From the NCBI GenBank assembly GCA_021372535.1, contig JAJFUH010000069.1:1-41335 (forward strand): a stretch of DNA of 41,335 bases, in the 5' to 3' direction. Origin of the DNA: a bacterium (lineage in GTDB: Bacteria > Latescibacterota > Latescibacteria > Latescibacterales > Latescibacteraceae). Within the stretch, counting starts at the first letter, position 1, and every line of letters begins with the position of its first letter. Made by a program: the position numbers and the translations under genes. Shown here one piece after another: positions 1-41,335 of this stretch. Below the pieces are notes generated by a model. That model had not been told where the DNA came from and did no database searches. It saw only the letters and a program-made list of their open reading frames with translations.

Positions 1-428
1 GTATTCGCCGTTTCGATATCGATGATGCGGGTATTGATCGTATAGGTTTCCCCGACAAGACCGACCGAGCCGATGATGATACGTTCGACTCCGAGCACCT
101 TTCCGACCTCGACCGCGCATTCCTCGTCGGTGCAGCCGGTACCCTGAAACTGCATCTCATCGAGAATCTTGTCCATCTGCGACCGTTCTATAACCTTGTA
201 CGAGAATCCCGATTTTCTGCTGAACTCATCGGAGGTCGCGGCTCGTGTGATCTGCCCGCGCATGTACTCGGACAGCGATTTTGCCTCTGCCTCGGATATT
301 CCGTTTGCGACAAGGTCGAGAGCGGCGATCGTGTAGAATTTCTGTTGTTGTGCATAGGAAATGCGAACGGGGAATCCGGCCACGATAAGCAGTATTATCA
401 ACAGGGAGGACAGCAGTTTTCGTACCAT
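1..428 (-). CDS. CsgG/LpoB-like secreted protein, 3' end outside window
   Basis: Leftward gene whose 3' end runs off base 1; 142 codons are visible. It starts with ATG at 428, behind a clear GGAGGT ribosome site. Residues 1-24 are a Sec signal peptide (basic MVRK, hydrophobic LLSSLLIILLIVAG, then a SYA-type cleavage site). The mature part carries KFYTIAALDLVANGISEAEAKSLSE, then a YKVIERSQMDKIL stretch and a GCTDEECAVEVGKVLGVERIIIGSV stretch. This order (activity statement, 'ERSxMxxILxE', 'CxxxxCAxxxGxxLxxxxxxxGxV') is typical of CsgG/FlgO/LpoB-like periplasmic proteins common in FCB and spirochaete genomes. Those proteins often go on to a PEGA or other repeat domain, which would lie outside the window. 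The family reading is established knowledge applied by eye; the role of this member is unknown. Confidence 0.75.
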   Translation of the reverse strand, partial: MVRKLLSSLLIILLIVAGFPVRISYAQQQKFYTIAALDLVANGISEAEAKSLSEYMRGQITRAATSDEFSRKSGFSYKVIERSQMDKILDEMQFQGTGCTDEECAVEVGKVLGVERIIIGSVGLVGETYTINTRIIDIETAN

Positions 429-503
429 GAACGCACCTCCATATGAAATTTTTCAATTCCGGAGAATATTTTTCAAACCTTCAATTGTAAACATTCTTCT
501 ATA

Positions 504-531
504 ATTTTATCATAATACTGAATATTGTCAA
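504..531 (-). promoter_or_regulatory. predicted sigma70-type promoter for the CsgG-like gene
   Basis: On the minus strand TTGACA (531-526) is followed after 16 bp by TAAAAT (509-504), about 76 bp upstream of the ATG at 428. The spacing and hexamers match other promoters proposed in this window. Sequence inference only. Confidence 0.45.
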
Positions 532-642
532 GATAAAAACCGATGAGAATCCGATACAATGTGTGTATCACAAGTTTCGTTATTTACCGTTGTCTGAAAG
601 CTGCTGCCGGGTGAAGCATGACGGCATGGTTTCACAGTGTTG

Positions 643-661
643 CCCCGAAGTCGTTTCGGGG
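643..661. repeat. dispersed GAA-N5-TTC hairpin repeat, copy 1
   Basis: Dyad CCCCGAA-gtcgt-TTCGGGG in the gap between the CsgG-like and UroD-like genes. It belongs to a family of six hairpins in this window (also near 4.78, 7.97, 8.02, 9.99 and 10.02 kb) that keep the GAA/TTC core while the outer stem bases change in complementary pairs. The rest of the 429-707 gap shows no convincing gene; a 66-codon frame at 563-763 overlaps both this repeat and the promoter and is rejected. Confidence 0.6.
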
Positions 662-707
662 TCTGTCATCCGGACGTCACAAAAACTTCCCGGGCGCACA
701 ATAATTA

Positions 708-735
708 TTGACCGGAGCGGTTCAATGTGTATACT
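708..735 (+). promoter_or_regulatory. predicted promoter for the UroD-like gene
   Basis: TTGACC (708-713), 16 bp spacer, TATACT (730-735), about 49 bp upstream of the chosen GTG start at 785. Each hexamer is one base from the sigma70 consensus. Confidence 0.45.
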
Positions 736-784
736 ATTCACAATAGCAAAAGGTCTTTCATGATCGTTTCGATAAGGAGTGCCC

Positions 785-1789
785 GTGACATCCCGTGAAC
801 GTATGCGAAAAACGCTCGAATATGCCCGCCCCGACCGGGTTCCCCGTCAGCTCTGGCTGCTGCCGTATGCGACTGATCACTATCCCGGTGCGGTAGACCG
901 TATCCACCACGATTTTCCCGATGATATCACCAATCCGCCGGAGGTTTATTCGACACCGCCCCATACCGAAGGGGATCCTTATACGCCGGGATTCTACCGT
1001 GACGAGTGGGGATGTGTTTTCGAAAACCATCAGCCCGGCTACATCGGCGAGGTCAAGGAGCCTCTTCTCAGGGACTGGAACGATACCGGAAAAATCCGCA
1101 CGCCCGATGAGCTCCTCACGCTCGATGTCGCGGCGGTGAACGACTACTGCAGGAATACGGACACGTTTGTCATACCCGGCTGTTTCGCGCGGCCGTTCGA
1201 GCGCCTCCAGTTCATCCGCACAACGGAAAAGCTTTTCTGCGATCTTATGGATCAGCCCCCGGAACTGTTTGCCCTCATCGGCCGTATCCATGCATTCTAC
1301 ATCAAACAGCTCGAGCTCTGGGCAAAAACCGATGTGGATGCCCTTTTCTTCATGGACGACTGGGGAGCGCAGCGTTCCCTCCTCATTTCTCCCGATCTCT
1401 GGCGGTCGATTTTCAAGCCGCTCTACCGTGACTACATAACCATTGCCCACGATCACGGCAAGTACTGCTTCATGCACTCGGACGGCTATATTATCGACAT
1501 CATCCCCGACCTGATAGGGCTCGGGCTCGATGCGCTCAATTCACAGATATTCTGCATGGGCGCGGACAAACTCGGCGAACGGTTCAGGGGAAAACTGACT
1601 TTCTGGGGAGAAATCGACCGTCAGCACATCCTTCCCTATGCTTCCCCGGACGAGGTTTCAGCGGCTGTCCGGAATGTCCGTGAAGCGCTCTATTGCGACG
1701 GCGGGGCGATCGCCCAGTGCGAGTTCGGCCCGGGAGCCCGTCCCGAAAACGTTTACCGTGTGTTCGAGACATGGAATGAACCGGGATGA
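785..1789 (+). CDS. uroporphyrinogen decarboxylase-family (MtaA/CmuA-like) protein
   Basis: 334-residue soluble protein of the URO-D superfamily TIM-barrel type. It opens with TSRERMRKTLEYARPDRVP, the usual N-terminus of the non-haem UroD-like group. It continues with a DALFFMDDWGAQRSLLISPDLWR block and an HSDGYIIDIIPDLIGLGLDALN block, both diagnostic of the corrinoid-linked methyltransferase / UroD-like families. It lacks the RQAGR-type N-terminus of true HemE, so a haem-synthesis role is unlikely. Family members use methyl-corrinoids or demethylate small substrates; the substrate here cannot be read from sequence. The start is GTG at 785, five bases after AAGGAG; a GTG at 779 overlaps that ribosome site and is less likely. 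It appears monocistronic. Confidence 0.85.
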   Translation: MTSRERMRKTLEYARPDRVPRQLWLLPYATDHYPGAVDRIHHDFPDDITNPPEVYSTPPHTEGDPYTPGFYRDEWGCVFENHQPGYIGEVKEPLLRDWNDTGKIRTPDELLTLDVAAVNDYCRNTDTFVIPGCFARPFERLQFIRTTEKLFCDLMDQPPELFALIGRIHAFYIKQLELWAKTDVDALFFMDDWGAQRSLLISPDLWRSIFKPLYRDYITIAHDHGKYCFMHSDGYIIDIIPDLIGLGLDALNSQIFCMGADKLGERFRGKLTFWGEIDRQHILPYASPDEVSAAVRNVREALYCDGGAIAQCEFGPGARPENVYRVFETWNEPG

Positions 1790-1841
1790 TGAAACCATAT
1801 CGGAGAATGAACACTGACCATAATGATTCAAAAAACGGTTT

Positions 1842-2034
1842 ACCACAAAGACACTAAGGCACAAAGAGATATATTGGATTATCAGCCCGATCTGTTCACA
1901 AAATTCAATAGAACGCGGATTTGCACGGATTTTATTTTTTTATAAATTTTTTAGGTGTTAATGTTTATTAATTGTAAATAATAGTATAAATAATATGTTA
2001 TATAAATTTGTGTCTTTGTGTCTTCGTGGTTTAA
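1842..2034. repeat. MITE-like element with imperfect terminal inverted repeats
   Basis: The 400-bp gap between the UroD-like gene and the hydrolase is AT-rich and holds an element bounded by ACCACAAAGACACTAAGGCA on the left (1842-1861). On the right (2007-2034) is the inverted relative TTTGTGTCTTTGTGTCTTCG, followed by TGGTTTA. Between them, at about 1893-1934, lies a copy of the 'TTCACAAAATTCAATAGAACGCGGATTT' type unit that recurs at about 5.05, 26.5 and 33.7 kb. There is no transposase gene inside. The rest of the gap (1790-1841, 2035-2193) shows no gene. Confidence 0.55.
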
Positions 2035-2193
2035 TATATTCATGAATATCCCGGGTCAGTACTGCCTTATGTAACGATTAATCGACAACATCAAAAAAGA
2101 TATAAAAAAGCAAATCCGTAAAAAACCAGTATTCTCATGAAATTCAAGAACAGATGTATCGGTTGGGTTTTTTATTGATGCTCAAGAGGATGT

Positions 2194-3036
2194 ATGGATA
2201 TTAATCTGCACTCGTTCTGGCATATCACCCGCCTGATTGTGCTGGCGGGATTGATTTTTTACCTTGGATTATCGACATTCCTGTTCATGATCCAGTCCCG
2301 TCTGGTCTTTCAGCCCGTACGGGATATCGAGCGGACACCCGGCAGTGATGGTCTTGCGTATGAAGATGTGACGTTCGGGTCGAAGGACGGCATCCTGCTG
2401 ACAGGCTGGTTCGTTCCCGCCGAACAGGAGCGGGGAGTGGTGATATTCTGCCATGGCAACGGGGGCAACATATCCCACCGCATCGAATCGATCAGGATTT
2501 TTCACGATCTCGGGCTGAGCACATTCATTTTCGACTACCGCGGATACGGTATGAGCGGCGGGAAACCGGGCGAGCGGGGTATATACGACGATGCCGAAGC
2601 CGCATGGCACTATCTCACCGAAAACCGTCATATATCCCCCGAAAGAATAATCTTCTTCGGCCGTTCCCTCGGCGGGGCGGCCGCTTCGTGGCTCGCCCGC
2701 GAGCATACGCCGAGGCTCGTTATCATCGAGTCCTCCTTCACCTCGATACCCGACCTGGGCGCGAACCTCCATCCCCTCATGCCCGTGCGGCTGCTCGCAC
2801 GGTTCTCATTTCCAACTGTCCGGTACCTGAGTGAAGTGCGGTGCCCGGTGCTCGTCATCCACAGCAGCGAGGACGATCTCATACCGTTCAGCCACGGGCA
2901 GGCGCTGTTCGATGCGGCGCACGAACCGAAAGAATTTCTCGAAATTCACGGCACTCACAACGATGGTTTCCTTGTATCGGGACAGATATATATCGATGGA
3001 TTACAGGGATTTATCTCACGGTATCTCGCGCCATGA
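2194..3036 (+). CDS. membrane-anchored alpha/beta hydrolase (ABHD13/Bem46-like)
   Basis: 280 residues. An N-terminal hydrophobic segment (about 12-33) should anchor it in the inner membrane. The hydrolase fold follows, with oxyanion motif FCHGNGGN (85-92), FDYRGYGMSGG (113-123) and nucleophile elbow GRSLGG (156-161, Ser158). The acid is probably Asp227 in HSSEDDLIPF, and the base is His255 in GTHND. All three members of the triad are present, so an active serine hydrolase is expected. The overall pattern matches the Bem46/ABHD12-13 branch, whose natural substrates (acyl esters, peptides or lipids) vary. Its stop overlaps the start of the DUF4186 gene by four bases (ATGA), implying translational coupling. 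Confidence 0.85.
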   Translation: MDINLHSFWHITRLIVLAGLIFYLGLSTFLFMIQSRLVFQPVRDIERTPGSDGLAYEDVTFGSKDGILLTGWFVPAEQERGVVIFCHGNGGNISHRIESIRIFHDLGLSTFIFDYRGYGMSGGKPGERGIYDDAEAAWHYLTENRHISPERIIFFGRSLGGAAASWLAREHTPRLVIIESSFTSIPDLGANLHPLMPVRLLARFSFPTVRYLSEVRCPVLVIHSSEDDLIPFSHGQALFDAAHEPKEFLEIHGTHNDGFLVSGQIYIDGLQGFISRYLAP

Positions 3037-3428
3037 AACCGTATAAAGAACATGGAAAGCACACTGTCGGCGATGCCCGCATCATCGGGGAAAAACTGGA
3101 GGCGCTGAAGCGGTCGTCCTTCCGGGCACGGTTCAGGTTGCGGACGCCGGATATCGGGTATGTCACCTCGCGGGGCATGGAAACCATCAGAAACCACGCC
3201 GTGGATTTCATCACGGCACGTATTGCTCCGGCGAACCCCGCGAACGACGGCAGGCAGACACCGATGAGAAACCACCCGGTGTTTATCGCACAGCATGCGA
3301 CCGCCACCTGCTGCCGGGGATGCCTCGAAAAATGGCACAACATCCCGAAGGGGAGGGCTTTGAATGACGAGGAAATCGGATATATCGCCGATGTTATCAT
3401 GGCGTGGATAAGGGCACAGACAGAATGA
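3033..3428 (+). CDS. DUF4186 family protein
   Basis: 131 residues, read from the ATG at 3033 that overlaps the upstream TGA. It carries the family core nearly intact: GMETIRNHAVDFITARIAPANP, then NDGRQTPMRNHPVFIAQHATATCC, then RGCLEKWHNIPKGRALNDEEI. The dense His/Cys content (HPVF, QHATATCCRGC, KWH) suggests metal binding, but no biochemical function is established for this family that I know of. It ends WIRAQTE. Coupling to the alpha/beta hydrolase suggests co-expression. A longer in-frame reading from 2841 would overlap the hydrolase coding sequence and is rejected. Confidence 0.85.
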   Translation: MKPYKEHGKHTVGDARIIGEKLEALKRSSFRARFRLRTPDIGYVTSRGMETIRNHAVDFITARIAPANPANDGRQTPMRNHPVFIAQHATATCCRGCLEKWHNIPKGRALNDEEIGYIADVIMAWIRAQTE

Positions 3429-3508
3429 TACTTTCTTCCGATAGAATATGATTCCTCTTCCTGCGGCATCCCCTTTTTTAAAGAGGGAGCGTTTTTGGGG
3501 ACACTATT

Positions 3509-3556
3509 ATCCCCCTTTCTTTTATAAGGGGGACACGGCGAAGCCGAGGGGGATCA
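3509..3556. repeat. GGGGGAT-type dispersed inverted repeat, copy 1
   Basis: ATCCCCCTTTCTTTTATAAG followed by a GGGGGA...CGGCGAAGCCGAGGGGGAT tail. The same unit occurs in opposite orientation at 28958-29005. It lies in the 180-bp gap before the YjbQ-family gene. Confidence 0.6.
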
Positions 3557-3609
3557 AACATGCAAGCTGATTTAACTGGATAACCGGAATAAACAATCGA
3601 GGCGTCTAT

Positions 3610-4029
3610 ATGGCTGTAATCACTCACCATCTTGAATTTCCCACACGCGGCAACGCGGAAATCATCGACATCACCCCGGATATCGGCAAAGCGCTCGACG
3701 AGGCAGGGCTCAGGAACGGAATTGTCACCGTATTCGTCCCCGGAGCGACAGGCGCGCTGACCACGGTCGAGTACGAGCCGGGGCTTGTCGAGGACCTCAC
3801 CGAGCTCTGGGAGCGCATCGTTCCCTCGAACCGGAGCTATCACCACGACCGGGCATGGGGCGACGGCAACGGGCATTCACACCTGCGGGCGTCCCTTCTT
3901 GGGCCATCGCTCACGATACCGTTTTCCGGGGGCGCGCTCACACTCGGGACATGGCAGCAGGTGATATTCGTCGATTTCGATGTCAGGTCACGGCGGAGGA
4001 AGCTTGTTTTGCAGTTCATGGGGGAGTGA
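3610..4029 (+). CDS. yjbQ: YjbQ/UPF0047 family protein
   Basis: 139 residues, normal length for the family. Matching stretches include GIVTVFVPGATGALTTVEYE, then WERIVPSNRSYHHDR, then HLRASLLGPSLTIPFSGG and LTLGTWQQVIFVDFD, ending RRKLVLQFMGE. YjbQ-type proteins show weak thiamine-phosphate synthase activity and bind metal through conserved His residues; the physiological role is unsettled. Here the family's usual HTSA-type segment reads PGATGA, and HHDR and H(S)HL could supply the metal ligands. ATG at 3610 follows a GAGG site. It appears to be a single gene. Confidence 0.85.
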   Translation: MAVITHHLEFPTRGNAEIIDITPDIGKALDEAGLRNGIVTVFVPGATGALTTVEYEPGLVEDLTELWERIVPSNRSYHHDRAWGDGNGHSHLRASLLGPSLTIPFSGGALTLGTWQQVIFVDFDVRSRRRKLVLQFMGE

Positions 4030-4091
4030 AACGAGACAAGTAAAACGGCGGCGAGTATCATGAATCTGTGTCTTTATCCGTTTCAAGCTCT

Positions 4092-4712
4092 TCATCCGGC
4101 CCACAGTTTCACCGCATCAACGATGAATTTAACTCCGAACACGACGAGAAATACGCCACAGACCCCGAATACGATACGCTGGAAGGTGACACCGAGCAGG
4201 TTTCCCCCCTTGTACGAAACCGCCGAGAGAACATAAAGCCAGATGAAGTCGCATGACCAGTGGACGAAGGCGAACACGAGAACGCCCGCAATCCCGAAAG
4301 CCATCGCCTTCGACAGCAGCGCCGCGCCGACCGTGACCCACCACAGGAGGAAGTAGACATTGCCCATGCTGAACAGAATACCGGCGACAAGGGGGGCGTC
4401 GTTGCGTTTTTCCGGGCCGGAACCGGCTTTTTTCATGCTCCGGAGCATATCGCCACCCATGAGCAGGAGAAACAGCCCGCCAAGCGAGAAAATGGCCACT
4501 TTCACCGGCACCATGCTGAGTATATGCCCGACGCCGTAATACACGAGCACCATGAGCGGGAACTCCACGATACCGTGCCCGACCGCCACGAGCGCACCCG
4601 CATGGGGTGATTTCGTCCCCGTTCCGACCGTGACGGCAGTGATAGGGCCGGGCGCCATGACCCCGGAGAGCGAGATGATGACAGCCTGCATGAGAAACAG
4701 TATAAACGACAT
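4092..4712 (-). CDS. LysE/RhtB-family exporter
   Basis: 206 residues with about six hydrophobic segments, the size and topology of LysE/RhtB amino-acid and metabolite exporters. The N-terminus has the family signature region (VIISLSGVMAPGPITAVTVGTGTKSPHAGALVAVGHGIVEFP), including the PGP motif and the GxxxGxG-like start of the second helix. A charged cytoplasmic loop follows at about 85-105 (RSMKKAGSGPEKRNDAP). ATG at 4712 follows AAGGAAATC. The exported solute cannot be predicted. A structured inverted repeat lies about 150-195 bp upstream and overlaps a possible promoter. It converges on the YjbQ-family gene. Confidence 0.85.
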   Translation of the reverse strand: MSFILFLMQAVIISLSGVMAPGPITAVTVGTGTKSPHAGALVAVGHGIVEFPLMVLVYYGVGHILSMVPVKVAIFSLGGLFLLLMGGDMLRSMKKAGSGPEKRNDAPLVAGILFSMGNVYFLLWWVTVGAALLSKAMAFGIAGVLVFAFVHWSCDFIWLYVLSAVSYKGGNLLGVTFQRIVFGVCGVFLVVFGVKFIVDAVKLWAG

Positions 4713-4775
4713 GTGATTTCCTTAAAAGCGTTGTGATATTGCTTCGGCGATTAAACAGTGATATCGGATGACGTC

Positions 4776-4796
4776 ATGCCGAACTTGTTTCGGCAT
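4776..4796. repeat. dispersed GAA-N5-TTC hairpin repeat, copy 2
   Basis: ATGCCGAA-cttgt-TTCGGCAT, a perfect 8-bp stem with a five-base loop, between lysE and the upstream inverted repeat. It is the same family as the copies at 0.64, 7.97, 8.02, 9.99 and 10.02 kb. Confidence 0.65.
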
Positions 4797-4840
4797 CTAT
4801 TCCTGCTATTGGTATCATTATTTATCCGCCGGAGCAATAA

Positions 4841-4908
4841 ATAACATTTACGTTGATATAAGCTGTCAAGGGTCGGCATGAAGTGCCGATTTACATGCCC
4901 TTGACAGC
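4841..4908 (-). promoter_or_regulatory. inverted repeat around a predicted lysE promoter
   Basis: GCTGTCAAGGG (4862-4872) and CCCTTGACAGC (4898-4908) form a perfect 11-bp inverted repeat. It encloses a second hairpin, TCGGCA-tgaag-TGCCGA (4873-4889), and eight unpaired bases. The left arm read on the minus strand contains TTGACA (4869-4864), with a weaker TGTTAT at 4846-4841 after 17 bp, a possible promoter for the LysE-type gene. An operator, a cruciform or a 5' UTR RNA structure are all possible. GGCATG (4875-4880) could instead pair with CATGCC (4894-4899), giving two competing folds. Confidence 0.4.
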
Positions 4909-4932
4909 AATAAAACAACACATTTCCTCATG

Positions 4933-4964
4933 GGGCTCGTGAAAAATATATTTTTTCACAGCCC
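4933..4964. terminator. hairpin, possible terminator of the sialidase-like gene
   Basis: GGGCT-c-GTGAAAAA / TTTTTTCAC-AGCCC with a TATA loop and one bulged base. It is about 160 bp beyond the stop of the leftward sialidase-like gene. No clear trailing U-tract is seen on the minus strand, so terminator activity is uncertain. Confidence 0.3.
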
Positions 4965-5044
4965 TCTTAATGTGGACGATCATTTACAGTATATTTTCCT
5001 CATTATCACCCAAAGTTATTATACAAAAAAAAGAGATATTGAAA

Positions 5045-5100
5045 AATTTCAATCCGCGAAAATCCGCCCAATCAGTGTAAATCCGCGTTCCATTCAGTTT
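5045..5100. repeat. 'AATCCGCG' dispersed repeat, copy
   Basis: Reads AATTTCAATCCGCGAAAATC, then CGCC...GTAAATCCGCGTTCCATTCA. It is an inverted relative of units at 1893-1934 and 26484-26527 and a near match to 33675-33714. It lies just before the sialidase-like gene's stop; nothing else is seen between 4965 and 5121. Confidence 0.5.
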
Positions 5101-5121
5101 TACATAGTATGTGCCGCCCGT

Positions 5122-6216
5122 TTATTTTATCGGCGTATCGGCTTTCAGCATCTCCGGATCGATCACGACATGTTTTATCGATTCGCGGCGGTATGTGTAG
5201 GTTATGTGGACACGACCATCCCTGTCCTGAATGACCGCGGGATAAGAATATTCCCCCGGCCCGTTTTCGAGCACGAGCACGGAGCTCCAGGAACGCCCGT
5301 CACGGGAGACAGCGACATTGAGCGGCGTTCTCGGCCCGCCCCATTTACCCTCGACCATGCCGGCGTGGTTGTATACGATCAGATGACGGCCGTCGTGGAG
5401 GGTAACGGCATCGATTCCGGAATTCGGATTGGGGATGACGGTCGATGACAGTTCGCTCCATGTTCTGCCCCCATCTTTGGACCATGTCGCGACAATGACG
5501 CCTTCCCGTGAACGGCAGAGCGCCTGCAGTACACCGCCGCCGTGGACAATAACGGCAGGCTGGATTGCGGAAAAACGGCCGCCGCTGTCGTCAACCGGCT
5601 CCGTGCGCTCCCATGTCCGGCCCAGGTCTCCGGTGAGCTCGAAATGAACCTTCCAGCCGCCATCTTCCGTGCTCGACGGGCATACAATATATCCCGTGGA
5701 GACCTGAACGGGTTTGTTCTTTATCGGCCCAAGAATATGGTCGGGGAGCTTCCGGGGCTGTGACCATGTTTTGCCGCCGTCCCCGGAAGTCATCAACATT
5801 CCCCACCAGCGGACGGGATCGGGGCCGACCTTGTAGAACAGCATGAGGGGGCCATGATCGGGCTTGAACAGCACGGGATTCCAGCAGGGAAATCGACTGC
5901 CATCCGCCTGTACGCCGCTGGCTACTTCAACCGGGCGGGTCCATGCGCCGTTTTCATACCGTGACAGCCAGATACCCACATCGGGATTTTTTTCCTCGGT
6001 GCCGCCGAACCATGCCGCGACAAGGCAGTCATCCGCCGAGACGATGGTGGAAGCATGACACTGCGGCGTCGGCCTCCTGTCGAGGGGATAGATGAGTCCG
6101 GATGTGACATATCCGGGCTGACCGGGGATGTCGAGAGGAGGAGTGTCATCGGCATATACGGTAACGCCCGCAATGATACCGGTAATAAACAGCAGGGGTA
6201 AATGCTTTACTTTCAT
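5122..6216 (-). CDS. secreted Asp-box (BNR) sialidase-like protein
   Basis: 364 residues. A Sec signal (MKVKHLPLLFITGIIAGV..VYA) is followed by a predicted six-bladed propeller. Four Asp-box-type turns are visible (SGDGGKTW, TGDLGRTW, SKDGGRTW, SRDGRSW). Near the N-terminus it has PQCHASTIVSADDCLVAAWF and GGTEEKNPDVGIWLS, characteristic of the PF13088 BNR family found widely in Planctomycetes and FCB bacteria. Members are usually annotated exo-alpha-sialidase, but I do not see the FRIP motif of classic bacterial sialidases, so the true substrate is open. The start is ATG 6216 after GGAAGG; a longer reading from 6291 would prepend 25 unconvincing residues. It follows the DUF3795 gene with an 81-bp gap, possibly in one transcript. 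Confidence 0.75.
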   Translation of the reverse strand: MKVKHLPLLFITGIIAGVTVYADDTPPLDIPGQPGYVTSGLIYPLDRRPTPQCHASTIVSADDCLVAAWFGGTEEKNPDVGIWLSRYENGAWTRPVEVASGVQADGSRFPCWNPVLFKPDHGPLMLFYKVGPDPVRWWGMLMTSGDGGKTWSQPRKLPDHILGPIKNKPVQVSTGYIVCPSSTEDGGWKVHFELTGDLGRTWERTEPVDDSGGRFSAIQPAVIVHGGGVLQALCRSREGVIVATWSKDGGRTWSELSSTVIPNPNSGIDAVTLHDGRHLIVYNHAGMVEGKWGGPRTPLNVAVSRDGRSWSSVLVLENGPGEYSYPAVIQDRDGRVHITYTYRRESIKHVVIDPEMLKADTPIK

Positions 6217-6297
6217 GAAACGATACCTTCCGGGAATTCCATACCCGACAGATTGATATGAGGCGTAATGTATTCGGTGATGCCCTGACACGTTTTA

Positions 6298-6762
6298 CTA
6301 TTCGTCACCCTCGATCGGATACCGGAAATCGTTATAGCACAATCCCGTTGCGCACCGTTCTTCCTGCTCGGCGATCCACCGGTCGAGACCGATTGCGCGC
6401 TGACGGAATCCGTCCGATATGAGATTCGGGTATCTCCCGGCGAGCTCTTTTATACGGTCGCACGGGAATTCATCACAGGAGGAGCATACCTCGACCTTCC
6501 GCTCACGGGCGCAGGGACGGATGGTGCAGCCGGGATAACCGCATTCCCCTCGGCACCCGGGACACTTTTCTCCCATGTCGCTGAAATACCCGAGAGCCTT
6601 CCAGAATTCCCTGAATTCGGGAACATACTGATCGCCGAAGAATGTCCATCCGCTTTTGGCGAGCGTATCACGGAGCGCGTATGCCTGATTGGGAATCCGG
6701 GCAATGTTTGCGCACAGCTTGCAGTAGAGACCGCAATAGGTGACATATTTCAGGGTATCCAT
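6298..6762 (-). CDS. DUF3795 cysteine-rich protein
   Basis: 154 residues, beginning MDTLKYVTYCGLYCKLCANI. The CGLYCxxC motif opens DUF3795 proteins. A second Cys-rich block follows (GEKCPGCRGECGYPGCTIRPCARERKVEVCSSCDEFPCDRI). The spacing suggests binding of zinc or an iron-sulfur cluster; no enzymatic role is established. There is no signal peptide, so it is cytoplasmic. The ATG sits after an AAAGGAG site. It precedes the sialidase-like gene on the same strand and may be cotranscribed, though a shared function is not obvious. Confidence 0.85.
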   Translation of the reverse strand: MDTLKYVTYCGLYCKLCANIARIPNQAYALRDTLAKSGWTFFGDQYVPEFREFWKALGYFSDMGEKCPGCRGECGYPGCTIRPCARERKVEVCSSCDEFPCDRIKELAGRYPNLISDGFRQRAIGLDRWIAEQEERCATGLCYNDFRYPIEGDE

Positions 6763-6807
6763 TGTTTCTCCTTTGTCAAAAAGCCGGATTCAGGCAGGAC
6801 GCCGGGA

Positions 6808-6831
6808 AGGGGCAATTCATGAATTGCCCCT
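6808..6831. repeat. 24-bp perfect palindrome, dispersed repeat
   Basis: The half-site AGGGGCAATTCA is followed directly by its exact reverse complement. A related palindrome with different but still complementary arms lies at 33620-33645, with similar flanks (GCCGGGA / ACCGGGC before, TGCAAT after). Both are intergenic. Confidence 0.6.
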
Positions 6832-6864
6832 ACTGCAATTTATCACTGTCCGTGTACATCCGTG

Positions 6865-7872
6865 TCAATCGAATCTTACAATTGTACCCGCTTCAGCCGA
6901 TTCAAGGGCGCGGGTAATGACATTCAGATCGATGAATGCCTCCCTGAAGGTGCTGACCACCGGGCTTCCCGTCCGTATGGCGCGGCAGAAGTCCTCGTAT
7001 TCGCCGACATATCCGCGTTCTTCGGTGCACTTTTCCGTGATGTCGGGCATGCCGGGCTTTTTCACCGCGACAGTGTCGCCATAATTGTCGACCAGCATCG
7101 TTCCGGCATCGCCGAATATGTAGATGGTGTTGACTTTGAGCCCCCGCGAGCTGTAAAACATGTTTATCTGCCCGGCAACACCGCCTGCGAATGTGCATTC
7201 GGCAGTCAGGGTATCGACTCTTCCCGCATCGGGATTCACGCTCCTCGACTGCGCCGATAACCGCGAGAATTCGCCGAACAGGAGTCGGAGCGCCGCGATG
7301 ATATGGACTCCGCCATCGACAAGAAATCCGCCCGGATAGTCACGGTCGAAACGCCATGCGGTCGACATGTACTGCGTATTCGCGCCCGACGACACATCGG
7401 TGAAAAAATTCCAGATGGCCGCGTAGGGAGTCCCGATGGAGCCCCCGTCGAGCAGCGTTTTCGCGCGGCGGTAGAGCGCGCGGTACCGGAAGTTCTCGGC
7501 GACCATCATGACCAGCGGCGCATACCGCTCCTCGATGAGCAGCATCTTTTCGGCATCGGTTATGCTCGCTGCAAGGGGTTTCTCGATCATGACATGCCTG
7601 CCCGCCCTGAGGCAATCTTCGGCGACAACGCGGTTGAGCCCGAAGGGGAGAATAATCGAGACCGCTTCCACGTCCTTACGGTCGAGCAGCTCATGGTAAT
7701 CGAGAACATACGGCACCCCGCCGACCATTTCGGCAAACGATTTCGCCTTAGGCCCGGTATGGTTGCATACGGCGGTGATTTTGAACATGCCGGGCATTTC
7801 ACTGAGCGCGGGCCAGTGCAGCTCCCGGGCGGCGATACCGCAGCCGATGATGCCTAACCGAACCGGTTCCAT
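6865..7872 (-). CDS. Gfo/Idh/MocA-family oxidoreductase
   Basis: 335 residues, cytoplasmic. The N-terminal Rossmann domain has RLGIIGCGIAARELHWPAL with the intact GxGxxA/G dinucleotide loop. It is followed by VEAVSIILPFGLN and the family motif EKPLA (Lys of the active site). The C-terminal half shows VDGGVHIIAALRLLFGEFS, with the conserved His-containing helix, and a beta-sheet substrate domain. This fits an NAD(P)-dependent sugar, inositol or amino-sugar dehydrogenase; the substrate cannot be resolved. The start is ATG 7872 behind AAAGGA; the longer reading from 7938 adds 22 residues with no family match. Its place near a sialidase-like gene suggests sugar catabolism, an inference. Confidence 0.88.
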   Translation of the reverse strand: MEPVRLGIIGCGIAARELHWPALSEMPGMFKITAVCNHTGPKAKSFAEMVGGVPYVLDYHELLDRKDVEAVSIILPFGLNRVVAEDCLRAGRHVMIEKPLAASITDAEKMLLIEERYAPLVMMVAENFRYRALYRRAKTLLDGGSIGTPYAAIWNFFTDVSSGANTQYMSTAWRFDRDYPGGFLVDGGVHIIAALRLLFGEFSRLSAQSRSVNPDAGRVDTLTAECTFAGGVAGQINMFYSSRGLKVNTIYIFGDAGTMLVDNYGDTVAVKKPGMPDITEKCTEERGYVGEYEDFCRAIRTGSPVVSTFREAFIDLNVITRALESAEAGTIVRFD

Positions 7873-7962
7873 ATCGTATCCTTTCTTCGGAGTTATCATT
7901 ATCAATGGTAATACCGTGCTGCATGCAAGCATGAACATATTTAGGGTGTTGTAATTGTAATA

Positions 7963-8027
7963 GATGCTGAAACGAGTTCAGCATGACAACCTGATCAAAC
8001 ACAGGTCGCCCTGAACTTGTTTCAGGG
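7963..8027. repeat. paired GAA-N5-TTC hairpin repeats, copies 3 and 4
   Basis: Two hairpins about 24 bp apart: ATGCTGAA-...-TTCAGCAT (7963-7984, loop about ACGAG) and CCCTGAA-cttgt-TTCAGGG (8009-8027). This tandem arrangement is repeated at 9981-10029. The rest of the 7873-8092 gap is AT-rich and shows no gene. Confidence 0.65.
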
Positions 8028-8092
8028 TCTATATCATCCTCAATGAACTTACGAATTTTATGTCGACGATGTGCTTCAGCATTGCATTCTTT

Positions 8093-9271
8093 TTATGACT
8101 GCGATTCACCATATTCTTTTATCCCCCGGCTGTGGACATGTTTTTTCATCAGGTCTCCGGCGCGGGTCTCCGGTTCGTTGTACCGGCGGTAGATATGCGT
8201 CAGCGTGGTATAAGTGAAAAATTTATTGATAAGGGGAATCCTGACAGCCGCGTTCAAAACCGCATAGAGCAGAAATATCGACACGAGAATATACGGGTAA
8301 TCGAAAACCACGAACCGCGCGACACGGTTGTCGAGCGCCGTAATCCACGGGAATCTTCCGGCGAGTCCGTGTAAGATATAGAGCGATACCGGAATGCCTG
8401 TCACATAGTAGAGCACGACACAGAACGAATGGCTTGCCTCGACCGCCCGTTCGGGACAGAACGCCATACACCGCATGCAGCTTTCGCATGAAAATGTCCA
8501 GTACGGCATCTTCCGGTGCTTCCCCAGCATGTGTATCGCCCCCTCGGGACAGCGCTCGGCGCAGAGCCCGCAGCCTGTGCACTGGCTGTTTGCGAAAAAG
8601 AGCTTAGCCAGGGTGAATCGCCCCACGAGTATATAGAGTACCGAGACAGGCAGGAAAACGAGACCGAGCGCGAGATCGATGAAACTCCAAAAACAGCGGC
8701 CATGCGCGAGAATCTGTCCGGTAAAACGTGACAGTTTTTTCCGCGCACGGTCGATGATCACGCGGGCGTTTTTTGTGCTGAGCCCCCAGTGGAGCGCCAG
8801 CCAGCTCGATGGCATGTCGAGACCGGTCACTCCCCGCACGGAATACCCTTTCAGCGCCAGTATAAGCGCAAGGAGGTATCCCGCAGTTCCTTCCATACCG
8901 GGGAGACACACCGGGCCGACCTTAATTCCCGCCCGTGTTACCACGATGAGGGCATGTGTCCCCTTCCTCGACGGAAGACGGAGCCCGAACCGTATCACCC
9001 TCCACGGCGCCGTGAAACCGTGGGCGGGAAACGCCAGACCTGCGAGGTTTTCCGGCCCGTTCCCGATTTCTTCGCCGGGGTCCGCCTGCGCCAGGGGGAT
9101 CACCGATGCCTCGGCGCCATCGTTCGCAAGGTCTTCGGCAATCCAGGTTGCAGCGCGGTACGAATTGCCCGTCCCGCTCCAGAAATATATCGCTGCCGAC
9201 CGATACCCGTGAAAAGGCATAGTATCATGAGTCGCGGCAGACATGCTGTCCACTGTGGTCTCACGATTCAT
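8093..9271 (-). CDS. EFR1-type flavodoxin/ferredoxin membrane protein
   Basis: 392 residues. The N-terminal flavodoxin-like domain (about 25-185) has the FMN phosphate loop YFWSGTGNSYRAA (29-41). A hydrophobic segment follows at about 198-216. Then come two 4Fe-4S motifs with Cys 231/234/237/241 (CTGCGLCAERCP) and 262/265/268/272 (CESCMRCMAFCP). The C-terminal part (about 283-345) is hydrophobic with two or three likely membrane helices. This matches EFR1-family 'ferrodoxin' fusions, which are thought to move electrons between flavin and Fe-S centres; the electron partner is unknown. ATG 9271 follows GAGGG. It is separated from the Yip1 gene upstream by an intrinsic terminator, so it probably has its own promoter. 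Confidence 0.85.
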   Translation of the reverse strand: MNRETTVDSMSAATHDTMPFHGYRSAAIYFWSGTGNSYRAATWIAEDLANDGAEASVIPLAQADPGEEIGNGPENLAGLAFPAHGFTAPWRVIRFGLRLPSRKGTHALIVVTRAGIKVGPVCLPGMEGTAGYLLALILALKGYSVRGVTGLDMPSSWLALHWGLSTKNARVIIDRARKKLSRFTGQILAHGRCFWSFIDLALGLVFLPVSVLYILVGRFTLAKLFFANSQCTGCGLCAERCPEGAIHMLGKHRKMPYWTFSCESCMRCMAFCPERAVEASHSFCVVLYYVTGIPVSLYILHGLAGRFPWITALDNRVARFVVFDYPYILVSIFLLYAVLNAAVRIPLINKFFTYTTLTHIYRRYNEPETRAGDLMKKHVHSRGIKEYGESQS

Positions 9272-9349
9272 TTAATGTCCCTCGTAATAGTTTGTTATTT
9301 CTTATGATGCGTTATTTTTGTATCAAATCATGTCTTCGTACATTCGCTT

Positions 9350-9385
9350 TAATCGAAAAAATTACCCGCAGTTTGCTGCGGGGTA
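9350..9385 (-). terminator. intrinsic terminator of the Yip1-family gene
   Basis: On the minus strand the stem ACCCCGCAG-CAAA-CTGCGGGT is followed by AATTTTTTCG. It begins about 25 bp beyond the Yip1 stop (9408), with stem plus U-tract in the correct orientation. Confidence 0.7.
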
Positions 9386-9407
9386 GTTTATCGTTCCCGC
9401 CGAATCA

Positions 9408-9920
9408 TCAGAACACCATGTCGACCAGCACGATGAGTGCAGCCTGTACTACCCACCCGGCGAAGCAGACAGTTACAGCTCTGAGCGTACTCGTATAATC
9501 GAGCGCCTGACGGACTGCGACGACCATGGCGGTGAGCATCCACACCATGACGATGAGGTTGACCACACCGCGGATGACCGGCACGATGCCGAAGATACGG
9601 AGTATCCCCGGAGAGCTCGAAAAGCTGATTGTTCTCAGGAGCTTACCATGGTCGGTGTGCGTCTGCGGTTCGGGAAATATCTTCGTTCCGACGAAATACG
9701 TTATATACGCCCAGATGAACCAGCCGGTAAGCGATGCGAGTATGGAAACCAGCAGGGCCGTGACACTGGTTATTCCACGGTAACCGACTCCCGCGGCGAG
9801 GCTCGAAAGCGCGACAACTCCCATTGCCTGGGTCATCGCGCCCCTGTCGGCCTCGACTTCCTCGTAAAGCGTGACATCGAGCCGCGCAGCGCGTATCATG
9901 CGGTCGGTGAATCGGGACAT
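9408..9920 (-). CDS. Yip1-family membrane protein
   Basis: 170 residues. The N-terminal amphipathic part SRFTDRMIRAARLDVTLYEEVEAD is typical of bacterial YIP1-domain proteins. Four or five hydrophobic segments follow (about 33-75, 95-135, 145-170), with a characteristic FVGTKIFPE turn between helices and a WMLTAMVVAVRQALDYTSTLRAV segment. The function of bacterial Yip1 proteins is unknown; eukaryotic members act in vesicle traffic. ATG 9920 follows GGAAGGAGC, which decides the start against an upstream ATG at 9953. An intrinsic terminator lies downstream, so it is probably monocistronic. Confidence 0.8.
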   Translation of the reverse strand: MSRFTDRMIRAARLDVTLYEEVEADRGAMTQAMGVVALSSLAAGVGYRGITSVTALLVSILASLTGWFIWAYITYFVGTKIFPEPQTHTDHGKLLRTISFSSSPGILRIFGIVPVIRGVVNLIVMVWMLTAMVVAVRQALDYTSTLRAVTVCFAGWVVQAALIVLVDMVF

Positions 9921-9980
9921 GGGGCTCCTTCCATATGGGTTATATAACGGCAAACATACATGCGTTTCTTTTCAAAAAAG

Positions 9981-10029
9981 ATGCCGAAACGAGTTCGGCA
10001 TGACCGTCATCCTGAACTCGTTTCAGGAT
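9981..10029. repeat. paired GAA-N5-TTC hairpin repeats, copies 5 and 6
   Basis: ATGCCGAA-acgag-TTCGGCAT (9981-10001) then ATCCTGAA-ctcgt-TTCAGGAT (10009-10029). This is the second tandem pair of the family. It sits between the Yip1 gene and the propeller operon's terminator. Confidence 0.65.
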
Positions 10030-10138
10030 ATAATCGTCCATACCATGCATAATCATGTATGCCGTGCTGTATATCAAACCCCGGACCTGTTTGTTCGTGT
10101 ATTTGATATAGTCTAAAACACGAGGCGCCTTTTTCCAA

Positions 10139-10180
10139 TAAAAAAAACGGGAGCGGATTCGTTTTCCACCCCCGTTTTCT
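10139..10180 (-). terminator. intrinsic terminator of the two-propeller operon
   Basis: On the minus strand, AAAACGGGGG and a loop lead into CTCCCGTTTT, continuing as a run of T. It lies about 30 bp after the stop at 10209. Confidence 0.7.
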
Positions 10181-10208
10181 GGAAGTACCTTATGCTGACC
10201 GCGTCCCC

Positions 10209-11459
10209 TTACGGCTGTCTGACTTCGCCGCCGGCGCCGGGTTTCTGGATGATGGCCTCGCCCTTGATATTGAGCCTGCCAGAGGGACCATACACCCAGA
10301 TATAGGAATTACGCAGATTTTCCGCCATGAGAATCTTGCCTTCTTTGTCGCTGCAGATCACACCCATCTGTGTGGTATTGGTCGGCCAGCCGAGGCAGTC
10401 GATCGATCCGGTCATGGTGTCGTAGCAGAGCAGCCACGAGTTGTCGTAGTCGCGGCCTCCGAGCATGTAGAGCCTGCCATCGCCGCCGTACGTGAGCGAG
10501 CGGAGATTCCAGTACTGGAACGCCTTGCCCTTGTTGATGACCGTCGAGGTGGACGGGTAGAACTTGAAGAGGAAGCCGTCCACGCTCGTACCGCACCAGA
10601 AACCGCCGTCCGTCGCCTTTATCGCCGAGACGATCGTGTTCTCGTAAATGGGATCGTCGTCCATACCCTTCTGCGTGGGAACCAGCGCTCCGGTGAACAC
10701 CGGCTTCTCGTCACCATACGCGAGCCTGAATATCCGGCCGCCGTCGGACCTGATATAGGTGGAGTAGTACACCGTGCCCGCATCGTCGATCATGAGCACT
10801 TTCGGCACGCCGCGCCAGGACACCCTGCCGAGGTCCTTGACACGCCAGGGTGTCTTGACCTCTCCGAAGTCCTTGATGTTTTTGGAGGTATAATCATAGG
10901 CGAACAGGTGCCCCGCCGGGTATGTGACGCCGTAAATGCGGGTGTGAGGGATATCGACCGCAATGCAGTTGATGCCCTGTTTTTGAGCGATGATGCCGTA
11001 ATCGACGAATGCCTTCGTTTTCGGATTGTAGGTGAAAAGATGGCCCCCTTCGTAGGTGTTCTTTGCATCGTCGAAAACCTCGTCGTATGTGGAGGTGCAG
11101 CCGACGAGCTCGCCGTTCGGGCCGAGCGCCATGTCTTTGACCTTTGGCTGGCCGGAAAGTTTTCCGGTGACATCGAGGACATGCTCGCTCACCTCGCCGT
11201 CCGTGCGGAAGAGGTGACATGCCTTTCCACCCCATGTCGCCTCGGTGCTTCCGTACACCCAGCCGTCATCCATGAGAATCATGTCGGTCACTGCGCTCTC
11301 GCCGCCGTGGATAGGCCCTTTCGGACCGTTGGAAATAAGATAATGCCTTAAAATTGCCTTTTCGCCAATATCGCCCATTCTCTGGGCGAAGACGCCGGTG
11401 ACCATGACGCCCAAGGCAAGCACAGTCAGAATGAATACTATACGGGTACTGGTTTTCAT
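10209..11459 (-). CDS. secreted beta-propeller protein (operon gene 2)
   Basis: 416 residues. A Sec signal (MKTSTRIVFILTVLALGVMVTGVFAQ) is followed by repeating blade-like units, for example GWVYGSTEATWGGKACHLFR, GGHLFTYNPKTKAFVDYG, TRIYGVTYPAGHLFAYD and GRLYMLGGRDYDNSWLLCYD. These are Kelch/SMP-30-like 'x-L-x-x-Y-D-x-x-T' blades and predict a six- or seven-bladed propeller. No catalytic motif is seen. The ATG overlaps the upstream gene's stop by one base (TAATG), with GGAGGG inside the upstream 3' end, so translation is coupled. The two proteins share blade style (YDPKT / YNPKT) and probably arose by duplication. Function unknown: perhaps glycan or ligand binding, or lactonase-like. Confidence 0.7.
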   Translation of the reverse strand: MKTSTRIVFILTVLALGVMVTGVFAQRMGDIGEKAILRHYLISNGPKGPIHGGESAVTDMILMDDGWVYGSTEATWGGKACHLFRTDGEVSEHVLDVTGKLSGQPKVKDMALGPNGELVGCTSTYDEVFDDAKNTYEGGHLFTYNPKTKAFVDYGIIAQKQGINCIAVDIPHTRIYGVTYPAGHLFAYDYTSKNIKDFGEVKTPWRVKDLGRVSWRGVPKVLMIDDAGTVYYSTYIRSDGGRIFRLAYGDEKPVFTGALVPTQKGMDDDPIYENTIVSAIKATDGGFWCGTSVDGFLFKFYPSTSTVINKGKAFQYWNLRSLTYGGDGRLYMLGGRDYDNSWLLCYDTMTGSIDCLGWPTNTTQMGVICSDKEGKILMAENLRNSYIWVYGPSGRLNIKGEAIIQKPGAGGEVRQP

Positions 11460-12739
11460 TACTTCAATCCCTCCAGGCTCTTGGGTGGATCATACCGAAC
11501 GAGGAAATTCCCTCTGATTTCTTTGCCGTCCTTATCCTTGATTCGTCTTCCGTCCTTCTGTATATAAGAATAAACCTGGAAATATACCGAGTGGCTTTTT
11601 GCTACGACAGCGCCATAACAGCCGTCCACATCGAGCTTTCCGGGCCAGTAGAATTGTTTGGTCTTGAGATCGAAGATGGTGAGAATCGGCATGCCGGACA
11701 GGGTGACTCCATGTCCGCCTGCAATAAAGTACAGCCGTCCCCATTCCTCGTCAAGCGCCATATTCGGGGTATATACATTCTCTTTGGGAACCTGGACAAC
11801 ATGGCCGTACTCCTCGACCTTGTTGGTTTGGGGATCGTAACTCCAGACGAACCCCTCGGCGGATATCCCATAGATTACATTCTTCGACGAAACCACCGAT
11901 GCCCGGAGTCCGGGAATTTTCATGTCGAGATCGGTGAATGTTTCGGTGTCGGGATCGAATTTTGTGAGACCCTGAAATTCGTTTGCGAAATAACTTATTC
12001 CGTTATGGTCGGTAATCATTTCGCGGATACCGAAACGGCCGTTGGTTTCATACCGTTTCAACTCCATCGTCTTGTAATTCAAACGCCAGAATCTGCCGCG
12101 GTCGACAGCGAAACCGAGTACGGTATCGCGCTTTTCATCGAGATATACCGCGACCTGTCCGCCGTACGGTGTCGGGAGTCCGAAATAGTCTATGTCATCG
12201 TTTTTCGGATCATATCTGATAATTGCCCCGCCGGCGTAACTCTTGGGATAAAAAGCGTTGGTGAATTCGTGGTCATACGATGCGCCCATGTATCCGGCAG
12301 TCCAGATGAAGCCCTTGGAATCGGACTGGAGATTCGAATGAATCTTCCCGTGGCCGGGAGTTTCCGCATTTGAAAAGAGAACGCTTGCCCGGTCGAGCTC
12401 GAATTTAAGCGTTACCTTGTCCGTTTTCGGATCGTACACATTGATTGTTGTGTTGCCGTATCCCCATGGACGATCATATTTGTCATCGAAAATGCCGCCG
12501 CTGCGGTCTGTCCCCCAGTGATCGCCGCCGGTGAACCAGATTCGTCCCTGCGGATCCTCGCATATCTTGTTCCAGCAGGACTCCTGAACACTGCGTCCTT
12601 TCCAGATCAGGCCTTCGGCCGGATACATTTTGGGATAAACCTGTTTGATGTCGCTTTTCGGCTGTCCCAGCACGGTCAGCGGTACCGAAAGAACAACCAC
12701 TGCAAGCAGCGTTATCATGCTGCTTTTCTCATGAATCAT
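11459..12739 (-). CDS. secreted beta-propeller protein (operon gene 1)
   Basis: 426 residues. It has a Sec signal (SSMITLLAVVVLSVPLTVLGQP) after an 8-residue lead. The mature part has repeated propeller blades such as GRIWFTGGDHWG, INVYDPKTDKVTLKFEL, GFIWTAGYMGASYDHEF, AIIRYDPKNDDIDYFG, GLTKFDPDTETFTDLD and GFVWSYDPQTNKVEEYG. The WxxDPxTxxxxxxG rhythm predicts a seven-bladed propeller like the neighbouring gene's. No recognised enzyme motif is visible. ATG 12739 follows AAGGAGGGGG. It lies 75 bp from a predicted promoter, is first in a two-gene operon, and is followed by a strong terminator after gene 2. Confidence 0.72.
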   Translation of the reverse strand: MIHEKSSMITLLAVVVLSVPLTVLGQPKSDIKQVYPKMYPAEGLIWKGRSVQESCWNKICEDPQGRIWFTGGDHWGTDRSGGIFDDKYDRPWGYGNTTINVYDPKTDKVTLKFELDRASVLFSNAETPGHGKIHSNLQSDSKGFIWTAGYMGASYDHEFTNAFYPKSYAGGAIIRYDPKNDDIDYFGLPTPYGGQVAVYLDEKRDTVLGFAVDRGRFWRLNYKTMELKRYETNGRFGIREMITDHNGISYFANEFQGLTKFDPDTETFTDLDMKIPGLRASVVSSKNVIYGISAEGFVWSYDPQTNKVEEYGHVVQVPKENVYTPNMALDEEWGRLYFIAGGHGVTLSGMPILTIFDLKTKQFYWPGKLDVDGCYGAVVAKSHSVYFQVYSYIQKDGRRIKDKDGKEIRGNFLVRYDPPKSLEGLK

Positions 12740-12813
12740 AACATGCCCCCTCCTTAATACTGTACGGGTACAAGATAACGAAATTATCGATAATACTTTC
12801 CGGTTATTTAATC

Positions 12814-12841
12814 ATTAAAACGTATGGCAGAGCGATGTCAA
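12814..12841 (-). promoter_or_regulatory. predicted promoter of the propeller operon
   Basis: On the minus strand TTGACA (12841-12836), 16 bp, TTTAAT (12819-12814), about 75 bp before the ATG at 12739. It has the same geometry as the promoter proposed at 504-531. Confidence 0.45.
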
Positions 12842-13178
12842 TACCGGGTCCCCAGTTCACTTCGTTCCCGGGAATGACGATATTCGTATAATAAATTTGA
12901 GATCGTGAGCTGATCGAATAACCTGATAATACATTATACTTTTCAGTCATAAATCTGTATCATAAGAAAAATTCAATTTTATCTTCGTACAGGCTCTCTG
13001 CCGATTCACCGTTATGTAACAGCAGGAGCGGTTTATTCCGGCGAAAATCGTTGTTTTGAAACAATATTTCAACCACACTCGAAATCATCTTTAAAACTAT
13101 CAAGAAAAAAAAGGTAACGCAAGGAAAATTATAGAATTACTAAGTTAATAAATATGAACGTTTGATATACTGTTCTTG
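12842..13178. other. intergenic region between divergent transcription units
   Basis: AT-rich non-coding stretch. At 12844-12880 it contains a degenerate 'CCGGGTCCCCAGTTCACTTC...CCCGGGAATGACGA' repeat-like sequence. I see no gene, RNA or further structured element in the rest. Confidence 0.4.
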
Positions 13179-13206
13179 TTGACACTTTTATAAATTGTTT
13201 TAAAAT
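13179..13206 (+). promoter_or_regulatory. predicted upstream promoter P1 of the barrel gene
   Basis: TTGACA (13179-13184), 16 bp, TAAAAT (13201-13206). The -35 is a perfect match and the -10 is one base off. Confidence 0.55.
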
Positions 13207-13207
13207 G

Positions 13208-13236
13208 TTGACTTTACCCTGTAAATATGCTATAAA
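13208..13236 (+). promoter_or_regulatory. predicted promoter P2 of the barrel gene
   Basis: TTGACT (13208-13213), 17 bp, TATAAA (13231-13236), directly after P1. It leaves a leader of about 100 nt before the ATG at 13340; the leader contains a GC-rich GGCGG...CCGCC pairing. Confidence 0.55.
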
Positions 13237-13339
13237 TTCTTCGCTTTATGCTGAGTAATCGTCGCCGGGCGGGTATAAAGACACCTTTTCACCGCCTGTC
13301 TACAATCCTTTATCTGCAATCGGCGCTGTCGGAGATTCC

Positions 13340-14083
13340 ATGCGATATTCCGCTTTTTCTGTGAGTTTACTTCTGTTTGTTGCCGTGCTGCCGGTCTGTC
13401 CTCTCTTTATACACTCTGCTGCCGCTTCCGATGATCCGTACGGTCCCCGGTTTGAATTCGGCGGCGGGATACAGTATGCCCAGGGAAAAAATGTTCCCCA
13501 GTGGAGCACCAAGACCTATCGGATGGGCACCATTAACACTGCCGCCCGTATTTTCCGGGGGCTTGCTCTCCAGGGTGGGTTCAATGCGAGCCTCGGCGAG
13601 GATATAAGCTTCAAATCACTGGCGTATGATAATGATATGATTCTTGAAAAGCCCGTTGACTCATTTTATGAAAATTTCTGGGCCGGTCTCCGCTATGAGC
13701 TGCCGATGGAAAAAATCAAGCCCGATTTCATGAAAATCAAGACCGTATACGGTTCGATCGGGATTTCCCGCGCGCGGTACAGCATGACGAGTACGCAGTG
13801 GGTAAGAAAAGGCGTCCGTGAAACGGATCAGCCCGAAACGAAATACCATGTCGCCGATATGAGCGGCCCCTACGCGGCTCTGGGCGCACGGTGGCGTCTC
13901 AACACCGATATCACCGGAGACACCGGTTCATGGCTCAGTTCCTACGGTGTCGATGCGGGAGTGAAATATATCCGCTATACATCGTGTTCCCCGGCTCATG
14001 ATGCCATAATGAAACCATCGCCCGATGAATCGGTCATAGAAATGTATATCGTCTTATTTCTGAAAATACGGTGGTTCGAATGA
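13340..14083 (+). CDS. predicted outer-membrane beta-barrel protein
   Basis: 247 residues. A signal peptide (MRYSAFSVSLLLFVAVLPVCPLFIHSAAAS) precedes a mature protein made of alternating amphipathic strands with many Gly and aromatic residues (RFEFGGGIQYAQG, YRMGTINTAARIFRGLALQGGFNAS, FYENFWAGLRYELP, VYGSIGISRARYSM, YAALGARWRLN, YGVDAGVKYIRYT). It ends in a strand, EMYIVLFLKIRWFE. This is how OmpA/OmpW-like barrels of 8-10 strands look, but no named family is recognised. ATG follows CGGAG. It has two tandem predicted promoters and appears monocistronic, so it may be well expressed. Confidence 0.6.
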   Translation: MRYSAFSVSLLLFVAVLPVCPLFIHSAAASDDPYGPRFEFGGGIQYAQGKNVPQWSTKTYRMGTINTAARIFRGLALQGGFNASLGEDISFKSLAYDNDMILEKPVDSFYENFWAGLRYELPMEKIKPDFMKIKTVYGSIGISRARYSMTSTQWVRKGVRETDQPETKYHVADMSGPYAALGARWRLNTDITGDTGSWLSSYGVDAGVKYIRYTSCSPAHDAIMKPSPDESVIEMYIVLFLKIRWFE

Positions 14084-14305
14084 CATGATACTGTTATTGG
14101 CGAAAAAACACATTCGCATGGTGCGTTCCCGTACAGGACTTTCTCATGATCCCGAAATGGATTCCCGACTTATACCGTACAATAAAATGGTTCATCCGGT
14201 AAATGTGCTGTACGTAAAATGCCCGTCGTTTCTCAGAAGGCAGGATATACATATCACGATTTTTTCTTAAATGCATTGTTTTACAATGTATTCCATCATC
14301 CTTTA

Positions 14306-14410
14306 ATTCCCTCTCCCATGCAGGGGAGAGGGGTCAACTTTCAGCGTCCATTTAGCGGCTCTCCCTCGCCCGCGCGAAGCGGGGGAGAGGGAGTCAGGTG
14401 GGTGAGGGTA
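14306..14410. repeat. CCCTCTCCC / GGGAGAGGG dispersed repeat, copy 1
   Basis: Two nested dyads: TCCCTCTCCC...GGGGAGAGGGG, then CTCCCTCGCCCGCGCGAAGCGGGGGAGAGGGAG, running into GGTGGGTGAGGG. Related units are at 16381-16475 and 22501-22545. The remainder of the 14084-14499 gap shows no convincing gene; a 61-codon frame at 14085-14270 has no ribosome site or family and is rejected. Confidence 0.55.
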
Positions 14411-14499
14411 AAAAAACAAGCTGATAATTTATGAATCGTTCAGGTACTCATTATTCGGATGACCCAATAAATTTATGACACCCTAACCCGGCAGGTATC

Positions 14500-15387
14500 A
14501 TGAACCTTTCGGTTATAATTCCCGCATACGGCCGCCCCGGTCTCCTCATTCGATGCCTTCGCTCCCTGTGCAGGGAAATGCAGGGAACTCCCGATTACAC
14601 GGTCTGCGTCGTCGATGACGGCAGCGGTCTCGATGAATCCTGTATAAGGGATTCAGCGGAAGCGGATTACCCGCTCGTATGGCATTCCTTTCCCTCGAAC
14701 AAGGGACGAAGTGCAGCCCGGAACGAAGGAATCGGGAAAACGAACGGAGACATCGTGGTTTTTCTCGATTCGGATATGGAAGCAAAGCCCGGATTTCTGA
14801 TCGCTCATGCCCTGCGCCATGAGAAAAATCCCCATGCCGCGGTAATCGGTAATATCATCTGGTCCGAAGGCGGCGGTTTTCGTGCCTATATCGGCTCACG
14901 GGGAGTCCATAAACTTACATTCGGTGAACCGGTTCCACCCTGGTATTTTGTGACCGGCAATGCTTCGGTCCGGCGGTCCGACCTTCCGTCCGGGAAGGTG
15001 TTCGACGAAAAACTTCCCGGCTGGGGCGGAGAAGACCTCGACCTCGGTTTACGGCTTCATAAGGCGGGAATAGGCTTTGTTCATGCGCCGGAAGCGGTCG
15101 CATACCATCATTTCGAGGGTACCCTTGCAGGTCATATCCGTCGAATGGCGATGTACGGCGAGCATGCACTGCCGGTGCTCATAGCCCGTCACCCCGAACT
15201 CTACCGGATTGTCCGGTTGGACACGCTGGATAGAACCGCCGGACGATTCGCGGTAAACGGCGCGGTATATTACCCCCTCTTCCTGGCAACCCGTATGCTC
15301 GATTTTTTACCGCTGCCCACGAAACTCTATGATTATCTTACGTTTGCCGCATATGCACGAGGATGGTTGAAGGGGAGAAGGTCATGA
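14500..15387 (+). CDS. family 2 glycosyltransferase
   Basis: 295 residues. A GT-A fold is shown by NLSVIIPAYGRPGLLIRCLRSL at the N-terminus, CVVDDGSG (about 36-43), NKGRSAARNEG, and the metal/nucleotide motif VFLDSDME (DxD). The acceptor part has WYFVTGNASVRRSDL and GWGGEDLDLGLRLHKAGIGF, the ED motif typical of GT2 enzymes with a galactosyltransferase-like C-terminal region. It transfers a sugar from a nucleotide donor; donor and acceptor are unknown. A C-terminal basic, hydrophobic stretch (ATRMLDFLPLPTKLYDYLTFAAYARGWLKGRR) may attach it to the membrane. ATG 14500 follows an AGG-type site. Its stop overlaps the next gene's start (ATGA), so translation is coupled. Confidence 0.88.
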   Translation: MNLSVIIPAYGRPGLLIRCLRSLCREMQGTPDYTVCVVDDGSGLDESCIRDSAEADYPLVWHSFPSNKGRSAARNEGIGKTNGDIVVFLDSDMEAKPGFLIAHALRHEKNPHAAVIGNIIWSEGGGFRAYIGSRGVHKLTFGEPVPPWYFVTGNASVRRSDLPSGKVFDEKLPGWGGEDLDLGLRLHKAGIGFVHAPEAVAYHHFEGTLAGHIRRMAMYGEHALPVLIARHPELYRIVRLDTLDRTAGRFAVNGAVYYPLFLATRMLDFLPLPTKLYDYLTFAAYARGWLKGRRS

Positions 15388-16322
15388 AAAAGATTGCGGC
15401 GCTCATCGCTCTGGTAATTGTCGTTTCCTGTGCCGCGCCCGTAGTTGAAAAATCCCCGGAAACGGCTGCGCCGCCGCCGCCTCCTCCTGTGACAACCGGA
15501 GCGGTAAAGCTTGTCTATGAGGGCGCTCTCGGCAAACCGGGAGAGATACGGGCGCCGTGGGGGATATCGTTCGGCGTGGACGGCACCCTCTATGTCTGCG
15601 ACCGCGGCAAATCGTCCGTTGTCCGCCTCGACAGCGAAGGGGCGATCATATCGCGGTTCGACAGTTTCACCAACCGGACGGAACGGCTCTACGCCCCGGT
15701 CGATGTCTGCTCCTCGGGCGGCATCGAGGTGTATACGATAGACGCATCGGATTCACGGGTGCTCAGGTTCGACCGTAACCTCAAGAACGGCTTCACCATT
15801 TACAGGGGCGGAAGCGACGACAACAAGCTCTTCGGTTCGTTCAGCGGGCTTGCTTATGACAAAATTTCGGGCGATCTCTACATAACCGACCGTGAAACCG
15901 GGGCGGTGATACGGATGGACATGCTCGGCGGCTCGATACGAACGCTCGGCGCATTCGGCTCGGAACGGACAAGCCTCCGTCTTCCCGCCGGTCTCGACAT
16001 CGATTCCAACGGCGTCCTCTACATTGCCGATACGGGAAACCATGCTGTGGCGGTGATGAAAAACTTCGGCGCCAGAATCACGTATATCGGCGGAGCGGTG
16101 CTCGAAGCGCCGGTTGACGCCGCCGTTCTTCCCGGTGGAACCGTTGCGGTCGCTGACCTGAGAGGGATCGTGATTCTATCACCGGCAGGAGCCGCGGAAG
16201 CGATTGCTGGATTCGGCATCGACCGCGAGATGACGCCGCGTTCGGTGGCATTCAGCAACGGCAAGCTCTATGTGAGCGACGGTACTTCCGCTTCGATCCT
16301 GGTGTACCGGCTGGAACAGTGA
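15384..16322 (+). CDS. NHL-repeat beta-propeller lipoprotein
   Basis: 312 residues. The N-terminus MKKIAALIALVIVVSCAAPVV is a lipoprotein signal with lipobox VVSC. A Pro-rich linker follows (PETAAPPPPPPVTTG). The body is NHL-type blades: GKPGEIRAPWGISFGVDGTLYVCDRGKSSVVRLDSEG, LYAPVDVC..EVYTIDASDSRVLRFDR, SGLAYDKISGDLYITDRETGAVIRMD, RLPAGLDIDSNGVLYIADTGNHAVAVM. It probably folds as a six-bladed propeller on a membrane face, a ligand-binding or scaffold role. ATG 15384 overlaps the glycosyltransferase stop, with GGAGAAGG just upstream, so the two products are made together. An in-frame start at 15363 would put seven extra residues before the lipoprotein signal and is unlikely. Confidence 0.8.
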   Translation: MKKIAALIALVIVVSCAAPVVEKSPETAAPPPPPPVTTGAVKLVYEGALGKPGEIRAPWGISFGVDGTLYVCDRGKSSVVRLDSEGAIISRFDSFTNRTERLYAPVDVCSSGGIEVYTIDASDSRVLRFDRNLKNGFTIYRGGSDDNKLFGSFSGLAYDKISGDLYITDRETGAVIRMDMLGGSIRTLGAFGSERTSLRLPAGLDIDSNGVLYIADTGNHAVAVMKNFGARITYIGGAVLEAPVDAAVLPGGTVAVADLRGIVILSPAGAAEAIAGFGIDREMTPRSVAFSNGKLYVSDGTSASILVYRLEQ

Positions 16323-16380
16323 AAAGCGCGCCGGGACGATGATGTTCAGAAATATTTTCTATGTAGTTGTTTTTTATTAA

Positions 16381-16475
16381 CTCACCCCCTCGGTCCCCCT
16401 CTCTTGGAAATAGAGGGGGATGACCACCCGAGTCTCTTCCTCTTCTCTTGGTAAGAGAAGGGGTCAGGGGGTGAG
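16381..16475. repeat. CTCACCCCCT...AGGGGGTGAG dispersed repeat, copy 2
   Basis: The outer inverted ends CTCACCCCCT and AGGGGGTGAG enclose two hairpins, CCCCCTCTCTTGGAAATAGA/GGGGG and CTTCTCTTGGTAAGAGAAG. It is the same family as the copies at 14.3 and 22.5 kb. The 16323-16550 gap holds nothing else that I see apart from the AAGGAGG ribosome site of the next gene. Confidence 0.55.
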
Positions 16476-16550
16476 TTCGGGTGAAGGGATGGGATAAAGC
16501 TGGAATAAATCGATAGGCGTTTTATCTTTTATTTTCAAGGAGGATATACC

Positions 16551-17552
16551 ATGAAGGTCATCAGGCTTATGTTGTTGCTCTCGGTTGCGGTGCTCATGCT
16601 GTGCGCCGTTGTATCGCCGGTTTCCGCGCAGGCACAGGGAAAAGTATTCCGTATCGGCATGATCGGTCTCGACACATCGCATGTCATCGCTTTTGCCAAG
16701 ACCCTCAACGATCCCAAGAATAACTACGGCTGCCGTGTAGTGGCAGGATATCCCGGCGGCTCGCCCGATGTCGAAAGCTCCGCCAGCCGTATCGAGGGAT
16801 TTACCAAACAGCTCCGCGACGAGTCCGGCGTCGAGATCGTGAACTCCATCGAGGAGCTTGTCTCCAAAGTCGACGGCGTCCTTCTTGAGAGTGTGGACGG
16901 CCGTCCCCATCTCGCGCAGATCAAGCCGGTGTTCGCCGCCAAAAAGCCCGTCTTCATCGATAAGCCCATGGCGGGCAGCCTCGCCGATGTCATCGAGATT
17001 TTCCGTCTGGCAAAGGAAAGCGGCGTGCCCTGCTGGTCGAGCTCTTCGCTCCGGTATTCGCCGGGCATCGTACGTATGCGGAACGACGAGACGATCGGGC
17101 AGGTTCTCGGCTGTGACGCCTTCAGCCCGTGCTCGCTCGAGGAGCATCATCCCGACCTCTACTGGTACGGCGTCCACGGTGTCGAGATACTGTTCACCAT
17201 CATGGGAACGGGATGCGAAACGGTCAGCCGTGTCCAGACCAAGGATACCGAATTCGTCGTCGGCACATGGAAGGACGGCCGCATCGGGACATTCAGAGGT
17301 CTCCGGGGCGGGAAAACGGATTACGGCGCTTTCGTATTCGGCTCGAAAGGCATGGGACCGAGCGGGTCATACGGCGGCTACGAACCGCTTGTCGAGGAGA
17401 TAGTGAAGTTCTTCAAAACGGGAGTGATCCCCGTTCAGCCGGAAGAAACCATCGAGATTTTCGCGTTCATGAGCGCTGCCGATGAATCGAAAGCCCGCGG
17501 CGGCGCCCCGGTGTCGCTTCAGTCGGTGATCGATAAGGCGAAGAAGCGGTAA
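16551..17552 (+). CDS. exported Gfo/Idh/MocA-like protein, altered Rossmann loop
   Basis: 333 residues. A clear Sec signal (MKVIRLMLLLSVAVLMLCAVVSPVSAQAQG) is followed by a Gfo/Idh/MocA-type body: KVFRIGMIGLDTSHVIAFAKTLND, DGVLLESVDGRPH, FIDKPMAGSL (the EKP-type motif), then WYGVHGVEILFTIMG and a C-terminal beta domain. The usual GxGxxG nucleotide loop is replaced by GLDTSH, so tight NAD(P) binding by the classic mode is doubtful. Export would also separate it from cytoplasmic NAD(P), unless it carries bound cofactor through Tat, which the signal does not suggest. A possible role is binding or isomerising a sugar in the periplasm. ATG follows AAGGAGG. It appears monocistronic. Confidence 0.8.
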   Translation: MKVIRLMLLLSVAVLMLCAVVSPVSAQAQGKVFRIGMIGLDTSHVIAFAKTLNDPKNNYGCRVVAGYPGGSPDVESSASRIEGFTKQLRDESGVEIVNSIEELVSKVDGVLLESVDGRPHLAQIKPVFAAKKPVFIDKPMAGSLADVIEIFRLAKESGVPCWSSSSLRYSPGIVRMRNDETIGQVLGCDAFSPCSLEEHHPDLYWYGVHGVEILFTIMGTGCETVSRVQTKDTEFVVGTWKDGRIGTFRGLRGGKTDYGAFVFGSKGMGPSGSYGGYEPLVEEIVKFFKTGVIPVQPEETIEIFAFMSAADESKARGGAPVSLQSVIDKAKKR

Positions 17553-17553
17553 A

Positions 17554-18516
17554 CGTCTCCATGACAATGTAAGAATCATTCCATTCATATCCGAATATTC
17601 GGGAAATACTATTGGCAATACCGCACTCTTTCCGGTTGATGATTTTAATGTATATGCGGTCACATCGGATGGTGACAGCACTTATCTCGCCGTATACAGG
17701 ACAGATGAAGGTGCATCGGGAAAGACGAAAGTATATAAATTCCCGGAAAAAAACGGACCTGTACTATCATGGATTCATGGTTCTGGTTCTAACGGCTTCA
17801 AACCGACCGGCGACATGTGTGTAACAGGATCATTTGTTATCGTTTGTAACAGCAATGGAACGAACAATGAGGTGTATAGATATCCAAAGAAAGGGGAAGG
17901 TGCTACTGCGGTCTTAAACTCTATTGAGCTGACCTCAAAGAAAGTTACGGCCCTTTCCTCTTATTCAGCCGCATATTCCGATTCGTTTTACATTTCAGCC
18001 ATCAAAATAAATAGAGGAAGTGTAAAACTCTATAAAGGAATATCTACACAAGTAGAATATAGTGAACTGAAAAACTGTGACGCAGTACAGGCAAGCGAAG
18101 TTACCGCGTTGGCATGCGATGGCACCAATATTATATTTGCTGCGAAAGTAGGTAGCAACACGAAACTGTACAGTTTCACTGAGGCTGATACTTCTCTTGT
18201 CCTTCGTCAGACATGGAACAGTGCAGAAGCAACAGCAATGACGTTTTTCTATACTACACTCATGACAGCGGTAAAATCTACAAGTACCGGAAATACAACC
18301 ATCTACCGGGGTCCGTATACCGATCCCGATTCCGGAAGTGAGAGTCTCGGAGCTACTGAAATACTGTCGCTTGCCGGATATAGAGGCACAGGCGACTTCT
18401 GTTATTCAATAAAAAATGTATCGTCAGATGGTGACAAACAAATGTATTTTACCGATACGAGCAGTAACCTTTTAAAGGATACGCTTTATTATTCACGTTG
18501 GTGGAGAGAGTATTAA
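17554..18516 (+). pseudogene. propeller-like ORF lacking a start, probable 5'-truncated gene
   Basis: A reading frame without stops runs from just inside the 3' end of the Gfo/Idh/MocA-like gene (after a TGA at 17527) to TAA at 18514. Sensible protein-like sequence begins right after the upstream stop (VRIIPFISEYSGNTIGNTA, then VYAVTSDGDSTYLAVYRTDE), but there is no in-frame ATG, GTG or TTG before ATG 17815, and no signal peptide. Downstream it shows repeated beta-strand pairs (VYRYPKKGEG, SVKLYKGIS, KLYSFTEAD, TIYRGPYTD), suggesting a propeller-like fold. The family is not recognised. The DNA turns abruptly AT-rich at about 17555. Most likely it is the remnant of a larger secreted protein that lost its 5' end, or the distal part of a frameshifted gene. 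A shorter product from 17815 (233 residues) cannot be excluded. Confidence 0.5.
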
Positions 18517-18526
18517 GATGAGTAAT

Positions 18527-18552
18527 AGAGGGGTGGAAATATCCACCCCTCT
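18527..18552. terminator. strong hairpin after the truncated propeller ORF
   Basis: Perfect 10-bp stem AGAGGGGTGG / CCACCCCTCT with loop AAATAT, starting 10 bp after the TAA at 18516. No T-run follows on the plus strand, so termination could be weak or rho-assisted. Confidence 0.5.
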
Positions 18553-18624
18553 CGATTATAGTCTTCATATGAATTTTTTGGTGTGATTGCAGAGAAAGTA
18601 TTACAATATCTCAAATGGTGAAAA

Positions 18625-20763
18625 ATGAAAACACAATTCAAAATATATTCATTAGTGTTGTTTTTACTTATTATAAACGCAGCCAATTGTTTTTCAGGAG
18701 ATTGGGTAACATATAAAACGTTTATCGACACCGTTACTGCAATAGAGCAAAAAAATGATACATTCTGGCTTGGTTCAAAACACGGTCTTGCTGCGTATGA
18801 TCAAAAAACAGGCATTACCGTTGGATATCCATGGGAAAACAACATTCAAAACAACTGTGTGAACGGCATAGCAATTGACAGAAACGGAGTTACATGGGCA
18901 GCGACCGATAAGGGAATATTTTATCGGAGTGGCGCATATATGGTTTCAGCAGGCGAAAAGGAATTTGGAAAAATACTTGCCGTGGATGTCGAAAAGAATA
19001 ATAACATATGGTTCATTTCATCGAATAATGTAATTTTTTATGACAGGGATTCATGGCATGTTTTTACAGCAAGCATCGATTTTCCCGTCGGATCGCTTAT
19101 CACACTTGTGATAGATGATACCGATACAATCTGGATAGGTACGAAAAAGAATGGAATTATGAGTTATAACGGTTCCTCATGGACAATCTATGATATGTAT
19201 AAACCCGATATCGTGTGCAGCACAGTAGATATAAAAAACCGTGTCTGGTTTGGCGATTACCATGGTATGGCATATTCATATGATGGGAACAATTGGAATA
19301 GCATACAGGTAGTAAGTCCTCTATGGTATATGTATTCGCTCGATGTCGATAAAAATGACATTATCTGGGCAGGCTCTAATAAGGGACTCTATCGTTCTGA
19401 AAATGGTGCAAATACTGTTTACACGGAAGATAACGGTCTCGAAATCACACGATGTAACATCGTAAAAATAGATGAAATCGATAACGAATCTGTATGTATT
19501 GTTGGGATCAGAGGATTAACGAAGTATAACGGAATCGATTTTTCAACAGTTTTTCCGAATGTTGGTCCTTTGGAAAATAATGTGTATTCAATCGCGATCG
19601 ATCACAATAATGTCAAATGGTTCGGACATAATACGGACAATATTACGTGTTTTGAAGACGTTTCTTGGTCAGGATTTAAGCACCATACAATCAGCATGAT
19701 CGGAGAACATATTGCTGTCGATTCACACAATACCAAATGGCTTTCTGCAGAGACCGGTGTTGTCCTTTCTTTCAATGATAGTACGTTTACAGAATATAAT
19801 ATATCTGCTTATGATGAGGCTGGCCAGAGAATGAATCCCAAATATCCATTGTATGTAAGTTCCATCGTAACAGATAATGACAGTAATGTATGGATGTTTG
19901 CAGATGGTACGAATGATTATGAATATAAAGCAAATATTTTTGGTTACAATGGAGAAAACATATATGTTTGTTCGCCTTATCTCTACCTAGTACCTGTTTT
20001 CAATTTGGCCATAGATTCAAAGAATCAATTATGGAAATCATTGCACAATACCAGCCCACCATATGGATACTATATCACATGTCCCTCAACAATAATACAA
20101 AGTCCTTTTAATGAACGTTCCATTCTATCTTTTGATCATTATGATAGTATATGGATATATTCTATTTATGGTATAGCTGAATTCGACAGTGTATTTTGGA
20201 TTGTTTATAATGAAGATAATTCAGGTCTCACAAGTAATGTTGTATATTCCATGGCATTTGATCAAAACAACACCAAATGGATCGGCACCGATGCCGGTGT
20301 CTGCCGCTTCGACGGCGAAACCTGGACAACGTTCAACACTCAGAACAGCGGCCTCTGCGATAATAAAGTCAACGCCATCGCGGTCGAAAAGAATAACACC
20401 ATCTGGTTCGGTACCGACAACGGAGTCTCCCAATACACCGGGGAAGTAATCATCACTTCAGTGGACGAAAACAAAACAACGCCCGTATCTCTCCCTATCA
20501 TCCGCTCCTACCCAAACCCCTTCAACCCCTCGACGACCATCGAATTCTTTCTTCCTGATACCGGGTTCACAACGCTCATCATCTACAATATTGCCGGACA
20601 GAAAGTCCGTGTAATTGCTACGGAACGCATGACCAGCGGAATTCACCGTCTCCATTGGGACGGCAAGGACGACTCCGGCAGCTCTGTCTCGGCGGGTATC
20701 TACTTCGCCCGGCTGACATGTGGCGGGCAGGTGGCTACGGGGAAAATGGTGATGGTGAAGTGA
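18625..20763 (+). CDS. Reg_prop beta-propeller with type-IX-like sorting domain
   Basis: 712 residues. A Sec signal (MKTQFKIYSLVLFLLIINAANCFSG) is followed by a long array of two-component-regulator-propeller (Reg_prop) type units, for example FWLGSKHGLAAYDQKTG, TWAATDKGIFYRSG, IWIGTKKNGIMSYNGSSWTIY, IWAGSNKGLYRS, KWIGTDAGVCRFDGETWTTF and IWFGTDNGVSQYTGE. This suggests two seven-bladed propellers. The C-terminus (about 630-712) has RSYPNPFNPSTTIEFFLPD, then YNIAGQKVRVI and AGIYFARL, ending KMVMVK. This is the FlgD-Ig-like/T9SS type A domain used for outer-membrane secretion and surface attachment. No kinase or DNA-binding domain is present, so it is a free-standing surface propeller. The gene is AT-rich up to about 20275, then switches to GC-rich codons for the last blades and sorting domain. 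Ribosome site weak (GGTGAAAA). Confidence 0.85.
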   Translation: MKTQFKIYSLVLFLLIINAANCFSGDWVTYKTFIDTVTAIEQKNDTFWLGSKHGLAAYDQKTGITVGYPWENNIQNNCVNGIAIDRNGVTWAATDKGIFYRSGAYMVSAGEKEFGKILAVDVEKNNNIWFISSNNVIFYDRDSWHVFTASIDFPVGSLITLVIDDTDTIWIGTKKNGIMSYNGSSWTIYDMYKPDIVCSTVDIKNRVWFGDYHGMAYSYDGNNWNSIQVVSPLWYMYSLDVDKNDIIWAGSNKGLYRSENGANTVYTEDNGLEITRCNIVKIDEIDNESVCIVGIRGLTKYNGIDFSTVFPNVGPLENNVYSIAIDHNNVKWFGHNTDNITCFEDVSWSGFKHHTISMIGEHIAVDSHNTKWLSAETGVVLSFNDSTFTEYNISAYDEAGQRMNPKYPLYVSSIVTDNDSNVWMFADGTNDYEYKANIFGYNGENIYVCSPYLYLVPVFNLAIDSKNQLWKSLHNTSPPYGYYITCPSTIIQSPFNERSILSFDHYDSIWIYSIYGIAEFDSVFWIVYNEDNSGLTSNVVYSMAFDQNNTKWIGTDAGVCRFDGETWTTFNTQNSGLCDNKVNAIAVEKNNTIWFGTDNGVSQYTGEVIITSVDENKTTPVSLPIIRSYPNPFNPSTTIEFFLPDTGFTTLIIYNIAGQKVRVIATERMTSGIHRLHWDGKDDSGSSVSAGIYFARLTCGGQVATGKMVMVK

Positions 20764-20799
20764 AACCGGGACTTTTGAAATCACCGAAAATCCCGGTTT
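20763..20799. terminator. hairpin between convergent genes, probable terminator
   Basis: AAACCGGGA (20763-20771) pairs with TCCCGGTTT (20791-20799), overlapping the stop of the large propeller gene and facing the RidA-like gene's end. Symmetric A/T tails suit a bidirectional terminator. Confidence 0.55.
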
Positions 20800-20820
20800 C
20801 TAGTGCGGCTTTTTGAAAAT

Positions 20821-21405
20821 CTATTTCACCACGGCAATGGCGTTGGCTTCGACAAGCTGTTCGGGACCGAAGAGGTTGTCGACCGATATGACCGTCATAG
20901 CCTGGAGGCCCTTCGGGAAAAACTTCCCGATGACTCCGGCGGCGTTGTTGAATTCGGCTTTGTTCTTTCCGGCCCGTTCGTCCACGAAAATCTGGAGGAA
21001 TGTGACATCGTCCATGGTGGCGTTGTAGCTGGCGAGCACTTTCTGGATGTTACCAAGCGCCGTGTCGAGCTGCTGCTCGAAATTCCTTCCGGTTTCGAGG
21101 TCGGTTTTCGGCATGCCCTTTTCGTCGAGGTTCGTGTCATAGGGCTGCTGGCCGGATACGAAGATCATGTTACCGGTTTTCACTCCCTGGGCATGCGACC
21201 ACTCTTTTTCGAGCGCGCCGCCGAATCCGAATTTCTGCGGGACAAACGATTTCGCGTACTGCTCTATGGCGTTCTGCGCTTCCTCACGGGAGACTCTGCG
21301 GGCGATCTCCTCTATTTTTGCCTCGTTCGGCCCGCACCCCGAAATCACTGCCAGTGAACATACGAACGAGACGAGTACAGCTCCTGTAAATAAATGACGT
21401 TTCAT
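20821..21405 (-). CDS. RidA/YjgF-family lipoprotein lacking the catalytic Arg
   Basis: 194 residues. The signal MKRHLFTGAVLVSFVCSLAVISGC has lipobox ISGC, so the mature protein should be lipid-anchored. A short helical linker (IEEIARRVSREEAQNAIEQYAKSF) precedes a full Rid domain: KTGNMIFVSGQQPYDTN, FEQQLDTALGNIQKVLASYNATMDDVTFLQIFV, ending EQLVEANAIAVVK. E. coli RidA uses an Arg in its ARSCVEVARL segment to bind the imine substrate; the matching segment here reads AMTVISVDNL, with no Arg. Imine deaminase activity is therefore doubtful, while the trimeric fold and ligand cleft may be kept. ATG 21405 follows AAGGAGGGG. It appears monocistronic. Nothing further is seen in the 196-bp gap on its upstream side (21406-21601). 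Confidence 0.8.
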   Translation of the reverse strand: MKRHLFTGAVLVSFVCSLAVISGCGPNEAKIEEIARRVSREEAQNAIEQYAKSFVPQKFGFGGALEKEWSHAQGVKTGNMIFVSGQQPYDTNLDEKGMPKTDLETGRNFEQQLDTALGNIQKVLASYNATMDDVTFLQIFVDERAGKNKAEFNNAAGVIGKFFPKGLQAMTVISVDNLFGPEQLVEANAIAVVK

Positions 21406-21601
21406 GGAATGCCCCTCCTTTGAGACATTAACGGTGAATGGTACAGTAACGGTGAATCGGAAAAACATTTTCAGAGCACAATTATTTATAAACCATGATT
21501 GGTTGCATCAAAATACGGTGACTTTCTTGTAACTATCAAACTATTTTTACAAAAGCGGTTTATTATTGCCAAATAAAATGTGGCGGTGACTGGACGGCAT
21601 G

Positions 21602-22471
21602 TTACAGCTCGACACGCTCGGGGATGGCGTCACGGTGATAAAATTCGTCTTTCAGCGTGCCTTCGTACAGTTTCACAACCCGGAGACCGGGATTGTTGTC
21701 GAATGAATTGCAGATCGCGTTCGTATTGATGAGCCGCACTGTCTTATATGCGCGTTCGGGGATTGTCGTGTGACGGTGCCCGGAGAAGACCGCCCTGACA
21801 TTGCCTTTGACAAATGCTTCGAGGTAGAGCGCACGGCTGACCTGAGTGATGGCATGATACCCGTCTTCCTCGTCGATGGAGTTATCGAAAAACGGGTGAT
21901 GCATGAAAACGATGGTTCCATATCTGTTTTTTTTCGATTTTTCGGCAAACTCCGCTTCCATCCAGTCGCCCTGGGCCCCTTCATCCTCCATGACAAAATC
22001 GGGCGTTTTCATGAGCGTGCTGTTCAGAACCATGAACTTCCACCCGCCTTTTGTGAATGAATACCAGTCGGGACCGTAAATCTTCCGGTAGACGGCGATT
22101 CCTTCGTGCGAGGGTCCCTGATTACCGAGAAAATCGTGGTTGCCCGACACGTTGTAACAGGGAATCGAGCGGTCGAGCAGCCCCATGAGCCGCTTGTACT
22201 CCGCAACCTGCTTCTCGTGGGCGGGAATATTGGTCATATCGCCGCAGACCACGACGAATGCCGGGCGCGGGCGCATTTTATTGATGCGCGATATGACGTT
22301 TTCCATTATCGTTGTTTCCTGCGTAAACTCGTTTCCGTCATCACCTCCGGCGATCATCCCGATCTGGGTATCGGCCATCTGGATGAAATAAAACGGCTTG
22401 AATCCGCATCCGTACAGACCCGCCGCAGCCGCTGTAGGAAGCATCATGGACAGAAAAACTCTTCGTTTCAT
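21602..22471 (-). CDS. Tat/lipoprotein calcineurin-like phosphoesterase 1
   Basis: 289 residues. The N-terminus MKRRVFLSMMLPTAAAAGLYGCG combines a twin-Arg-like start with lipobox LYGC, so it is an exported lipoprotein. Metallophosphoesterase motifs occur in order: QMADTQIG (D), VVCGDMTN (GD), VSGNHDFLG (GNHD), VFMHHPFF (H) and FSGHRHTT (GHxH). All metal ligands appear present. It resembles CPPED1-type calcineurin-like phosphatases. The substrate is unknown; extracytoplasmic nucleotides or phosphate esters are possible. Start ATG 22471 is preferred to 22480, since GGAG lies about 10 bases from the former and touches the latter. A paralog with similar export features lies at 26709-27680, across the heparinase-like gene. 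Confidence 0.85.
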   Translation of the reverse strand: MKRRVFLSMMLPTAAAAGLYGCGFKPFYFIQMADTQIGMIAGGDDGNEFTQETTIMENVISRINKMRPRPAFVVVCGDMTNIPAHEKQVAEYKRLMGLLDRSIPCYNVSGNHDFLGNQGPSHEGIAVYRKIYGPDWYSFTKGGWKFMVLNSTLMKTPDFVMEDEGAQGDWMEAEFAEKSKKNRYGTIVFMHHPFFDNSIDEEDGYHAITQVSRALYLEAFVKGNVRAVFSGHRHTTIPERAYKTVRLINTNAICNSFDNNPGLRVVKLYEGTLKDEFYHRDAIPERVEL

Positions 22472-22500
22472 GAAATACATGCTCCTCTCACTACAGTAAT

Positions 22501-22545
22501 ACCCTCACCCTCGATCCCTCTCCCGTAAACAGGAGAGGGAAGAGA
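22501..22545. repeat. CCCTCACCC / GGGAGAGGGA dispersed repeat, copy 3
   Basis: ACCCTCACCCTCGATCCCTC, then TCCCGTAAACAGGAGAGGGA. It is the same family as the copies at 14306-14410 and 16381-16475. It lies in the leader region between the phosphoesterase gene and the heparinase-like gene's end. Confidence 0.5.
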
Positions 22546-22656
22546 AAAAATATATCATACATTCGATCATGTAACTATTAGTTATTTCAAAGGTTTTTAA
22601 TACAATATTATTGCGGTTATATTCTTTTGTATGAGTCATACTTACGGTACCGCCTT

Positions 22657-25044
22657 TTACTTTTCGAGTCCGAGTTCCTCGACCGCACCGCTGTCGCGTT
22701 TCACCCGCATTTTTATCGCTCCCCTGCTTTCGAGTCCATACGCCCGGAGCAGAGCGCTGTCATCGGTGGGCAGCAGCGCGGTGCACTCGCCGTCCGCCAG
22801 TTTCACTCTGAGCCCATAGCCGCCGCTGACCGGCTCCAGAACCGCTTCATCGGGCGCTCTATCCCCGATTTTGTGCGGACGGTAGATGGTGACGAATTCC
22901 AGCCGGTCCTTCTTTTCCGGAGTCGTTGCGGTCAGGTGCCATTCACGGAGCGTGATGCGCGGCCTCGGATTCGGATCGTACTGGTCGGTCTGGGTGAAGG
23001 TCAGCCCTGACGGCGCGAGGAAATCGATGTCGCACACTACATCGTCGTTCGTCACCCGTATCCTGTGCTGGTCTGTCACATCGATCTTGTTGACCGCATG
23101 GAGCCAGTATTCGTACGAGGACGGCTCTCCGGGGTCGAGACGGTCGTAGACGATCACGAGGTCGGGCTTGACAAAGAGAACGGCCCTGGTGAAGTGCTCG
23201 GTTCTGCCGACAACGATATCCATGGCGGGCGTCGTTTTAAAAGCGGTGATCTCGCCTTTCGCCTTCGAGGAGCGCTTCGGCTGATCCTTGCCGTTTATCC
23301 TGATGCAGTTGACCGAGCGTGTGCTCCACATCCAGTTCGTGTGGTGCTCGCTGCCGTAGCTGTCGCGCCTCCCCGACCGTATGAGCAGACGTTTGCCGTA
23401 CGCCCACAGGAGAAACGAGTTGTTCGCCTCGTAACCGTGCGACTGGGTGCCGAGCGGGCTCGATTTGAACACGACCTGGACATCCGCGCCGGCATCGGTC
23501 AGGGTGGTGTTGAGCATGGCCTGGCCGGTTCCCATGAACAGGCGTGAGGACGGAAGATCGTCGGGCGCTTTCGATTCGACGCCGGGCAGCGCGCCGCGGA
23601 TGAATCCGATATAGCCCCCGGCAGGCTTCGGCCCGCCGTTCCGCTCGACCCACCATTCCCAGTGACCGTTGCGGGCCTGTGCTGCAAATGTGGTCATGAG
23701 TGATGTGAAGCTGGCGGAAGTGAGCGTGGCGGTCAGGTCGCCGAATCCGCCTCCCACCTTGCCTGGCGGCATAAGATAGAGGGCGTAGTAGCCGACCTTC
23801 GAATAGTACGGTTTCTCGAAGGCGTTGATACCGAGCGCCTCGCGCATGACATCGGCCCACCAGGTGAAGCGCTCCTGATAGCTCTGCCAGTATGCCGAGC
23901 CCTCGTGCCAGCCGCCGTCATCGTCGCTCCACACGGGGTAGACGTTGAAAAAAACGCTGGCGGCGAACCAGACCCAGTCTTCGGCGCCCTCGACCTCGCC
24001 GCAGAATGCGATGCCGACCTCTCCGAGAAAGTGCCATGCGCGGTTGGAATGGCTGCTGTAAGGTTTCCAGAGGTGACGGGGGTAGAGATTGCGATACATC
24101 TCGTCGCCGCGGATTTTCATGACACGGCGGCAGGCCTGTTTCTCGTCCTCGGTCAGCAGGTCGTTCACAAACGTGTATGTCCTTGAAAAATAATACGCAT
24201 AGGGCATACCTGCCTCATCGTTGTACCGGAAACCGGTGCTGCCGACCGGGTCCCATGTCGCGCACGACAGAAGGATACGTTTCGCCTCCATGCCGTACCG
24301 TTCAGGTCCGCCGAGCAGACGGGTGAATGCGAGGGTCGCGGCACCATCGAGCGCGGCGATGACCTTCATGCGGTTGCCCCACCATATCTCACGCCACGGG
24401 TCGCTGTTGGTCACAGTGCCTTCCGGGTATTTCGGCGGTTCCTCGACGGATGGCGGGCTTGCGAGAATCTTCTCGCACTGTTCGACGAGAGCCTCGTAGT
24501 TTTCCTTCAATTCGCCGTGAGCGAGGGTTTTGAGCCGGTCAATGTTTTCGGGGCGTACGAACAGGCGCGGATGAGTTTCCGGGATACGGGCGATGAGCTC
24601 TTCCCGTGACGGCATCGGCATGACAGCGGCATCCGCCGGGATGGTGAATGTGCGTGTCACGCTCCAGCCGGTGGTCGTTCGGCCGTCCCCGCCCGTGCCG
24701 CGGTAGCGCCATGCCCAGGTTCCGGGCTTGAATGTGCGGGAAGGGCAGTGCACATTGAAAACGAGGCCGTCCGCACGGTACTCGACCTTTGCAAAAGTCG
24801 TGTCGGCGGCGCATTCGAGCTCCCAGGTCATGCCCTCCATGGGACGCCAGGTGAAACTCGGGGGATTGACCTGCGATACGGAACCGGAAACCGGTCGATA
24901 ACCCCATTCATCTTCACCGGCCGGGGTCTCATCGAGACGGATGGGCTGAGAAAAAGCCAGACCGGACATGAGCATGAACAGAATGCAGTACATCACGAAA
25001 GCTGAGGCCGGTTTGGGCTTGTGCAGGGTAAGAGACATAATCAT
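22657..25044 (-). CDS. secreted DUF4962/heparinase-II/III-like polysaccharide lyase
   Basis: 795 residues. A Sec signal with a longish N-region (about 1-32, ending GLAFSQP) is followed by an Ig-like N-terminal part (about 35-140) rich in Trp and Thr. Next is the DUF4962/heparinase II-type alpha/alpha toroid (RIPETHPRLFVRPENIDRL, YSSHSNRAWHFLGEVGIAFC, SDDDGGWHEGSAYWQSYQERF). The C-terminal heparinase II/III beta-sandwich contains GTQSHGYEANNSFLLWAYGKRLLIRSGRRDSYGS and RAVLFVKPDLVIVYDRLD. Such enzymes cleave uronic-acid polysaccharides by beta-elimination (PL15/17/21 groups); His, Asn and Tyr residues in these blocks are the likely catalytic set. The exact polymer cannot be read. It stands alone, with no SusC/D partner in view. 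An alternative start is ATG 25038. Confidence 0.82.
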   Translation of the reverse strand: MIMSLTLHKPKPASAFVMYCILFMLMSGLAFSQPIRLDETPAGEDEWGYRPVSGSVSQVNPPSFTWRPMEGMTWELECAADTTFAKVEYRADGLVFNVHCPSRTFKPGTWAWRYRGTGGDGRTTTGWSVTRTFTIPADAAVMPMPSREELIARIPETHPRLFVRPENIDRLKTLAHGELKENYEALVEQCEKILASPPSVEEPPKYPEGTVTNSDPWREIWWGNRMKVIAALDGAATLAFTRLLGGPERYGMEAKRILLSCATWDPVGSTGFRYNDEAGMPYAYYFSRTYTFVNDLLTEDEKQACRRVMKIRGDEMYRNLYPRHLWKPYSSHSNRAWHFLGEVGIAFCGEVEGAEDWVWFAASVFFNVYPVWSDDDGGWHEGSAYWQSYQERFTWWADVMREALGINAFEKPYYSKVGYYALYLMPPGKVGGGFGDLTATLTSASFTSLMTTFAAQARNGHWEWWVERNGGPKPAGGYIGFIRGALPGVESKAPDDLPSSRLFMGTGQAMLNTTLTDAGADVQVVFKSSPLGTQSHGYEANNSFLLWAYGKRLLIRSGRRDSYGSEHHTNWMWSTRSVNCIRINGKDQPKRSSKAKGEITAFKTTPAMDIVVGRTEHFTRAVLFVKPDLVIVYDRLDPGEPSSYEYWLHAVNKIDVTDQHRIRVTNDDVVCDIDFLAPSGLTFTQTDQYDPNPRPRITLREWHLTATTPEKKDRLEFVTIYRPHKIGDRAPDEAVLEPVSGGYGLRVKLADGECTALLPTDDSALLRAYGLESRGAIKMRVKRDSGAVEELGLEK

Positions 25045-25095
25045 CAGGATTTCCGCAATTCGTCAAATCGTGATAAAAACGATTGTGAAAGAGAT

Positions 25096-25293
25096 TCATA
25101 AAGCATTGAGCACCCTGACCATGAATATCTTGCTGTCCATATCCTCCATCGGGTCTTTCAGCGGAAATATCCCCATAATCCGTGCCTCTTCATACAGCTC
25201 ATCGAATACGGCCAGATTCCGCTCAAAATCCGGAGGAGAATTTTTTGTAAGGATTTTCTCGAAAATATCAACCAGCCGGGTGTTTTTAATCAT
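25096..25293 (-). CDS. small hypothetical protein
   Basis: 65 residues, probably real: balanced charged/hydrophobic composition (RLVDIFEKILTKNSPPDFER, then VFDELYEEARIMGIFPLKDP), predicted mostly helical, no signal peptide, and a GGGAG about 11 bases upstream of the ATG. It fits compactly between its two neighbours on the same strand. I recall similar short proteins with a 'FPLKDPLEG' stretch in environmental genomes but know no function. Confidence 0.5.
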   Translation of the reverse strand: MIKNTRLVDIFEKILTKNSPPDFERNLAVFDELYEEARIMGIFPLKDPMEDMDSKIFMVRVLNAL

Positions 25294-25335
25294 GACCGCA
25301 AAATCTCCCGTTTACCGAACGATCCACCTTAAGAG

Positions 25336-26082
25336 TCACTTGTTTCCGATGGCTTTCCGTTTTGCCAGCTCGGCCTCGTAATCGCGGCGGGTTGGGACCG
25401 AAGCGGAATCGACCCGCACAAAATCTGCTTTCCCGGGTGTCAGGTCGAACACGTACAGTACATCGTCATATATGACCGGCAGCAGGAGACCCGATCTTCC
25501 GTTATCATAATGCACATGAAACCTGCCCCCGGATTCCGCTTTGGTGTATACGTTTATTGATTGAGGCTCACGGACGAATGAGCCGCTGCGGTTTTCGAGG
25601 GTGACATATTTACGGCTGTCGGGGTCGTACATCGAAACCATAAAATAGACCGAATCGCCCCGGATAGTCCACAGCATGGTTTTCATATCCTCGATCCGTT
25701 TCCATGCGCCGGTCAATCCTTTACTCGAATCCGCCCGAATAAATGGAGTGCCGAACGCAATAACCGCAGTGGTGTCGGTAACATCATCGAGGAGCAGGAA
25801 ATTCCGTTCTTTTTTTTCGCTGCCGTTCTCCCGGAACTCTATAAACGTGTTAACCTGTATGTTGAACGTCGAGTACCGGTATTCCCTGTAACCGATCGGG
25901 TCGCTCACAATCCTCACAGACCGCATGGAAGCGCTGTCGTCGAATGTGTAATAGAAACCTCGGCGCTCCCAGCTACCGATAATGGCGTGGGCCTTATCGG
26001 GAGTTTTTCCCGTATCCTGCGCTGAAATAAGCGCCGCAGCCGCAGTTCCGAGTATGTAAATGACCAGGATAATCCGTTTCAT
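25336..26082 (-). CDS. secreted hypothetical protein, lipocalin-like strands
   Basis: 248 residues. A Sec signal (MKRIILVIYILGTAAAALISAQD) is followed by HAIIGSWERRGFYYTFDDSA and repeated beta-strand patterns (STFNIQVNTFIEFRENGSEK, RNFLLLDDVTDTTAVIAFG, RGDSVYFMVSMYDPDSRKYV, GRFHVHYDNGRSGLLLPVIY, DVLYVFDLTP). The 'IIGSWERR...' opening resembles lipocalin-like 'IxGxW' proteins, but the family is not certain. The C-terminal DYEAELAKRKAIGNK is charged. ATG 26082 has GGAG eight bases upstream; the alternative at 26115 adds residues before the signal. It may be cotranscribed with the small gene at 25096-25293 (42-bp gap). Confidence 0.6.
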   Translation of the reverse strand: MKRIILVIYILGTAAAALISAQDTGKTPDKAHAIIGSWERRGFYYTFDDSASMRSVRIVSDPIGYREYRYSTFNIQVNTFIEFRENGSEKKERNFLLLDDVTDTTAVIAFGTPFIRADSSKGLTGAWKRIEDMKTMLWTIRGDSVYFMVSMYDPDSRKYVTLENRSGSFVREPQSINVYTKAESGGRFHVHYDNGRSGLLLPVIYDDVLYVFDLTPGKADFVRVDSASVPTRRDYEAELAKRKAIGNK

Positions 26083-26172
26083 GACAATCGCTCCGTGATG
26101 GTCATACCAATGCACGTAAATAATGGCCTGAAACGCCGGTTGTCAATGTTGAAGATTCACCCTGATACTTTC

Positions 26173-26345
26173 CTTTGCTTGCCCAAAGGAAAGTTTCCAA
26201 AGGAAAGGGCACCCGTGAAAAGCCTTTTTCCCCATTCACCGCCCGTTTTTCGGGAATGGGTGAACTCACGAGCCTTCGGCTCGCTCGGACAGCACCCATT
26301 CTTTTTCCGAAAACCGGTTGTGAACAGGGGGCTTTTCAACGGATT
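26173..26345. repeat. decayed intergenic repeat block with several hairpins
   Basis: Runs from TTTGCTTGCCCAAAGGAAAG through GGAAAGGGCACCC. It holds a CCCG-ttttt-CGGG hairpin flanked by CCCATT/AATGGG, and a second hairpin CGAGCC-ttc-GGCTCG. The 'TTGCTTGCCCAAAG...GGGCACCC' string is a widespread intergenic motif in environmental genomes (from memory, unverified). Short frames on both strands here have no ribosome sites. The wider 26083-26708 gap otherwise shows no gene. Confidence 0.4.
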
Positions 26346-26483
26346 TATGAATTCTCAGGCGGTTTCCCTTTTCTGTTTTCTTACATACACCCTGCACCTG
26401 CCTTTTTCCGAAATTCGACTGCGGGGACTGATTGACATGACGGGGATATTTCTCTATACTGAAAACGGACGGTGTTAATATAA

Positions 26484-26527
26484 GCTGTTCACAGAATTGA
26501 ATAGAACGAGGATTTATGCGGATTTGT
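26484..26527. repeat. 'TTCACAGAATTGAATAGAACG' dispersed repeat, copy
   Basis: GCTGTTCACAGAATTGAATA, then GAACGAGGATTTATGCGGATTTG. It is closely related to 1893-1934 and, inverted, to 33675-33714 and 5045-5100. Confidence 0.55.
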
Positions 26528-26708
26528 TTTATGTATTTTCCCGGATTCGAAAAACTAATAATTACCGAAGACAATCTGCATACTTTCTTTTTTATATTGT
26601 TATTCCGGTGTCTTTACGGTAAAATGATTTCAGATAAAAACCGAATATTCATTCATCTTTCGAACGATACATTCTGTGCTCAAACCCGGAATCAAGGAGA
26701 TAACGAGC

Positions 26709-27680
26709 ATGAAACGACGGAGCTTTATTCAGATGGCGGGAGCAGCCGGACTCGCGGGCGTTTCCTCATCCTGCGCAAACCGTGCGGCAAAGGCGCGGTT
26801 CAGTTTCGTTCACTTTTCCGATGTCCATATCGAGCCGGAACGGGGTGCGAAGGAAGGTTTCCTCGCCGCAATCGCGAAAATGAACAGCCTCAGGCCCGAT
26901 TTCGCCATAAGCGGCGGTGACCTGATCATGGATGCGCTCGGCGCCGACGAAACCCGCGCGGTCACCCTTTACGATCTCTACATCGAGTGCTGCAAATCGT
27001 TTGACATGCCGCTCCATAATACCATCGGAAACCACGAAATCTTCGGGATTTACGACCCCGACAAGGTTCCCGAAAACCATCCCCTGTGGGGGAAGGAGAT
27101 GTTCAAAAAACGTCTCGGCAACGGGAGCACCTACCGGAGCTTCGACCACAACGGCGTCCACTTCGTGCTCCTCGATTCCATGGGCTACGAAAAGAGGACG
27201 GACAAGCCGGGCTACGAGTACTTCGGGCAGATCGGCGCGGAGCAGATGTCATGGCTGGAAAAGGACCTGAGCGGCATCCCCGCCGGAACGCCGGTCATTG
27301 CCGTCTCACACATCCCCTTTTTCACCTACTACAGCCAGATTACGGACGGGCCGCTCCGGCCGAACAGCCGGGGGGGCGTCATAACCGACGGCAAGGAGCT
27401 GTACGATCTCCTCACCCGTCACCGCCTCATCGGGTACCTCGAAGGGCACATTCATGTCAATGAAATCTATACGTACAAGGGAGCCCGGTTTGTCGATACC
27501 GGAGCGGTGTGCGGCGCATGGTGGCAGGGACCCCGTGACGGGCACCCGGAGGGATTCAATCTCGTCCATGTGTACGACGACCGCATCGAGACTGAGTACA
27601 TGACCTACGGCTGGGATGCATCGAAGTACAAACCGGTCACCCTCAACCGCGAGCTCTTCCCGTTTGCACAAATGACATGA
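26709..27680 (+). CDS. Tat/lipoprotein calcineurin-like phosphoesterase 2
   Basis: 323 residues. The N-terminus MKRRSFIQMAGAAGLAGVSSSCANR has a good twin-arginine motif (RRSFIQ) and a Cys that may be lipidated. The metallophosphoesterase motifs are complete: VHFSDVHIEPERG (DxH), FAISGGDLIMD (GD), NTIGNHEIFG (GNHE), IAVSHIPFF (H) and LEGHIHVNE (GHxH). It resembles phosphoesterase 1 at 21602-22471 in layout but has a longer C-terminal part (VYDDRIETEYMTYGWDASKYKPV). Tat export suggests that metal is loaded in the cytoplasm. ATG 26709 follows AAGGAGATAACGAGC; a reading from 26676 would put 11 residues before the Tat motif. It converges on the pentapeptide-channel gene with only 19 bp between. 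Confidence 0.87.
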   Translation: MKRRSFIQMAGAAGLAGVSSSCANRAAKARFSFVHFSDVHIEPERGAKEGFLAAIAKMNSLRPDFAISGGDLIMDALGADETRAVTLYDLYIECCKSFDMPLHNTIGNHEIFGIYDPDKVPENHPLWGKEMFKKRLGNGSTYRSFDHNGVHFVLLDSMGYEKRTDKPGYEYFGQIGAEQMSWLEKDLSGIPAGTPVIAVSHIPFFTYYSQITDGPLRPNSRGGVITDGKELYDLLTRHRLIGYLEGHIHVNEIYTYKGARFVDTGAVCGAWWQGPRDGHPEGFNLVHVYDDRIETEYMTYGWDASKYKPVTLNRELFPFAQMT

Positions 27681-27699
27681 GGGGACGGATTAACGGGGA

Positions 27700-28908
27700 T
27701 TATGCGCTCCTGCGGGTGAATTTTGCGCCGAGCACGGCGATGAGGTAACCGAGCCACATATATCCGATTATGTTCTCAAATGTATGCCAGAGAGCCGCCC
27801 CAAAAGTGTTCGGCTCGACCGATGCCAAGCCGAGTGTTGTCATGGTAACAGCGCTGAAATAGTACGGATACCAACATGGAGGCTCACCAACAGAATAGGT
27901 GATATATAAAAAATCAGTTTTTGAGAAAATAAATCCGAAAAAGACTATAATCACAAGCGACCAGAGAAATACAAGGGACGCCGACCGCCCGCAGTTCGAG
28001 GTGACCAGCCAGAAAGGATACATAACTTTGTGTTTTAATTCGAATTGATCGAGATACTGCTCGTCGAGGAGGTCGCGGTACAGAATCGGGTCAGAATCGA
28101 GTTTGACATTTTTGAGTTCGGCACCATCGAACAAAGTTAGCCTGTCCGGTGGTTTATCGTCAGCTTTTTTAAGTATCATCTTGACCAGCCACCAATAGTA
28201 TTTAATTATATCCTTGACCCGCCGCCATGATTTGAATGAGAAAGATGCGTAGTTTAAATTGGCTCCTTCAAGAAGTGCATGTCTTAGGTTGGAATGCTCA
28301 AGATTTGCATACATCAGGTTGGCATGTTCAAGATTTGCTTCATTTAGGTTGGCATATTCAAGACTCGCTAAACTCAAGTCGGCATGCTCAAAACTCGCTC
28401 TACTCAGGTTGGCATACTCAAGATTCGCTTCCCATAGGTTGGCATGCTCAAGTTGCGCTAAACACAGGTTGGCGCCCTCAAGATGCGCTCCAACTAGGTT
28501 GGCGCCCTCAAGATACGCTAAACTCAAGTCGGCATGCTCAAGAGATGTTCTAACCAATGTGGCATACTTAAACAACGTTCCAGCTAGGTTGGAATGCTCA
28601 AGATGCGCTCCTCCTAGGTTGGAATGCTCAAGATGAACATAACGCAAGTCGGCATTTTGTAATGTAAGTTCTGATAAATTGATACCGCGAAGCTCACGAA
28701 AATTTTTTATTTCACTGACACCAGAAAAGTCTCTCCACGCATGCGTTTCACCATTCACCTCTACACTGAGGTTTTCCCAATCAACAGCATGGCCCTTCTC
28801 ATCAGACTGTAACTGCCTGATGATTTCCTCTCTGAATGCCTTCCCGGCCGGTGTTTTCCACCGATCTCTCAGTTCATCGACTGTCAGTTTACCCTGTTCG
28901 TCCGGCAT
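27700..28908 (-). CDS. pentapeptide-repeat protein fused to a two-TM ion-channel domain
   Basis: 402 residues. The N-terminal region (1-70) is soluble (TVDELRDRWKTPAGKAFREEIIRQLQ). Pentapeptide repeats run from about 74 to 223 in the usual A(N/D)LxX rhythm, mostly as a 10-residue unit, LEH(A/S)NLxxAx. After a basic linker (FKSWRRVKDIIKYYWWLVKMILKKAD) come TM1 (about 309-328), a pore-like segment (YFSAVTMTTLGLASVEP, 350-366) and TM2 (373-396). This is the Ion_trans_2 two-TM layout. The K+ filter TxGYG is replaced by T-L-G-L-A, so selectivity is doubtful. Start ATG 28908 has AAAGGA seven bases upstream; ATG 28914 is too close. The pentapeptide helix probably acts as a cytoplasmic scaffold or sensor. 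Known pentapeptide-channel fusions exist, but this filter is unusual. Confidence 0.82.
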   Translation of the reverse strand: MPDEQGKLTVDELRDRWKTPAGKAFREEIIRQLQSDEKGHAVDWENLSVEVNGETHAWRDFSGVSEIKNFRELRGINLSELTLQNADLRYVHLEHSNLGGAHLEHSNLAGTLFKYATLVRTSLEHADLSLAYLEGANLVGAHLEGANLCLAQLEHANLWEANLEYANLSRASFEHADLSLASLEYANLNEANLEHANLMYANLEHSNLRHALLEGANLNYASFSFKSWRRVKDIIKYYWWLVKMILKKADDKPPDRLTLFDGAELKNVKLDSDPILYRDLLDEQYLDQFELKHKVMYPFWLVTSNCGRSASLVFLWSLVIIVFFGFIFSKTDFLYITYSVGEPPCWYPYYFSAVTMTTLGLASVEPNTFGAALWHTFENIIGYMWLGYLIAVLGAKFTRRSA

Positions 28909-28957
28909 GACCATATCCTTTCAAACGCCCGGCGTTGAATGCCGGGCTCCGGTACAT

Positions 28958-29005
28958 GATCCCCCTCGGCTTCGCCGTATCCCCCTTATGAAAGAAAGGG
29001 GGAGC
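28958..29005. repeat. GGGGGAT-type dispersed inverted repeat, copy 2
   Basis: ATCCCCCTCGGCTTCGCCGT, ATCCCCCTTATG, AAAGAAAGGGGGA: the inverse of the unit at 3509-3556. It lies just upstream of the tandem hairpin repeat. Confidence 0.6.
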
Positions 29006-29012
29006 CGCCCCA

Positions 29013-29334
29013 CTTGTGCCTTTATGCACGGCATTGAAATGCCGAGCTATTATCGAAAAGTCCCTGAAGGGACTCATTGAACCGCTGATGAGCCGGGTGA
29101 GTGCCGTAGGCACTTTACGGTAATAGCCCGGGGATTCATCCCCGGGTGGTTCTTCTGCCTTGTGCCTTTTGCCTTGTGCCTTTATGCACAGCATTGAAAT
29201 GCCATGCTATTATCGAAAAGTCCCTGACGGGGACTCATTGAAACCGCTGATGAGCCGGGTGAGTGCTGTAGGCACTTTACGGTAATAGCCCGGGGATTCA
29301 TCCCCGGGTGGTTCTTCTGCCTTCTGCCTTCTGC
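29013..29334. repeat. tandem duplication of a 160-bp REP-like multi-hairpin unit
   Basis: Copy 1 is 29013-29172 and copy 2 about 29173-29334; both open with CTTGTGCCTTTATGCAC. Each copy holds consecutive hairpins: GCATT-ga-AATGC, AGTCCC-tga(c)-GGGACT, GTGC(C/T)-gta-GGCAC and CCCGGGGA-ttca-TCCCCGGG. Copy 2 differs by a few substitutions and two inserted bases. No transposase gene is nearby. The 28909-29376 gap holds only this, the GGGGGAT repeat and the heptamer run. Confidence 0.75.
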
Positions 29335-29372
29335 CTTCTGCCTTTTGCCTTTTGCCTTTTGCCTTGTGCCTG
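29318..29372. repeat. GCCTTNT heptanucleotide tandem repeat
   Basis: About seven units: (TTCTGCC) repeats turning into (TTTTGCC) repeats and ending TTGTGCC. They lie directly before the stop of the DUF5058-partner gene (29377). A shorter stretch of the same type sits at about 29152-29180 between the two 160-bp copies. Slippage-prone. Confidence 0.75.
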
Positions 29373-29376
29373 TTTT

Positions 29377-30060
29377 CTACGCTTTTATCCATCCCCTCTT
29401 ATACATGAACCGCGCGGTAAGCACCGAGACCACGACGAGCGGGAAAATCGCGTACGATGTGGGGACTTTCGGAAACAGGAACGCGATGATGACCCCGAGG
29501 GTCACCGGCGCGATGCCGAGACGGGCGTTCTTGAAGATGTACATGCCCGCGACCGAGCCGAGCAGGGCGGGAAGCACATGATTGAGCGCCACTGTTGTCG
29601 ATGTCCCGGCGGTGTTGAGCTTTCCGAGGAACGGCAGGAAGACGAGCACTCCGACTGTGAGGATGAGCTGGCTTGCGATGAGCGAACCCGCGACTCCGAG
29701 GGTGGAGACGATCTCCGATTCAGGCGTGCCCTCCTTTGTGCCGACAACCTGCTGAGTGGTGACCGATATGGGGAGCCTGAGGTTCACGAGGTTCCCGGTG
29801 AGGAATGACATGTACGTTCCGCCGAACCCGATGAGCGAGAAATAGATGATGGGTTCGAGGATGCTGAACACGATGGCGAACGACCATATGCCGATGAGCG
29901 CCTGGACGAGCGAGCCGAGCGGCGGCATGAGGCCGTGAAAAAACCACAGGTACGCCCCCGGAAAAAACAGGCATACGCAGGCGGTGAGTATGGTGTAACG
30001 GCCGGTTTTCCCTATCGGCTGTATGAACTGTTCCTGAAAAATCTGCTGTTTCGAGTCCAT
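29377..30060 (-). CDS. multi-spanning membrane protein, partner of DUF5058 protein
   Basis: 227 residues with about six to seven hydrophobic segments (for example TILTACVCLFFPGAYLWFFH, LGVAGSLIASQLILTVGVLV, ARLGIAPVTLGVIIAFLFP). A short cytoplasmic N-terminus is KQQIFQEQFIQPIGKTGRY, and there is a polar loop NLRLPISVTTQQVVGTKEGTPESEIVST. It begins one base after the stop of the DUF5058 gene (TGA-c-ATG), so the two are translationally coupled and probably form one membrane complex. In other bacteria DUF5058 genes also sit beside a similar small membrane protein (from memory). It may be a permease; the substrate is unknown. Confidence 0.75.
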   Translation of the reverse strand: MDSKQQIFQEQFIQPIGKTGRYTILTACVCLFFPGAYLWFFHGLMPPLGSLVQALIGIWSFAIVFSILEPIIYFSLIGFGGTYMSFLTGNLVNLRLPISVTTQQVVGTKEGTPESEIVSTLGVAGSLIASQLILTVGVLVFLPFLGKLNTAGTSTTVALNHVLPALLGSVAGMYIFKNARLGIAPVTLGVIIAFLFPKVPTSYAIFPLVVVSVLTARFMYKRGWIKA

Positions 30061-30061
30061 G

Positions 30062-30784
30062 TCATCCTCCCGTCCCGTGCCAGTGATGAGCGATTCCCAC
30101 CGCGGTCATGCCGATGAGTATGGAGACCGAGAGCGCCCACTCCTTGAGCCATGACTGCCGGGCATAGCGTATGAGCACCTGGAAAATCACCATGCAGACG
30201 AAGCCGGTCAGCAGCGCGATCAGGGGGAGTCCGCCGCGCGCTATGGGCTGTCCCCAGAGGAATCCGAACGCCCCGAAGAACGCCGCGCTGTTCATGAGCG
30301 TCATCCAGCCCTCGTCGTTTCCGGCCAGCCTGTCCTTGATTTTTTTGAGGCTCGGGGTAAAGAGCGCCACAAAGAGGAGACAGAATATGAATCCCATGGA
30401 CATGGTCCACACCGCCGCGGCATAAACCTGGCCGTCGAACGCGGCGGTGCTGTCTTTGAGCCCCATGGCCGTTGCGGCGACCTCGACCGCGAAGAGCTCG
30501 TAGATCACCGAGCCGATGACCGAAAGACGCATCCAGGGGAACGGTACCCCGAGCTTGGGAATGAGCACCGCGACGCCGACGAGGAGCGCGATTGAGGGCA
30601 CGATTGCGGAGATGATGCCCGTACGGAGCGCCTGCACCATCTGCGCGCGGGGAAGGCCGATACGGTCTCCCGCCCTGAACGAAATCCTGATAAACCGCGC
30701 GGTCTGGAAAAGCACCACGACGATGATAGCGGTGCAGGCCACCCACATTCCAAAACCGTTGGCAATTGACAGATAGTTGTCCAT
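30062..30784 (-). CDS. DUF5058 family membrane protein
   Basis: 240 residues with about six membrane helices. Family-like stretches: NGFGMWVACTAIIVVVLFQT, ARFIRISFRAGDRIGLPRAQM, ALRTGIISAIVPSIALLVGV, and FPWMRLSVIGSVIYELFAVE. It ends RIAHHWHGTGG-like (AVGIAHHWHGTGG). DUF5058 proteins are uncharacterised polytopic membrane proteins, often in a two-gene unit with another membrane protein and sometimes beside amidohydrolases or peptidases. Here the upstream neighbour, 60 bp away on the same strand, is a ceramidase-domain protein, so all three may be one transcript. ATG 30784 follows a GAGG site. Transport of a product of the neighbouring hydrolase is a possible role (inference). Confidence 0.8.
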   Translation of the reverse strand: MDNYLSIANGFGMWVACTAIIVVVLFQTARFIRISFRAGDRIGLPRAQMVQALRTGIISAIVPSIALLVGVAVLIPKLGVPFPWMRLSVIGSVIYELFAVEVAATAMGLKDSTAAFDGQVYAAAVWTMSMGFIFCLLFVALFTPSLKKIKDRLAGNDEGWMTLMNSAAFFGAFGFLWGQPIARGGLPLIALLTGFVCMVIFQVLIRYARQSWLKEWALSVSILIGMTAVGIAHHWHGTGG

Positions 30785-30844
30785 ACCGCCTCTTTTCTTG
30801 TTGATTTATAAAAAATTGCTGTTTTTACTCATCGTTTCCTTTAA

Positions 30845-32161
30845 TCAGAATCCCACGGCAATGTCGATCAGGGTCGAGACGATCGCTTTCTGGCCGCCCT
30901 CTTTCACCACCGAGGCGTTGTACTCGTATCCTCCGCGACCGAGCTCTTTATCGGAGAGCACATAACTCGCGTAGCCGTTGCACAGGCCCATGAACATCAC
31001 CCACTGGTACGGCGATTTCTGCTTGAAATCCTTGCCGATTTCGCAGAAGACCTCCGCGGATGACCCGGCGAAGAGAACCTCACCGACCCTGATGGCGCTC
31101 ATGCGCAGGGGCGTATCGGGCACGGGCGATGTGTCCTTCGCCAGCTCGTCGTATTTCGGGTCGAATCCGAGGAGCCCTAGATACCGTTTTCCCGGCACCT
31201 TCGTGATTTTCTGGGATGCCTGCACCGGCCCGGAGACTTCCGCCGTGATGCCGTTCGCCACCCGCATGACCTCCTCACCGACCATCATCGCGAGCACATC
31301 TGCTCCTCCCGTCCGGGCGTCGAACTCCTTCTTCTCCTCGTATATGGGATTCACATCGCCGGCGGCGCCGGAAAGGAAGGGAGCGACGATATCGCCTCCC
31401 CATTTCCGCTCGATGTACTGGGAGCAGATGCCGCACCAGTCGCCGGTGAGCTGTTCGGACATCATGCTTGTCCCGTGGCAGCCGAAATTGTACATGACCG
31501 CGATCGTCTTGCCCGATTTCGTGTCGATGCGCACGACACCCACATCACGGTCGGTGGGGCCGTCCGGATTGACGCCGAGCCAGATTTTCCCCTGAGGATC
31601 GAGGGCGCGGCGGTTGATGCCGATGGATGACGAACCCCTGCCGTACCCGATGACAGCGGGGGCATACCGTTTCCGGGCTTCGCCAACGACCTTGACGATG
31701 TTGTTTTTCAGTTCCTCCGTGTACCGTTTCTGCTGTTCCTCGTAGGGGTTTTTGCCGAGCCAGGACGCATCGAGGGCATTCGGGTCGGGAGGCTCGTAGA
31801 GCGCCGGGCCGCCGTGGGTATGGCTGGCGTTGAGGATGATGTGATCCTTCGCGATGGGATATGCACGGGCGATACGGTCGGTGACATCGTTCCAGAAGCT
31901 CTCGGTGAGGACACAGATATCGACCGTGATCAGCGCGGCTTCGGTTCCCCCCGATTCGAAAACGACCGCCCGCGCATAGAGATCGTCATGCACACCGGTG
32001 AAAGGTCCCTGACGGACGTAGAATCCCGCGAGCGGAATCGGCTCGGCAGGCGATGTTTTGATTTTTGCCGCTCCCGCCCTGAGCGGCGATTCTGCGTGAA
32101 CGTTCGAAGAAGGCATGATGCACGCTCCCAGCATGAATATTACCGTTATGAACATTCTCAT
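30845..32161 (-). CDS. secreted neutral/alkaline ceramidase N-domain hydrolase
   Basis: 438 residues. A Sec signal (MRMFITVIFMLGACIMPSSNVHAES) is followed by RAGAAKIKTSPAEPIPLAGF, the usual start of the family. The zinc/active-site blocks are HIILNASHTHGGPALYEPPD, VMYNFGCHGTSM, DIVAPFLSGAAGDVNPIY and LFAGSSAEVFCEIGKDF. These match the N-terminal catalytic domain of neutral ceramidases (PF04734). Full enzymes are about 650-760 residues with a C-terminal Ig domain; here that domain is absent, as in many environmental paralogs whose substrate may not be ceramide. ATG 32161 has GGAGGT nine bases upstream. An open frame reaches back to 32536, but that extension lacks a signal and is low-complexity, so it is not taken. 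Confidence 0.82.
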   Translation of the reverse strand: MRMFITVIFMLGACIMPSSNVHAESPLRAGAAKIKTSPAEPIPLAGFYVRQGPFTGVHDDLYARAVVFESGGTEAALITVDICVLTESFWNDVTDRIARAYPIAKDHIILNASHTHGGPALYEPPDPNALDASWLGKNPYEEQQKRYTEELKNNIVKVVGEARKRYAPAVIGYGRGSSSIGINRRALDPQGKIWLGVNPDGPTDRDVGVVRIDTKSGKTIAVMYNFGCHGTSMMSEQLTGDWCGICSQYIERKWGGDIVAPFLSGAAGDVNPIYEEKKEFDARTGGADVLAMMVGEEVMRVANGITAEVSGPVQASQKITKVPGKRYLGLLGFDPKYDELAKDTSPVPDTPLRMSAIRVGEVLFAGSSAEVFCEIGKDFKQKSPYQWVMFMGLCNGYASYVLSDKELGRGGYEYNASVVKEGGQKAIVSTLIDIAVGF

Positions 32162-32620
32162 CGGCGCACCTCCGGTCTGAAAAATGTGAAACAGTGCTGC
32201 AAGCCTGTCGATATAATCGGAATACGTTATTATGTCACTTACACCGGAGGAATGCAAGCGTTTATGGTATTTTCGGTTCCCATTTCCGGAATTCAGCGTC
32301 AGGGTGATGTATTTCTGAGCGTGTCCGGCAGTTTCGGCTCTCTTTTCGTTCATCGTACTGTCCGTCAGTGTACATGAACTGTTCGCTGCCGGACGGAACC
32401 GTCGATGCTTTTCTCTTCCGTACATCCGTGATTCATCGGGACCTGTCGAATCATACCGCTCTGGCATCGGGAATCCGCCGGGTGGTGCTGTTTTGGAGTG
32501 GTCTGCCGTTTTTTGGCACGGATTTACCAGTTTCATGGAGTACGTACCGGCCGGTTATTGTCATGATATTCACTGTTTTTTCTATGTGATTACCGGATGG
32601 ATAGAACCGGGGGAACTGCC
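32162..32620. other. intergenic region between divergent ceramidase-like and sorting-domain genes
   Basis: About 460 bp separates the two divergent starts. A frame continues upstream of the ceramidase ATG without a stop for 125 codons, but it has no ribosome site at its beginning and no recognisable domain. I see no confident promoter or RNA element. Confidence 0.4.
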
Positions 32621-33544
32621 ATGAAGGTGAAGATCGTACTATTGTGTCTGTCGTTTCTTATGCTTTTTTTGCCGCGTGTGTCCGCGGACAATCCGTGTGA
32701 CAGATTCAATGATTTCTGCTTCGACACATGGCCCGATCCGAGTCCGGCAAAAGGGAGTATAATGTTTGAAATCGGGACGTTTCTGGATTACAGTATACTG
32801 ATGGACAAACGCAACCCGAAATCGTTCAATGTGGATTTCCGTTTTTACGATCCTTCCACGGGAGTGAAAAACGACGGGCGACTCCGTATCAGTTACTATC
32901 AGACGGGAGAGGAGGCGCAGAATGCGTTATACGGCCTGTTGATGTCCTGTGAATCACCGTTTCTCCCTCCTCTCCGTCACAAGCCCGATTTTGCGCCGGG
33001 AGATGTCGCATTCGCGGGATTTTCCAATGCTCCCGGTCACTTATACGGTGTTTATTATTGTATCGGCAATGTGGTTGTCCGGGGAGTCGGTGAAGAAGCA
33101 GACATCAAGGCGCTTGCCCTCACTGTCGAAGCGATCGTGAAAAACACCCCTCCGGCGGCACCGGACAATCCTCCCGGATTCATCATATCGGATGAATTCA
33201 TACGGGCGTTCAAATACCCTCGGCTCTCCGCGTCAGCCGTTGAAGACACACCTGCGGAGACTCCGCGGGTCTTCACTCTCTGCCAGAACGTCCCGAATCC
33301 GTTCAATCCCTCGACGGTTATCGGGTACGAACTGTATGAATCCGCCAACGTTCGCCTGGCTGTGCACGATACCGCAGGACGTGTGGTGCGGGTGCTCGAA
33401 AATTGCATGCGGGACGCGGGACACCACGAGGTCGTCTGGGATGGCAGGGACAATAGTGACCGGTGCGCCGCCTCGGGAGTCTACATCTGCCGCATCGGGG
33501 CGGGAGGGACATATAAAGCGCGGAAGATGACTCTCGTACGGTGA
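32621..33544 (+). CDS. secreted protein with PNPFNPST type-IX-like sorting domain
   Basis: 307 residues. A Sec signal (MKVKIVLLCLSFLMLFLPRVSAD) precedes a unique domain (about 25-210) with FNDFCFDTWPDPSPAKGSIM, FNVDFRFYDPSTGVKN and an IDxxIK-like helix (EADIKALALTVEAIVKNTPP). The C-terminus (about 222-307) is the FlgD-Ig-like/T9SS sorting domain: CQNVPNPFNPSTVIGYELYE, then VHDTAGRVVRVLE, HEVVWDGRDN, SGVYICRIG, ending KARKMTLVR. It should cross the outer membrane and stay on the surface. The N-terminal domain is not recognised. ATG 32621 is nine bases after GGGGG; an alternative ATG at 32597 adds eight residues before the signal. It appears monocistronic. Confidence 0.8.
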   Translation: MKVKIVLLCLSFLMLFLPRVSADNPCDRFNDFCFDTWPDPSPAKGSIMFEIGTFLDYSILMDKRNPKSFNVDFRFYDPSTGVKNDGRLRISYYQTGEEAQNALYGLLMSCESPFLPPLRHKPDFAPGDVAFAGFSNAPGHLYGVYYCIGNVVVRGVGEEADIKALALTVEAIVKNTPPAAPDNPPGFIISDEFIRAFKYPRLSASAVEDTPAETPRVFTLCQNVPNPFNPSTVIGYELYESANVRLAVHDTAGRVVRVLENCMRDAGHHEVVWDGRDNSDRCAASGVYICRIGAGGTYKARKMTLVR

Positions 33545-33619
33545 GAGAAAGCGGAGAAAATGCTTCCGGATGTTTGATCCGGATTATGCGTGAAAACGAT
33601 TCGCTGCAAAGGCACCGGG

Positions 33620-33645
33620 CAGGGGTAATTCATGCATTACCCCTG
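33620..33645. repeat. 26-bp palindrome, relative of 6808-6831
   Basis: CAGGGGTAAT-tcatgc-ATTACCCCTG. The inner bases differ from the 6.8-kb copy, yet complementarity is kept (GGGGTAAT/ATTACCCC versus GGGGCAATTC/GAATTGCCCC). Confidence 0.6.
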
Positions 33646-33674
33646 CAATGGCGCATCCGTCAAATTAAAAAAAA

Positions 33675-33714
33675 CAAATCCGCGAAAATCCGCGTTCTAT
33701 CAAATTCTGTGAAT
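33675..33714. repeat. 'AATCCGCGAAAATCCGCG' dispersed repeat, copy
   Basis: AAATCCGCGAAAATCCGCGT, then TCTATCAAATTCTGTGAA: the inverse of the unit at 26484-26527 and close to 5045-5100. It sits 20 bp before the DUF4861 gene's stop. Confidence 0.55.
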
Positions 33715-33733
33715 GTCTCCGGCCAATCCGGGT

Positions 33734-35119
33734 TTACTGCGCTTTCCGCTCGACTCCCGCGACAGTAACCGTAACGGGGTTGTTGTATTCCTGCGCCGTC
33801 TTGAGAACATATGCCCTGAACTCCTCGGGAGTTTTGAGGACGCTCCCTTCGCTCCATGCGCCGAAAATCATGTATTCGTAGGTGAGATCGCCGGTCACCG
33901 GTACTGCGAACGTGTGATTCCCGCCGCGGGCTTTGACAAACCGGTACTCGGGCTTATACTTATCCTTCACCACGAGGGCGGTACCCACATAATCGACATG
34001 TACTTTACGGAGTCCCTCCGTGTCGTCCGGGTCGGATATTTCGTCATCGCCGCCGGTGATGACAATATTCCCCTTCTGGTATGAATCGAACTCGCCCTGG
34101 TTTTTCCTGATGCCGCAGCCGAACATGGTCAGCGGTTCCTCAGGGAGGAACTTCGCGTACTTGACCAGACAGGTCGCATAGTTCTGGTTCGTATACACCG
34201 TGTAGTTCTGTTCGAGTTCATAGGTTCCGCCGCCGGTGTTCCAGTTCATGGTTTTCACCCGCACCATGCTCCGTACGGGACCGTTCACGACCACTTCGAA
34301 CGCATACCGGGTGTCGTTGAACTGCCCTTCGTTCCAGCCATCCGGCGAGAATTTATCGCCCCTGACCGGCGCAAAACGGGGTCTCGATACCGAATCGGGC
34401 TGCGCGGGCACCTCGAAAAGACAGATTCCCCCGGCGCCGAACGTGTCGGCAACTCTCATGATATCGGAGCCGTAATCGTACGGCACGTTGTAACCGTCGA
34501 GATTCTTCATATACAGCTCGTTGGACATGAGCACACTCTTCCGCTTGCCGAACATGTCGCAGTCGGTGGCATACCAGAGCTTCCATCCGATATTCGCGGA
34601 TTCCCAGAAGGGGATGAGGTGATGGCAGTAGCTGCCGATGGCCGCATGGGTGCCGTGCGCGTTCCATCCCCGCTGCGAGAAGCCGATATAGAGGTACATC
34701 GTCCTGGTCTCGCGCGCCTTGATGTCGGTCTCGAAGCACAGCTCGTCCCAGATGCCGTCCCTGTCGAGGTCGTCGAGCTGATGGAAAATCTGGTGACCGT
34801 TGGTTTCCGCGCGCATCTGATGGCCGCCGAACTTTGCGAGGACCTCCTTCGATGGCTCCGGACTGGAAGGGAGAGCCGGATCCACCACGGTTACCCACAT
34901 CTCGTGGAGGTTTTGCAGGGGCAGCTCGCTCCGTTTGATGACAACGGGGTAGTTGGCACGGTCGAGGTTCAGCGTATTGACCAGCCGGAACTCGATGCGG
35001 ATTGCCGGCGCAAAATCGCCCTCGGTATACCATTCCTTTCCGGCCGCATACAACGGCGATGTCACGATTACAAACATGACTGAAAACATCAGAAAGTGCA
35101 ATTTGTGTAACACGGCCAT
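33734..35119 (-). CDS. secreted DUF4861 protein
   Basis: 461 residues. A Sec signal (MAVLHKLHFLMFSVMFVIVTSPLYAAG) is followed by a DUF4861 body: DGIWDELCFETDIKARETRTMYLYIG, CHHLIPFWESANIGWKLWYATDCDMFGKRK, NVPYDYGSDIMRVADTFGAG, YAFEVVVNGPVRSMVRVK, ending FGAWSEGSVLKTPEEFRAYV. DUF4861 proteins are frequent in polysaccharide-utilisation loci of Bacteroidota (reported beside pectin and ulvan enzymes, from memory) and probably bind or cleave glycans; the mechanism is unknown. Start ATG 35119 has AGGAG directly upstream with short spacing; ATG 35161 would add 14 residues. The beta-helix gene lies upstream on the same strand. Confidence 0.8.
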   Translation of the reverse strand: MAVLHKLHFLMFSVMFVIVTSPLYAAGKEWYTEGDFAPAIRIEFRLVNTLNLDRANYPVVIKRSELPLQNLHEMWVTVVDPALPSSPEPSKEVLAKFGGHQMRAETNGHQIFHQLDDLDRDGIWDELCFETDIKARETRTMYLYIGFSQRGWNAHGTHAAIGSYCHHLIPFWESANIGWKLWYATDCDMFGKRKSVLMSNELYMKNLDGYNVPYDYGSDIMRVADTFGAGGICLFEVPAQPDSVSRPRFAPVRGDKFSPDGWNEGQFNDTRYAFEVVVNGPVRSMVRVKTMNWNTGGGTYELEQNYTVYTNQNYATCLVKYAKFLPEEPLTMFGCGIRKNQGEFDSYQKGNIVITGGDDEISDPDDTEGLRKVHVDYVGTALVVKDKYKPEYRFVKARGGNHTFAVPVTGDLTYEYMIFGAWSEGSVLKTPEEFRAYVLKTAQEYNNPVTVTVAGVERKAQ

Positions 35120-35279
35120 CTCTCCTGATTGGGGCGTTTTATTTGAATTTTGATAGTGCACAATGAAACCAAAATACTATAACAATGCAGTGTAATGCAA
35201 CAGCTTCAGTGGCTTTTTCAATAGCTGCATTGTATGTAAATATCGTCACATTTTCAGTGGAACAGGGAATTGCTCCCCT

Positions 35280-37190
35280 CTACCTCGGCCCATACACCAC
35301 ATCCTCTCCTCCGACCTCGAGCGCACCCAGATCGGGCGCTTTCCCTTTATACCCGTCGTTGATGTTCGGCAGGAGGCACCCCGCATCGATCGCCGGTGAG
35401 CCGGGAGCGAGCCGGAAGTCGAACTGTTTGGCGAAGTATATCTTTTCGATCATCGAAAGATCGGGCATCGGGACATTCCGGAAGCTTTTATAATCGACAA
35501 GGACACCGTGCTTCTCGAATCCGGTGGCGTCGGAAAACTCCGCAAGGGTGTTCCATGAGCCTCCAGTGGTATCCTTAAGCTCGAAATCACGGCCGTTGCG
35601 TGCCTGTTTCCATGTGAACTGGGGTTTGTCACCGGGATTGGGTCCCCAGCCATTGTAGTCAAGGGTGGTATAGCTTGTATACGAGGTGTTCCGGAACAGC
35701 GGGCGGTCGGGATTGCCTGTGCCGATGAAAAGATTGTTCCTGCAGTGTACGTTGGAAAAAGGCGGATTGATCCATTCGCCGAAAAGGGTGTTATGGTAGA
35801 CATAAATCCCGGCGGGGTAGATGTTGAACTTGAAGAAGCTCCCCGCGAGTACGTTGTAGACGATGTTCCGGATGAAATATGCCGGGCCGCCGAAAATGGG
35901 CTGGGCTGAAAGTCCCTGCTGGCCTGAGTTGATGCCGCGGTTGTTGAAAACCCGGATATTGTGGGTACTGCTGTCGGCCTCGATGAGGTCGTCGGCCATG
36001 ACATGCAGATCGTTGTTGTAGAAGTCGTTGGAACAGGCTTGCCAGTCCTCGCGATGGGCTTCGCCCTGCTCGGTTATGTCGATAGCGTCGTGGAAGTATG
36101 CGATATAGTTATGACAGACCGCATGTCCCTGCCCGTTGATGTCTATGGCGATGAAGGACTGGAGGTCGGACAGCCCGACCTTGTACCGCGTCCACGGGCC
36201 GGTCCACCCGCGGAGTACATCCTGCCTCTCGCGTCCGAGAATGACATTGTCGGCGATGTAGAAGTTACGGCTGCCGGGGAACTGGGCGTTGATGGCGCAG
36301 CCCACGTTCTCGAATTTGCATTTCCGCACCACGAGGCCGTCACAGCCCTCGGTGTACCGCAGCCCGGCGAGGATGCCGATCTCGCAGTTTTTGATGGTCA
36401 GTCCCTCGAAATAAATGTTGTCGGCGAACATGACATCGAACAGACGATACACGCCATCGCCGTCGAGGATAACCTCGCCGTCCCCTGCCGCGCGGATGAC
36501 GATGGGCTGGTCGGGAGTGCCGCTCTTTGTCAGCTGGTAGCAGCCGTGGAAGTGCATCCACATCGGCTCGTAGTAGCGGCGACGGTCGGAGAGGTAGGTA
36601 CCGGCGTGCACGAGGATGATATCGCCCGGCTCGATGTCCGCCGGCTGCCAGAGTCCGCCTCCCGGCCCGTAGAAGGCGCTCATGATGCCGGTGTAGGAGG
36701 GTTCCTGCTTCTCGCCCTCGTAGCCGGGAGGATAGACATGACGTACGCGGCCGGTCGACGAGGCGCGCGGTTCCACGCGGGTGGTCAGCACCGCGGTACG
36801 CACCGCGGTGCCGGTGACACCTTCCGGATCGGTCATCGTGAACTGACACTCGTACGTACCTCCCGGTTTGAGCCCGAAGATGCTCCCCGCGAACATGTTC
36901 GGCGCGGTAAAATCGATGCCCGCCGGTTTATGCACGATCCGTTCGTACTGGAGACGGAGGAGCGGCAGCGCTTCACGCCATTCAGCCGTCCCCTGCTCAC
37001 GGAATCTGACCGCAACAGCGGCGGTACGGTTATCGTCGCCATCGATGTACCACTCGAATCCGGCGCACTGAAGCGTCGGCGGCTCGACGATGAACCTGCC
37101 GGCTGTGACCGCATCCTCAGCGGCAGCAGGCGGAGGAACGATGGTGAGCAGAAAGGTGAGCAGTGCTAAGAACGGTGTCGTGTGTGCCAT
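35280..37190 (-). CDS. secreted right-handed beta-helix (polysaccharide lyase/pectinase-like)
   Basis: 636 residues. A Sec signal (MAHTTPFLALLTFLLTIVPPPAAAED) is followed by an Fn3/Ig-like N-terminal part (about 30-160: TLQCAGFEWYIDGDDNRTAA, SIFGLKPGGTYECQFTMTDP). A parallel beta-helix runs from about 200 to 560 (GDIILVHAGTYLSDRRRYYE, VILDGDGVYRLFDVMFADNI, YFEGLTIKNCEIGILAG, LVVRKCKFENVGCAINA, FYIADNVILGRERQDVLRG). It closes with APGSPAIDAGCLLPNINDGY KGKAPDLGALEVG, the usual end of DUF1565/beta-helix pectate-lyase-like proteins. The catalytic class cannot be read. ATG 37190 follows GTGAGGT. Two leftward genes precede it and one follows, all exported. Confidence 0.82.
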   Translation of the reverse strand: MAHTTPFLALLTFLLTIVPPPAAAEDAVTAGRFIVEPPTLQCAGFEWYIDGDDNRTAAVAVRFREQGTAEWREALPLLRLQYERIVHKPAGIDFTAPNMFAGSIFGLKPGGTYECQFTMTDPEGVTGTAVRTAVLTTRVEPRASSTGRVRHVYPPGYEGEKQEPSYTGIMSAFYGPGGGLWQPADIEPGDIILVHAGTYLSDRRRYYEPMWMHFHGCYQLTKSGTPDQPIVIRAAGDGEVILDGDGVYRLFDVMFADNIYFEGLTIKNCEIGILAGLRYTEGCDGLVVRKCKFENVGCAINAQFPGSRNFYIADNVILGRERQDVLRGWTGPWTRYKVGLSDLQSFIAIDINGQGHAVCHNYIAYFHDAIDITEQGEAHREDWQACSNDFYNNDLHVMADDLIEADSSTHNIRVFNNRGINSGQQGLSAQPIFGGPAYFIRNIVYNVLAGSFFKFNIYPAGIYVYHNTLFGEWINPPFSNVHCRNNLFIGTGNPDRPLFRNTSYTSYTTLDYNGWGPNPGDKPQFTWKQARNGRDFELKDTTGGSWNTLAEFSDATGFEKHGVLVDYKSFRNVPMPDLSMIEKIYFAKQFDFRLAPGSPAIDAGCLLPNINDGYKGKAPDLGALEVGGEDVVYGPR

Positions 37191-37291
37191 GGTATACCTC
37201 ACTCGATGAATAGAGGATGATAACTGATATTCCCCATATTTAAAAAAAAGAGGGGAGTTGACAAATCCGTATTGTGCGAGTTCATACAAGA

Positions 37292-38713
37292 TCAGAAGAA
37301 CCGCAAAGGCTTCATTCCATATACCGGAGCCCCCATACGCGCCCGGGCAAGTGTGCGGTAATCGATCTTTTCCACACCCTTATTTGAGAGTTCATAAAGG
37401 GGAATCTTATCGATATCGTTCTCGCCGAAACCCCGCTCGTGAGTGGTTCGGAGATAGGGAAGTTCACGGGGGTCATGCCCCATTAACCATGCGGTAACCG
37501 AATCGCACGCCACCATGTTTCGCGAGATGGTTACGAAGTTATTGAGCCGGAGCGCGCCGTCCTGCTCACCGGCGATACCCTCAACCATATTGATATAGGG
37601 ATTTGAGTTGCTGATGACATCCATGATCCGCTGATCCCATTGTTCCTCCCAGAAGAGAAACGGGCCGGGTTTATACTCCCCGCGTTTGTAGGCATCGTAA
37701 CCGCCCGCGGCAAAGTATTTCTTCGCGTCATCGGTGATATCCCAGTGTTTGTACCCCATAATGGCATGCCGGATGTATTGCAGTTCCACATGCTTCTGGT
37801 AGTTGGGATTGAAAATCTTATTTTTCGGCTGGATATCCATGGCGTTCTTCAATGTCCATGTCCCGCCGGCGCCCCATTCTCCCCTGCCGTAATCGCCATC
37901 GCCCCAGGTATTGCAGATATGCATGTATCCGACCGGCATCATCCCCTGGTGATTCTTGATGCACAGGGTGGTAAAGCAGCAGGTGTTGACCCGGGTCTTG
38001 GCCATGTTGATGAGCGTGGTGTCCTTCTGCTTGATGAGGCTGATGAAGGGAACTTTCAACATGATGTTCCCCTCAGGATAGTCGATCCAGGTCACCTCGG
38101 ATTTCTCATATTCGTGCCATGACTTGTATTTCGCCTCGATAAAGAACACCCCGTGCTGGTCGAGGAGTTCGCATACGCCGGACTGCACGAAATTTTCGTG
38201 GGACGCCGCGCCGTTCGCGCCCACCACGATGTTAGTGTTGCCCAGTTCCTTAAGCCCGTCGGCAAAACCGCAGACAAAGCCGGGGTGGGTGGATGCGCTG
38301 TTATTGATGCTCCGCTCTGCAGCATTGAATCCGCCCACGAAATTCGGCTTGATATAGGTTGTACCGCCTTTATTTGCTCCTTTACGGAACATGAGCTGCG
38401 ACACATCGTATCCCGCGCGCTGGAACTCCTCCAGCATCGCCGGCAGCTTGTTTTTTTCGTCGTAGGTTCCGGCGACATTGGTCTTGATGATGAATACCGC
38501 GTCCGGATTATCCAGAATCTCTTCACGGAGTACGGGAGGTGTGTTTTCCGCCTTGTGCTGTTCCGCATATTTAAGGGCGTCGCGGATAAGTTTCTGCCCG
38601 GGATCGAACCGTTCCTTTGCCTTGTCGATATCCCGTTGAGCTGCAAAGGCGTTACCGGCGAAAACCGGCAGGCCGGGGAAGAGCTTGAGAAATTGACGGC
38701 GATTGGTTTTCAT
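37292..38713 (-). CDS. Tat-exported DUF362 protein
   Basis: 473 residues. The N-terminus MKTNRRQFLKLFPGLPVFAGNAFAAQ has a textbook twin-arginine signal (RRQFLK). DUF362-type features follow: VFIIKTNVAGTYDEKNKL, TTYIKPNFVGGFN (the KPNxV motif), IVVGANGAASHENFVQSGV, and a TLINMAKTRVNTCCFTTLCIKNHQGMMP segment, typical of 'alKN..G' in the family. The ferredoxin CxxCxxC cluster found at the C-terminus of some DUF362 proteins is absent. Tat export of this folded family implies a bound cofactor or metal; function unknown, with redox or glycan-related roles suspected. ATG follows GAAGGGG. It lies between the GH2 and beta-helix genes, about 100 bp from each, so cotranscription is plausible. Confidence 0.78.
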   Translation of the reverse strand: MKTNRRQFLKLFPGLPVFAGNAFAAQRDIDKAKERFDPGQKLIRDALKYAEQHKAENTPPVLREEILDNPDAVFIIKTNVAGTYDEKNKLPAMLEEFQRAGYDVSQLMFRKGANKGGTTYIKPNFVGGFNAAERSINNSASTHPGFVCGFADGLKELGNTNIVVGANGAASHENFVQSGVCELLDQHGVFFIEAKYKSWHEYEKSEVTWIDYPEGNIMLKVPFISLIKQKDTTLINMAKTRVNTCCFTTLCIKNHQGMMPVGYMHICNTWGDGDYGRGEWGAGGTWTLKNAMDIQPKNKIFNPNYQKHVELQYIRHAIMGYKHWDITDDAKKYFAAGGYDAYKRGEYKPGPFLFWEEQWDQRIMDVISNSNPYINMVEGIAGEQDGALRLNNFVTISRNMVACDSVTAWLMGHDPRELPYLRTTHERGFGENDIDKIPLYELSNKGVEKIDYRTLARARMGAPVYGMKPLRFF

Positions 38714-38821
38714 TTTTTCCCCTTCAGACGGGCTTCGTGACCCGTTTTCATTGATTTTGTGTAAAAGCTGTACATCCTGTAATATATAAAATACGTTTAT
38801 TGACGGATCGCAGATACAGCA

Positions 38822-41335
38822 TCATTTCGGCGATTCCAGCAGGTTCAGGAACAGCTTCTTGGCGACCGCGGACTGCGGACTGTCCGAAGCCAGTTCCGGT
38901 ATAATGTCCAGCGTACTCAGGAATATCTGTCCGTTTCCGTAGCGTATCCGGGTCAGGGCGCTCCCGATCTCCTTACGCCCCTGGGAGGCGAAACCGACTA
39001 TCAACTCCGTTCCCAGAAAGTCGATGTTGACAGCCCAGGGATTTCCGCTGTAAAACACCTGATATTCCCAGTTCATGGACTGCGCCTGGGGAAGACCGTT
39101 CAGGTAGGTGCTTTTACCGACAAAGAACCGTCCTTCGTTTCCCCAGTGCACGGTATTCACATACCGGAGAGCCTGATCGTCCAGTCTCTGTGCCCAGCGG
39201 TCGGCCTGGTCGAGAACGATCAGAGTCGCCCCGTTGGACACTTTTTCCATAAGATCGCTGTAATACCGCTGGTTTGTGTTTTTCCTGTCCTGCCCGCCGA
39301 TGATGATATAATCCGGGTCGGTGACCGCAGGATCATAGTCGGGGAGGGTGATTCCCCGGGACTCCTTCAGAAAGGCGTTGACGACTCCCGAAGTATCGAT
39401 AACCGCGCCCTTTCCCTGTAAACCGGGCCCGGAGCGATAATCCACGACAAATATCCTGTCGGAACCGGAGACCCTGACCTGATTATTCATTTTAATCGCG
39501 GCATTGACCGAATAATATCCCGGCTTCGTCATCGCGGGCAACTGCACACCCTCCGCGAGAAGCTGTCCGAACTCTTCCCCTCCCGATACCTGGACCGCGA
39601 AGGTTTTGGTAAAGATTACACGCCCGTCCGGATCGAGGAGTTCGATTTCCAGAACTCCCTTGCCTTTCAGATCCAGTTCGTTGACAATAAAGAAATCGGC
39701 GATGGATGTAGCCCCCGCCGGGAGAACCGTCGCGCGCACTTTCACCGCGACATACAGCGGCTGGGAATAATAGGCGATAATGGAAGGGTCGCCGGTGGGA
39801 TTGCGATACTGGTCCACGAGGTCGGTATGAGTCATTGCATCGGACGCCCATGCGTTGAGATTGTAGGCATCCACCACATTGCTGATGCGGACGTTCTCAA
39901 GATTACGGCCGTGATAGTAGTGCATGTTTTTCCCGAGCGCCAGAGTCAGATCGTCCACCGTGGGGAAGGCGCTGCGGAATCCGCTCTCATCGAGAAACCG
40001 GTCGTATGAGTTGAAAAAGTCCATGCGCAGCGTTTCCTGCCAGCCGGTGGCGCCCGTACGATCCAGCTCTTCCTTGATCTTCTGGAGCCGGATCATGGTG
40101 CCGAACGCTCCTTCCTCGCCCAGCCAGATCAGTTCGCCCTTGTCGTAGCCATGAACGGAGTCGCCCGGGGCTACCTGCCCGCGCAGAAAGAACCACGGAT
40201 TCCGGTAGTAATCATCCATCCATCCGCCGGTGGGGATAAAATGATGGTGGTTGAACCAGCCGTAATAGTGCAGGCTGTCGTCCATCGGCCGCATATGGAG
40301 TTTGAAGGGGTCCGGGCCATAAGTGTCGGTGAATTTCTTGTGACGGTTCCGGTCGCTGTTGTAGATAATGAGGCGGGTCGGATCGAGCGCATGGACCATT
40401 TTCATGTTCCGAATGTCGTCCTCGCTCGCTTCGGTGCTGGTTTCCTCCTTCAGGAGCGTGATGAACCACGAGGGCTTGGAGCGGTCTCGCAGGATCATTC
40501 TCCTGAGTTTTTCACTCCGCCATACGGCCGCTTTTTCATCCGGATGGTCGTTGCAGCGGTATCCCCCGGGGTCCGCATGGGTCAGGATGCCGTATTCGTC
40601 GCAGATATCGGTTGCCGCGGGCTGAGCCATGCACTGGTTCATGATGAAGGTATTGAATCCCATTTTAAGGAGCAGTTCCACATTCCGCTGTGCCATCTCC
40701 GGGGTGGGGAACATCCCGTTCTTCGGCCAGTATCCGCGCTGCATGGGGCCGAAGACAAACACACGCTTCCCGTTCAGGTAGAACCGTTCGTCGCCGTCCT
40801 TCTTCCCGATCTCGAACCAGCGAAACCCGAACCGTCGATCCATTGAATCCATGATCACGCCGTCGTCGCTCGTGAATTGAACCGCGGCGATGTAGAGATG
40901 AGGATCTCTGATGTTCCATGCTTTCGCCTTTGGGACCTTCACCGAAAGGGATTCTACCGTGCTTCCGGTCGGGATGGACAACGGCAGGGTCTTTTTCCAG
41001 AGGACAGCGGAAGGATTCTTCCACTCGTGGACGACGACCGTCATTTTCCCTTTCCGTGCCGCGCCGGTGAGGTTCTTCAGGGTGACGAACACCTCCGCTT
41101 CCGTAACTTTTGGCGTGTTCTGCACATAGATGTCATCCACCCATACGCCGTCGGTCGCCCGGAGATACACTTTTCCGGTGATGCCGCCGAAACCGTGGTA
41201 GGCCGGAACCCAATTCTTCCCCCAGCGGTACATATCGTTGTTGCTCCAGTCGAAGTTGCCCACCGGATCGGTTACCCGCACATCGAGGGTGTTCTCCCCG
41301 TCGAACCGTACCGCATTGGTGACATCCACCTCGAA
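38822..41335 (-). CDS. glycoside hydrolase family 2-like protein, 5' end outside window
   Basis: 837 codons are visible; the start and signal peptide lie beyond base 41335. Visible domains: the end of the sugar-binding jelly-roll (FDGENTLDVRVTDPVGNFDW, then KVYLRATDGVWVDDIYVQNT), an Ig-like GH2 domain (EVFVTLKNLTGAARKGKMTV, then WNIRDPHLYIAAVQF), and a TIM barrel starting RFGFRWFEIGKKDGDERFYL NGKRVFVFG. The barrel includes MGFNTFIMNQCMAQPAATDI CDEYGILTHADPGGYRC and the presumed nucleophile block LIWLGEEGAFGT. The acid/base position is LKEETS (about 40429-40458), where GH2 enzymes normally have NE. A C-terminal extension (about 560-837) contains Ig and GATase-like (DPDYIIIGGQD.., GATLIVLDQADRW) parts. 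It is probably an exported glycosidase of unknown specificity, perhaps catalytically altered. Confidence 0.8.
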   Translation of the reverse strand, partial: FEVDVTNAVRFDGENTLDVRVTDPVGNFDWSNNDMYRWGKNWVPAYHGFGGITGKVYLRATDGVWVDDIYVQNTPKVTEAEVFVTLKNLTGAARKGKMTVVVHEWKNPSAVLWKKTLPLSIPTGSTVESLSVKVPKAKAWNIRDPHLYIAAVQFTSDDGVIMDSMDRRFGFRWFEIGKKDGDERFYLNGKRVFVFGPMQRGYWPKNGMFPTPEMAQRNVELLLKMGFNTFIMNQCMAQPAATDICDEYGILTHADPGGYRCNDHPDEKAAVWRSEKLRRMILRDRSKPSWFITLLKEETSTEASEDDIRNMKMVHALDPTRLIIYNSDRNRHKKFTDTYGPDPFKLHMRPMDDSLHYYGWFNHHHFIPTGGWMDDYYRNPWFFLRGQVAPGDSVHGYDKGELIWLGEEGAFGTMIRLQKIKEELDRTGATGWQETLRMDFFNSYDRFLDESGFRSAFPTVDDLTLALGKNMHYYHGRNLENVRISNVVDAYNLNAWASDAMTHTDLVDQYRNPTGDPSIIAYYSQPLYVAVKVRATVLPAGATSIADFFIVNELDLKGKGVLEIELLDPDGRVIFTKTFAVQVSGGEEFGQLLAEGVQLPAMTKPGYYSVNAAIKMNNQVRVSGSDRIFVVDYRSGPGLQGKGAVIDTSGVVNAFLKESRGITLPDYDPAVTDPDYIIIGGQDRKNTNQRYYSDLMEKVSNGATLIVLDQADRWAQRLDDQALRYVNTVHWGNEGRFFVGKSTYLNGLPQAQSMNWEYQVFYSGNPWAVNIDFLGTELIVGFASQGRKEIGSALTRIRYGNGQIFLSTLDIIPELASDSPQSAVAKKLFLNLLESPK

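Follow-up and report, generated by a model that had tools for sequence, protein, structure and literature searches.

A composition step shared across a family of propeller genes points to concerted evolution of type IX sorting domains in a Latescibacteraceae genome

Related systems and the locus studied

In Helicobacter pylori, the 3' segments of the paralogs babA/babB and homA/homB resemble each other more closely inside one strain than across strains, and other segments track orthology. In the part of PMC3960876 that treats these genes, citing Pride and Blaser (2002), the pattern is attributed to intragenomic gene conversion. The gingipain and haemagglutinin genes of Porphyromonas gingivalis undergo domain rearrangement, with adhesin modules and alleles being reshuffled among strains, as set out in the relevant part of PMC5266723. 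Related systems by fold are PorZ (PDB 5m11) and the propeller sensor BT4663 (4a2l), on the account given in a section of PMC8545088.

The gene studied here (18625-20763) lies in a window of 41,335 nt, which is contig C69 of genome A (G000; 5.35 Mb in 236 contigs). It is comparable to the babA/babB case, as presented in that part of the source, in that 3' segments of surface-protein paralogs appear homogenised within a genome. In H. pylori, however, the process concerns two to three outer-membrane adhesin paralogs of one species, whereas about ten dispersed genes per genome, unrelated cargo included, are concerned here; the homogenised part is moreover a secretion sorting domain, with the tract marked by a composition step. 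As in P. gingivalis, the proteins are type IX cargo that keeps a conserved sorting domain at the C-terminus and has probably diversified through recombination, but genome-specific homogenisation of that domain is not found described in the portion of PMC5266723 concerned with these genes. Unlike PorZ and BT4663, the genes studied here carry no kinase domain and form a variable multigene family rather than a single machinery component. As far as the literature searched shows, a type IX sorting domain as the homogenised part, the involvement of many cargo genes unrelated to one another and the footprint left in composition are new; the search returned no paper joining sorting domain and concerted evolution, nor type IX secretion and Latescibacter.

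Comparisons were made mainly with genome B (G001), which belongs to the same genus and was assembled separately, and a third genome (G002) was compared in the sorting-domain tree. All are, as far as visible, fragmented metagenome assemblies, and several genome B contigs stop within the end cassettes, hiding some ends. A protein search with the 18625-20763 product returned 229 matches in genome A, mostly to its sorting domain. Loci were picked by similarity to this protein, so gene-wide statistics are biased towards its relatives and frequencies are not genome-wide.

The predicted protein and its composition step

The coordinates of the gene, its parts and its neighbours are given in Table 1. 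The gene is predicted to encode a type IX secretion cargo with two propellers, 14 blades in all. It scores 39.2 bits against the NCBIfam sorting-domain model TIGR04183 (cut-off 23), which places it among type IX cargo, and 24.8 against Pfam PF18962, slightly below the cut-off of 27. The start of the protein is hydrophobic (MKTQFKIYSLVLFLLIINAANCFSG). In an AF2 model (six aligned sequences as input; mean pLDDT 72, pTM 0.59), a helix spans residues 2-21, the strands can be counted as 14 blades with blade 13 beginning at residue 540, residues 607-634 form a poorly ordered linker, and the end domain is all-beta. Genome A encodes SprA (628 bits, cut-off 200) and PorV (256 bits, cut-off 90), so it probably has a type IX system.

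Table 1. Features at and around the composition step, in window coordinates
Feature	Position	Strand	Basis
GC-rich oxidoreductase gene (GFO_IDH_MocA), ordinary local neighbour at the 5' edge of the AT-rich patch	16551..17552	+	Pfam PF01408; GC3; synteny
3' half (~317 aa) of the AT-rich partner gene, 5'-truncated, beta-helix half missing (predicted)	17563..18516	+	full-length homologs; Pfam Beta_helix
Predicted surface protein of 712 aa, gene intact: two propellers (14 blades) and, at the C-terminus, a type IX sorting domain	18625..20763	+	Pfam Reg_prop, FlgD_ig; TIGR04183; AF2 model
AT-rich body (GC3 0.32) with a signal-peptide-like start, propeller 1 and the greater part of propeller 2	18625..20268	+	changepoint; blade count from model
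Conserved block of blades 13-14, residues 546-611; GC-rich step at its start	20260..20457	+	family identities; changepoint
Linker and Ig-like sorting domain, residues 612-712; in the 10-copy clade specific to genome A	20458..20760	+	identities, dS, codon comparison, trees
Terminator-like hairpin past the stop codon; 14-nt arms, 93% complementary	20762..20800	+	inverted repeat I21

The solved structures nearest to the model are propeller sensors such as BT4663, together with PorZ. Assignment as a PorZ equivalog was rejected: the NF052228 score is 80.4 bits against a cut-off of 260, and the protein is PorZ-like by fold only. A hybrid two-component regulator with a propeller sensor was likewise rejected, with no histidine kinase or Y_Y_Y domain after the propellers; the domains over or near cut-off are Reg_prop, FlgD_ig and sorting domains only. 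The gene is an ordinary surface-protein gene, and it is the dynamics of its family that are unusual.

A reading of the sequence alone had proposed a drop in GC content directly after 17552 and a return in mid-gene near 20275, at the edge of a repeat unit. Both shifts and the placement were recovered. Windowed GC falls from 0.59 (17001-17500) to 0.33-0.45 (17501-20250) and reaches 0.53 by 20251-20750. The gene at 16551-17552 has a GC3 of about 0.73 (0.65-0.82 by window), and the ORF at 17530-18516 has 0.25-0.45 by window, about 0.37 over 17553-18516. Within the 18625-20763 gene, windows range from 0.12 to 0.45 in codons 1-540 and from 0.55 to 0.75 in codons 541-712, so codon usage is not uniform. 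The maximum-likelihood GC3 changepoint is at codon 547 (~20269), within two codons of the proposed position, with GC3 rising from 0.32 to 0.70 (2dlnL 74; none of 300 permutations as strong) near the predicted start of blade 13. A general 3' rise in GC3 was ruled out. Among 91 ordinary genes of genome A, the last 90 codons differ from the body by -0.009 on average and by +0.21 at most; the sorting domain of the 18625-20763 gene differs from its body by +0.32 (0.68 vs 0.36), exceeding every control.

The switch from AT-rich to GC-rich within this gene is real, yet it is a feature of the whole family. In genome A, an AT-rich body is joined to a GC-rich end in at least six further genes, as it is in most members in genome B, and the step is significant by the changepoint test in 7 of 7 family genes tested in genome A and in five in genome B. 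Most changepoints correspond to residues 517-551 of the 18625-20763 protein; the outliers are C229 (581), C165b (622) and B_C101 (440). At the DNA level, the genome A members are 74-82% similar over their last ~500 bases and show hardly any similarity elsewhere. The sequence-only reading had taken the gene for a local chimera, in which a resident propeller gene had its exposed part swapped in one recent recombination. A sharp step at a blade boundary is what such a swap would leave, but in both genomes many genes have the step at about that position, relatives with the same full-length architecture and composition exist, and the body is saturated at synonymous sites against every sibling compared; a one-off swap is very improbable. 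An assembly artefact at one or both boundaries is less probable still. The assembly is fragmented and several G001 contigs end within cassettes, but the steps recur at the homologous position in separate assemblies, mostly inside intact reading frames. Misassembly fails as an account of the 20269 step, though not of the 17553 junction, because that step recurs in many genes of two separate assemblies.

A related sorting gene, C47, has a similar contrast between body and sorting domain. Two genome B loci carry altered cassettes. An orphan cassette on contig C416 (L094, 4994-5479), a 161-codon frame beginning near the conserved blade block and ending in a B-type sorting domain, is without an upstream propeller body and may be a remnant or a donor. 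A family member on contig C251 (L095) has a frame shift in its end cassette and is apparently a pseudogene.

Separate histories of body, blade block and sorting domain

The bodies are 22-47% identical within genome A, and members from the two genomes are interleaved in the body tree. A_C59a pairs with B_C101 (100/99), A_C206a with B_C164 (95/94), and B_C388 falls among A_C69, A_C206b and A_C229 (88/89); in the two clearest cross-species body pairs with a cassette (C59a/B_C101 and C206b/B_C388), the genome B sorting domain is lost at contig ends. Grouping also crosses species for the third-gene propeller of a related operon.

The sorting domains group differently. Their amino acid identity is 64-88% within genome A, 72-90% within genome B and 50-60% between the two. 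In the sorting-domain tree, 10 genes of genome A (SH-aLRT 99) and 9 of genome B (SH-aLRT 97) form separate clades, which include A_C206a and B_C164, both without the family's last blades. Grouping A_C206a with B_C164 in this tree was rejected by the AU test (p-AU 7e-91), though their bodies are sisters. G002 has its own six-member clade. Homogenisation of all sorting domains across a genome was rejected: only a subset per genome is involved, and the nearest neighbours of the others are often in other genomes. Another FlgD-like sorting-domain gene in the window (32597-33541; GC3 0.55 in the body, 0.71 in the sorting domain) falls outside the homogenised clade.

Synonymous sites show the same division. 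Where two sorting domains have the same residue, they also use the same codon in a fraction of 0.67 of A-A, 0.60 of B-B and 0.44 of A-B comparisons, with non-overlapping bootstrap confidence intervals, against 0.43/0.41 expected from composition alone; for the bodies, the A-A fraction is 0.44 vs 0.42 expected. Sorting-domain dS is 0.27-1.14 within genome A and 1.35-2.15 between genomes, and body dS is mostly ≥1.7 or saturated. The neighbouring genes C206a and C206b have a sorting-domain dS of 0.27 despite unrelated bodies.

The block of blades 13-14 follows a third pattern. It is mostly 65-92% identical among members from both genomes, its synonymous sites are near-saturated, and it is hardly more alike within than between genomes (0.59/0.60 vs 0.56). 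Its conservation is mainly the work of selection. Stronger purifying and codon selection on the end than on the body, with no recombination, was weighed as an account of the whole pattern. That account stands for the block, with its high conservation in both genomes and near-saturated dS, but it is contradicted for the sorting domains, which cluster by genome, share non-coding flanks and have synonymous sites that are unsaturated in comparisons inside a genome but not across genomes; as an explanation of the entire end it is highly unlikely.

The likeness extends past the coding region in several members. C220 and C229, with bodies 26% identical in protein, have a 144-bp non-coding 3' flank in common (85%), and genome B members share a hairpin and adjacent sequence beyond the stop. 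C220 and C59a have 5' flanks that are 90% identical over ~410 bp, and their genes match at either end, around a middle of ~1.3 kb without a DNA-level match. C206b and C229 match in DNA at nt 25-326 and 1669-2154 only. The 18625-20763 gene is homogenised at its 3' end only. The 5' flank of C220 and C59a (L035 2985-3407; G000:C220:14804-15212) is non-coding and contains a promoter-like TTGACA / TACAAT pair.

We consider concerted evolution of the gene ends by intragenomic gene conversion, most pronounced at the sorting domain and with bodies diverging independently, the best explanation, at a probability of roughly 75%; the process is deduced from the phylogenetic pattern. The 18625-20763 gene would be a member of a dispersed, AT-rich, PorZ-like two-propeller family, in which the 3' ends (last two blades and sorting domain) are repeatedly overwritten from siblings in the same genome by homologous recombination. 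The overwriting would sometimes extend into non-coding sequence past the 3' end, and two gene pairs would have undergone it at the 5' end too; the exposed propeller bodies would diverge on their own. The step would be the footprint of this process: an AT-rich composition, also seen in a beta-helix partner gene, persists in the body, and the end has the GC-rich composition of a shared converted pool, possibly raised further by GC-biased conversion. A probable benefit is an export tag matched to the secretion machinery of the genome, with the outer part free to vary. The idea of a recombination mosaic that kept a resident export domain and swapped the exposed part survives in its two histories and needs revising in its direction. 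Judged from the trees and dS, the exposed body, with its cross-species kinship, is the older component and the end, homogenised per genome, the recently exchanged one. Overwriting of the export end was apparently no less extensive than swapping of the exposed part, because the bodies keep cross-species kinship and the ends are homogenised per genome.

The ends had also been described as using GC-rich codons of the local type. They are GC-rich, but the homogenised sorting domains exceed local usage, with a GC3 of 0.737 in genome A vs 0.619 for ordinary genes over their last 90 codons (p=0.00018); in genome B the values are 0.548 vs 0.445 in typical genes (p=0.00025). The more alike sorting domains are inside a genome, the higher their GC3 (rho 0.57 in genome A and 0.44 in genome B), and body GC3 shows no such rise. 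This correlation, to which high GC3 alone contributes by lifting identity slightly, suggests GC-biased conversion. The converted domains, ~0.1 above typical GC3 in two genomes of differing base composition, may allow GC-biased gene conversion to be tested in bacteria in a natural setting. A more far-reaching reading, which we hold tentatively and think somewhat less probable than its negation, makes the sorting domain a genome-wide shared cassette: GC-biased conversion would re-synchronise the tags of unrelated cargo, and the pool would co-evolve with the secretion machinery. Cargo and export signal would then evolve on separate schedules.

Concerted evolution of the ends would give bacteria with very many secreted surface proteins a sequence-testable mechanism for keeping a common export signal as the exposed parts diverge. 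Composition steps inside such genes need not signal recent foreign DNA, and cargo history is not reflected in sorting-domain trees.

The 5' edge and the truncated partner gene

The partner frame upstream of the propeller gene is open from 17530, and its first start codon does not occur before 17815. Full-length homologs of 570-665 aa lie directly upstream of a propeller gene at A:C229, A:C165, B:C101 and B:C22, and three of these four have a Pfam Beta_helix match in the N-terminal half. Elsewhere, all that remains of the partner is its last ~99, 82, 23 or 22 residues, and none is left at C206b; wherever a remnant exists, the 3' end is kept. The edge at 17553, earlier taken for the boundary of a swapped patch, has another cause. 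By comparison with the paralogous loci, the AT-rich patch is a putative truncated pair of AT-rich genes, and 17553 is the junction at which the partner gene was presumably cut off beside the oxidoreductase gene, by deletion or during arrival. The oxidoreductase gene has a syntenic ortholog in G001 (contig C252) with the same upstream neighbours. Comparison at the same site is uninformative for the 17553 junction: contig C252 ends 31 bases past the oxidoreductase stop and G003 carries different genes.

The partner series also bears on the idea that AT-rich bodies were imported together with varying lengths of the partner, anchored on one side in the conserved end of a resident gene and joined illegitimately on the other. 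Partner retention at varying lengths (full, 317 aa here, and the shorter remnants), always with the 3' end, would fit such import, as would a junction lying right against the stop codon of a GC-rich gene and the rarity of a GC3 under 0.40, which just ~5% of ordinary genes in genome A have. The same truncation series, however, results if the partner gene simply decays. The bodies are not recent foreign DNA, because their old cross-species counterparts are equally AT-rich, and ends have moved between loci, because C220, C229 and C59a share 3' non-coding flanks. Import of the bodies is therefore unlikely, though less remote than a one-off swap, and concerted evolution of the ends remains the preferred reading, with 17553 as the probable site of partner truncation.

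No RNA family and no tRNA that might mark an integration site was found in the window. Several dispersed repeats were observed. A palindrome-like repeat at 16371-16493 has many ~80-98% matches across three related genomes, and a second repeat at 26166-26343 has ~70-75% matches at many sites in G001 and G002. The window also contains, at 5052-5094, one copy of a 43-bp repeat of the ATCCGCGTAAATCCGC type, which occurs in ~40 places in genome A and also ends the shared 3' flank of C220, C229 and C59a.
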